Shown here: positions 1-39,538 of the stretch, piece by piece | Position numbering within the stretch: position 1 is the first letter of the stretch | Layout of the letters: every line of letters begins with the position of its first letter | Origin: Lentimicrobium sp. | GTDB lineage: Bacteria; Bacteroidota; Bacteroidia; Bacteroidales; Lentimicrobiaceae | Reading direction: 5' to 3' | Assembly (NCBI GenBank): GCA_019429275.1 | Contig: JAHYJC010000042.1 | Span: forward strand, 1-39,538 | DNA length: 39,538 nt | Notes under the pieces: model-generated | What the model was told of the DNA's origin: nothing | The model's database searches: none | What the model saw: the letters and a program-made list of their open reading frames with translations, nothing else | Made by a program: the position numbers and the translations under genes

Positions 1-118
1 CCGCCAGCTTCCTTCAGATTCCATCTCGCGATGGACACCCTTGCTCTTGGCTAACACTCCTTACTGTGAAGCGTGTTCGGGACTTGCACCCTATAGCTGA
101 TATACATGCCTGACGCAC
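1..118 (-). mobile_element. Group II intron, class IIC-like, 5' end (runs off the left edge)
   Basis: Read on the minus strand from 118, the sequence starts GTGCG, the usual group II intron 5' end. It continues with blocks typical of domain I of class IIC introns such as the Oceanobacillus iheyensis one: GGCATG, CTATAGGGTG, AAGTCCCGAAC, GTTAGCC, GCAAGGGTGTCC, GGAATCTGAAGGAAGC. Only the first 118 nt are present, so any reverse transcriptase/maturase and the 3' end lie outside the window. The boundary at 118/119 abuts a hairpin (119-151), which agrees with the known habit of class IIC introns of inserting after terminator-like stems. The match was made from memory of the consensus, not by a covariance-model search. 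Confidence 0.85.
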
Positions 119-151
119 AAAGAAAAATAAGTAACCTCTTATTTTCTTTGT
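119..151. repeat. Hairpin at the group II intron insertion point
   Basis: The arms AAAGAAAAATAAG and CTTATTTTCTTT pair across a 6-nt loop with one bulged base. The distal arm touches the first base of the intron. It is A/T rich and terminator-like, but no minus-strand gene ends just before it. It may be a bare structural target for the intron. The stretch 152-283 holds nothing else that can be recognised. Confidence 0.6.
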
Positions 152-283
152 ATTGAACATTAACTATTCCCTTTGGCTTATTTCCGGTTAAGAATTTTCT
201 GATGAGAGCTAAATCCCTGGTTTTCAAATGCCACTTTTCAGAAAAGAATCTGCCTTTACATTCATGTTGATAGAAGAATCCTC

Positions 284-2606
284 ATGAAAAACTTTTTCCT
301 ATTTTTCATTTTAATCTCGGTACCTTTTTTGGCAGATTCACAACCTTTGTACTCTTCGTGGCGCTATTACCGCCCTGGAAACTCAGGCATAAAGGGTGAT
401 TATGCCACTACACTTCTGGTTGATGATAGCGGCGATCCCTATATTGCGGCAAATACCGGGATTTGGGGCGAAGGTGGTTTTGCCAGATTTCACCTTGCAG
501 ATAGCAGCTGGACCAATTATTCAAATGTTGATCACGAAATTTTAGGGTCGTTTGATAATGGCGATATTCAGTTTCTGGATATTGTGGAAGATTATGACTA
601 GAATCTATGGTTCGGCAGTTATCTTGGTGCAGTGAAATTTAATCCGCAGGCCGACATTTCATCTTTCAAAAACTGGGGACCTGAAAATTCAGCTTTGCTG
701 AGATTTACCTATGATATTGATGTGGCACCCGACAGCAGCATCTGGTTTGCAAGCGGTGGCCTCGTTCGTTACAATCCAAATGACGGTCAGTGGATATCCT
801 TTGAAGGCTAAAACATACGCATTGCCGTGCAACCCAAAACCAACGGAAATTACCTGGTCTGGTCGGCTGACCCCTATTACGGATATGTATTTACTTTTAA
901 CAGCGAAACCGGTGAATGTATAAATTACCTGCCCGAGACTGTTAGAGACGTCGCCGGTTTGCCGGGAAAAGATTGTGTTGATGAGGCAGGAAATTTCCGG
1001 GCTTTGCGGATCGCCAGCGGTGGCGATTGGGAAACACTCGAACATCAGCGGCCCGTCGGAATCTGGGTATATCCCGAACCCCCTTATCAGAATGTCAGCT
1101 TCTATATTGATGCATTCAAAGCATTTGTCAACGGCAAGGCTCTTCTGGTAACTGAAAATGGCGAAACCTGGATTTTCGATGGCACAGCCTGGGAAAATTA
1201 TGGAATCTGGCGGCCCTACGAAGTTGCTACCTCAGTGGATATAGACCAGTCGGGAGATATATGGGTCTGCGGTGTTGCGGGTGCCGCCCGGTGCGATGTA
1301 AACACCGGGCAATGGCAGCGATACAGGATAACCAACACATCACAAATCGATTATTTTGTTGAAGATCTCACTATTGATGGTGAAGAAAACATTTGGATGA
1401 CCGGAAATGCAGGCCCCGGAGTGGGTGGATTCCAGAAGTTTGACGGAAAACACTGAATAGGGTTTAATGATTATACCTACGGATTCGGATATCCGTTTCC
1501 TTACCAGTCCGACAACACAAAGGCTGTTTACAGCAGGCCGTCAAATGGAGATGTTGTGTTTAACCCAACTTTCAATGGCATTCATGTCTGGAATGGAACA
1601 GACTTTTACCCTTTAGAGGATTACCTCACCAGCTCAGAAGGATTTACCGAGGACTCACAGGGCAGGTTTTGGAGCCTGGGAGAGTACTACAGCCTGAAGT
1701 ATTACAATGGTAATCTGAACAATTGGACTACCTTGTCCATCGTTGGCTGGGGACTCCGCATAATACCCGATCCCGCCACCGAAGGCTCCATTTGGGCCAT
1801 AACCGATTACGAAATACAGCGAACCAACGGCACTGACACTTATCGCCGCGGAATTGAAGAATTCCCGGGCAGCGCTGCCTGGTTTACCGGATTTGCTGCC
1901 GATGCCAATGGCATTGTGTGGGTGGGGTACCTGTGCACAGTTTACCAGCACCGGCAGTACGCTGATTCGCCTCAATACAAATACAGGATTATACCAGACC
2001 TGGTCGTATGACTAAGGCTGGCCTTTCCCGGGCAAGCACGTGCAGCCACTCACCCTTACACCCGATGGACTGCTCTGGATGCAGTATGATTCCGAGTATC
2101 CTTCTACTGAAGCCGGTATCTTATGGAACGATGGGGAAAACATGGGCATCTTTCCATCCTCACCCGGTGGTGTTCCCAAATGGGGCGGTTTACCAAACAG
2201 TATCATAAAAGACCTCGAAATTAAAGAGATAACCGGCGGTTATGAGCTACGGATGAGCTGCCTGGGGAAGGGAATTGCTGTCCTGCAAATTATCAATGAC
2301 CCGGTCGGTGTTGCAGAACAGGCTTCTTCAAACCCTAAAAGTTATTTATCGGTTTATCCGAATCCGGTTGCCGAAAAAGCCATCATTCAGTTTAATTCCA
2401 ATCACACAGGAATTGTTCAACTCTCGGTTTACGATATACAAGGAAGGGATGTTAAAGAGATTAAGCATCTTGTTTTAAAAACAGGCAGCAACATCCTTGA
2501 GTGGGACCTCTGCGATCAAACCGGTGAGAAGGTAGCTCCGGGCATTTATTTCGCAAGATTTTCAGATGCTGATCAGGCGACCTCTGTTAAGATTGTGGTT
2601 CAGTAA
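284..2606 (+). pseudogene. T9SS-secreted beta-propeller-like protein, multiply disrupted
   Basis: Once a secreted protein of about 773 residues. A signal peptide (MKNFFLFFILISVPFL) is followed by many short repeats of the type DxxGxxWxG, as in two-component-regulator-like propellers, and by a T9SS sorting domain beginning near YPNPVAEKA (about 2357) and ending at 2606. The frame is broken by TAG 599-601, TAA 809-811, TGA 1454-1456 and TAA 2013-2015. An extra G in the GGGG near 1923-1926 shifts the frame as well. Across each break the protein pattern resumes, for example YD-stop-NLWFGS and KFDGKH-stop-IGFND. All four stops could arise by one transition from CAG, CAA, TGG and CAA. Three different stop codons argue against codon reassignment. 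The intact ancestor probably acted at the cell surface; no enzymatic function is implied. Confidence 0.88.
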
Positions 2607-2840
2607 CCGACTCCCCTTCTGCGCTATCTCTATTATCAAATCATGGTAATAGAGCTTGTCGTTTCCTGATCCGGCAATTCCATGGCTCAACTCATAAATT
2701 TCACAGGAATTTCCAAAGGTGTCCGGCCCTGGCTATATTCCTCACAATTGTTCAGGTTTTTCTGTTTTTTAAATAGAATTGAGAAACATGCCTTGTTTCC
2801 CGACCTGATATCAGATGATCCGGTAATTTCATAACTCAGG
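2607..2840. other. Intergenic stretch with a minus-strand open frame that may belong to the next gene
   Basis: No start-to-stop gene is seen. On the minus strand one frame stays open from 2851 to a TGA at 2687-2689 (54 codons) and reads as protein-like, charged sequence (FKKQKNLNNCEEYSQ). The neighbouring minus-strand ORF ends inside it at 2841. Dropping one T from the TTTT at 2846-2849 would fuse the two into a protein of about 230 residues. The fusion is a conjecture. Confidence 0.25.
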
Positions 2841-3386
2841 TCACGAAAATGTCAAAAAACAATGAATAATTCCTTTGCAGCGTTCAATCCTGGACAGGGG
2901 CGAAAGGCCCAGCTGTTCTCTGACCCGCGTTAACATTTCAGGACTTATATTTCCTTGAAAACCAGGATAGAAGATACTCAGCAGACAGACAGTTTTTAAT
3001 GTGGAACCTTTAAACCGCAAGGTAAATGGGCCGGTGCGGGCCGGATGAAGATGGATATAGCGTTCGTTTCCGATACTTTTTCTAACAATCCATTCCGACA
3101 GGTCTTCAAGCCTGATTTGCCGGTATCCGTTTTTTAAATCCACCCAATGTAGGAAATCATCTGCGCTAAATACCCTTTTGGATTTAAGTATGGAAATGAC
3201 TGAGTTTCCTATAGAAACAGGGTCAATCAATCCGGTATAAATATCAGTATAACCATTGCAGATTGAATCCATCCGGCCAATAACCAAATCGGGAGAAGCA
3301 ACTTTAAGAAAATCCAGGATGTAATTCCGGTGATGTTTCATTGGATTAAACCTGACTGGAACAGGAATTTCAGCTTCGATATCCAT
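2841..3386 (-). CDS. Hypothetical protein, 181 aa
   Basis: A family I do not recognise. The protein has no signal peptide or membrane segment and is mixed alpha/beta in character. A central Trp/Arg-rich stretch (FLHWVDLKNGYRQIRLEDL) is followed by HPARTGPFTLRFKGSTLKT, which looks like a conserved core, and by a basic C-terminal part (RIERCKGIIH). It is transcribed away from the amylase gene, with a 174-bp divergent spacer, and points toward the propeller pseudogene. The C-terminus may have been cut short by a one-base slip at 2846-2849, since an adjacent frame stays open for another 54 codons. It is probably a real gene because composition and length look coding, but the function is unknown. 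Confidence 0.55.
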   Translation of the reverse strand: MDIEAEIPVPVRFNPMKHHRNYILDFLKVASPDLVIGRMDSICNGYTDIYTGLIDPVSIGNSVISILKSKRVFSADDFLHWVDLKNGYRQIRLEDLSEWIVRKSIGNERYIHLHPARTGPFTLRFKGSTLKTVCLLSIFYPGFQGNISPEMLTRVREQLGLSPLSRIERCKGIIHCFLTFS

Positions 3387-3560
3387 AATAGAAAATTATT
3401 TTATCCTCAACAACAACAACATAAAATTACAACGTATTTTTGATATAACAGGTGCTTAAAATAATCCGTGAGAGCAAACTTTTTTATATAGGACTGGTTG
3501 AAATTACCTGATTATTAATTAGTTTTACGGCCCGGTATAATTCATTAGAACCTTCTGATT

Positions 3561-5645
3561 ATGAAAAAAATCTTCATTTTTCTATTGCTTTTGCCTTCCG
3601 TTTTTTTCTTAAAACCAGCGTTGCAAGCTCAGGCTCCGGCCCAATGTCAGGATGTGATGTTGCAGGCTTTTTACTGGGATTCCTATGCCGACAGCCGCTG
3701 GACGGTCCTCAATGCAGAGGCCGGAGAAATTGCCTCAAATTTCAGCCTGGTATGGCTTCCACCCAGTGGCAACGCCCAAAGCACAAACAATATGGGCTAT
3801 GCTCCCATCTGGTGGTTCGACCAAAACAGTGCATTCGGAACTGAAGCTGAGCTAAAAACTCTGATTTCTTCGCTTAACGCACGCGGAGCAAAGGCCATTG
3901 CAGATGTAGTTGTAAATCACCGGAGCGGAGCTACCAACTGGACCGATTTTCCAACAGAGGTCTATAATGGTACAACTTATTCAATGGGTCCTGCCCAGAT
4001 ATGCAGCACCGATGAGGTGGCGAACGAACCAGGCCAGGCACAGCCCACCGGAGCTCCCGATACCGGCGAAGATTTTAATGGTTCCCGCGATCTCGATCAT
4101 TTAAGCACCGTGGTTAGGAACAACGTAAAGGGTTATATGCATTTTCTGAAAAACGAAATGGGCTACTCCGGCTGGCGCTACGATATGACCAAAGGATTCT
4201 ATGCCTACTTTGTGAATGAATATAATCTGGCTGCCGGAGCATATTTTTCAGTAGGTGAGTATTTTGACGGAAGTTACGACCTTTGTAAAGCATGGGTGAA
4301 TGGTTGTAGCAACAATTCAACTACCTTCGATTTTCCACTAAAGTTCAGATTGAATGCGGCCATGTGGAGCGGAGGTATGGACTTAACCCAATTGGTCTGG
4401 CTGATGAATGGCACTACCCCCCAGCCCGCCGGTTTGATACACCACCCTGACACCAAACGTTATGCCGTCACCTTTGTGGACAACCACGATACTTACGTAA
4501 ACGGTAGCCCCAACCGGTTCAACGGAAATGTAAAGGCTGCCTATGCCTTTCTGATGGGATCGCCCGGCGTGCCCTGTGTATTGCTCGATCACTGGAATTC
4601 CAATAAAGCAGCCATTTTTGCCATGATCGCTGCACGGCGGGCAGTTCAACTTCACAGCGAATCCGCAGTTACCGTGAATCAATATGCCAACAATCTATAT
4701 GTATCCACGGCGACGGGATTTAACGGCAGCCTGATTGTAAAAATCGGGAGCGGAAGTTACACCCCACCTTCTGGATACACTCTGGCTACTTCAGGCACGG
4801 ACTATGCCATCTGGATAAAAACCACCTATGCGGTTGCACCTTCATTATTGGTCACTCCTTCAGGCGGAAACTATTATACCCCTCAAACGGTTAACATGAC
4901 AACCACTGCCGGTGCTTCGGTCTATTATACCACCAACGATACGCCGCCCAACAACAGCTCTACCCTTTATAACGCTCCGGTAGTCATATCAGATTCACAG
5001 ACCCTGCGTGCCATTGCTTATAACCCTGTTGCCCAGTTGTATTCGCCTGAAGTGTCAAATACTTATACCATTGCTTCGATCCCCACAAGCATAAGGGTAC
5101 GGTTTAAAGTACCCACCGGATGGGATGCCTGCAAGGTTTATTCCTGGGCGGGTTCTACCCCGCTGTGCGGTGCATGGCCCGGGAGTTCTATGACATTAGA
5201 AAGTGATGGTTACTATTCCTATGATATTACCGGATTCAGTACAGTGCCCATTGGCATTGTTTTTAACAATGGTTCCACCACTTCTAATCAACAAACGGTT
5301 GACCTTTTTGCCGCAGAAGATAAATGCTGGGATGCCGGAACCCTATCGGGCGGCAAATACACAGCCATTGAAGTACCTTGTCCTACCACCGGAATTGATG
5401 ATCCGGAGAGACTCAACTGGACCCTCTATCCGAATCCAACCCGCGATATTGTTCAGTTTAAGGCTCCGGGTAATTTAAGGAATGTTACCGTTTCATCGGT
5501 TTTAGGCAGCCAACTTGATATCAGTCCCACCTGGATGTTCAACACCTGCCGGATCGATTTCTCAGGCTATCCTGCCGGTATTTACTACATATCGCTTTCG
5601 GGTTCTGATGGAACAAGAAGCACCAAAGTGGTGATGAAATACTAG
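3561..5645 (+). CDS. Secreted alpha-amylase (GH13) with starch-binding module and T9SS sorting domain
   Basis: Hydrolyses alpha-1,4-glucan bonds of starch or glycogen outside the cell. The 694 residues begin with a signal peptide (about 1-24). The GH13 barrel (about 28-420) shows all four classic regions: DVVVNH 115-120, GWRYDMTK 204-211 with nucleophile D208, VGEYFDG 231-237 with acid/base E233, and FVDNHD 305-310 with D310. It is followed by a chitobiase C-terminal-like beta domain (about 425-510, YYTTNDTPPNNSSTLY), a CBM26-like starch-binding module (about 512-605, with YSWAG and GAWPG) and a T9SS type A sorting domain (about 618-694, LYPNPTRD). T9SS cargo is normally exported by Sec and then released or anchored at the surface. 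The gene stands alone, with no sus-type partners next to it, and no frame damage is seen. Confidence 0.95.
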   Translation: MKKIFIFLLLLPSVFFLKPALQAQAPAQCQDVMLQAFYWDSYADSRWTVLNAEAGEIASNFSLVWLPPSGNAQSTNNMGYAPIWWFDQNSAFGTEAELKTLISSLNARGAKAIADVVVNHRSGATNWTDFPTEVYNGTTYSMGPAQICSTDEVANEPGQAQPTGAPDTGEDFNGSRDLDHLSTVVRNNVKGYMHFLKNEMGYSGWRYDMTKGFYAYFVNEYNLAAGAYFSVGEYFDGSYDLCKAWVNGCSNNSTTFDFPLKFRLNAAMWSGGMDLTQLVWLMNGTTPQPAGLIHHPDTKRYAVTFVDNHDTYVNGSPNRFNGNVKAAYAFLMGSPGVPCVLLDHWNSNKAAIFAMIAARRAVQLHSESAVTVNQYANNLYVSTATGFNGSLIVKIGSGSYTPPSGYTLATSGTDYAIWIKTTYAVAPSLLVTPSGGNYYTPQTVNMTTTAGASVYYTTNDTPPNNSSTLYNAPVVISDSQTLRAIAYNPVAQLYSPEVSNTYTIASIPTSIRVRFKVPTGWDACKVYSWAGSTPLCGAWPGSSMTLESDGYYSYDITGFSTVPIGIVFNNGSTTSNQQTVDLFAAEDKCWDAGTLSGGKYTAIEVPCPTTGIDDPERLNWTLYPNPTRDIVQFKAPGNLRNVTVSSVLGSQLDISPTWMFNTCRIDFSGYPAGIYYISLSGSDGTRSTKVVMKY

Positions 5646-5773
5646 AAAAGCAATCTAACTGTTACTGCTGATGTGACGAAACCTTTAGTAAGTAATTTTT
5701 CGAAGAAAAGCCTGTGCGATAAAAAAAAAGAGGCGGAATTTTTCCGGATTTGGCATGCAGGCGGCATAGTTTT

Positions 5774-5854
5774 CTATATGCCCGTGTTTTCATTGAAACT
5801 GACCATCCAGTTTACCTCAAATTTTTCAGTAAACATCCCGAAGTAATCTCCCAT
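5774..5854 (-). pseudogene. Remnant of a VOC/PhnB-like protein, C-terminal end only
   Basis: A 26-codon minus-strand frame reads MGDYFGMFTEKFEVNWMVSF before ending at a TAG. This closely resembles the last strands of PhnB/3-demethylubiquinone-type VOC proteins (W/GDxFGMxTDKFGxxWMxS). Nothing upstream encodes the rest of the domain, and the SRPBCC pseudogene ends 18 bp away. VOC and AHSA1-type SRPBCC genes often sit together in Bacteroidota, so this may be what is left of a two-gene unit. The match is by eye and short. Confidence 0.45.
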
Positions 5855-5871
5855 TATTTTAAGTTTAAAGA

Positions 5872-6735
5872 TTAATCGGTTTCTGCCATTTCTTTCAGGT
5901 GCTGCAACGCCAGGGGAAAATTTGTTTTCATGTGGTCTATGTAATTTTCCACGGTATCCACTTCAACTTTCAGGGTGGTGATGTCTCCTTTCGGCAGGAG
6001 TCTGTATGACTCAAAAGAACCGGTCCATCTTTCGGTTTTATAGTCTGGCGAAATTTCCTTTTTGTTTTCTACATTTCCAATGTGGCTGAAAACAACCAAC
6101 TCATTTTCTTTAAAAAAAGTTATATCGCTGTACATTCCATCGCCCGATGGGGTTAAAAAATGCACTCTTTCTCCTAAAGCAAGTTTTCCGTCAATAAATG
6201 ATCCTTCACAAAATGGCTCTGTCCAGCGGGTGTATTTTCCGCTGTGCCAGAGTTTTTGCCACAACAGTGAAGGTGTGGTTTTTATGTCAATCTCAAAAAC
6301 CAACCTTTCAATTCTAAATAAATTATTGCACAGCGAAGTTTTTACGATGGCATTCCAACCCATTTGGTAATTCTGTTTTGAAAAATCAGTTCCGGCATCG
6401 GTAAAATTTTCAACTCCGGAATGTGTGAGCGTTACCAGGGTTCTATTTGCCTGTTGTTCAATTTCCCACTTTACAACAGAGCTACCCTTCGAATGAGAGG
6501 GATGCTCCCAGGTGTATTCATTAAGGCGACCGGGAATGATGGTAAGAAACGTACAACTGTGCAAAAAAAGACCGGAGTCTTCACTTTCATAAAAGGTAAA
6601 AGTTTTTCCCTCTTCAAAAACATAATCCCTGACAGGGAAGTATCACTTCCTGAGTTCAGCTTCATCGCACAATGCATTCCACACTTTCACCGGAGCAACA
6701 TCCAGGAGCCGGGAAACTATTATCGGATTTTTAAT
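5872..6735 (-). pseudogene. Two-domain SRPBCC (AHSA1-like) protein, start lost and one nonsense codon
   Basis: Reading the minus strand from about 6735 gives a continuous SRPBCC frame: VSRLLDVAPVKVWNAL, then AELRK, a TGA at 6643-6645, and YFPVRDYVFEEGKTFTF, running on to the stop at 5872. The family normally has RKWYF here, so the TGA replaces TGG. No ATG, GTG or TTG lies ahead of the first strand in frame; ATT at 6733-6735 sits where the start would be expected. The remaining open part (5872-6564, TTG start) still covers the end of the first domain and a whole second one (about 145 residues from FRIERLVFEIDI). Full length would be about 287 residues. Proteins of this type bind hydrophobic ligands or act as Hsp90-ATPase-activator homologues; here the function is unknown and probably lost. 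Confidence 0.75.
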
Positions 6736-7029
6736 AACAAAACAGGAATATTTACATGATGTTTTTTACAGAGAATTAAAAGTGCACAAAATGGCATTTA
6801 CACCCATGCGTTTACATAAGATTTTGTTTAAAATAATCAGACAACTTTTCCTTTTATCAGGATAAATCAGGAAAAATCAAACAATCAAAACAACATTTTA
6901 TCAGAATGACCCGATAAACTTTATCGAACCTGCGAAATCCCTTTATTGTTCAGTTACTTTTTAAAACTTTTAGGATTAATAGAATGATATTAAATAATAT
7001 ATGTTGAAGCATGCCAAAATAATAGTCCT

Positions 7030-7791
7030 ATGAAAAAGCTAATACCTGCCATGATTTGCCTTACCCTACTTTTAACCGGAGGTTGCGAAGAAGACGAATA
7101 TAATGACGGGCAATATGGTCCCACCTGTTTTATCGGCAGTCTATCCATCGACAAGGGGCCAACAACTACCTTCGAATATGATCAGTATGACATGATTACA
7201 TCAGTAAGGACTACTATGAATGGCATATCAAACTCAGAGGTCAATTTTATATACAAAACCAACATGGCTTTTGCCGATTTTTATGTTGACGGACAACTTG
7301 TCGGTCAGTCTGAAGCAACTTTAGACTCATTCGGCAATATTGTTTCTGTTCAGTATTCTGATAATTCAGGCAGAGATTTAGGGGATTTGCAGTACAATTA
7401 CAACTGCGATCATCAGCCGGTTTCGGTTAGTTTTTACAACTTTGCATTAAACAGAGTTGAAACGCTGACCATTGAGTGGTACGAAGGAAATGCAATCAGG
7501 TTTACATCAGGGAATACAAATCACCGCTGCACTTTTATTAAAAATAAAAAATCTACACTGAAGGTTGGCAAAGGCAATGTATTTCTGCAGGCTCAATTTT
7601 TCGATGCAAATATCGGAATGTTTCTATCAAAAGATCAAATGGAAACCTATAATGCTGATTCGCACGAAGGAGAAGCCCTTCAACTCAGATATGATACTGA
7701 CAGTGATTGGAAAATCAGGAAAATTTACTGGAGTGCAACATCTGCCAAAAATTTTGGGACAACCACTGTTGAGTACAACTGCCATAACTAA
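7030..7791 (+). CDS. Putative lipoprotein, 253 aa
   Basis: The N-terminus MKKLIPAMICLTLLLTGGC is a type II signal peptide, with the lipobox TGGC placing the acylated Cys at 19. The acidic residues after it (EEDEYND) fit a Bacteroidota lipoprotein export signal, so surface exposure is likely. The mature part is rich in beta strands with recurring Y-x-Y and DSxGNI patterns (TLDSFGNIVSVQYSDNSG), recalling DUF4595 and RHS-like lipoproteins, but I cannot assign a family. It stands between two pseudogenes, SRPBCC on the minus strand and DUF1761 on the plus strand, and is itself intact. The role is unknown. Confidence 0.8.
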   Translation: MKKLIPAMICLTLLLTGGCEEDEYNDGQYGPTCFIGSLSIDKGPTTTFEYDQYDMITSVRTTMNGISNSEVNFIYKTNMAFADFYVDGQLVGQSEATLDSFGNIVSVQYSDNSGRDLGDLQYNYNCDHQPVSVSFYNFALNRVETLTIEWYEGNAIRFTSGNTNHRCTFIKNKKSTLKVGKGNVFLQAQFFDANIGMFLSKDQMETYNADSHEGEALQLRYDTDSDWKIRKIYWSATSAKNFGTTTVEYNCHN

Positions 7792-8038
7792 TGCCATATT
7801 TTAAATAAAGTATTTCAGAAACATCGACAACATTTCAACTGTTTATCCGGAGTAATGATCTGTTGATTTCTTTACCTTAAAATTTCCCGGTTTATTTATT
7901 AGCGTTGCGACAGACTTACCCTTAGTCCACTCTTTATGTCTGAAAAGCCATCAGGGAAAAAATATGAGACAGGCGTTGTTTTATTTTCTTAGTGCATTTA
8001 GCCAAAAGCGTTCCTGAAAATCATTTTAAATCTGAATT

Positions 8039-8442
8039 ATGAATCTCTTTACTGACATTAATTATCTGGCGGTGCTTATGGCAATGATTGTTTATTTCAT
8101 GATCGGATTTGTATGGTAATCCCTGCTTTTAGGTGAACTATGGGCAAAAGAGAACGGGATGCCGGCGAAAAGTACCGATAAGCCTTAGCCCGGATCCATG
8201 ATCGGGTTGTTTATTTCGACCTTTTTGTATACGCTTGGCATAGCATTAATTCTCAGATTGTACGGGAACTATGGCGTCGCATCTGGTATCTGCGCCGGTT
8301 TAATGGTAACCCTGTTTTTTGTTATCCCCATTAATTCGGGAAATCTGTTGGTTAAAGACAAGAAAAGTTATTCTTTTTTGATGTCGGTGAAAGGGCACTG
8401 GGCTTAATGGTGGTGCGGATTATTCTTGGTCTGTGGAGATAA
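8039..8442 (+). pseudogene. DUF1761-family membrane protein, two stops and a frameshift
   Basis: The reconstructed 134-residue frame begins MNLFTDINYLAVLMAMIVYF and has the DUF1761 hallmarks MIGFVW(Y)SLLLGELWAKENGM and four hydrophobic segments. It is interrupted by a TAA directly after MIGFVW (about 8117-8119), by a TAG before PGSMIGLFIS (about 8186-8188), and by loss of one T in the run before 8380. The last lesion puts the true C-terminus (DVGERALGLMVVRIILGLWR) into another frame, ending at TAA 8440-8442. The length after correction is typical of the family. These small inner-membrane proteins have no established function. A strong hairpin terminator follows. Confidence 0.85.
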
Positions 8443-8491
8443 AAAACAGGAAATATTCCTTAGGGAAATCAAAGCCCCTGGAGTTTAATTC

Positions 8492-8524
8492 AAAAGCCCC
8501 GCTGCAGGTGCATCGGGGCTTTTT
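8492..8524. terminator. Bidirectional hairpin terminator
   Basis: The arms AAAAGCCCCG and CGGGGCTTTT are perfect complements across a 12-nt loop. A on the left and T on the right let it serve both the DUF1761 pseudogene (plus) and the M6 protease gene (minus). Confidence 0.85.
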
Positions 8525-8553
8525 ACTCTTCTAAAATAAAACAGAATTATTTA

Positions 8554-11500
8554 CTATTTAAGCGTCCGGATAAATTTTCCGGTTTTTATCAGGGCATCCG
8601 ACCTGAAAACATAGTAGAATGCTCCTGCCGGAAGCTTTTCACCATATTTAAGCGTATAAATCTCACCTCCGCCGGCCTCTGCTTCATAAATTCGTGAAAT
8701 CAAAGAACCTGTGGTTGAGTAAATATCAAGGGTAACCTTCGAGTTTTCTTTCAGCTGGAATTCAAAGGTTACCGGACCTGAAGACGGATTTGGGTAAACG
8801 TTGATCCACGGATCTGTTTCTGCCTCAACTTCAGCAGATTTCAGGTTGGCCATGCCGACTTTTATTTTCCCGCCATCAAGGGTTTGAGCAATGGTGTTGC
8901 CTGCTGCCCAATTACTGGTAAAATAAATGCCCGAGCCGCCGTTACCTGCCAGTTGCACACTGATCCTGTCGAATTCGCCCGAATTTACTGAGGTGCACTC
9001 CCAGGCAGTAATAACAAGGCTCAGGTTGCCGCCAAGATCTATGGCTCCATCCGGAGTTAACTGTCTTAAAATGGCCTTGGTGCTTATTACAGCTTTATTG
9101 AATGTCAATTCACCCTCTTCAATAGTCTGTGCAGTAAGTGAGTTGATGGCATTGCTTTTTATCTGATAGTTGTAACCATCAGCGCCACGATAAATCACAT
9201 TAACTTTTCCCTGAAGGTTTTTCCCACTCTTGTTCCATTTCATCACCAGGCCGAAATTCATGTGTTTTCCGGCATTGTTCATGCCAGGATATAAACCTGA
9301 TGAATTGGTCATGTTGATGTGGCCTCCACCCGTTACATATTCCCCTCCGGGCATTCCAATTGTAACTGTAACCGGTGTTTCTATCTCTCCGCAATAATAA
9401 TTACCTGCTCCTGCCCATACAATATAAGATTTTCCTCCTCCTGATTTTTCGGAATTATTGAGCGTTCCGATTATATCAGTTGTAACAAAGCCTTCCTGCA
9501 GATTGGCTGCATCAATTAAACCTACGGGTATAGCTGCAGTACCTAAAACATTTCCAAGCTCATCATTTTCCCTGAAGGTGACATCTGCATTTCTTATTTC
9601 ACCTCTTGAGAGATCATCGTCATCAACTACAAAGGCCGATAAGGCTGCCATAAAATCGCCGTTATTTGGATTTGCAGTAAAATACTGTTCTCCGTTATAG
9701 GTAACTTCAGCATCTTCGCAGATGATATTTAGTATTGCACCTGAATTGGTAATTCCAAAATTGCTGTTGACGCCATCGAGCACAGCGGTAACCAGATGTT
9801 CGCCCGGCGACATCTGACCTGTGGGTGGTATGCCGAAAGGTACGGGCTCAAGCAGTGCAACATCTAACAAAGTCGCTGTTAAATCTGATCCTGAAACAGA
9901 AAAACTTACTGTTCCCATAAACTGTGTGCCAATATATATATCAGCACCGATTGCCGCAGATTCTCCACAGGTATATCCATTTCCAATTGTAATGGTAATG
10001 TCAACCAGATCGCTGTATTGCTGTGGATTTGGTACAATGGTAATTACTGCTGTTACTGGTTTCGGACTTACCGTTAATACAGCAGCATTTGAAATATCGG
10101 TGCCACAACGGTTGGTAAACACAGCCCTGTAATGATAGGCGTCCATATCAAGTGTTATGCACGACAAGCTTAAACTACCTGATGTTTCGCCACTTATATC
10201 ATTAAAAATATTGCCTCCATCAGTACTTAGCTGCCATTGTATGGTTGGATCGGGCCGACCGCTTGCCTGAACAGTGAAAGTAACATCATCGCCCCAAAAT
10301 GCATCGGTATTCATAGGCTGCAAGGTAACTTCCGGTGCAGCAAAAACATCCATGTAGTTTGTTTTTTCTTCTGTATCCGATCCGTAGGCGTTGGTTGCTG
10401 TGAGGCTAACTGTATAACTACCGGGTGCATTAAAAATAACTTTCGGATTCTGTGAAGCTGCAGTGGTCCCATCGGTAAAAGTAACCGTTGCCGGAGTAAA
10501 TGACCAGGCCCACAAAGTGGGCTCGTATTCCGATTGGTCGGTAAAGTTCACTGTAGTTCCGGTACACGGATCGGTAACATCGGCTGCAAATTCAGCCTCA
10601 GGAGGACAACCCATAAAACAAAGAGTGATTTTCCCCGATGCTTCTTCCGCTATGAATGCCAAAGGCATGGAGGTGTTTGCGCCTGCCCACGATTTTGAGC
10701 TGGGTAAAGTTGCATCGGTAAATTCTGTTTTGTTGCCTGCGCCGGGGAAAGGTGTATGCATACTGTTTATATCTCCATAATCAGCAGGTGCAGCCGATGG
10801 TTCTGTCCCGGCATTGGCGCAGACAGGATAGAATTTTTGCGGATGCGTTTTGTTTATGCCGCCGGTTGCTACATCTTTGTGCACATGGTATATAACAAGG
10901 CCATGGCCCGGTATTTCTGTGTCAAATCCCACTTGCTGCTTATTCTCCATCAAAAAATACTCACCTGCTGTGTTGGTATTATAGCGGTAAAAATAATTGT
11001 TGTTTAGGGCAGAATTGTAGATCGTTAACTCAGCCTGACTGCTGAGGGTAGTAATCGATGACCATCCGAACAGATTAGCTTTTATATAAGGATTATAATG
11101 TGCCGGGCAATCCCTGTCGCCATTAAAGTTTCCGGTTGCCATTACATCCCATTTTCCGGTTCCTGAGTATTGCCCGCCGGTTGCATAGTCGGTATCATAA
11201 AAGTCAGGTGCTCCCATCACATGTCCGAATTCATGGCAGATATTGCCTATGCCTGATATATCGCTTCCTGAATTGTTTTTATATTCTGCCGAACAGGAGT
11301 ATGCACTAATATTTTTTCCATCCAAATTTACTGTTGGAATGGTCCAGGCATGATACCAGATACTGTTTGCCCCACCACCTTCGGCTTCATTATAACCGGC
11401 ATAAATGATGTAAATTCCATCAACCGTGCCGTCATTATCATTATCATAGTCAGCATAGTTTACATCCGGATCTGCCAGTTGAACAGCTTCTGTAACCAGT

Positions 11501-12177
11501 TCTCTTACATGAAGGTCTTTATCTTTAGGATCACTTGGATTGTTTTGCCCGTAATAAGCATGGGTGTTTGAGGCAGTGTAGGGTCCGGCCACATCTACAG
11601 TCAGATCGAATTGCCCGTATGAGTTTTCAGCATAATAATCCTTCACACTGCCATAAGTACCATAGCCGGTCTGGTTAAAAAGATTATTGAAATTTTCCTG
11701 GGTTTCGGTAAATGCCAGATCAGAGAATCCGATTAGAATACACAATAATTTGGCGCTGCCGGTGGTTGGAAATGCACTGGTCGATCGTAACGATTGTTGC
11801 AGATCAGTTATCTTTTTCAGGTTTGAAATCTGCGAACGACTATAGAACATGTTCTTTTGTAAAGTGCTCAGAAAGATAATTTCTTCCGAAGTTCTCTGTG
11901 ACATGTCGTGTGCCTTCAGGCCTGATGGAACAAGGTTGCCCGAATTGTTCAGCATTGCATATTCATAGATTCCTTCAGCATTGTAGAGCAATGTATAATT
12001 ATCAGGCGTTTTAGCCCAGCTTAAGTTTTCATCGCCATAGAGGTTTATTGTAATTGTAGTGCCATCCGGTTGATTCATCTGGATGGGATAGGGATAAGCA
12101 GTGCCTGCAAAAACATTGACGGTTAAAAGAACAGTGCTCAATAGTAGTATGAATACAATGAGATATTTTCTTTTCAT
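8554..12177 (-). CDS. Secreted M6-family metalloprotease with PKD/Ig-like domains and T9SS sorting domain
   Basis: A zinc metalloprotease exported to the surface or medium, about 1207 residues from the ATG at 12175-12177. An upstream ATG at 12231 exists, but the signal peptide (MKRKYLIVFILLLSTVLL) begins at the chosen start. The M6 (immune inhibitor A-like) domain covers about 45-530, with HEFGHVMGAPD at 315-325 supplying the HExxH zinc ligands and the downstream Asp. A PKD domain (about 525-615, PGSYTVSLTATN) and an Ig-like domain (about 615-705, DVTFTVQASGRPDPTIQW) follow. Further beta domains include a segment with GGGHI and KVNVIYRG, like those found near post-COAP domains, and a T9SS sorting domain closes the protein (WINVYPNPSSGPVTFEF). 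It probably degrades host or environmental protein. It lies in a run of three separately spaced minus-strand surface-protein genes. Confidence 0.93.
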   Translation of the reverse strand: MKRKYLIVFILLLSTVLLTVNVFAGTAYPYPIQMNQPDGTTITINLYGDENLSWAKTPDNYTLLYNAEGIYEYAMLNNSGNLVPSGLKAHDMSQRTSEEIIFLSTLQKNMFYSRSQISNLKKITDLQQSLRSTSAFPTTGSAKLLCILIGFSDLAFTETQENFNNLFNQTGYGTYGSVKDYYAENSYGQFDLTVDVAGPYTASNTHAYYGQNNPSDPKDKDLHVRELVTEAVQLADPDVNYADYDNDNDGTVDGIYIIYAGYNEAEGGGANSIWYHAWTIPTVNLDGKNISAYSCSAEYKNNSGSDISGIGNICHEFGHVMGAPDFYDTDYATGGQYSGTGKWDVMATGNFNGDRDCPAHYNPYIKANLFGWSSITTLSSQAELTIYNSALNNNYFYRYNTNTAGEYFLMENKQQVGFDTEIPGHGLVIYHVHKDVATGGINKTHPQKFYPVCANAGTEPSAAPADYGDINSMHTPFPGAGNKTEFTDATLPSSKSWAGANTSMPLAFIAEEASGKITLCFMGCPPEAEFAADVTDPCTGTTVNFTDQSEYEPTLWAWSFTPATVTFTDGTTAASQNPKVIFNAPGSYTVSLTATNAYGSDTEEKTNYMDVFAAPEVTLQPMNTDAFWGDDVTFTVQASGRPDPTIQWQLSTDGGNIFNDISGETSGSLSLSCITLDMDAYHYRAVFTNRCGTDISNAAVLTVSPKPVTAVITIVPNPQQYSDLVDITITIGNGYTCGESAAIGADIYIGTQFMGTVSFSVSGSDLTATLLDVALLEPVPFGIPPTGQMSPGEHLVTAVLDGVNSNFGITNSGAILNIICEDAEVTYNGEQYFTANPNNGDFMAALSAFVVDDDDLSRGEIRNADVTFRENDELGNVLGTAAIPVGLIDAANLQEGFVTTDIIGTLNNSEKSGGGKSYIVWAGAGNYYCGEIETPVTVTIGMPGGEYVTGGGHINMTNSSGLYPGMNNAGKHMNFGLVMKWNKSGKNLQGKVNVIYRGADGYNYQIKSNAINSLTAQTIEEGELTFNKAVISTKAILRQLTPDGAIDLGGNLSLVITAWECTSVNSGEFDRISVQLAGNGGSGIYFTSNWAAGNTIAQTLDGGKIKVGMANLKSAEVEAETDPWINVYPNPSSGPVTFEFQLKENSKVTLDIYSTTGSLISRIYEAEAGGGEIYTLKYGEKLPAGAFYYVFRSDALIKTGKFIRTLK

Positions 12178-12829
12178 TTTTTTTGACTTAATGTTAATAA
12201 GAACGGATGAATTTCTCGCTTCATTTGCCATAGCAAAACGACTTTGAAGAATATACTTCCGGAATATTCTCCAAACAAAAAGTTTCTTTTTTTTACCATA
12301 AACCTCCTTTTTTTATTTTTCCCCGGTTAATATTTTTCCTTATCCTGTATTACTGATGAAAAAGCCAATTTGATACTGTGCTGTTGCCAATTTTTCCGGC
12401 ACAATTCAATTTTGGTAATTGGTTTTGTTTCGAAGTCGCAATAAAAAATGATTGCTTCAACCAACATAAAATCTGAGGCAGGCAGAAAGAACAAAATAAT
12501 TGAAGTAAGTAGTTTATCAGAATCGATAAAGAGCCTCAGCCTTGCTGAATGCCTTGGGCAGGATGGATTAGAGTGATATTATAATTTTTGCATGCTCAAA
12601 AATTAGCCGGACAATATAGTTTCTTAAAAAGGCGCACTAATATACACAAATTGTGGCCTTAAATCAAGCATTTGTATGATTTTTTTACTTTAAGATAATG
12701 AATAAAAGCTGGAATGCTTCTTCAAACAAGGAAAACCATAATTAAAACTACCGATTGGGTGGTGGCTGAAATTATCCGGGACTGATTATAAAACTCTCCT
12801 TAATTTGTTATGTGGCGCTGAAACACCCT
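12178..12829. other. Intergenic, about 650 bp, no supported gene
   Basis: A/T-rich leader region of the M6 protease gene. Two small open frames were seen: plus 12449-12580 (about 43 codons) and minus 12327-12467 (46 codons). Neither has recognisable homology, a promoter or coding-like composition, so neither is called. No hairpin terminator or repeat stands out. Confidence 0.5.
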
Positions 12830-13663
12830 TTAAATTACCATTAGCTTTTTCGTAAGGGCATCTTTTGCGCTCTTAAGTCTGATAAAGTACTTGCCTTTTC
12901 GTAAACTCGTGCAATCAAGTTTAAATTTATAGGTTCCCGGATTCAATTCACCACTGAAAATGGTCTTTAATTCCTGCCCGTTTAATTGAACTAATGACAA
13001 GGAAATATTTAGCCTATCCTTAATTTCAGTAACAATCCATGTCACATCTTTCAGCGGTTTGGGAGAAATCTGATAGAGTATGACGCCGGAATTACCAGGT
13101 TCTGAATTTATACCATTGGAATTGGGTTTTAAAGTAAAATTATCAAGGCCTGTTTTGTCGTAATAATTCCACTGAGCATCCATCTGTATGCTTATCATGG
13201 TTACATCCGAAATTAAAGAATCCCATCCACTTGTGGTCATTCCCCAACTTTCAGCATCAAAAGGTATTGAAAATGATGTCCATTCATTGATGATAAAAAG
13301 TGGCACTACATTGTGTTCCGCAGTGAGAAGAGAAGAGGAAATTTTCACATTTCCATCTCCCTCTAACATTCTTTGACCGTTATCAAAGGTATTCTTCAAA
13401 TCAAATTCGACAAATCCCTGATTATAAAATGTCAGGTCGCCCATAAATTTATTGGGAGCCATGAAAATTCCCGCACCATCCTGATTGTCCTCGAATTCAA
13501 TAAACCCATCAGGATTGCCATTTTGCAGATGATGATACAGGGTACCGTCATTTACTGACCAATCATCAGCACTTTCATCGAAAGAACTCAGAATGAATGA
13601 CTGAGAAAGCACTGCAGAAAAGATAAAAACCAAAGACACCATTAATCCGGCTCGCTTTTTCAT
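12830..13663 (-). CDS. Secreted protein with laminin-B-like domain and C-terminal sorting domain
   Basis: 277 residues. A signal peptide (MKKRAGLMVSLVFIFSAVLSQ) is followed by a jelly-roll domain of about 160 residues. Its pattern (SFDESADDWSVNDGTLYHH, GFVEFDLKNTF, EWTSFSIPFDAESWG, ISIQMDAQW, GLDNFTL) resembles laminin B / discoidin-like carbohydrate-binding folds. A shorter, divergent T9SS-type sorting domain ends the protein (ISPKPLKDVTW, PGTYKFKLD, GKYFIRLKSAKDALTKKLMVI). The usual YPNP motif reads ISPKP, so the domain is weaker than in the neighbouring cargo proteins. It is likely a surface-bound or released adhesin or binding protein of unknown ligand. Confidence 0.8.
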   Translation of the reverse strand: MKKRAGLMVSLVFIFSAVLSQSFILSSFDESADDWSVNDGTLYHHLQNGNPDGFIEFEDNQDGAGIFMAPNKFMGDLTFYNQGFVEFDLKNTFDNGQRMLEGDGNVKISSSLLTAEHNVVPLFIINEWTSFSIPFDAESWGMTTSGWDSLISDVTMISIQMDAQWNYYDKTGLDNFTLKPNSNGINSEPGNSGVILYQISPKPLKDVTWIVTEIKDRLNISLSLVQLNGQELKTIFSGELNPGTYKFKLDCTSLRKGKYFIRLKSAKDALTKKLMVI

Positions 13664-13751
13664 ACTCCTGAAAATTTAAAGGTGATTAATAGGCGCTTCA
13701 TAACTGAAATAAAAAGACCAAAAAAATTACTATAAAAAAAGACCAAAAAAA

Positions 13752-13868
13752 GCAGTCCCCCGATTGAGACAGAAGGCGTGCTTTGACCCTGTGAATCCGA
13801 GCCAGATCAACAGGATACTTGCATTGTCGGATATATCAAAGGATATTGAGCAACACATGATGATGTAA
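13752..13868 (+). other. Possible fragment of a recombinase-type HTH protein in an otherwise empty spacer
   Basis: Between the two minus-strand genes (13664-13964) a 38-codon plus-strand frame reads FDPVNPSQINRILALSDISK and ends in TAA at 13866-13868. The pattern (SQINRILALS, then KDIEQ) recalls the small HTH found after serine recombinase catalytic domains (RARVTQIMNLLKL-PEEIQ). There is no start codon of its own and no catalytic domain nearby, so at best it is a relic. Chance similarity cannot be excluded. Confidence 0.2.
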
Positions 13869-13880
13869 TAACAACACCAA

Positions 13881-13925
13881 AACAGGCCGCCCGGCAATAT
13901 CCCAGACAGCCTGTTTCCTCTAATT
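13881..13925 (-). terminator. Hairpin terminator downstream of the FISUMP lipoprotein gene
   Basis: The arms AACAGGC (13881-13887) and GCCTGTT (13919-13925) are complementary, with a GC-rich loop. It lies 40 bp past the minus-strand stop at 13965. Confidence 0.55.
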
Positions 13926-13964
13926 CAAAATTACTTTACTTTTCTTTTTTAATTCATCAGAAGT

Positions 13965-15065
13965 TTAGTCTTTCACGCACCTGACGCTCAAAGCGTTATT
14001 TTTGGCAACACCATAAGTGAAAAAAACTCCGTTATAAAAATATGCCAATTGCCTGCTCATGCCTAATGATTCGCTGTATTGAGTGGCTGTCCAGAAAAGG
14101 GCCCACTGGTTCAGGTACCAGTACCAGGCTCCATCGAGATTTCCGGCGGGCAATGCATTAAAGCCACTGGCGTTGTTGCTGGCCTGATCATTACCCACAT
14201 AACCGGGATACGGACTTTCCTGCCAACCCGTTTGTGAGGCAAGTGCCTTGCCAACATCGTCACCGTCGCCTTCATATCCGTAACCATTGTCTGTGAGATA
14301 ATCTATCAGCGTCGTCCATTCCCCATTGGTAGCCACATGCCATCCGGCAGGACAAGCTGCCTGGGCTGCCCACCAGGTATACAGCCGGCCATAAACAGCC
14401 ACATTACTTTCATCATTGCCATAAGCATAGCTTCCATATTCGGTTTGATATGCCAGGTTTTCAGCCATCCAGGTTTGGTTACCAATGGTTACAATTTTAT
14501 AAACTTTGCCGTCGCGTTCATCGGTAAATGTAGGTGTATTGGCACCTTCAACAATCGTAATTGTAAAACACTCGTACAGGTTTCCCAAAAAGGCAATGCA
14601 ATCCTGGCATCCTGATTTTTTTATCGATTTCATATTAAGCTTGGCCCGGTAGACATACGTTCCGGGATTTTCAAGGTTTAGGGTAACTGATTCTCCTGCA
14701 CAGGTTATAAATACATCTTCGCCTACACTCTCCCATTGCAGATTTTCGGTTTCGCATGATAATCCGGTGTAAACTTTGTTATAAACCTCCAAAACGGCAT
14801 CGTATTCAAGCACATAGCCTATTTCAAGCATAATTTTACCGCACGATGACGAATAGGTAATGGTGAAATCTTCACCGGCAAGAACATCCGTCTGAGGATA
14901 AGTGATCATAATTTCAGTCGCAACCACACTTTTCAGTGCAATTTCTTCTGATTCAAACAAGACCTCCTTCTGACAGGATTGTAACAACAACAATGTTAAA
15001 ATTGCTGCTAAAACAAAAGGAATTATCACTCTGATAAAACCTTTCCAGATGGTTTTTGCATTCAT
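13965..15065 (-). CDS. FISUMP-domain lipoprotein
   Basis: About 366 residues from the ATG at 15063-15065. An upstream ATG at 15146 would place 27 extra residues before the signal sequence. The N-terminus has a long hydrophobic stretch ending LLLLQSC, a lipobox with Cys at 31. An Ig-like/beta segment comes next. The last 180 residues are a Fibrobacter succinogenes major paralogous (FISUMP) domain: VYKIVTIGNQTWMAENLAY, GRLYTWWAA, CPAGWHVATNGEWTTLIDYL, GFNALPAGN and ALSVRCVKD. Such domains are C-type-lectin-like and common in surface lipoproteins of Bacteroidota; the ligand is unknown. A TAAATTTG box (minus strand, 15093-15100) sits 28 bp upstream of this start and supports it. Confidence 0.9.
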   Translation of the reverse strand: MNAKTIWKGFIRVIIPFVLAAILTLLLLQSCQKEVLFESEEIALKSVVATEIMITYPQTDVLAGEDFTITYSSSCGKIMLEIGYVLEYDAVLEVYNKVYTGLSCETENLQWESVGEDVFITCAGESVTLNLENPGTYVYRAKLNMKSIKKSGCQDCIAFLGNLYECFTITIVEGANTPTFTDERDGKVYKIVTIGNQTWMAENLAYQTEYGSYAYGNDESNVAVYGRLYTWWAAQAACPAGWHVATNGEWTTLIDYLTDNGYGYEGDGDDVGKALASQTGWQESPYPGYVGNDQASNNASGFNALPAGNLDGAWYWYLNQWALFWTATQYSESLGMSRQLAYFYNGVFFTYGVAKNNALSVRCVKD

Positions 15066-15188
15066 GATTTCTGGTTTTTGTTGGTTGAAGGGCAAATTTA
15101 GGGTAGCAATAAAGAAAAGTAAAGGAAATGGAAGGAAGGTATGCATCGATTTTATAAAAATGATGCAAGAATGAAAATGGGCGCTTGA

Positions 15189-16395
15189 TTACTTTTGCAG
15201 ATCCGATGTAAAGCCGGCCGGAGAATTTCCTTCAAACTTTTTAAATGCGTTTCTGAAAGCATTCCGGTTTGAAAATCCCGAGCTCAGCCCAATGGCTTCT
15301 AACGTCAGTTTGGAGGTTTTGCCTTCTTTAATAAGGTTTTTGGCATGCTGAACACGCCACCGGTTCCGATAATCGATAAAGTGTTCTTTTTTCACTTCCC
15401 TGAAAAAATAAGCCAGGTGGTGAACCGGAATCTGAATCATGGCCGAAAGATAAGCGAGGCTGAAATCAGGCTGCAGGTAAGGACGACTTTTCTCCATACA
15501 GGCACTTATCTTTTGCTCCAGGGAGTTCAGGTAATCAGTTTCAAATGTGTTTTTGTCGTCCAAAGGTTTATCCGTAATGCGTTTGCTGTCGTTCGGTTCC
15601 TGTTGCTGGTTGATGCTTTCCTCCGGAAAACGAGGCATGCCGTATAAAACAGAAGGGAAAAAGAACGGAGTAACCAGCAAGCCGGCCAGCCCGATGATTG
15701 AAAGCAAGCGCAAGAAATTAAATGTGAAAAACAATTCAGAAAAGCGCAGTTCGAAGCTTCTGATTACAAGAAATATCTGACAGACCACCAATATCAAAGT
15801 GAAACTCAGCACGAAAATAAGCCACTTTTTCATGAAGTGCTGTTTTGTAAAAACAGCAGATGACTTTTTGTATTTGATAAAATTCCAGAATAGTACAATC
15901 GACCAGATGGTATAACCCAAAATCAGAACCAGGCGAAATACGTATATAACGACTGCCGGCAAGATATGGCTTAGAAGGGTAGGCTTGTAAATCATCATGT
16001 ATTCCTGGTTCATCACTTCCAATCCGGCAACCTCAACCTTCTCGGCCCAGGATACAAACATATTGGGTACTGCCGAAATAAAATATACCGCCATTGGCAG
16101 GAAATGCCACAGATCGTGCCTTGTTAGTTTAGAACGGTCGGTAAGTACACTTCTCACATACCAGAATAACATTGGACCAATCAGGTAAACCGGAGATACA
16201 GCGATAGATAAATTGAACAGAAGAAGGCTTATGAGCGTAACTGATTTGGAATAAATTAATATGTACTGATAAAAGCCATACAGGCTTATAAAAAAAAAAC
16301 AGGCTCAGATAGATTGAAGAAGCAAACTTTTTTGCATTATAAAGCAGAAGAATGACAGACAGAAAAATTCCCAGAATTGATAAAAAAGGTAACAT
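15189..16395 (-). pseudogene. Membrane-anchored AraC-family regulator, frame broken in a T10 run
   Basis: The intact ancestor is a 401-residue protein: about seven hydrophobic segments (MLPFLSILGIFLSVILLLYN onward), a linker, and a C-terminal AraC DNA-binding domain with two HTH motifs (LEAIGLSSGFSNRNAFRNAF, FEGNSPAGF). The N-terminal frame starts at the ATG 16393-16395 and reads to a run of ten T (plus strand A10, 16290-16299). The downstream frame resumes as ISLYGFYQYILIYSK and is open to 15189. Nine T would restore a single frame. As read, an inner ATG at 16172 would give a 327-residue product lacking the first membrane segments. A well-formed promoter lies 20 bp before 16395, which supports the long form. 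It may be a true pseudogene, a phase-variable or slippage-corrected gene, or a sequencing error in the homopolymer. Such regulators usually sense extracellular or envelope signals. Confidence 0.85.
16290..16299 (-). repeat. A10/T10 homopolymer inside the AraC regulator gene
   Basis: Ten consecutive A on the plus strand, read as ten T in the gene. It sits exactly where the two halves of the protein change frame. Runs of nine or more are prone to replication and transcription slippage. Confidence 0.9.
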
Positions 16396-16414
16396 TCCAT
16401 CAGATTTTATAAAA

Positions 16415-16445
16415 CAAATATACAATAAAAGCCTAGCCGACACAA
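16415..16445 (-). promoter_or_regulatory. Bacteroidota-type promoter for the AraC regulator
   Basis: On the minus strand TTG (16443-16445), a 20-nt spacer and TATATTTG (16415-16422) fit the TTG/TAnnTTTG consensus. It lies 20 bp before the ATG at 16395. Confidence 0.6.
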
Positions 16446-16639
16446 GAGTAACCGGGGGTTGCATCGCTTTATCTTAATCCATCCCGCATCAGCGGAATTA
16501 ATTTTTTTTGAACTCCGGCAGAAACAATAGGATGTGAAAAACAGTAGTCGGCTTATAAAATCTAACTTCACACACGCGTACAATGATTTGTTTGCCAATT
16601 CAAAGAAAGCAGCTAACTATTAGCAAACAGCTTGATTTT

Positions 16640-16745
16640 GCCCCTCTTTGCCTGATCACGGATCACTTTACTCCCGGGACGACCCTCTGATTAATCCCGA
16701 AGTTTCGTCCCGCACCTACGGGATAACCAACTGAGCCATGGGGAG
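16640..16745 (-). pseudogene. tRNA-Asn-derived pseudo-tRNA (copy A)
   Basis: The minus strand begins CTCCCCATGGCTCAGTTGG (acceptor 5' strand plus D-arm). It keeps the anticodon-arm and variable segment TTAATCAGAGGGTCG of the nearby tRNA-Asn and ends near GAGGGGCA. Where the D-stem 3' half and anticodon should be there is a hairpin (TCCCGTA, GG, TGCGGGA) plus CGAAACTTCG. The T-arm is replaced by a TCCCGGGA-containing stretch. The anticodon is gone, so it cannot act as a tRNA. Its first 30 nt overlap the end of the GIY-YIG gene. Confidence 0.7.
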
Positions 16746-17003
16746 ATCAACCTTTTCATTTGCGCAGATTCTGTCAATAAAGGTACGGGATTTCTGGTTT
16801 TTGATAAATTTCTCAACATTCATTGCAACTTTTCTTTCTTCGGAAACTTCAAAGAGAGCAATCAATTTCCATGGGCGATGTTTTGAAGTATAGGTAGGAT
16901 GATCTGATGAATTGTGCTCTTCAATCCTGCGGGCAAAATCATCTGTATGGCCCACATAGTAGTGGCCATCGGCAATGGATTCGAGAATGTAGATGAAAAA
17001 CAT
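16716..17003 (-). CDS. GIY-YIG nuclease-like protein, copy A
   Basis: A 95-residue single-domain GIY-YIG protein of the small UPF0213/YhbQ-like kind. The fold signature is IYI (4-6) and YYVGHT (15-20), with Arg at 25/26 and the metal-binding Glu in NVEKFIKNQ (E64). It would be expected to nick or cut DNA, but the cellular role of such stand-alone proteins is not settled. The last residues (LPMAQLVIP) come from the acceptor and D-arm of the overlapping pseudo-tRNA, so the native tail has been replaced by tRNA-derived sequence. The DNA is identical to copy B at 19422-19709 across the whole gene. Upstream are a hairpin and 14-16 nt of tRNA-Asn 3' end. Because of the identity, a recent duplication or gene conversion is likely. 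Confidence 0.9.
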   Translation of the reverse strand: MFFIYILESIADGHYYVGHTDDFARRIEEHNSSDHPTYTSKHRPWKLIALFEVSEERKVAMNVEKFIKNQKSRTFIDRICANEKVDLPMAQLVIP

Positions 17004-17014
17004 GATGATATAAA

Positions 17015-17037
17015 AAAAGCCGGTTTGACCGGCTTTT
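17015..17037. terminator. Hairpin between tRNA-Asn 3' remnant and GIY-YIG copy A
   Basis: AAAAGCCGG and CCGGCTTTT pair across a 5-nt loop. The same hairpin with one loop change follows the intact tRNA-Asn near copy B. It is probably the original tRNA-Asn terminator carried along. Confidence 0.75.
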
Positions 17038-17040
17038 ATT

Positions 17041-17079
17041 GCTCCCCCTGCTACTCAAAGTTGCAACATGATGACTTCC
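17041..17079. repeat. Left direct repeat of the Fic cassette (tRNA-Asn 3' end derived)
   Basis: Starts GCTCCCCCTGCTA, which is the complement of the tRNA-Asn 3' end (TAGCAGGGGGAGC), and goes on CTCAAAGTTGCAAC, GATGACT. It matches 18479-18518 at roughly four positions in five, in the same orientation. Confidence 0.65.
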
Positions 17080-17130
17080 TTTCCGGGAGTGGAAAGTTTT
17101 CAAACCGGATATGATAATTTAAGAATCAAC

Positions 17131-17156
17131 TGCAAATATAAATTTTTATATTTGCA
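17131..17156. promoter_or_regulatory. Operator 1 upstream of fic: perfect palindrome
   Basis: The arms TGCAAATATAAA and TTTATATTTGCA form a perfect 12-bp inverted repeat around TT. The right arm contains TATATTTG, a match to the TAnnTTTG promoter box. A second near-identical copy begins exactly 40 bp downstream. Confidence 0.75.
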
Positions 17157-17170
17157 TTTAATGATTTAAC

Positions 17171-17196
17171 TGCGAATATAAATTCTTATATTTGCA
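17171..17196. promoter_or_regulatory. Operator 2 and likely -7 box upstream of fic
   Basis: The arms TGCGAATATAAA and CTTATATTTGCA are nearly complementary. TATATTTG (17187-17194) within it lies 22 bp before the ATG at 17216, so a protein bound here would cover the promoter. The tandem arrangement suggests co-operative repression, possibly by the Fic protein's own C-terminal winged helix (inference). Confidence 0.7.
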
Positions 17197-17215
17197 AAAG
17201 GATAAATTGTCAGCC

Positions 17216-18352
17216 ATGGAGATAACCCGTTTCAAAGCAGGAAAATACAATAAACAATATGGCTATTCAAGTTTCTCGCCTGAACCTGTAAACCACGAAT
17301 GGCTGGTAAGCGATGCAAAGGTAAACCGACTGCTGAATGATGCTACCAGGAAACTTGGCGAGTTGAATGCCTTTTCGATGATGATTCCCGATGTGGATTT
17401 TTTTATCCGGATGCATATCACCAAGGAAGCTACCCGGAGCAGCAGGATTGAGGGGACTCAAACCAGCATACAAGAAGCCATTCAGACTGCTGAATACATC
17501 AGCCCCGAAAAACGCGACGACTGGCAGGAGGTTCATAACTACATTGAAGCTATGAATTTTTCAATTGCGCAACTGGAGGAACTTCCAATAAGTACGCGCT
17601 TACTGAAACTAACACATGAAAAATTATTGCAGGGAGTCCGTGGCACATACAAATTGCCGGGTGAGTTTCGTACCTCGCAAAACTGGATTGGGGGCGCCAC
17701 GCTTAATGATGCAACCTATATTCCGCCTCATCACAGTGAAGTGCCCGAATTGATGAGCGATCTTGAAAAACTTTTGAATAATGAGGATTTGCAGATTCCA
17801 CCACTTATCCGAATCGGAATTGCACATTATCAGTTTGAATCCATTCACCCTTTTCTTGATGGCAATGGGAGATTAGGGCGGTTACTCATAACACTTTATC
17901 TTGTAAGCAACAAAATACTAAGCAAACCTGCATTATATCTTTCCGATTTTTTTGAACGGAATCGCTCGCATTATTACGATAATCAAACCGCGGTGAGAAC
18001 TCAGAATAATCTGGTGCAATGGTTAACATTCTTCCTGGTGGGAGTACTTGAAACTGCCGAAAATTCAATTCAGACCTTTCATGAAATTATGAAATTGCGC
18101 AGTGACCTGGAAGAGAAACGAATTATTACATTGGGCAAAAAGGTTCCGGTGGCAATGCAACTGATCAGGTATTTATACACCAAGCCTATTGTAGATGCTT
18201 CCGAAGTGGCAAAATTACTTGCCGTGAATATTTCAACAGCAAACCGGTTAATTCAGGACTTTGAGAGACTCGGAATCCTTAGCGAAAAAACAGGATTCAA
18301 AAGAAACCGCATCTTCGTTTTTGAAAATTATTTGAAATTGTTTGAGCGATAG
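17216..18352 (+). CDS. Fic-family AMPylase (Fic/DOC with C-terminal winged helix)
   Basis: Transfers AMP from ATP to a hydroxyl side chain of a target protein. The 378 residues include a Fic N-terminal domain with the inhibitory motif SSRIEG (75-80, matching [S/T]xxxE[G/N]), which marks a class II, self-inhibited Fic. The catalytic core HPFLDGNGRLGR is at 211-222 (H211 catalytic; D215, N217 and R219/R222 bind ATP and metal). A C-terminal winged helix follows (about 300-378, SEVAKLLAVNISTANRLIQDF). The ATG at 17216 was chosen; a TTG at 17192 lies inside the second operator and just past the promoter box. The gene has two palindromic operators ahead of it and is flanked by direct repeats, so it looks like a mobile cargo gene. 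No separate antitoxin gene is adjacent, as expected when inhibition is built in. Confidence 0.93.
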   Translation: MEITRFKAGKYNKQYGYSSFSPEPVNHEWLVSDAKVNRLLNDATRKLGELNAFSMMIPDVDFFIRMHITKEATRSSRIEGTQTSIQEAIQTAEYISPEKRDDWQEVHNYIEAMNFSIAQLEELPISTRLLKLTHEKLLQGVRGTYKLPGEFRTSQNWIGGATLNDATYIPPHHSEVPELMSDLEKLLNNEDLQIPPLIRIGIAHYQFESIHPFLDGNGRLGRLLITLYLVSNKILSKPALYLSDFFERNRSHYYDNQTAVRTQNNLVQWLTFFLVGVLETAENSIQTFHEIMKLRSDLEEKRIITLGKKVPVAMQLIRYLYTKPIVDASEVAKLLAVNISTANRLIQDFERLGILSEKTGFKRNRIFVFENYLKLFER

Positions 18353-18478
18353 CATCCATGGTATAATCCTTTTTATCAAGAGGTTATAGTGGTTGGTAAG
18401 TGAAGGATGAAAAGGTTGAAGGAAAAAAGAAAAGTGAATAGCGAATAACTCTTCACCATTCACTGTCCACTATGTTGC

Positions 18479-18518
18479 GCTCCCCTTACTGCTCAAAGTT
18501 GTAACCGGATGACTCTCC
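18479..18518. repeat. Right direct repeat of the Fic cassette
   Basis: Starts GCTCCCCTTACTG and continues CTCAAAGTTGTAAC and GATGACT, matching 17041-17079. The rest of the 345-bp spacer 18353-18697 holds no recognisable gene; it contains the low-complexity motif TTCACCATTCACTGTCCAC seen often in Bacteroidota spacers. Confidence 0.6.
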
Positions 18519-18697
18519 GCTAATTTTATTAAAACATTGATATGGTGAACACTAAAAAATGAATTTTATTACAGGCTGTGCAACTCATGCTAAAAAAATC
18601 ACCGGCAGGCAGGTCATTATGACCGGCGTGTCCCCTCGGACAATAATTTCTGCAATAACAAGTTAGTTTCTTATTATTAACCAAATCATTTTCAGAC

Positions 18698-19050
18698 ATG
18701 ATTAAGACCATCAAGATCACTTCAATCATTTCCATGGTTTTTTGCTGATCGGCTTGTTTTTCAAAACAATGCACTGGCCGGGCGCAGAGGTTCTGCTGAT
18801 CTGCAGAACATTATCAGGAATCTTACTTTTCATAACGCTTCTTGCCGGCATACCCTCAAAGCTTTCAGGAGGAATAGAGAAGTTAAGTATTATTGCGGCT
18901 TCGCTGACATTGATCGTGGGCTTGTCAGCTTTTTTATTTAAAGCCCTGCGCTGGCCCGGAGCTGAAATTTTGGTCTGGATTGCTGATATCGGCATCCTAT
19001 TTTCCACGATCACAATCCTTATTGACGGATATCGCGAAAATTGGGACTGA
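18698..19050 (+). pseudogene. GldL-like small membrane protein, -1 frameshift
   Basis: With one T added to the T6 at 18738-18743 the frame runs from the ATG at 18698 (MIKTIKITSIISMVFLLIGL) to the TGA at 19048-19050, giving 117 residues. It has four hydrophobic segments and two copies of the GldL-type motif: FKTMHWPGAE and FKALRWPGAE. GldL itself is a T9SS/gliding motor subunit, but short proteins carrying only this repeat are common in Bacteroidota and of unknown role. As read, only the part from about 18742 is open, starting at a TTG. The single lesion is a homopolymer indel, so an assembly error is possible. It lies between the Fic cassette and the second GIY-YIG copy. Confidence 0.75.
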
Positions 19051-19130
19051 AAATAATCGCTGCTTTTTTCGCACTTATTCTCCTGTTAATTATAATCCTG
19101 TTAAAGTATGTTGATTGGATTATTCAATAA
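19041..19130 (+). CDS. Very small membrane protein, 29 aa (tentative)
   Basis: From a TTG at 19041, overlapping the end of the GldL-like gene by 10 bp, a 29-codon frame encodes GLKIIAAFFALILLLIII followed by LLKYVDWIIQ. This is one membrane helix with an aromatic/charged end. The tight overlap and the strongly hydrophobic content suggest translational coupling to the preceding gene. No homologue is recognised and the start codon is weak. Confidence 0.35.
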   Translation: MGLKIIAAFFALILLLIIILLKYVDWIIQ

Positions 19131-19307
19131 TTCCCTGGACAAAAAGGGTTTCTGACCACTTGTCGCCGGTTGGGGCTGACCACACCCGTTGAATAGGCTG
19201 GTCAATTGTATCAAACATTGGTAGTAATTTACAGCAACCTTACAGCGTCTTTGTTAAGATTGACTTTGCTGCCGGGAATAGTTGCAACCACGGCAACCTT
19301 TGGTAGA

Positions 19308-19343
19308 AAAGAACAAGCCGGCAGAAATGTCGGCTTGTTCTTT
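19308..19343 (-). terminator. Strong hairpin terminator after pseudo-tRNA B
   Basis: AAAGAACAAGCCG (19308-19320) and CGGCTTGTTCTTT (19331-19343) form a perfect 13-bp stem. On the minus strand it immediately follows the pseudo-tRNA 3' end, as a tRNA terminator would. The spacer 19131-19307 shows no gene. Confidence 0.8.
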
Positions 19344-19347
19344 AATG

Positions 19348-19451
19348 CTCCCCCTGCTAGATCCCGGATCGCTCCACTCCCGGGACGACCCTCTGATTAA
19401 TTCCGAAGCTTCGTCCCGTACCTACGGGATAACCAACTGAGCCATGGGGAG
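19348..19451 (-). pseudogene. tRNA-Asn-derived pseudo-tRNA (copy B)
   Basis: On the minus strand CTCCCCAT is followed by GGCTCAGTTGGTTA (D-arm), TTAATCAGAGGGTCG (anticodon 3' half and variable region) and CTAGCAGGGGGAG (T-stem 3' side and acceptor). All three blocks match the intact tRNA-Asn at 19748-19821. Two palindromic pieces replace the missing parts: TCCCGTA/GG/TACGGGA plus CGAAGCTTCG, and a TCCCGG...CCGGGA stem. CTCCCC still pairs with GGGGAG at the ends. The anticodon is lost. The first 30 nt double as the 3' end of the GIY-YIG gene. Confidence 0.75.
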
Positions 19452-19709
19452 ATCAACCTTTTCATTTGCGCAGATTCTGTCAATAAAGGTACGGGATTTC
19501 TGGTTTTTGATAAATTTCTCAACATTCATTGCAACTTTTCTTTCTTCGGAAACTTCAAAGAGAGCAATCAATTTCCATGGGCGATGTTTTGAAGTATAGG
19601 TAGGATGATCTGATGAATTGTGCTCTTCAATCCTGCGGGCAAAATCATCTGTATGGCCCACATAGTAGTGGCCATCGGCAATGGATTCGAGAATGTAGAT
19701 GAAAAACAT
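19422..19709 (-). CDS. GIY-YIG nuclease-like protein, copy B
   Basis: Its 95 residues and its DNA are identical to copy A at 16716-17003. This copy keeps the whole context: intact tRNA-Asn, hairpin, nuclease gene and pseudo-tRNA, all on the minus strand and within about 475 bp. The start is 37 bp past the tRNA end, behind the tRNA's terminator. The stop TAG lies in the first palindrome of the pseudo-tRNA (ATCCCGTAG). Outside the gene the two copies differ at several positions in 70 bp, so the coding part is more conserved than its edges. Confidence 0.9.
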   Translation of the reverse strand: MFFIYILESIADGHYYVGHTDDFARRIEEHNSSDHPTYTSKHRPWKLIALFEVSEERKVAMNVEKFIKNQKSRTFIDRICANEKVDLPMAQLVIP

Positions 19710-19720
19710 GATGATATAAA

Positions 19721-19743
19721 AAAAGCCGGATTGACCGGCTTTT
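19721..19743 (-). terminator. Hairpin terminator of tRNA-Asn
   Basis: AAAAGCCGG and CCGGCTTTT around a 5-nt loop, 5 bp past the tRNA 3' end, followed on the minus strand by a T run. Confidence 0.8.
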
Positions 19744-19747
19744 ATTG

Positions 19748-19821
19748 CTCCCCCTGCTAGACTTGAACTAGCGACCCTCTGATTAACAGTCAGATGCTCT
19801 AACCAACTGAGCTAAGGAGGA
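19748..19821 (-). tRNA. tRNA-Asn (anticodon GTT)
   Basis: A full cloverleaf of 74 nt can be drawn: acceptor TCCTCCT/AGGGGGA, D-stem GCTC/GAGC, anticodon stem TCTGA/TCAGA around loop CTGTTAA (anticodon GTT), variable loop GGGTC, and T-stem GCTAG/CTAGC with loop TTCAAGT. The discriminator is G, and CCA is not encoded. It is the intact parent of the tRNA-like fragments at 16640-16745, 17039-17053 and 19348-19451. Confidence 0.97.
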
Positions 19822-19842
19822 ATTTTCCCCGAATTGGGACTG

Positions 19843-19872
19843 CAAAATTAAACCTAAATTTTAAATAAACAA
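19843..19872 (-). promoter_or_regulatory. Promoter of tRNA-Asn
   Basis: On the minus strand TTG (19870-19872), 19 nt and TAATTTTG (19843-19850) fit the Bacteroidota consensus. The box ends 22 bp before the mature tRNA 5' end. Confidence 0.75.
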
Positions 19873-19911
19873 GTACCTATTAAAATTTTTCTTTCTTTTT
19901 AATTACCGCGT

Positions 19912-22095
19912 CTATTTCTTCACAACAAGCTTAACCACTTTTTTGCCACCTGAATATAAATGAATCAGGTAGGTGCCGGGCTCCAGGCGGCTCACATCGA
20001 TAGAATTTCCGGGGGTAACATACCGATGAACCAGATTTCCTGATAAAGAATAAATTTCGGCCGAGTTAATTCTGTTTCCTTTAAAGTAAAGCAGGTTGGC
20101 AACAGGGTTGGGATAAAGCGCAATGCCTGAATCAGGAAGTTTTTCTATTTCTGTGTCCAGAAAGATTACTTCCTGAACATCAGCTCCATCAACAACCACA
20201 GTGCCGTCTAAGGCAATACCCAGTACAGCAATGGTTGCTGTGTATGGATAACTGCCATTTTCCAGCTGAATGACAGCCGTTCCTTCCTGGTTGGTGTAAA
20301 GCAATTCACCATTGATAAGTATTTCGACGCCTTCAAGAAAGCCGATATCAGAATTTACAATAAAAGTTACGGTGTAAAGGGTTATGATGCTGTTCAACTG
20401 GACATCAACCGAAGTATTGGCACCGTCAATAACTGCATTCCCCTCAACGCTTTCGTAACCTTCTTTTGAAACCAGGTAGCTATATGTTCCGTTGCCCAGC
20501 ATGATGCTTGCCGTTCCATTGGCACCGGTGTACAAAAGTTGTGAGTCAACTGATATTTCTGCACTTTCCAGTGGAATCATATTCTCATCATGCACATAAA
20601 AGGTAAGTTCATAGTTTCCTGAACTAAGGGTAACGTTTACAAGGTTTGTGCCGGGTTCAACTGTGAAACTTCCGTTGTAAATGTCGTATCCTGCAAGACT
20701 TGCAGTAAATGTATAATTCCCCGGTGGTATCATCTCCCAAACACTTCCGTTGGCATTGGTATAAAGTGTATTGTCAAATCCGGCAATATTGATTTCAACC
20801 CCTGCCAGCGGATTGCCTGATGCATCCTGAACGGCGAAAAACGTCTGATAAGCACAGGAAGGCATAAAATTCACCCGGCCCAATGCAGGGTTGTCGACCA
20901 CATGGAACACCACGGTCTCAATGCTGGCCGAATCCTGTGCCGGAACGCCCCAGCAATTGTACATGGCCTGTTGGGTTACCGGACCGTTGTTGTAAAGGTC
21001 ATATAAAATACCACCGTTGCCGTTGTTGTAGAACTGGTTGCCTCCGGGATTGAAATTAAAGGCAGATGCATCGCCCATATTTACATTCGGGTAGCCGATG
21101 ATGGTAATTCCCCACAAATTACCGCTGATCACATTGCCGGTAACAACCGCGTTCTGGATGGAGGAGGCACTACTTGCAGTGAAGTTTATTCCACTTCCCC
21201 CGAGATTCGGCTCGTTCTGTATGTTGTTGTCGGTTATGGTATTATAACGAATGGCTCCGTTAATCGGACTTCCTGTAAGGGTAATGCCATATCGGTTCTG
21301 GTCAATAAAGTTGGAATCGATAACCACGTTGCCGGCCACGCCCACCAGCGATGAGTAGGCAATACCTCCGGCCTGGGTACTTCCATTGCCGATAACTGTA
21401 TTACCGACAATAAAAGTGGTGTCACTGGCACCCGAAGGCCCCATATTGATCTGGGGGCGGTTTGAATTCTCAACCGTATTTCCGAAAATATAATTATTGC
21501 GGATATTTGCCCTGCACGGAATATTTGAACCTGAAGCTATGGCTCCGCGCTGGTTGAAAAGAAATGTACAATTGGTCACATCGGTATTGCCCGACAGGTC
21601 GAGTGCGGCACTTGAAGCATAAGAACCATCACTGGATCCGGCTTTGTAGTAGTTTTTGTAAAAGGTGCTGCCGTGAATTGAAAACGTTCCGGTTTGTACA
21701 CGCACTCCGCCGCCAAAAGCAAAGGTTACGTTCCTGATTTGGGTGACATGATCGGTCACCAGTTTGAGTCCGCGCCACTTGTTTGCTGAAGTACTGTCGA
21801 TGGCGGTAAACACTGATTGTAAAGGAGAATTTATATTCAGCGTTCCCGACGACTCAATGCCGGCCAGATCGTGAAAGAGGATGGTAACGTCTGAAAGAAT
21901 ATTGATTGCATCAGCAGGGGCAATAATAATGGTGGTGGTTATTTCATACTCATCCCCATTCCAGATAACGGCCCCGGCCGAATTCTGAACAAGGTCGTTC
22001 AGATTCCAGTTTACACCGGTACCTGGTGTGCTGTACTGAGCCTGTGCATAAAAGCTGAGAATTGAAACAAAAAGCAGGGTAAAAATTTTCTTCAT
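19912..22095 (-). CDS. Secreted right-handed beta-helix protein with carboxypeptidase-regulatory-like repeats and T9SS sorting domain
   Basis: About 727 residues from the ATG at 22093-22095. The ATG at 22209 would add 38 residues before the signal peptide MKKIFTLLFVSILSFYAQAQ. Residues from about 50 to 390 are a parallel beta-helix: repeated short strands with N-rich turns (GNTVIGNGS, SNFIDQNRYGITLTG, YNTITDNNIQNEPNLGGSG). Three copies of a CarboxypepD-reg/PEGA-like fold of about 70 residues follow (PLAGVEINIAG...TNANGSVWEM; PLESAEISVDS...TGANGTASIM; LEGVEILINGE...TNQEGTAVIQ). A T9SS sorting domain (ALYPNPVANLLYFKGN to VVKLVVKK) ends it. It is probably a surface polysaccharide-binding or structural protein; no catalytic residues were identified. 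A TATCTTTG box lies upstream at 22217-22224. Confidence 0.9.
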   Translation of the reverse strand: MKKIFTLLFVSILSFYAQAQYSTPGTGVNWNLNDLVQNSAGAVIWNGDEYEITTTIIIAPADAINILSDVTILFHDLAGIESSGTLNINSPLQSVFTAIDSTSANKWRGLKLVTDHVTQIRNVTFAFGGGVRVQTGTFSIHGSTFYKNYYKAGSSDGSYASSAALDLSGNTDVTNCTFLFNQRGAIASGSNIPCRANIRNNYIFGNTVENSNRPQINMGPSGASDTTFIVGNTVIGNGSTQAGGIAYSSLVGVAGNVVIDSNFIDQNRYGITLTGSPINGAIRYNTITDNNIQNEPNLGGSGINFTASSASSIQNAVVTGNVISGNLWGITIIGYPNVNMGDASAFNFNPGGNQFYNNGNGGILYDLYNNGPVTQQAMYNCWGVPAQDSASIETVVFHVVDNPALGRVNFMPSCAYQTFFAVQDASGNPLAGVEINIAGFDNTLYTNANGSVWEMIPPGNYTFTASLAGYDIYNGSFTVEPGTNLVNVTLSSGNYELTFYVHDENMIPLESAEISVDSQLLYTGANGTASIMLGNGTYSYLVSKEGYESVEGNAVIDGANTSVDVQLNSIITLYTVTFIVNSDIGFLEGVEILINGELLYTNQEGTAVIQLENGSYPYTATIAVLGIALDGTVVVDGADVQEVIFLDTEIEKLPDSGIALYPNPVANLLYFKGNRINSAEIYSLSGNLVHRYVTPGNSIDVSRLEPGTYLIHLYSGGKKVVKLVVKK

Positions 22096-22216
22096 GGTAC
22101 TCGGGATTGAATTGATAAAATGAGTGTCTGAGGTGATAATTTGAACTTTCCAAAAAACAAAATACCGCCCCTGTTTTGAACGGTCAGTAGCAAGCGAATA
22201 AATGATCATTGATTTG

Positions 22217-22224
22217 CAAAGATA
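22217..22224 (-). promoter_or_regulatory. -7 box of the beta-helix protein gene
   Basis: TATCTTTG on the minus strand matches TAnnTTTG. It lies upstream of the chosen ATG at 22095 and also upstream of the alternative at 22209. No clear TTG partner is seen. Confidence 0.4.
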
Positions 22225-22321
22225 CGGAATCTATTCCCCTGAATGGATTACATGCCCGAAAAATTCAGATCTCATGCTGAATACAAAAAGAAAAAGCAAA
22301 AAGCAAATCCGGCTAATGTTG

Positions 22322-22329
22322 TAACTTTG
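22322..22329 (+). promoter_or_regulatory. -7 box of tal
   Basis: TAACTTTG lies 19 bp before the tal ATG, a spacing that fits a very short leader. Confidence 0.5.
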
Positions 22330-22348
22330 TTTTTCAAAATTTCAACAC

Positions 22349-23311
22349 ATGAATGCGCTCGAACAATTAAAAAAGTACACCCGGGTAGTGGCCGACACCG
22401 GCGATTTCGAATCCATGAAAGCCTATCTTCCGGTGGATGCCACAACCAATCCCTCGCTCATTTATGCTTCGGCCAAAGATGAAAAATACCGTCACCTGGC
22501 TGCATCGGCCGCCACTGAAGCCAAAAAGCTGAGTAATGATTCTGAACTTCAGTTGTCGCTTTGTCTCGACAGGGTTGCTGTTAATTTCGGACTCGAAATC
22601 CTGAAAATTGTTCCGGGCAGGGTAAGTACCGAAGTGGATGCCCGATTAACTTTTGACACCGGGGGCACCATCGCCAAAGCCAGAGAACTCATCAGGCTTT
22701 ACGAGGCTGCAGGTATCGACCGCAAGCGCATTCTGATAAAGGTGGCTGCCACCTGGGAAGGGATAAAAGCCGCAGAAGTCCTTGAAAAAGAAGGAATTCA
22801 CTGCAATCTTACCCTTTTGTTTTCACTGATTCAGGCTGTTGCCTGTGCCGAAGCAGGCGTTAAACTCATTTCACCATTTGTCGGCCGAATCCTCGACTGG
22901 TATAAGAAAGAGCAAAACTTCAACTCCACCGACCCCAAAGAAGATCCCGGTGTGGTTTCGGTAAAGGAGATTTACAACTATTACAAAAAATATGGTTACA
23001 CCACCGAAGTCATGGGAGCCAGTTTCCGCAATATGGGCGAAATCAAGGCTCTTGCCGGATGCGATTTGCTGACCATTGCCCCTTCTCTGCTGAGACAACT
23101 CGAAGATTTACTTGAAACCCTTGAACTGCAACTCGATGCAGGAAAAGCACGGGAAATGAATATTCACCGCATTCCCTGCGATGAAAAGAACTTCCGCTGG
23201 CTGCTGAACGAAGATGCCATGGCAACAGAAAAACTGGCCGAAGGCATCCGCAAATTTACCCTCGACCTGATCAGGCTTGAAGAATTTCTGAAAAAAGAAT
23301 TCCTTGCCTGA
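22349..23311 (+). CDS. tal: Transaldolase
   Basis: Moves a dihydroxyacetone unit between sugar phosphates (sedoheptulose-7-P + glyceraldehyde-3-P to erythrose-4-P + fructose-6-P) in the non-oxidative pentose phosphate pathway, in the cytosol. At 320 residues it is the long, E. coli TalA/TalB-like type. Visible signatures are DATTNPSLI (30-38), the Schiff-base Lys in [13 protein letters not shown] (K131) and [13 protein letters not shown]16 near the N-terminus (VVADTGDF) matches the catalytic Asp. It is transcribed alone and diverges from the beta-helix protein gene, with its promoter in the shared spacer. It is the first core gene seen going rightward, surrounded by accessory genes. Confidence 0.96.
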
Positions 23312-23689
23312 TGCCATTGAAGTCTCTCTGGCAATACAGGTTAAACCCCATGTGCAAAATGATTTTCGCAGCATTTTGAATTCTAGGATTTCCATAAAAT
23401 TACTAAGATCAGGAAATTCTATTGGCGGATATGTTCTTGAAGCACAATAGGCAGAGTGATGAGTTGATTTCGTGAAAATAAATGAAAGTTGATTAAAAAT
23501 ATACTTATGCTATTCATAACAAACAGGTTTATTTTTCTTTTATATGACGACCTCTGATTATGCGGATGGAACGTAGAGGGCAGCTTCGCCAGGATAAAAA
23601 CAAAGGCTAATTTTCATTATTGTTCAGCAAATAGCCCGAAATATTTTATTTAACAGGAGTGTTATGATAATATTAACGCCTCAAAGAAT
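23312..23689. other. Intergenic, no gene seen
   Basis: A/T-rich spacer between tal and the terminator of the next minus-strand gene. No coding-like frame, tRNA or repeat could be identified on either strand. Confidence 0.6.
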
Positions 23690-23725
23690 AAAAGAGGCTG
23701 TCATTTATTTGCGACAGCCTCTTTT
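23690..23725 (-). terminator. Strong hairpin terminator
   Basis: AAAAGAGGCTGTC and GACAGCCTCTTTT form a perfect 13-bp stem around a 10-nt loop, 61 bp past the stop of the minus-strand lipoprotein gene. The flanking A and T runs let it work in both directions, so it may serve tal as well. Confidence 0.85.
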
Positions 23726-23785
23726 ACATATTTGAAATAGCATTGCCAAGTCATAATTTTAGTTTTTGTTCAATTAATTATTGAA

Positions 23786-24580
23786 TTATTCATATGGAGG
23801 ATAGGTTACCTTGACATAGTCGTGGTATGCATGGGCTCTAGGCTCAGGAGACAGGTGTCCTAAAACCACATGATTACCTCTTAGCATAGCAGAATTCAAT
23901 TTATAATGCGGTCTCCAGATGGTATTGTTATCAAGCTTAAAAGTTACATAATGACTCTCATCAACAATTATAGACATTTTGTGCCAGGTGCCTGATATAA
24001 TATCTACCGGAAAAGTGTAACGTCCTGAATATACATATTTCCCGCTTTGTGTATATGCTTTCATTACAACAAAAGTTTTGTTCTGGAATTGAGGAGGAAT
24101 ATGCGGAACATCTTTCCCGATGTACATAAGCCGCATAGATATTCCGGTTGTGCTTATTCCAGGAGAAACGGACACACCAATTTCAGGGCATACCACAATT
24201 CCTTCGTTTGATAAAACGTTTATGCAAACTTCTGATTCTATACAATAACCATAAGAAGAACTAACCATGGCCTTAGAAACAGCATAGCTACCCCATGGAG
24301 ATATTCCTCTATTTTCAACCAACCCTTTTCTTCCGCAAGCATTCATAATCCAACAGGGCTGTGGAGTGCCATTCAGGCTCCATGCTGCGGCGAAATCTTC
24401 AGCTGAATTAAAAGAGTCAATCCATTCCGGACCTTTAACCATAGCCAGTGTTTCGGTTGTTGATTCGGTAATTTCAGAATTCTGTTGTAACGATGGAGTT
24501 ACAACCTCATCTTTTGTGCATGCTGTAAACAAAAAGGAGCCTGCCAGCAATGCAATACTCAGGCATTTTAAAGTTTTCAT
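23786..24580 (-). CDS. Putative lipoprotein with concanavalin-like (LamG-type) fold
   Basis: 264 residues. The type II signal peptide is MKTLKCLSIALLAGSFLFTAC, with the lipobox FTAC placing Cys at 21. A Ser/Thr-rich linker precedes a beta-rich domain with WHKMSIIVDESHYVTFKLDN, a pattern typical of LamG/laminin-like and glycoside-hydrolase-16-like jelly rolls. No GH16 ExDxxE motif is present, so catalysis is unlikely. The C-terminus (HAYHDYVKVTYPPYE) resembles the last strand of such domains. It is most likely a surface lipoprotein binding a polymer. It has its own terminator and no evident operon partner. Confidence 0.8.
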   Translation of the reverse strand: MKTLKCLSIALLAGSFLFTACTKDEVVTPSLQQNSEITESTTETLAMVKGPEWIDSFNSAEDFAAAWSLNGTPQPCWIMNACGRKGLVENRGISPWGSYAVSKAMVSSSYGYCIESEVCINVLSNEGIVVCPEIGVSVSPGISTTGISMRLMYIGKDVPHIPPQFQNKTFVVMKAYTQSGKYVYSGRYTFPVDIISGTWHKMSIIVDESHYVTFKLDNNTIWRPHYKLNSAMLRGNHVVLGHLSPEPRAHAYHDYVKVTYPPYE

Positions 24581-24806
24581 GGCTTATATTTTTTAGTTTT
24601 AAAACAGATTCAATTATTCAGTTATTCAGTCCTTTTTGATAGGATCACTTTTTTTGTGTGTTGTAAAAGTGTTGTATTAAAATTTATCGGGCAATTGGCT
24701 GGATTATGGAGGCCGTGCCGAAAAGCTTTGCCATGTTAGTTTTCTCATGGGCTATGTGTTTTTGAGGTTAAAGGTTTTTTTTAAACCCTTTAAAATTTTA
24801 AAAATA

Positions 24807-24908
24807 TCAGAACAGGAAAATTGCAAGGATCGCCAGAATGATTAAAAACAAGAAAGCAAGAAACGATCCGGTGGCCTTGCTATTAATGTAATGTTTAAAT
24901 GTTTCCAT
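24807..24908 (-). CDS. Small single-pass membrane protein, 33 aa (tentative)
   Basis: An ATG at 24906-24908 opens a 33-codon frame: METFKHYINSKATG followed by a very hydrophobic stretch of about 19 residues (SFLAFLFLIILAILAIFLF) and a TGA. The polar, charged head and single helix look designed rather than random, and the frame is bounded by non-coding sequence on both sides. The rest of the spacer (24581-25006) contains no other candidate. Homologues are not recognised. Confidence 0.45.
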   Translation of the reverse strand: METFKHYINSKATGSFLAFLFLIILAILAIFLF

Positions 24909-25006
24909 AGCTTTGGGAGTTAAGTGGTTCTTCAAAGATGTAATCGAAATCCTCTTTTTAGAATATAAAGATAGTTCACTGAAAAAGCAGAAATGAAAGA
25001 GATTCC

Positions 25007-25069
25007 CGAACGCTGGGTTTGAGTTAACGAACGCTGGGTTTGGGTTAACGAACGCAGGGTTTTGTCAAG
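25007..25069. repeat. Three tandem 21-bp repeats
   Basis: Units at 25007-25027, 25028-25048 and 25049-25069 begin CGAACGCTGGGTTT, CGAACGCTGGGTTT and CGAACGCAGGGTTT. The first two end in GAGTTAA/GGGTTAA; the third is more divergent. Lying in a spacer just before an ATPase pseudogene, they could be a minisatellite or protein-binding sites; nothing decides between these. Confidence 0.85.
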
Positions 25070-25141
25070 TTAAGCCTTATTTGGTTTGCTGAAAACGTGG
25101 TGAATGTGCAGACTGACCTCAGGGAGATCAACTGTTTATAA

Positions 25142-26248
25142 AAGAATGATGATGATTTAGTGATTCGGCCCCGGCAGTGCGGTAAGTCTACCCTTGTTAA
25201 GCACCTTCTGCGGGGATCTGAGAATACAGTTTATCTTGATCTTGAGCGGCCATCAGACATGCAAAAACTCGAAAATGCCGAATGGTAACTGGGTTCATTA
25301 AAAGATAAACTGGTATGCATTGACGAAATACAGCGTAAACCTGAACTTTTCCCTCTACTAAGGAGCTTAGTTGATGATTGGGGCGGCAATAGCTATTTCC
25401 TGGTAATTGCATCTTCATCACGCGAACTTTTGAAACAGAGCTCCGAATCTTTGGCAGGGAGAATTTCGTTTAAAAGGCTGACTCCATTTACATACAATGA
25501 AATCAGCAGTATTGTTTCGTTGGAGGAATACCTGTGTAAAGGCGGGTTTACACGAAGTATGCTTGCCGCCGATGCAATGGTTTCGATGGACTGGCGCAAT
25601 GATTTTATTACCACGTTTATTGAACGTGATCTTATGCAATATGCTGGTTTTCTGCCTGTTGTAATGCGTCGCTTATGGCAGATGATGGCTTATCATAACG
25701 GCCAGGTTGTCAATTATTCAACATTAGGCAACTCGCTGAGTGTTAGCAATGTTACCATACGAAATTACCTTGATTTACTGGAAGGAACATTCATGGTCGA
25801 AATCTTGCGGCCGTGGTTATCAAATACAAGCAAACGGTTGGTAAAATCGCCGAAAGTGTATATTGCCGACCAGGGAATTGCAACTGCAATGCTGGGATTA
25901 TCCTCTTTCGATCAGGTTGCCGGCCACCCGACCCTGGGTGCAATCTGGGAACAGGTTGTTCTCACACACCTCAAATCATACTGGCCCGATGCAGAATATT
26001 CTTTTTATCGCACAGCAGGAGGCGCCGAAATTAACATTGTTGTAAAAATGAACCAAAAAACTTTTGCCATCGAATGCAAAGCATCGCATGCTCCGGCACT
26101 CACAAAGGGAAATTTTTCAGCGATTGAAGATATCCGCCCATTGGCTACTTTTATTGTTTCTCCAGTTGAAATGGGCTGGCCTGTGCGGCCAGGAGTCGAA
26201 GTTGCAAGCCTGAATCATCTAAATGACGCAATAGCAAACAGGCTTTGA
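25142..26248 (+). pseudogene. AAA_14/DUF4143 ATPase, 5' truncated with a nonsense codon
   Basis: The frame starts inside the P-loop region (VIRPRQCGKSTLVKHLL; family members have GPRxxGKTT, so the first Gly is now Arg). It passes YLDLERPSD and LENAEW, meets a TAA at 25286-25288, then continues LGSLKDKLVCIDEIQRKPEL (Walker B CIDEIQ) and SSSRELLKQSSESLAGR. It then runs intact through the DUF4143 nuclease-like domain (VYIADQGIATAMLG, AEINIVVKM, AIECKASHAP) to 26248. About 20 N-terminal residues are missing: the frame meets a TAA at 25139-25141 just upstream. The longest open part (25430-26248, 272 aa) lacks the ATPase motor. Such proteins are widespread and often multi-copy in Bacteroidota, with no firm function. 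Confidence 0.85.
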
Positions 26249-26394
26249 AATACTTAGACCATGAACCTGAAAGCATGATATTGCTGCTCTTTATATATAT
26301 AAATTTAATCCTAAACCCTGTACCATTGGCTTGTTTGGCCTTCCATTATTGTTCGTATCCGAATTTATTCAGCAAACCAGCTTAAATAATTCCT

Positions 26395-26402
26395 TACCTT
26401 TG
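26395..26402 (+). promoter_or_regulatory. -7 box upstream of the PfkB-family kinase gene
   Basis: TACCTTTG fits TAnnTTTG and lies 142 bp before the ATG, implying a leader of about 135 nt. The spacer 26249-26394 shows nothing else. Confidence 0.5.
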
Positions 26403-26544
26403 CACTCGCTGTAAAACAGAAAAATCCGGTAAACAGATAATCCGGCAATATGTTGATATGATGTGCTTTATATTCGTCATCCCGCCATTTTTCTGGAGTG
26501 TTTACAACCATTTTTATACATTATTCACTATTCATTTTAAGATC

Positions 26545-27468
26545 ATGAGCTTAGTCATAGTCGGCACCGTTGCCTTTGATGCCATTGAAACCCCTTTCGG
26601 AAAAACAGATAAAATACTTGGTGGTGCCGCCACATTCATTGGCATGGCTGCCGGAAAACTAAATGTACCTTCAAAGATAGTATCTGTTGTCGGAGGCGAT
26701 TTCCCGCAGGAATATCTCGATCTGCTGAACAATTATTTGGTAGATACCGAAGGCATCAGGGTTATTCCTGAAGGAAAAACATTTTTCTGGTCGGGCCGCT
26801 ATCATAATGACATGAACTCGCGCGATACTCTGGCCACAGAGCTTAACGTGCTGGCCGATTTCGATCCTGTGCTCCCTGAATCATACAAAGACTGTAAATT
26901 TCTGATGCTGGGCAATCTTACGCCCCAAATCCAGAAAAGAGTGATTGAACAACTTCCGGAAAGGCCAAAACTAATTGTGATGGATACCATGAATTTCTGG
27001 ATGAACACTGCCTGGGACGATCTTCTTGAGGTTATAGGAATGGTCGATGTGCTGACCATCAACGATGAAGAGGCACGGCAACTTTCAGGCGAATATTCCC
27101 TGATAAAGGCAGCGCGCAAAATCATTGCCTTGGGGCCAAAGTTCCTTGTCATCAAAAAAGGTGAGCATGGTGCCCTGTTGTTTAATGAAGACAGCGTTTT
27201 CTTCGCCCCGGCGCTTCCGCTTGAAGAGGTTTTTGACCCAACCGGCGCAGGCGATACCTTTGCAGGAGGTTTTATCGGCTATCTGGCCAAAACCGGCGAC
27301 ATCAGCTTCGAAAATATGAAACGCGCCATCATCTATGGCTCAGCTATGGCATCATTTACCGTGCAGAAATTTGGTACTGAAGGGCTTCAGGCTTTGGATA
27401 ACGGTGATTTGAATGACCGCATCCGTCAGTTCTCAGAAATGGTACAATTTGAAATCATTTTGGACTAA
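26545..27468 (+). CDS. PfkB-family carbohydrate/nucleoside kinase
   Basis: Phosphorylates a sugar or nucleoside with ATP in the cytosol; the substrate cannot be named from the sequence. The 307 residues start at the ATG at 26545, where the ribokinase-fold strand MSLVIVGTVAFDAIETP begins. An in-frame ATG at 26458 would add 29 unlike residues. Family signatures are GGAATFIGMAAGKL (26-39) and the C-terminal DPTGAGDTFAGGF (231-243), with catalytic D237 and the GAGD anion hole. Bacteroidota carry a well-conserved kinase of this kind beginning MSLxIVGTVAFDAIETPFGK. The gene is single and monocistronic by spacing, 231 bp ahead of the EF-G paralogue. Confidence 0.92.
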   Translation: MSLVIVGTVAFDAIETPFGKTDKILGGAATFIGMAAGKLNVPSKIVSVVGGDFPQEYLDLLNNYLVDTEGIRVIPEGKTFFWSGRYHNDMNSRDTLATELNVLADFDPVLPESYKDCKFLMLGNLTPQIQKRVIEQLPERPKLIVMDTMNFWMNTAWDDLLEVIGMVDVLTINDEEARQLSGEYSLIKAARKIIALGPKFLVIKKGEHGALLFNEDSVFFAPALPLEEVFDPTGAGDTFAGGFIGYLAKTGDISFENMKRAIIYGSAMASFTVQKFGTEGLQALDNGDLNDRIRQFSEMVQFEIILD

Positions 27469-27625
27469 CCGGGCTGAATAAACCCAGAGAAGCGGCTTAA
27501 TCTGCATCGTTTTTTACTTTGGGCATTTGAGTTCAGAAAAGTGATGTGCGATTCTCAATGCTTTCGAACTGTAATTTGCTTTGCAAGCCGGTTCCAAACT
27601 CATTGCATCATTTTTACGATTAGGT

Positions 27626-27655
27626 TTTGTTATTGAACGGATTTTTATAACTTTG
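27626..27655 (+). promoter_or_regulatory. Promoter of the EF-G paralogue
   Basis: TTTG (27626-27629), 18 nt and TAACTTTG (27648-27655), with the ATG 45 bp on. A good match to the Bacteroidota consensus. Confidence 0.65.
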
Positions 27656-27699
27656 TCGCCCTTTCAGATCAGGATTAATCATCATAACTTACTAAAAAC

Positions 27700-29835
27700 A
27701 TGAAGGTTTATAAAACAAATGAGTTAAGGAATATTGCACTCATAGGTGGTGCGAAAACCGGGAAAACCACGCTTTCGGAAGCCATTTTATTTGAAGGCGG
27801 CGTTATTACCAGACGCGGCACTATTGAAGATAAAAATACAGTTTCAGATTATCGTGAAATTGAGCTGGAACGGCAGAACTCTGTTGCCTCAACGGTTATG
27901 TATACTGAGCACAAAGGTCACAAAATCAATTTGATTGATGCTCCGGGCTTCGACGATTTTATGGGAGAAGTTGTTGCTGCATTAAATGTAGTTGATACAG
28001 CCTTTATGTTAGTTAATGGGCAAAATGGTGTTGAAGTGGGTACCGAAATTAACTTCAGGCAGACAAAAGTTACCAATTCACCGGTTGTATTTCTTGTCAA
28101 TCATCTCGAACACGAAAAATCAAGTTTTGAAGAAAGTCTCCGCCAGCTGAAAACCCAGTTCGGTGGTTCTGTTACTGCACTTCAGTATCCTTACAATGAG
28201 GGACATGGTTTTGATGCAATTATTGATGTGTTGCAGCAAAAAATGTTTAAATATCCTGCCGGTGGTGGAAAAGCTGAAATTCTTGATATTCCGGCCGATC
28301 AGAAAGACAAAGCAGAAGAGATGTTTAACAACCTGGTTGAATCGGCTGCCGAAAACGATGAAACCATTATGGAAGCATTCTTCGAAAATGGCACCCTTTC
28401 CCCGGAAGAACTCATAAAAGGCCTGAAACTTGGCATTATGAACCGTGGCATGTTCCCGGTGCTTTGCATTGGAGCAAAACCTAATTTCGGGGTTGATGCT
28501 TTGCTTGATTTTATCATCAATTATGTTCCGGCTCCCGGTGAAATGCCTGGCCGCGAAACAAAGGAAGGTAAAACCCTCAAATGTAATCCGTCCGATCCCG
28601 CTTCATTACTTATTTTCAAAACTTCCGTCGAGGAGCATCTTGGTGAAATTTCTTTCTTTAAGGTATTTGGAGGTGAGATTACAGAAGCTATGGATATGGT
28701 CAACGGTCTTAACTCCTCAAAGGAACGTATCTCACAAATGTTCGCCGTTGCAGGCAAAAAGCGTGAAAAACTTGAAAAAGTAGTTGCCGGAGACATTGCT
28801 GCGACTATTAAACTCAAAAATATCCGCACCAATCACACCCTAAACAGCCCAAAAAATGCCGGTGATATAATTGTGCCGATCGAATTCCCAGCACCAAAAA
28901 TTACCATGGCTATCAGAGCTAAAAATACTACAGACGATGAGAAACTGGGTGTTGCCCTTACCGATCTGCAAAAGGTTGATCCTACCATTTCCATTGAGTA
29001 TTCGAAAGAGCTGAAACAAATCATCATCCGCGGACAGGGGGAGTTGCACCTGAATATTGCCAAATGGCATCTCGAAAACATCGAAAAGATCAACATCGAG
29101 TATTATACCCCGAAAATTCCTTACCGCGAAACCATAACCAAAAACGCCAAAGCCATGTACCGCCACAAAAAACAATCGGGTGGTTCAGGACAGTTTGGCG
29201 AGGTGCATATGCTCATACAGCCTTATTCCGAAGGAATGACCAACCAGACAGAGTTCCCGATCCGTGGTACCGAAACCCATGACCTGCCCTGGGGAGGAAA
29301 ACTGGTTTTCAACAACTGTATCGTCGGTGGTTCTATTGATGCCCGTTTCCAGCCAGCCATTCTCAAAGGTATTATGGAGAAGATCGAAGAAGGCCCGCTT
29401 ACCGGTTCCTATGCACGCGATATCGTTGTAAATATTTACGACGGAAAAATGCACCCGGTTGACTCTAACGAGCTTGCATTTAAACTTGCCGGCCGTCAGG
29501 CTTTTAAAGAAGCCTTCAAAAATGCCGGACCGAAAATTCTTGAGCCGATTTATGATGTGGAAGTAATGGTTCCCAGCGATCGCATGGGCGATATCATGAC
29601 CGACCTTCAGGGCCGCCGTGCCATAATTATGGGAATGGACAGCGAAGGTAATTACCAGATTGTGAAGGCAAAAGTTCCCCTTGCTGAGATGAACCGCTAC
29701 TCTACCGCCCTTAGTTCAATTACCAGCGGAAGCGGAACCTACTCACTCAAATTTGCCGAATATTCGCAGGTGCCGGGAGATGTGCAGACCGCCCTCCTCA
29801 AAGCCTACGAAGAACAGGAAAAAGAAGACGAATAG
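27700..29835 (+). CDS. EF-G-like translational GTPase paralogue (EF-G2 type)
   Basis: 711 residues with the EF-G layout: G domain about 8-275, domain II about 290-385, domains III-V to 711. The P-loop is GGAKTGKTT (16-24). The G3 motif reads DAPGFDDF (80-87) where canonical EF-G has DTPGHVDF, so the catalytic His is Phe (F84). The G4 motif reads NHLE (134-137) where NKxD is expected. Both changes are expected to weaken GTP hydrolysis and guanine specificity. Bacteroides EF-G2, a paralogue reported to support translocation without GTPase activity during starvation, has similar length; orthology here is inference. Domain IV is retained (GGSGQFGEVHMLIQP), so ribosome binding is plausible. It has its own promoter and a hairpin terminator. 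Confidence 0.92.
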   Translation: MKVYKTNELRNIALIGGAKTGKTTLSEAILFEGGVITRRGTIEDKNTVSDYREIELERQNSVASTVMYTEHKGHKINLIDAPGFDDFMGEVVAALNVVDTAFMLVNGQNGVEVGTEINFRQTKVTNSPVVFLVNHLEHEKSSFEESLRQLKTQFGGSVTALQYPYNEGHGFDAIIDVLQQKMFKYPAGGGKAEILDIPADQKDKAEEMFNNLVESAAENDETIMEAFFENGTLSPEELIKGLKLGIMNRGMFPVLCIGAKPNFGVDALLDFIINYVPAPGEMPGRETKEGKTLKCNPSDPASLLIFKTSVEEHLGEISFFKVFGGEITEAMDMVNGLNSSKERISQMFAVAGKKREKLEKVVAGDIAATIKLKNIRTNHTLNSPKNAGDIIVPIEFPAPKITMAIRAKNTTDDEKLGVALTDLQKVDPTISIEYSKELKQIIIRGQGELHLNIAKWHLENIEKINIEYYTPKIPYRETITKNAKAMYRHKKQSGGSGQFGEVHMLIQPYSEGMTNQTEFPIRGTETHDLPWGGKLVFNNCIVGGSIDARFQPAILKGIMEKIEEGPLTGSYARDIVVNIYDGKMHPVDSNELAFKLAGRQAFKEAFKNAGPKILEPIYDVEVMVPSDRMGDIMTDLQGRRAIIMGMDSEGNYQIVKAKVPLAEMNRYSTALSSITSGSGTYSLKFAEYSQVPGDVQTALLKAYEEQEKEDE

Positions 29836-29857
29836 TAAGTATTTAACAGATAATTTG

Positions 29858-29888
29858 AAAGGCTGTCCTGTTCACGGGCAGCCTTTTT
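29858..29888 (+). terminator. Terminator of the EF-G paralogue gene
   Basis: AAAGGCTGTCC and GGGCAGCCTTT pair with one G-T wobble around a short loop, followed by a T run, 23 bp past the stop. Confidence 0.85.
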
Positions 29889-29996
29889 TTATCCAAATCA
29901 GATCTGTCTCATCCTGATATAGGTTTACAGTATAACCGATTAAAATGTAAACCAAAAACAGGAAAAACAACGAAAAGTGTAAACTTTTTTCAGGTC

Positions 29997-30257
29997 TTTT
30001 ACCCTCCCCCGCTTCAACTTTGTTTCTTCAGGGCAAGCCTGCTTGACTGCCCGTCTGATTGTGTCATACAGACAGTCACCAAGCAGACAAGCCCAGCCCT
30101 CCCTGCGCCTTCGGCTTCGCCTGCCTGAATGCCCGGCAGGCAGGTTCAGGCACCGGGAGGGAGCAAATCATGCTGAAAATCTAAAGCTTAAGAATTTATC
30201 CAAATTCTGGCAGAACGTTTCTCCCCCTGTTCGCAGGGGAGGTGAGAGGGGGTAAAA
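29997..30257. repeat. Palindrome-rich non-coding element, possibly a MITE-like repeat
   Basis: The stretch is bounded by TTTTACCC (29997-30004) and its complement GGGTAAAA (30250-30257). Inside are a cruciform 30097-30161 (outer arms CCCTCCC/GGGAGGG, next arms TGCCTGAA/TTCAGGCA, core CCCGGCAGGCAGG) and a hairpin with a TTCG loop (CCCCTG/CAGGGG, 30224-30239). GC content is well above the surroundings and no gene fits. The remaining spacer to 30403 is featureless. No clear target-site duplication was found. Confidence 0.5.
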
Positions 30258-30403
30258 TACAATTCTCCTGAATATCAACGTCTTAAAACATTTCAAAATC
30301 AGCACGGTTGGCGCATTCTCCCGACGCGTGCCCCCGTTCACACAGTCTGTATTTATATTTTGTCTTTTACCGAAAGTGCATTATACGTTTTGCTAATGCT
30401 GTA

Positions 30404-31486
30404 TCATTCCTTCAAAAACGAATAATCAACATAACCTTCCGGTCCACGGGTATAGAAAGTGTCTTCATCAGGCTTGTTCAGCGGGGCACTGACGGCAATC
30501 CGTTCAGGCAGGTCGGGATTGGCAATAAACAGGCGGCCAAAGGCAACCAGATCAGCATATCCTTTTTCAAGTACTTCGCATCCGCTCTCCGGAGTATAAT
30601 TTCCGGCGGTTATCAAGGTTCCTGAATACAGCCTGCGGAAATGCTTTGCCACATTTTTAATCATATGTGGATGATTTTCAAGCGAAAGCATTGGTTCAAC
30701 AAGATGAATGTATGCAAGGTTGAGCTTTTCAAGTTCAGCAATCAGGTAACCAAACAAACCCACCGGATCTTTATCATCCATGCCATTCTTTATGTTCGAA
30801 GGCGACAGCCTGATGCCTGTTCTTGCGCTGCCAATCTCATCACAAATGGCTTTGGTGACTTCCAGTGTCAAACGGCAGCGGTTTTCAATACTCCCACCAT
30901 AAATATCGGTTCTGACATTTGCCGATGAATGCATAAACTGATCGAGCAGATAGGAATTGGCGGCATGAATTTCGACACCATCAAATCCGGCCATCATGGC
31001 ATTTGCTGCTGCTTTGCGATAATCGTCAACAATTCCCGGAATTTCACTCAACTCCAGTGCCCTTGGAATTTCCATTGGTTTCTTTCCTTCGGGGGTGGTG
31101 ATTAAATCTCCGGCCGAAATGGCTGAAGCCGACACCGGAAGTGCATGTCCGGGTTGCAGCAGCGTATGCGAAAGCCTTCCTACATGCCATAACTGAAGAA
31201 AAATCAATCCGCCTTTTGCATGCACGGCTTCAGTTACTTTTTTCCATCCTGTAACCTGCTCAGGGCTGTGAATGCCGGGAGTGTTCATATAGCCAACCCC
31301 TTGTGGCGAAATCTGGCTGGCTTCGGCAATGATGAGTCCTGCAGAGGACCTTTGAGCATAATACAATGCATTCATCTCAACCGGCACACAACCCTCTCCG
31401 GCCCGTCGCCTTGTAAGCGGCGCCATGACCAGTCGGTTTTTCAGGTTTAGATTTCCAAGTTTATATGAGTCAAGAAGAGGGTTCAT
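30404..31486 (-). CDS. Old Yellow Enzyme family alkene reductase (NADH:flavin oxidoreductase)
   Basis: FMN-dependent reduction of activated C=C bonds (enones, nitro-olefins) with NAD(P)H, cytosolic. The 360 residues form the TIM barrel: LGNLNLKNRLVMAPLTR at the N-terminus, LQLWHVGRLSH (97-107) and HAANSYLLDQF (174-184) with the substrate-binding pair H174/N177 and proton donor Y179. NVRTDIYGGSIENR and GYADLVAFGRLFIANPDL bind the flavin phosphate. Length and motifs are complete, closest to the NemA/OYE class I group. It ends 60 bp before the start-proximal side of the dehydrogenase gene in the same direction, and the two could be co-transcribed with the dehydrogenase first. No specific physiological substrate can be inferred. 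Confidence 0.94.
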   Translation of the reverse strand: MNPLLDSYKLGNLNLKNRLVMAPLTRRRAGEGCVPVEMNALYYAQRSSAGLIIAEASQISPQGVGYMNTPGIHSPEQVTGWKKVTEAVHAKGGLIFLQLWHVGRLSHTLLQPGHALPVSASAISAGDLITTPEGKKPMEIPRALELSEIPGIVDDYRKAAANAMMAGFDGVEIHAANSYLLDQFMHSSANVRTDIYGGSIENRCRLTLEVTKAICDEIGSARTGIRLSPSNIKNGMDDKDPVGLFGYLIAELEKLNLAYIHLVEPMLSLENHPHMIKNVAKHFRRLYSGTLITAGNYTPESGCEVLEKGYADLVAFGRLFIANPDLPERIAVSAPLNKPDEDTFYTRGPEGYVDYSFLKE

Positions 31487-31546
31487 TTACCAAATTTTAT
31501 CGTTAATTAATTAATAGAAGAAAATCCTTGAAAATGTTCCTGACAA

Positions 31547-32497
31547 TTAACTGTCAGGGTATAAGGTTTTGATTTTCCTGAGCAACACGTCGGCCAGTTT
31601 AAACCCCGATTCATGAGTCCAGCCGGCAATATGGGGAGAAAGAATCACTTTAGTGCTATGAATAAGTCTTTCAAAGGTATCGGGCAATTCGTTACTTTTA
31701 AGGTTTTCGAAAGAGAGCTTTTCATACTCAAGCACATCCAGTGCTGCACCTGCAACTCTTTCACTGTCGATGGCATCCATAAGGGCAGCAGTGTCAAGAC
31801 ACTGTCCTCGTGCTGTGTTGATGATATAGATAGGTTTTCTAAACCGGGCCAGGTAATTATGGTCAACAAGATTGCGGGTTTCTTCGGTAAGCGGAACATG
31901 CAGGCTAAGGATATCAGATTCAGCAAATACTTCGTCCATTTGCACTTCTTTTACATTGGGCCCGTCGAAACCGGTTTTGTATTTATCGTAGGCAATTACA
32001 TTGGCGCCAAATCCACTCAGTTTTTCAGCAAACGCGCTTCCCATGTTTCCATATCCGATAATGGCCACGGTTTTCCCGTTGATCTCAGTCCCCCGGTTGC
32101 CTTCACGAATCCATAAACCATTGCGCACCTGATGATCAACACGCAGGAGGTGATTCAGCATGGCAAGCAACATTCCCAAAGCGTGTTCACCTAAGGCATC
32201 ACGATTGCCTTCAGGCGCATTTAGGCAGGTTATCCCTTTTTCAGTGGCATAAGCCTCATCAATATTTTCCATACCTGCTCCTACCCTGCCAATAAATTTC
32301 AGCCTGGTTGCACAATCCAACGCTTCCCGGTCAAATTTTATCTTGCTTCGTACTATAACCCCGTCAAAATCCAACAATTTATCAAGAATATGCTGCCGGT
32401 CGGCGCCGGTTTCCCAAACACATTCGAAACCTTGTTCTGTCAATGCCTGATCCAGCCAGGGATGAGCAGTATCGATAAATAAAATCCTGCCTTTCAT
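31547..32497 (-). CDS. D-isomer 2-hydroxyacid dehydrogenase (phosphoglycerate-dehydrogenase-like)
   Basis: NAD-dependent oxidation of a D-2-hydroxyacid or reduction of the matching keto acid. The 316 residues show the Rossmann motif GYGNMG (148-153) with the acidic dinucleotide residue in AYDKYK. The catalytic set is Arg in NTARG (R230), the acidic residue near LDVLEYE (about E259) and the His in SPHIAGWTHES (H289). RVGAGMENID at 71-80 contacts substrate carboxylate. There is no ACT domain, so it is not a full-length SerA of the regulated type. The substrate could be 3-phosphoglycerate or another hydroxyacid. A TATATTTG box on the minus strand lies at 32518-32525, 20 bp before the ATG. Confidence 0.92.
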   Translation of the reverse strand: MKGRILFIDTAHPWLDQALTEQGFECVWETGADRQHILDKLLDFDGVIVRSKIKFDREALDCATRLKFIGRVGAGMENIDEAYATEKGITCLNAPEGNRDALGEHALGMLLAMLNHLLRVDHQVRNGLWIREGNRGTEINGKTVAIIGYGNMGSAFAEKLSGFGANVIAYDKYKTGFDGPNVKEVQMDEVFAESDILSLHVPLTEETRNLVDHNYLARFRKPIYIINTARGQCLDTAALMDAIDSERVAGAALDVLEYEKLSFENLKSNELPDTFERLIHSTKVILSPHIAGWTHESGFKLADVLLRKIKTLYPDS

Positions 32498-32620
32498 ATT
32501 CTTTTAAATTGCATTTACAAATATATAATACTCTTTTCAATTTTCAGTATAAATTGCCCGTTTAATATCCCTGAAATCAATAAATTAAACGAATTTTCCT
32601 TTTAAATTGCAGGAAAATCG

Positions 32621-32628
32621 TATTTTTG
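32621..32628 (+). promoter_or_regulatory. -7 box upstream of the RND/MMPL exporter gene
   Basis: TATTTTTG matches TAnnTTTG and lies 78 bp before the ATG. It probably drives the three-gene run that follows. Confidence 0.45.
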
Positions 32629-32706
32629 CGGACTGATAAAAGATAAAATATACTTATATCTGTTTATCAATCAAATATTTACCATCTCGACCGACCGCTC
32701 AAGCCC

Positions 32707-35121
32707 ATGTGGAATCTTTTAGTTCGTTTTATTCTTCGCAACCGTCTGGGCAACCTGATTGCAATTGCAGTTTTGACAGCCTTTATGGGCTATAAAGCCC
32801 TGGATGTTCATCTATCGTACGAAATGGCTCAAATGTTGCCTGCAAGCGACACCACCAGCCTTGCCTATAAAAAATTTAAAGCAACATTCGGTCAGGATGG
32901 GGCTGTGTTATTTATTGGCATCAAAGACGAAAAACTATTCACCCTTGAAGAGTTTAACGACTGGCTGGAGTTGACAGAAAATCTCAAAAAGGTAGATGGA
33001 GTGCAGGAAGTCCTCTCTATTGGCAAACTCTACACCCTTGAAAAAAACGATTCCAGCCGGAAGTTTGATTTCAGGCAACTTTTCGTGGATAAACCTCAAT
33101 CTCAGGAAGAACTTGACAGCATCAGAACCCTGATTTATAATCTGCCTTTTTATGACGGTCTGATCATCAATAAGGAGACCAATGCCACACTGATGATGCT
33201 GACACTTGACAGGGCCAGGCTTAACGACAAGAGCAGGTTAAAACTTGTAAGTGATATTGAAGATGTAGTGGCGACATTCAGCAGCAAGCATGACATTAAC
33301 GTGCACTTTTCAGGTATGCCCTATATCCGCACCAAAACCATGAAAATGGTGCAGAAAGAGCTTTTGTTGTTTATGGTTCTTTCAATGATCATAGCATCTA
33401 TCGCCCTTTTTATATTCTTCAGATCGTTTAAGGCTGTTTTGTTTCCAATGCTGATTGTCATCATCAGTGTTATCTGGTCGATGGGAACTCTGGGAATTAT
33501 GGGCTATGAAATTACCATTCTCACAGGGATCATACCACCCTTGCTTATCATTATAGGCGTTGAAAACTGCATTTTTCTGCTCAACAAGTATCACCACGAA
33601 TACAGGGAACATGGCAATAAGATAAAAGCACTGTCAAGAGTTGTGGTGCGCACCGGAAATGCTACATTCCTCACCAACCTCACAACCGCAACAGGTTTCG
33701 CAGCATTTATCATCACGGGTAATAAACTGCTTGTAGAGTTTGGAATTGTTGCTGCCATAAACATTATGGTCGTTTTTGTCCTGTCCATCTTTCTGATTCC
33801 TATTCTCTACAGCTATCTGGCCCCTCCCGAGCTCCGGCACATCAAACATCTCGACAATAAATACACCACCGGTATCATCAATAAAGTAGTTTATCTGGTC
33901 CAGAATCACCGCAAGGCAATTTATATCACTGCCATTGCCGGCGTTTTACTGGCAGTAATAGGTGTTTCAAAACTTAAAACTACCGGCAATGTGGTCGATG
34001 ACATTCCGCATAATCACCCTATGTATGTCGATCTTCTTTTTTTCGAAGAGGAATTTAAAGGAATTCTTCCTTTCGAAATTTCGATTGACACCCGAAAACC
34101 GAGGGGAGTGATGCAAATGTCCACCATTCAGAAAATCAGTGATCTTCAGGATACGCTGGCCCTTTATCCGGAATTTGCCAAGCCACTCTCGGTTGCCGAA
34201 CTGGTCAAATTTTCGAAACAGGCTTTTTATAATGGTGATCCTGAGATGTATAGCATTCCTAACAGCCAGGAACGAAACTTTATCATGCAATACATGCCTT
34301 CGATGAAGGGTGGCAAAAAAACAATTCTCGATTCATTTGTAGATACATCAATGAGTAAAACCCGCATCAGCGTTCAAATGGCAAACATTGGTACGCGTGA
34401 TATTCAGCGCATTAAAGATGACTTGAAACCAAAAATTGATTCTATTTTCAGCCCCGGTAAATACGATGTCGAACTTACCGGAACCAGCATCGTTTTTTTG
34501 AAAGGCACCGAGTACCTGGTTCGCAACCTGATCACAAGCCTTATTCTTGCCGTCATTGCCATAGGCATTCTGCTGGGTATGCTTTTTACTTCGTTTAAAA
34601 TGGTAGCCGTATCCATGATTCCCAACCTGCTTCCTCAACTTATGACAGCAGCATTGATGGGTTTTCTGGCCATTTCAATCAAGCCATCAACCATTCTCAT
34701 ATTCAGTATTGCCCTGGGCATCTCTGTTGATAATGCCATACATTTCCTTTCAAGATACAGGCTCGCATTGAAAAACAATAACTGGGACATCAAAGTTTCT
34801 GTTTTGTCGGCCCTGCGCGAAACAGGTTTTAGCATGGTTTATTCCTCTATTGTACTTTTCCTTGGATTTTCGATTTTCATCTTATCGACTTTCGGTGGCA
34901 CTCAATCCATGGGATTTCTTATTTCCTTTACGCTTCTCATTGCCATGTTCTCAAATCTATTGCTGCTCCCATCTCTACTGCTCTCGCTTGACCGCCGCAT
35001 TACTACACGACACTTTGAGGAACCTTTGATTGTATTGTTCGACGAGGATGAAGAAAGTGATGTAAACGGAGACCCCGAAGAATTGAACAATACTTTTAAT
35101 AAAGAGACCAATAGACTCTAA
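32707..35121 (+). CDS. RND/MMPL superfamily exporter
   Basis: An inner-membrane transporter of 804 residues with the doubled RND plan: a lone helix (about 14-30), a periplasmic domain (31-215), five helices (about 218-370), then a second helix (404-422), a second periplasmic domain (423-605) and five more helices (about 607-760). The motifs [15 protein letters not shown] (284-298) and [15 protein letters not shown] (671-685) are the paired helix-4/10 signatures of MMPL and sterol-sensing-type RND proteins. The acidic C-terminal tail ([11 protein letters not shown]) is cytoplasmic. Members move lipids, hopanoids or other hydrophobic cargo; the cargo here is unknown. No membrane-fusion partner or TolC is adjacent. 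The next gene starts 11 bp downstream. Confidence 0.92.
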
Positions 35122-35132
35122 ACAAAGAAATT

Positions 35133-35996
35133 ATGAAAGGAATTATTCTTGCAGGCGGCTCAGGTACCAGGCTTCATCCTTTAACGCTTGCAGTGAGCAA
35201 ACAGCTGATGCCTGTTTACGATAAGCCAATGATTTATTATCCTTTATCGGTGCTGCTGATGGCAGGAATCAATGAAGTGCTGATTATTTCTACACCTTAC
35301 GACCTGCCGAATTTTGAAAAGCTGCTCGGCGATGGAAGCCTGCTTGGATGCAAATTCAGCTACGTAGCCCAGCATGTGCCAAACGGACTGGCTCAGGCCT
35401 TTGTTCTGGGCGCTGATTTTATTGGCGATGACGATGCCGCGCTTATTCTTGGCGATAATATTTTCTACAGTTCGGGACTTCAGAACCTGCTCAATGGATG
35501 TCAGAAACCTGAAGGCGGCATTGTGTTTGCCTATCATGTATCCGATCCTGAGCGCTACGGAGTTGTTGAATTTGACAACTCCGGCAAAGCCATCTCTATT
35601 GAGGAAAAACCAAAACAACCAAAATCAAATTATGCTGTTCCCGGATTGTACTTTTACGACAACAGCGTGGTTGAGGTTGCCCGGAATATTAAGCCCAGTG
35701 CACGCGGCGAATACGAAATTACAGATATCAACCGGCATTATCTTGAAAATGGTAATCTTCAGGTAAAGGTAATGAGTAGGGGAACTGCCTGGCTCGATAC
35801 CGGAACTTTCGGCTCGCTTTTGCAGGCTTCGCAATTTGTTGAGGTTATTGAAACCCGCCAGGGATTGAAGATCGGTTGTATCGAAGAAGTCGCCTTTCGC
35901 ATGGAGTTTATCAACAGGCTGCAATTGCAGGAACTGGCCAAACCCTTGCTCAAGAGCGGTTATGGTGATTACCTGATGCGTATTTCTGAATACTAA
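35133..35996 (+). CDS. rfbA: Glucose-1-phosphate thymidylyltransferase
   Basis: Makes dTDP-glucose from glucose-1-phosphate and dTTP, the first step to dTDP-L-rhamnose and other deoxysugars for O-antigen or surface glycans. The 287 residues are typical for RfbA/RmlA. Signatures are [18 protein letters not shown] (nucleotide loop), [26 protein letters not shown] with metal-binding D108, and the sugar-binding EKP and [10 protein letters not shown] segments. It starts 11 bp after the exporter gene and ends 18 bp before the prenyl synthase gene, so the three are probably one transcript. The usual rfbBCD partners are not in the window. Confidence 0.96.
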
Positions 35997-36014
35997 TGCT
36001 TTCAAAGCAATTAT

Positions 36015-36989
36015 ATGCTTACCACCGATCAATTACTCGACAAAATAAGGCAGGCCATAAACCAACTTCCGGTTTACGGTGATCCTGCCGGTCTTTATGA
36101 GCCCATTTCATACACCCTCAATCAGGAAGGTAAAAGGCTCAGACCACTGCTGGCGCTGTTGTCGGCTCAAACCTTTGGCGGTAATCCCGATGAGGCTTTA
36201 CCGGCAGCCATTGCCATTGAAATTTTTCACAATTTCACCCTTCTGCACGATGACATCATCGACGAAGCCCCCCTCAGGCGAGGCCGCGAAACGGTGTATA
36301 AAAAGTGGAATATTAACACGGCCATTCTTTCGGGCGATACCATGTTTGCCATTGCTTATGGACAATTATCGGCCAGCAACCCTTCAAAACTGCCTGCCCT
36401 GATGAAAATTTTCACCCAAACTGCCATCGAAGTTTGTGAAGGCCAGCAATATGATATTGAATTTGAGACTTCCGGCAATGTCAGCATTGATTCCTATATC
36501 AATATGATACGGCTAAAAACTGCTGTACTGCTAGCCGCCAGCCTGAAAATCGGGGCAATTACCGGAAACGCGTCCAAAGAAGATGCCTACAGCATCTATC
36601 GTTTCGGCGAAAAACTGGGCATTGCTTTCCAGCTTCAGGATGACCTGCTGGATGCCTTTGGCAATGAAACCCTTTTCGGCAAAAAAACCGGAGGTGATAT
36701 TCTTACCAACAAAAAGACCTATCTCTACCTGAAAGCCATTGATGTTGCCAGTGCTGCTGACGCTGCCAGCCTTAAAGATCTTTACAGCCGTCGCAACATG
36801 AACGATGAGGAAAAAATAAGCCGGGTGCTAAGTATTTTCAGAAATGCAGATATAGAAAAACTGACTGAAAGAATCATCATGGATTATTACAACGAAGCCA
36901 TTGATGAATTGCAGAAAATAAAGCCTTCCGAAGAGGCCCGGGCAGCTTTGAAAAACATTGCCGAAAGCATGTTGCTGCGAAAAAAATAG
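36015..36989 (+). CDS. Polyprenyl (isoprenyl) diphosphate synthase
   Basis: Adds isopentenyl diphosphate units to an allylic primer, all-trans, to make the chain for menaquinone or other prenyl lipids. The 324 residues carry the two aspartate-rich motifs: DDIID at 79-83 (in LLHDDIIDEAPLRRG) and DDLLD at 209-213 (in FQLQDDLLDAFGN). EGKRLRP (38-44) binds the IPP pyrophosphate. The chain length cannot be read with confidence; in Bacteroidota a long-chain (C35-C40) or farnesyl/geranylgeranyl product is possible. It is the last gene of the plus-strand run and converges with the ABC-F gene, with 50 bp between stops and no clear hairpin. Confidence 0.93.
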   Translation: MLTTDQLLDKIRQAINQLPVYGDPAGLYEPISYTLNQEGKRLRPLLALLSAQTFGGNPDEALPAAIAIEIFHNFTLLHDDIIDEAPLRRGRETVYKKWNINTAILSGDTMFAIAYGQLSASNPSKLPALMKIFTQTAIEVCEGQQYDIEFETSGNVSIDSYINMIRLKTAVLLAASLKIGAITGNASKEDAYSIYRFGEKLGIAFQLQDDLLDAFGNETLFGKKTGGDILTNKKTYLYLKAIDVASAADAASLKDLYSRRNMNDEEKISRVLSIFRNADIEKLTERIIMDYYNEAIDELQKIKPSEEARAALKNIAESMLLRKK

Positions 36990-37039
36990 AAAATAAGATT
37001 GTCTTTCCCCCGGGAATTACTTTTTTCACGTAAGAAAGC

Positions 37040-39001
37040 TCAGTTTCCCTTCTCTGCCCTTGCCTTAACCTCTTCCATTTCAGAATGGAGCAATTCCCAA
37101 CGATCCATTTCTTCGGCCAGTTGGAGCTTCAGGTCCTCATAACGCTTATAAAAAGTATCATTGCTCAGGGTATCTCCATGTTCATCGGGTGCCGCAAGTA
37201 TGTTATTCATCTTTGCAAGCTCCGATTCAATACGGTGGATTTCAGTTTCTGCTTTTTCAATGCGGGAGTTTACCTTCCTGATTTCCTTCTCCGAAAGTTT
37301 TCTTTTTTCGTAATTCAGCTTGTTTACCGATGAAACCTCTTCGGTGTTGCCTGCCTGCCGGGCCGCAGCTGCTGCATTCAACTGGTCTAGCGTACTCAAT
37401 TTTTTCTTTTCCAGAAAATCATAAACATCACCCAGGTGCTGTCGTACTTTTCCACCGCTGAATTCAAAAACTTTTTGTGTCAGCCCCTGAAGGAAATCAC
37501 GGTCGTGAGAAACGACGATGAGTGTTCCATCAAACATCAGCAAGGCATTTTTCAGGATATCTTTCGACATCATGTCGAGGTGATTGGTTGGCTCATCAAG
37601 AATCAGAAGATTAACGGGAGATAACAAGAGTTTTGCAAGGGCCAGCCTCGATTTTTCACCCCCCGATAAAACTTTCACTTTCTTTTCGGTATCCTCCCCT
37701 CCAAACAAAAAACTTCCGAGAATGGCCCTCACCTTTGGCCGGATATCTCCGACAGCCACATCGTCGATGGTCTCAAAAACAGTCCGGTCAGGATTCAGTA
37801 AATCGGCCTGATTCTGGGCATAATATCCTATCTTCACATTGTGTCCCAACTGGCATTTGCCGGTGTGTTCCAGGCCTTCGGCAATTATTTTTGCCAGTGT
37901 GGTTTTTCCTTCTCCGTTTTTTCCGACAAAAGCCACAAAGTCATTCCGCTCAAGGGCGAAATCCACTTCACTAAACACCTTATGTGTTCCGTAATACTTT
38001 GCCAGTCCGGCCGCTTCTACTACAATTTTTCCTGAAGCCGGAGCAGGCGGAAACCTGAAGTGTATCGCACTCTTGTCGATATCTTCCACCTCCACCCTGT
38101 CGATCTTATCCAGCAGCTTCATTTTAGACTGAACCTGCCTGGCTTTGGTTGCCTTATATCGGAATCGTTCTATAAATTTTTCAATATCGGCCAGTTGCTT
38201 TTGCTGATTGTTGAAAGCTGATTGCTGCTGTTCGCGAAGGCTTTCGCGCTTTTCAACATAACCCGAATAGGATGTTTTATAATCATAAATCCTGCCCAAA
38301 GTAATGTCAATGGTCCGGTTGGTTACATTATCCAGAAAAGCACGGTCGTGCGATACCACCACCACGGCACCTCTGAAAGTAAGCAGGTACTCTTCAAGCC
38401 ATTGTATGGATTCAATATCAAGGTGGTTGGTCGGCTCATCAAGCAGGAGCAGTCCGGGTTTTTGAAGCAGGAGTTTGGCAAGTTCTACACGCATGCGCCA
38501 GCCACCGCTGAATTCACTGAGTTTTCTGTCAAAATCAGGGGCTGTAAACCCCAGACCAAGCAGAACTTTCTCGGTTTCTCCGCCCATTTCATGGCCACCA
38601 AGCAATTCAAACCTGTCGTTGGTTTCGTGCAGCCGCTCAATCAATTTCATATATTCCGGGGAATCATAGTCAACATAACCAGCGATTTCCAAACTCAGCC
38701 GTTCGGCTTCAGCTTTTAGTTTGAGCACTTCATCAAAAGCCTTTAACGTCTCTTCAAGTACGGTTCCCTTGCCGGTGGTGACAATTTCCTGCGGTAAATA
38801 TCCGGTCTTAAGGTCCGATGGCTGAGAAATGCTGCCTTTTTCGGGTTGCTGTTCCCCTGTGATAATTCTGAGCAGGGTGGTTTTGCCTGCCCCGTTTTTA
38901 CCTACCAGGCCTATCCTGTCTCTCTCTGTTATCAGAAAGGATACCTCATTGAATAAATATTTTCCGGTAAAATAAACCGACAGGTTGTTGACTGAAAGCA
39001 T
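37040..39001 (-). CDS. ABC-F family ATPase
   Basis: A soluble twin-ATPase that acts on the ribosome or on DNA/RNA, not a transporter. It has 653 residues from the ATG at 38999-39001. An upstream ATG at 39055 is rejected because a TACCTTTG promoter box (39029-39036) lies between. ABC domain 1 has Walker A GKNGAGKTT, signature LSEFSGGWRMRVELAKLL and Walker B LLLLDEPTNHLD. The linker is the charged helical arm (FIERFRYKATKARQVQSKM). Domain 2 has GKNGEGKTT, LSGGEKSRLALAKLL and LLILDEPTNHLDM. A C-terminal coiled coil of about 90 residues (KLSEKEIRKVNSRIEKAE) resembles the Uup type. No membrane segment is present. The exact subfamily is not certain. Confidence 0.94.
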   Translation of the reverse strand: MLSVNNLSVYFTGKYLFNEVSFLITERDRIGLVGKNGAGKTTLLRIITGEQQPEKGSISQPSDLKTGYLPQEIVTTGKGTVLEETLKAFDEVLKLKAEAERLSLEIAGYVDYDSPEYMKLIERLHETNDRFELLGGHEMGGETEKVLLGLGFTAPDFDRKLSEFSGGWRMRVELAKLLLQKPGLLLLDEPTNHLDIESIQWLEEYLLTFRGAVVVVSHDRAFLDNVTNRTIDITLGRIYDYKTSYSGYVEKRESLREQQQSAFNNQQKQLADIEKFIERFRYKATKARQVQSKMKLLDKIDRVEVEDIDKSAIHFRFPPAPASGKIVVEAAGLAKYYGTHKVFSEVDFALERNDFVAFVGKNGEGKTTLAKIIAEGLEHTGKCQLGHNVKIGYYAQNQADLLNPDRTVFETIDDVAVGDIRPKVRAILGSFLFGGEDTEKKVKVLSGGEKSRLALAKLLLSPVNLLILDEPTNHLDMMSKDILKNALLMFDGTLIVVSHDRDFLQGLTQKVFEFSGGKVRQHLGDVYDFLEKKKLSTLDQLNAAAAARQAGNTEEVSSVNKLNYEKRKLSEKEIRKVNSRIEKAETEIHRIESELAKMNNILAAPDEHGDTLSNDTFYKRYEDLKLQLAEEMDRWELLHSEMEEVKARAEKGN

Positions 39002-39028
39002 AGATGGTAAAACTGGTAAAGATGCCTG

Positions 39029-39036
39029 CAAAGGTA
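39029..39036 (-). promoter_or_regulatory. -7 box of the ABC-F gene
   Basis: TACCTTTG on the minus strand, 28 bp before the ATG at 39001. It decides the start choice for the gene. Confidence 0.5.
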
Positions 39037-39201
39037 TCACTTTATGCCCAATCATAGCCCCGGCACTATCAGGGTCTGATTCTGCATTTACTATACATTA
39101 AAATTCAGCATCCGTCACGCAAGAACCCTGATGCGATAAAAAAGATTCGGTTTTCTACATAAACCCCTTGCGCAGCATGACCGACGACTATCATACTTTA
39201 T

Positions 39202-39438
39202 TTATATTTTCCCTTCGTGTAAATCCCAGATCGGAAAACACATTTCATAATCATTCCAGATTATATCTCCGTAATTAATTGAATAATTCTTAAATAATTT
39301 CTTGTCAAGAAATTTTCTTGTCATTGGATTTTTTGCATTCGTTAAAAAAAATGAAAAATCAATAATGCGCTCAATACCGTCAGAGAATAAAAATTTTATT
39401 TTATATTCTCCCCTGTTTTGTGCATTGCAGCACCCAGT
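39202..39438 (-). pseudogene. DUF2442-family protein remnant
   Basis: The minus-strand frame ending at the TAA 39202-39204 reads EYKIKFLFSDGIERIIDFSF, then NPMTRKFLDKKLFKNYSI, then GDIIWNDYEMCFPIWDLHEG. This is the full core of a DUF2442 protein (YKLKVxFSDG, DFxxFL, YLDxxxFKxF, GDLxWNDYExCFPIxDLY). Upstream it stays open only to 39438, where a TAA (39439-39441) intervenes and no start codon is available, so the first strand and start are lost or out of frame. DUF2442 proteins often pair with DUF4160 proteins in toxin-antitoxin-like units; a partner could lie beyond the right edge. The stretch 39056-39201 holds nothing recognisable. Confidence 0.72.
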
Positions 39439-39538
39439 TTAAAGTTTCATATTCATCAAGCGGGTCTGATTGGGCGTTGGACTTAGTAGCTTTGATTTAA
39501 TGGTTTTGGATTTAGGCAACATAAAGGTTAGCTCTTGC

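What the first reader, a model, noticed from the sequence alone, without database searches (positions are those of the whole stretch)
16640..19821. Two identical GIY-YIG genes embedded in tRNA-Asn fragments around an intact tRNA-Asn
The order on the minus strand at copy B is intact tRNA-Asn, tRNA terminator, GIY-YIG gene, pseudo-tRNA, second terminator. Copy A, 2.7 kb away, repeats hairpin, gene and pseudo-tRNA, and keeps only the last 14-16 nt of the tRNA. About 310 bp are identical, while the flanks differ. This looks like a minimal element made of a nuclease gene plus tRNA-derived ends that copies itself at, or is converted through, tRNA-Asn. Small GIY-YIG genes beside tRNAs are a pattern I recall from Bacteroidota and CPR genomes, but a tRNA-bounded unit of this design is not one I know as described.
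Basis: partly seen in the sequence, partly recalled or inferred. Interest (0 to 1): 0.78.

Follow-up and report, generated by a model that had tools for sequence, protein, structure and literature searches.

The report
Nuclease genes nested in tRNA genes
Bacteria of the Bacteroidota phylum carry many tiny DNA-cutting genes, each wedged into one particular transfer-RNA gene that stays whole beside a hairpin-scarred partial copy; this looks like an undescribed kind of mobile gene that lives off essential genes without breaking them.

Summary
Copy B is intact tRNA-Asn, terminator, a 95-aa GIY-YIG gene, then a pseudo-tRNA-Asn with hairpin inserts. Copy A lies 2,706 bp away with an identical ORF, 9 mismatches in 400 columns, and only the tRNA's last 13 nt. 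Six more such genes are in the own genome; five have a tRNA nearby. Of 81 small GIY-YIG genes listed from 60 genomes, 43 have an intact tRNA within 800 bp, 43 of 43 on the same strand; 0 of 40 UvrC control loci do. 35 of 39 testable ones carry a remnant or copy of that tRNA on the other side. Protein clades follow tRNA isotype. In a held-out test 23 of 29 new loci had an upstream same-strand tRNA. Occupied-versus-empty genomes place units inside tRNA-Leu (464-bp difference at nt 24, upstream sequence plus nt 1-24 duplicated) and tRNA-Asn. Best reading: isotype-specific, homing-like GIY-YIG elements that enter tRNA genes, preserve function by duplicating or replacing tRNA parts, and leave a hairpin-tagged pseudo-tRNA. 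Cleavage and movement are inferred, not shown. Ten paper searches found no such element in bacterial chromosomes; phage SegB behaves most like it.

The parts
19747..19821 (-). intact tRNA-Asn(GTT), the host gene of the element
   Evidence: ARAGORN; the only match of the tRNA-Asn query above 86% identity in this genome
19718..19746 (-). terminator hairpin T1 directly after the tRNA
   Evidence: sequence; in occupied relatives G006 and G012 the native terminator lies behind the pseudo-tRNA instead
19422..19709 (-). GIY-YIG nuclease gene, copy B, 95 aa; last codons read into the pseudo-tRNA and its hairpin
   Evidence: PF01541 64.1 bits, cut-off 22.6; Y5, Y16, G18, R26, E64 invariant; fold model pLDDT 84.9 nearest SLX1/UPF0213
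19347..19450 (-). pseudo-tRNA-Asn, copy B (aligned to tRNA nt 1-75, two hairpin inserts)
   Evidence: alignment to tRNA-Asn
19414..19429 (.). hairpin TCCCGTAGGTACGGGA replacing the 5' strand of the anticodon arm, copy B; holds the ORF's stop codon
19362..19385 (.). second hairpin insert in the T arm, copy B
   Evidence: TCCCGG-gagtggagcgat-CCGGGA
19305..19346 (-). second terminator-like hairpin T2 after the pseudo-tRNA
   Evidence: inverted repeat I8
17041..17053 (-). last 13 nt of tRNA-Asn, left edge of copy A
17012..17040 (-). terminator hairpin of copy A (1 mismatch to T1)
16716..17003 (-). GIY-YIG nuclease gene, copy A, identical DNA
16654..16744 (-). pseudo-tRNA-Asn, copy A, with the same hairpins (one at 16708-16723)
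18479..18514 (-). possible further tRNA 3'-end-like fragment, 83% like 17041-17076
   Evidence: direct repeat D7; weak, a two-copy family

Best explanation
These are self-propagating GIY-YIG nuclease genes adapted to tRNA genes. Shown: small one-domain, Slx1-like nuclease genes sit on the same strand beside mostly one tRNA isotype per protein clade; the gene lies between a complete tRNA and a partial tRNA copy; occupied and empty genomes differ by the whole unit; the partial copy usually carries a hairpin in the D, anticodon or T arm; the genes are under purifying selection. Inferred: the nuclease cuts an element-free tRNA gene in the D/anticodon-arm region; repair from an element-bearing copy, using homology in the two tRNA halves, installs the gene. 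The part whose loss would break the tRNA is duplicated (upstream sequence plus nt 1-24 at Leu) or replaced (3' part plus new terminator at Asn; a wholly different tRNA body at Pro), so the essential tRNA survives. The hairpin sits at the junction with native sequence and would destroy the target in the partial copy. Repeated cutting would also produce the tandem units and tandem tRNA arrays that are seen.
For: Census: of 81 small GIY-YIG genes listed (60 genomes, own included; the genes come from 29 of them), 34 have an intact tRNA within 250 bp and 43 within 800 bp, 43 of 43 same strand. Control: 0 of 40 UvrC stretches of mostly 4.8 kb hold a tRNA. Remnant or copy of that tRNA on the other side: 35 of 39 testable, 0 of 200 shuffles as good. 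Tree of 88 domains: non-tRNA group splits off (SH-aLRT 97), isotype labels need 15 changes against 52.5 shuffled, 0 of 200 as low. Related loci: 27 of 36 have an intact same-strand tRNA upstream, 26 Asn, 1 His. Held-out Val-type query in 395 genomes: 23 of 29 new loci have an upstream same-strand tRNA, 18 of them Val(TAC). Empty sites: Leu, G012 versus G004, 464 bp with an 82-bp direct repeat, flanks 89-90%; Asn, native terminator behind the pseudo-tRNA in G006 and G012. Hairpins: 52 of 78 against 2.0 expected, 3 of 99 intact tRNAs (stricter forms 21 against 0.5 and 16 against 0.6); held-out 18 of 28 against 0.66 (one of the 18, L256, is a terminator). dN/dS 0.065-0.22 in 9 of 14 pairs. Recoded tRNA bodies: Pro 4 of 4 occupied, 0 of 8 element-free; Asn 3 of 3 occupied, 0 of 8 element-free.
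Against: No cleavage or movement observed. The intact tRNA next to the gene should itself be a target; recoding that could explain immunity is seen for Pro and slightly for Asn, but 5 of 6 Asp and 2 of 2 Leu occupied tRNAs equal an element-free body. Isotype-clade agreement is also expected from plain vertical descent at one locus. The Leu difference could be precise loss by recombination between direct repeats instead of gain. On the UvrC tree element presence needs only 2-3 changes per tRNA. Five of the 65 rows in the tree's tRNA group have no tRNA label, and Asn, Pro, Arg, Leu and Phe labels are each split over more than one place. Four of 39 testable genes have no significant remnant. No close relative was found in phages or plasmids (best 41% over 69% of the query), nor in one narrow viral-contig scan. 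Hairpin type is not strictly tied to isotype: TCTCGTCA hairpins also sit in pseudo-tRNA-Gly and -Arg without any gene.
Confidence: 0.62

Rival explanations
1. Duplication and decay without mobility: an old GIY-YIG gene sits downstream of tRNA genes by vertical descent; recombination between tRNA copies makes tandem units, and redundant tRNA copies decay and collect hairpin repeats.
For: Tandem units at 7 census sites, 294-623 bp apart (Val in G041 and G001, Arg in G029, Phe in G020, Asp in G000, Pro in G044, Asn in G012); tandem intact tRNA-Asn arrays (L069 five, L072 and L075 three); clades match isotypes.
Against: Sister genomes differ by one precise block at Leu; terminator swap at Asn; mirror layout at Leu/Arg; similar hairpins at the same tRNA sites in distant families; own-genome genes at Asn, Asp, Leu, Pro and Arg tRNAs.
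Confidence: 0.2
2. Host-useful tRNA amplifier: the nuclease makes breaks that expand the tRNA gene, as phage SegB does, to outlast tRNA-cutting toxins or defences.
For: tRNA arrays and tandem units as above; SegB-dependent amplification of tRNA-Tyr is published (PMC13096335, passages seen).
Against: 22 of the 27 genome-contig loci with an intact tRNA have only one within 1.2 kb; partial copies look non-functional (no Rfam tRNA match); patchy presence in one genus.
Confidence: 0.1
3. A tRNA-cleaving toxin with the pseudo-tRNA as decoy RNA.
For: Isotype-specific pairing of protein and tRNA-like sequence.
Against: Fold nearest to the DNA nuclease SLX1 and to UPF0213; no PADLOC match; hairpins destroy different arms in different loci, and the mirror class keeps only tRNA nt 1-34 to 1-48 with a hairpin inside; Rfam finds no tRNA in the pseudo copies of 20 sources searched.
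Confidence: 0.04
4. Worn-down tRNA-site integrative element or group I intron.
For: tRNA genes are usual sites for both (recalled).
Against: No integrase in the unit, about 300-460 bp only; junctions in the tRNA body; no group I or II intron match in the 20 sources searched.
Confidence: 0.02

Closest known systems
SegB and other free-standing GIY-YIG homing endonucleases of T-even phages
   Same: Free-standing GIY-YIG gene beside tRNA genes; SegB cuts tRNA-containing DNA and promotes amplification by recombination (PMC13096335 and PMC2988022, passages).
   Different: Here chromosomal, protein clades matched to tRNA isotypes, inside the tRNA gene with a hairpin-tagged partial tRNA. Direct comparison with SegB was not run; the group I intron endonuclease model TIGR01453 gives 21.3 bits, cut-off 56.05.
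SLX1 / UPF0213 GIY-YIG proteins
   Same: Single GIY-YIG domain; nearest solved structures 1zg2, 1ywl and SLX1.
   Different: SLX1 is a structure-specific nuclease with partner SLX4; these genes are tRNA-embedded and multi-copy.
REP palindromes with RAYT transposases (REPtrons)
   Same: A small gene next to short hairpins that also occur without it (PMC3733652, passages).
   Different: HUH tyrosine transposase there, GIY-YIG here; hairpins here lie inside tRNA copies.
tRNA-targeted integrative elements (recalled)
   Same: Occupy tRNA genes and keep the tRNA working.
   Different: No integrase; junction in the tRNA body; about 300-460 bp.
Fungal mitochondrial endonuclease insertions that bring a replacement gene end (recalled, not looked up)
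   Same: Insertion splits a gene and supplies a substitute part.
   Different: Protein gene in an organelle; no hairpin tag.

Membership tests
GIY-YIG nuclease domain (PF01541) | Profile match above curated cut-off | tested here: met
   64.1 bits against 22.6
GIY-YIG nuclease domain (PF01541) | Conserved Tyr/Tyr-Gly/Arg/Glu active-site columns | tested here: met
   Y5, Y16, G18, R26, E64 invariant in 17 sequences; role of these residues recalled
GIY-YIG nuclease domain (PF01541) | Nuclease activity | not testable with these tools
   needs protein
Free-standing homing endonuclease gene | Gene not in an intron or intein, at its target locus | tested here: met
   no Rfam intron in the 20 sources searched; tRNA neighbour. 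That the tRNA is the target is inferred
Free-standing homing endonuclease gene | Occupied and empty alleles of the same site exist | tested here: met
   Leu G004/G012; Asn G006, G012 versus G010, G013, G018
Free-standing homing endonuclease gene | Element presence destroys or alters the cut site in its own allele | tested here: inconclusive
   partial copy is hairpin-tagged; intact tRNA altered for Pro and Asn, not for 5 of 6 Asp and 2 of 2 Leu
Free-standing homing endonuclease gene | Cuts the empty allele; super-Mendelian inheritance | not testable with these tools
   needs cleavage and homing assay
Group I intron endonuclease (TIGR01453) | Score above family cut-off | tested here: not met
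   21.3 bits, cut-off 56.05
REPtron (REP + RAYT) | HUH tyrosine transposase | tested here: not met
   the encoded protein is GIY-YIG
tRNA-targeted integrative element | Integrase gene in the unit | tested here: not met
   the ~400-bp window unit holds only the GIY-YIG ORF as a Pfam-recognised gene; the Leu block is 464 bp

The most novel reading that the evidence does not exclude
A separate class of bacterial mobile element: a structure-guided (Slx1-like) GIY-YIG nuclease that recognises the hairpin-rich tRNA gene itself, inserts hairpin plus gene into it, and acts as a natural cleave-and-rescue drive by carrying or regenerating a working, sometimes recoded, tRNA. Hairpin-only pseudo-tRNA arrays (tRNA-Gly, tRNA-Arg) would be its non-autonomous passengers, and the sister GIY-YIG clade flanked by dispersed repeats its non-tRNA branch.
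Probability: 0.35. Interest if true: 0.92.

Novelty: new variant of a known kind. Interest (0 to 1): 0.82.

Why it matters
Small GIY-YIG genes are common in Bacteroidota and, to my knowledge, have no assigned role; one such protein finds relatives in 178 of 395 genomes of the class (only 29 of these loci were examined for tRNAs). If the reading holds, they form a large population of parasites of essential RNA genes, explain pseudo-tRNAs and ORFs that run into tRNA sequence, show how a selfish gene can live in an essential single-copy gene, and may move or swap tRNA alleles between species (tRNA-Pro). The isotype-matched protein clades also make a ready set for studying how a 90-residue nuclease reads tRNA genes.

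Tried and rejected
Palindromes as plain dispersed repeats: TCCCGN6CGGGA has 8 places in the own genome against 1 for the control pattern; two are the window copies and the other six show no tRNA similarity, so that motif by itself is not evidence. Other RNA genes as hosts of the tRNA-less GIY-YIG genes: Rfam gave 2 matches in 40 loci, both tRNA. Phage or plasmid carriage: only distant matches in 4 and 3 records; one viral-contig scan with a single peptide pattern confirmed nothing. tRNA-Pro recoding as exclusive to elements: 8 of 395 class genomes (own included) hold a similar tRNA-Pro; G000, G073, G274 and G066 have the gene next to it, while G136, G202, G217 and G232 show none in the 480 bp printed downstream, so the allele is not exclusive. 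The first UvrC control (0 of 24) was weak, since 20 of its stretches had only about 100 bp of flank and one (G003) is not UvrC; it was replaced by 40 stretches with flanks. Notes written on the way hold counts since corrected: one search gave 33 of 37 for (recount 35 of 39) and about 45 for the census (43 within 800 bp), and spoke of own + 60 relatives (it is 60 with the own).

Selections: the list was cut off by the tool, so the 81 genes are those listed with open frame under 220 aa, plus G000:C6; one of them, G018:C103, is a broken UvrC piece, and several are cut by contig ends. The 39 testable genes leave out 4 with under 40 bp on the far side. One miss there (G029:C217 first copy) was compared with a neighbouring tRNA-Glu; searches show a tRNA-Arg remnant. 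In G020 the far-side match is a nearly whole tRNA-like copy. The tree used 88 rows: domains under 60 aa dropped, 15 of 36 genome-contig loci kept. G010:C68 is labelled Ser because tRNA-Ser precedes tRNA-Pro there. The held-out loci are 29 of the best matches, at most one per genome. The UvrC tree dropped G003 and has no G016. dN/dS exceptions among 14 pairs: L062/L066 1.03 on 5 changes, G000 Asp tandem 0.45, G057 0.39, two pairs without synonymous changes. In one search G018 counts as element-free for Asp although its downstream side begins with masked letters.
Full report
What is in the window. The window is one whole contig of the genome. On the minus strand the order at copy B is tRNA-Asn (19747-19821), terminator T1, GIY-YIG ORF (19422-19709), pseudo-tRNA-Asn (19347-19450), terminator-like hairpin T2. 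Copy A (16654-17053) lacks the tRNA except its last 13 nt. The ORFs are identical over 288 bp; the shared 400 columns have 9 mismatches, one in the terminator and eight in the pseudo-tRNA. Between the copies lie an ORF of 102 aa without a Pfam match and a Fic-domain gene. The protein is a bare GIY-YIG domain with invariant Y5, Y16, G18, R26 and E64 in 17 relatives. A model (pLDDT 84.9) is nearest to SLX1 and UPF0213 structures, further from I-TevI.

It is not a single oddity. The own genome holds eight matches of this kind. Besides the Asn pair there are genes next to tRNA-Arg(CCG), tRNA-Pro(TGG), a tandem pair after tRNA-Asp, one at tRNA-Leu(CAA), and one beside a CRISPR array that carries a pseudo-tRNA-Val downstream. 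In 60 genomes (own and 59 relatives), 81 listed small GIY-YIG genes from 29 genomes were examined. An intact tRNA lies within 250 bp of 34 and within 800 bp of 43, in 43 of 43 on the same strand (37 upstream, 6 downstream). As control, 0 of 40 UvrC stretches, mostly 4.8 kb with flanks, hold a tRNA. On the far side of the gene, 35 of 39 testable cases hold a piece or copy of that same tRNA that no shuffle of 200 matched; the four misses are G029:C217 first copy (compared with the wrong tRNA), G000:C50, G030:C205 and G018:C86.

Protein clades and tRNA isotypes. A tree of 88 domains separates a group of 23 without tRNAs from the other 65 (SH-aLRT 97), of which 60 bear a tRNA label and 5 do not. 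Clades follow isotype: Asn (98, with one His and one unlabelled row), Asp (100), Pro(TGG) (98), Val (81) and a mixed Arg/Leu clade (93); 15 label changes against 52.5 for shuffled labels. With 74 columns many forks stay open, and Asn also appears in two other places. A scan of genome contigs with the window protein gave 36 loci, Bacteroidota by their record names as far as I can place them; 27 have an upstream same-strand tRNA, 26 Asn and 1 His. Of the other nine, five begin within about 230 bp of a contig end, and four (L056, L065, L068, L082) carry a tRNA-Asn remnant. As a held-out test a Val-type protein was searched in 395 genomes of the class: 178 have a match, and of 29 new loci among the best, 23 have an upstream same-strand tRNA 20-412 bp away (18 Val, 2 Arg(TCT), 1 Arg(ACG), 2 Pro(GGG)). 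Of the six others, L237 and L248 have a tRNA-Val-like stretch upstream, L245 and L257 one downstream, L259 has tRNA-Ala 106 bp downstream, and L264 is unclear.

The hairpin tag. The partial tRNA is not randomly decayed: in most loci a GC-rich hairpin replaces or invades its body. At Val the whole anticodon stem-loop is exchanged (GCA-TCCCG..CGGGA-GGGTC). At Asn the anticodon arm's 5' strand is replaced, so that the ORF, which reads through the tRNA 5' half, ends in the hairpin: 12 of 17 aligned proteins end in a V-R-V-(P/S)-x-x-R-D tail. At Asp it is TCTCGTCA..TGACGAGA, at Pro(TGG) CCCCGCC..GGCGGGG, at Leu and Arg CCTGCCTG..CAGGCAGG in the D loop. By a fixed criterion (arms of 6 or more, loop 3-6, 4 or more G/C) 52 of 78 tRNA-type loci have such a hairpin within 200 bp against 2.0 expected, 4 of 31 other loci against 0.7, and 3 of 99 intact tRNAs; held-out loci 18 of 28 against 0.66, one of them a terminator. 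The TCTCGTCA type also sits in tandem pseudo-tRNA-Gly pieces (three copies in G001, four in G014, one in G018) and in pseudo-tRNA-Arg in G013, without any gene, so hairpins can occur alone and are not bound to one isotype.

Occupied and empty sites. Leu: G004 (occupied) and G012 (empty) are sisters on the UvrC tree (100/99) with 89-90% identical flanks. G004 has 464 extra bp: hairpin, tRNA-like piece and gene, plus an identical direct repeat of 82 bp made of upstream sequence and tRNA nt 1-24. So the unit lies at tRNA nt 24, and the tRNA is whole because its front part exists twice. Gain or precise loss cannot be told apart. Asn: of 14 genomes of the genus (own included) with a readable tRNA-Asn locus, 8 are clean, 3 are occupied (G000, G006, G012) and 3 hold gene-less pseudo-tRNA relics (G001, G009, G014). 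The terminator that directly follows the tRNA in G010, G013 and G018 is found behind gene and pseudo-tRNA in G006 (91 columns, 88%, starting about tRNA nt 61) and G012 (38-42 columns). Hence the unit sits inside the tRNA gene and brings, or has acquired, another terminator.

Replaced tRNA. At Pro the four occupied genomes share one tRNA-Pro body that differs in D, anticodon and T stems, with pairing kept, from the eight element-free ones called; of four relic genomes G013 has it and G001, G005 and G014 do not. The species tree needs three changes for it. At Asn the body is constant in 8 of 8 element-free genomes and changed in 3 of 3 occupied and 1 of 3 relic ones. Asp (5 of 6) and Leu (2 of 2) show no change. 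A recoded, cut-resistant tRNA therefore fits two isotypes and is unsupported in two. A similar tRNA-Pro also occurs without a gene in other families.

Selection and age. dN/dS is 0.065-0.22 in 9 of 14 pairs. Within the genus, presence needs 2 changes on the UvrC tree for Asn, 3 for Asp, 3 for Pro and 2 for Leu: patchy, but not wildly so.

Mechanism. Shown: the anatomy, same-strand rule, isotype matching, occupied/empty difference, hairpin tag and purifying selection. Inferred: cleavage of the tRNA gene near the D or anticodon arm, and recombination through tRNA halves, which would copy gene and replacement tRNA part together. The Slx1-like fold and hairpin-rich target suggest structure-guided cutting. 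The weak point is the intact tRNA beside the gene, which should also be a target. Copy A and the Asp copy in G010 (which also keeps only the last 16 tRNA nt, 8.5 kb from its tRNA) look like ectopic or broken-off copies.

Known systems. Ten paper searches brought up no account of such elements in bacterial chromosomes in their listings; the library lacks most subscription papers. SegB is the nearest in behaviour: a free-standing GIY-YIG enzyme at tRNA genes that drives their amplification by recombination (PMC13096335, PMC2988022; passages). The superfamily survey PMC1564403 mentions tRNA in its text only through an Slx1-like protein fused to a methyltransferase for tRNA position 18 (passages), a curious lead since several junctions lie at nt 17-24.

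Noticed in passing
L010, L012, L014, L015, L019, L031, L088, L102 and other loci of the non-tRNA GIY-YIG clade: 20 of 22 testable genes of the sister GIY-YIG clade have the same repeat on both flanks (0 of 100 shuffles), often palindromes such as CGTCATTGCGAGCGTAGCGAAGCAATCT. A survey of CGTC-type REPs states that they lack a dedicated transposase (PMC3733652, passages); whether these repeats are that type was not tested.
   Followed up: partly
L265 250-620, L266 280-720, L269 250-560, L268 350-650: Arrays of hairpin-tagged 5' halves of tRNA-Gly(CCC), 71-72 bp apart, directly upstream of the intact gene (3, 4 and 1 copies), and two hairpin-tagged tRNA-Arg-like pieces in L268, with no GIY-YIG gene seen.
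   Followed up: partly
L190-L206: The tRNA-Ser(GCT)-tRNA-Pro(TGG) locus carries two very different tRNA-Pro alleles within one genus.
   Followed up: partly
L008: A Val-type GIY-YIG gene with pseudo-tRNA directly behind the last repeats of a CRISPR array in the own genome.
   Followed up: no
window 17131-17196: An AT-rich 31-bp inverted repeat (84%) directly upstream of the Fic gene at 17192-18352.
   Followed up: no
L069, L072, L075: Three to five intact tRNA-Asn genes in tandem upstream of the GIY-YIG gene.
   Followed up: no
L122 upstream of the tRNA: In G012 hairpin-bearing partial tRNA-Asn copies also lie upstream of the intact tRNA-Asn.
   Followed up: no
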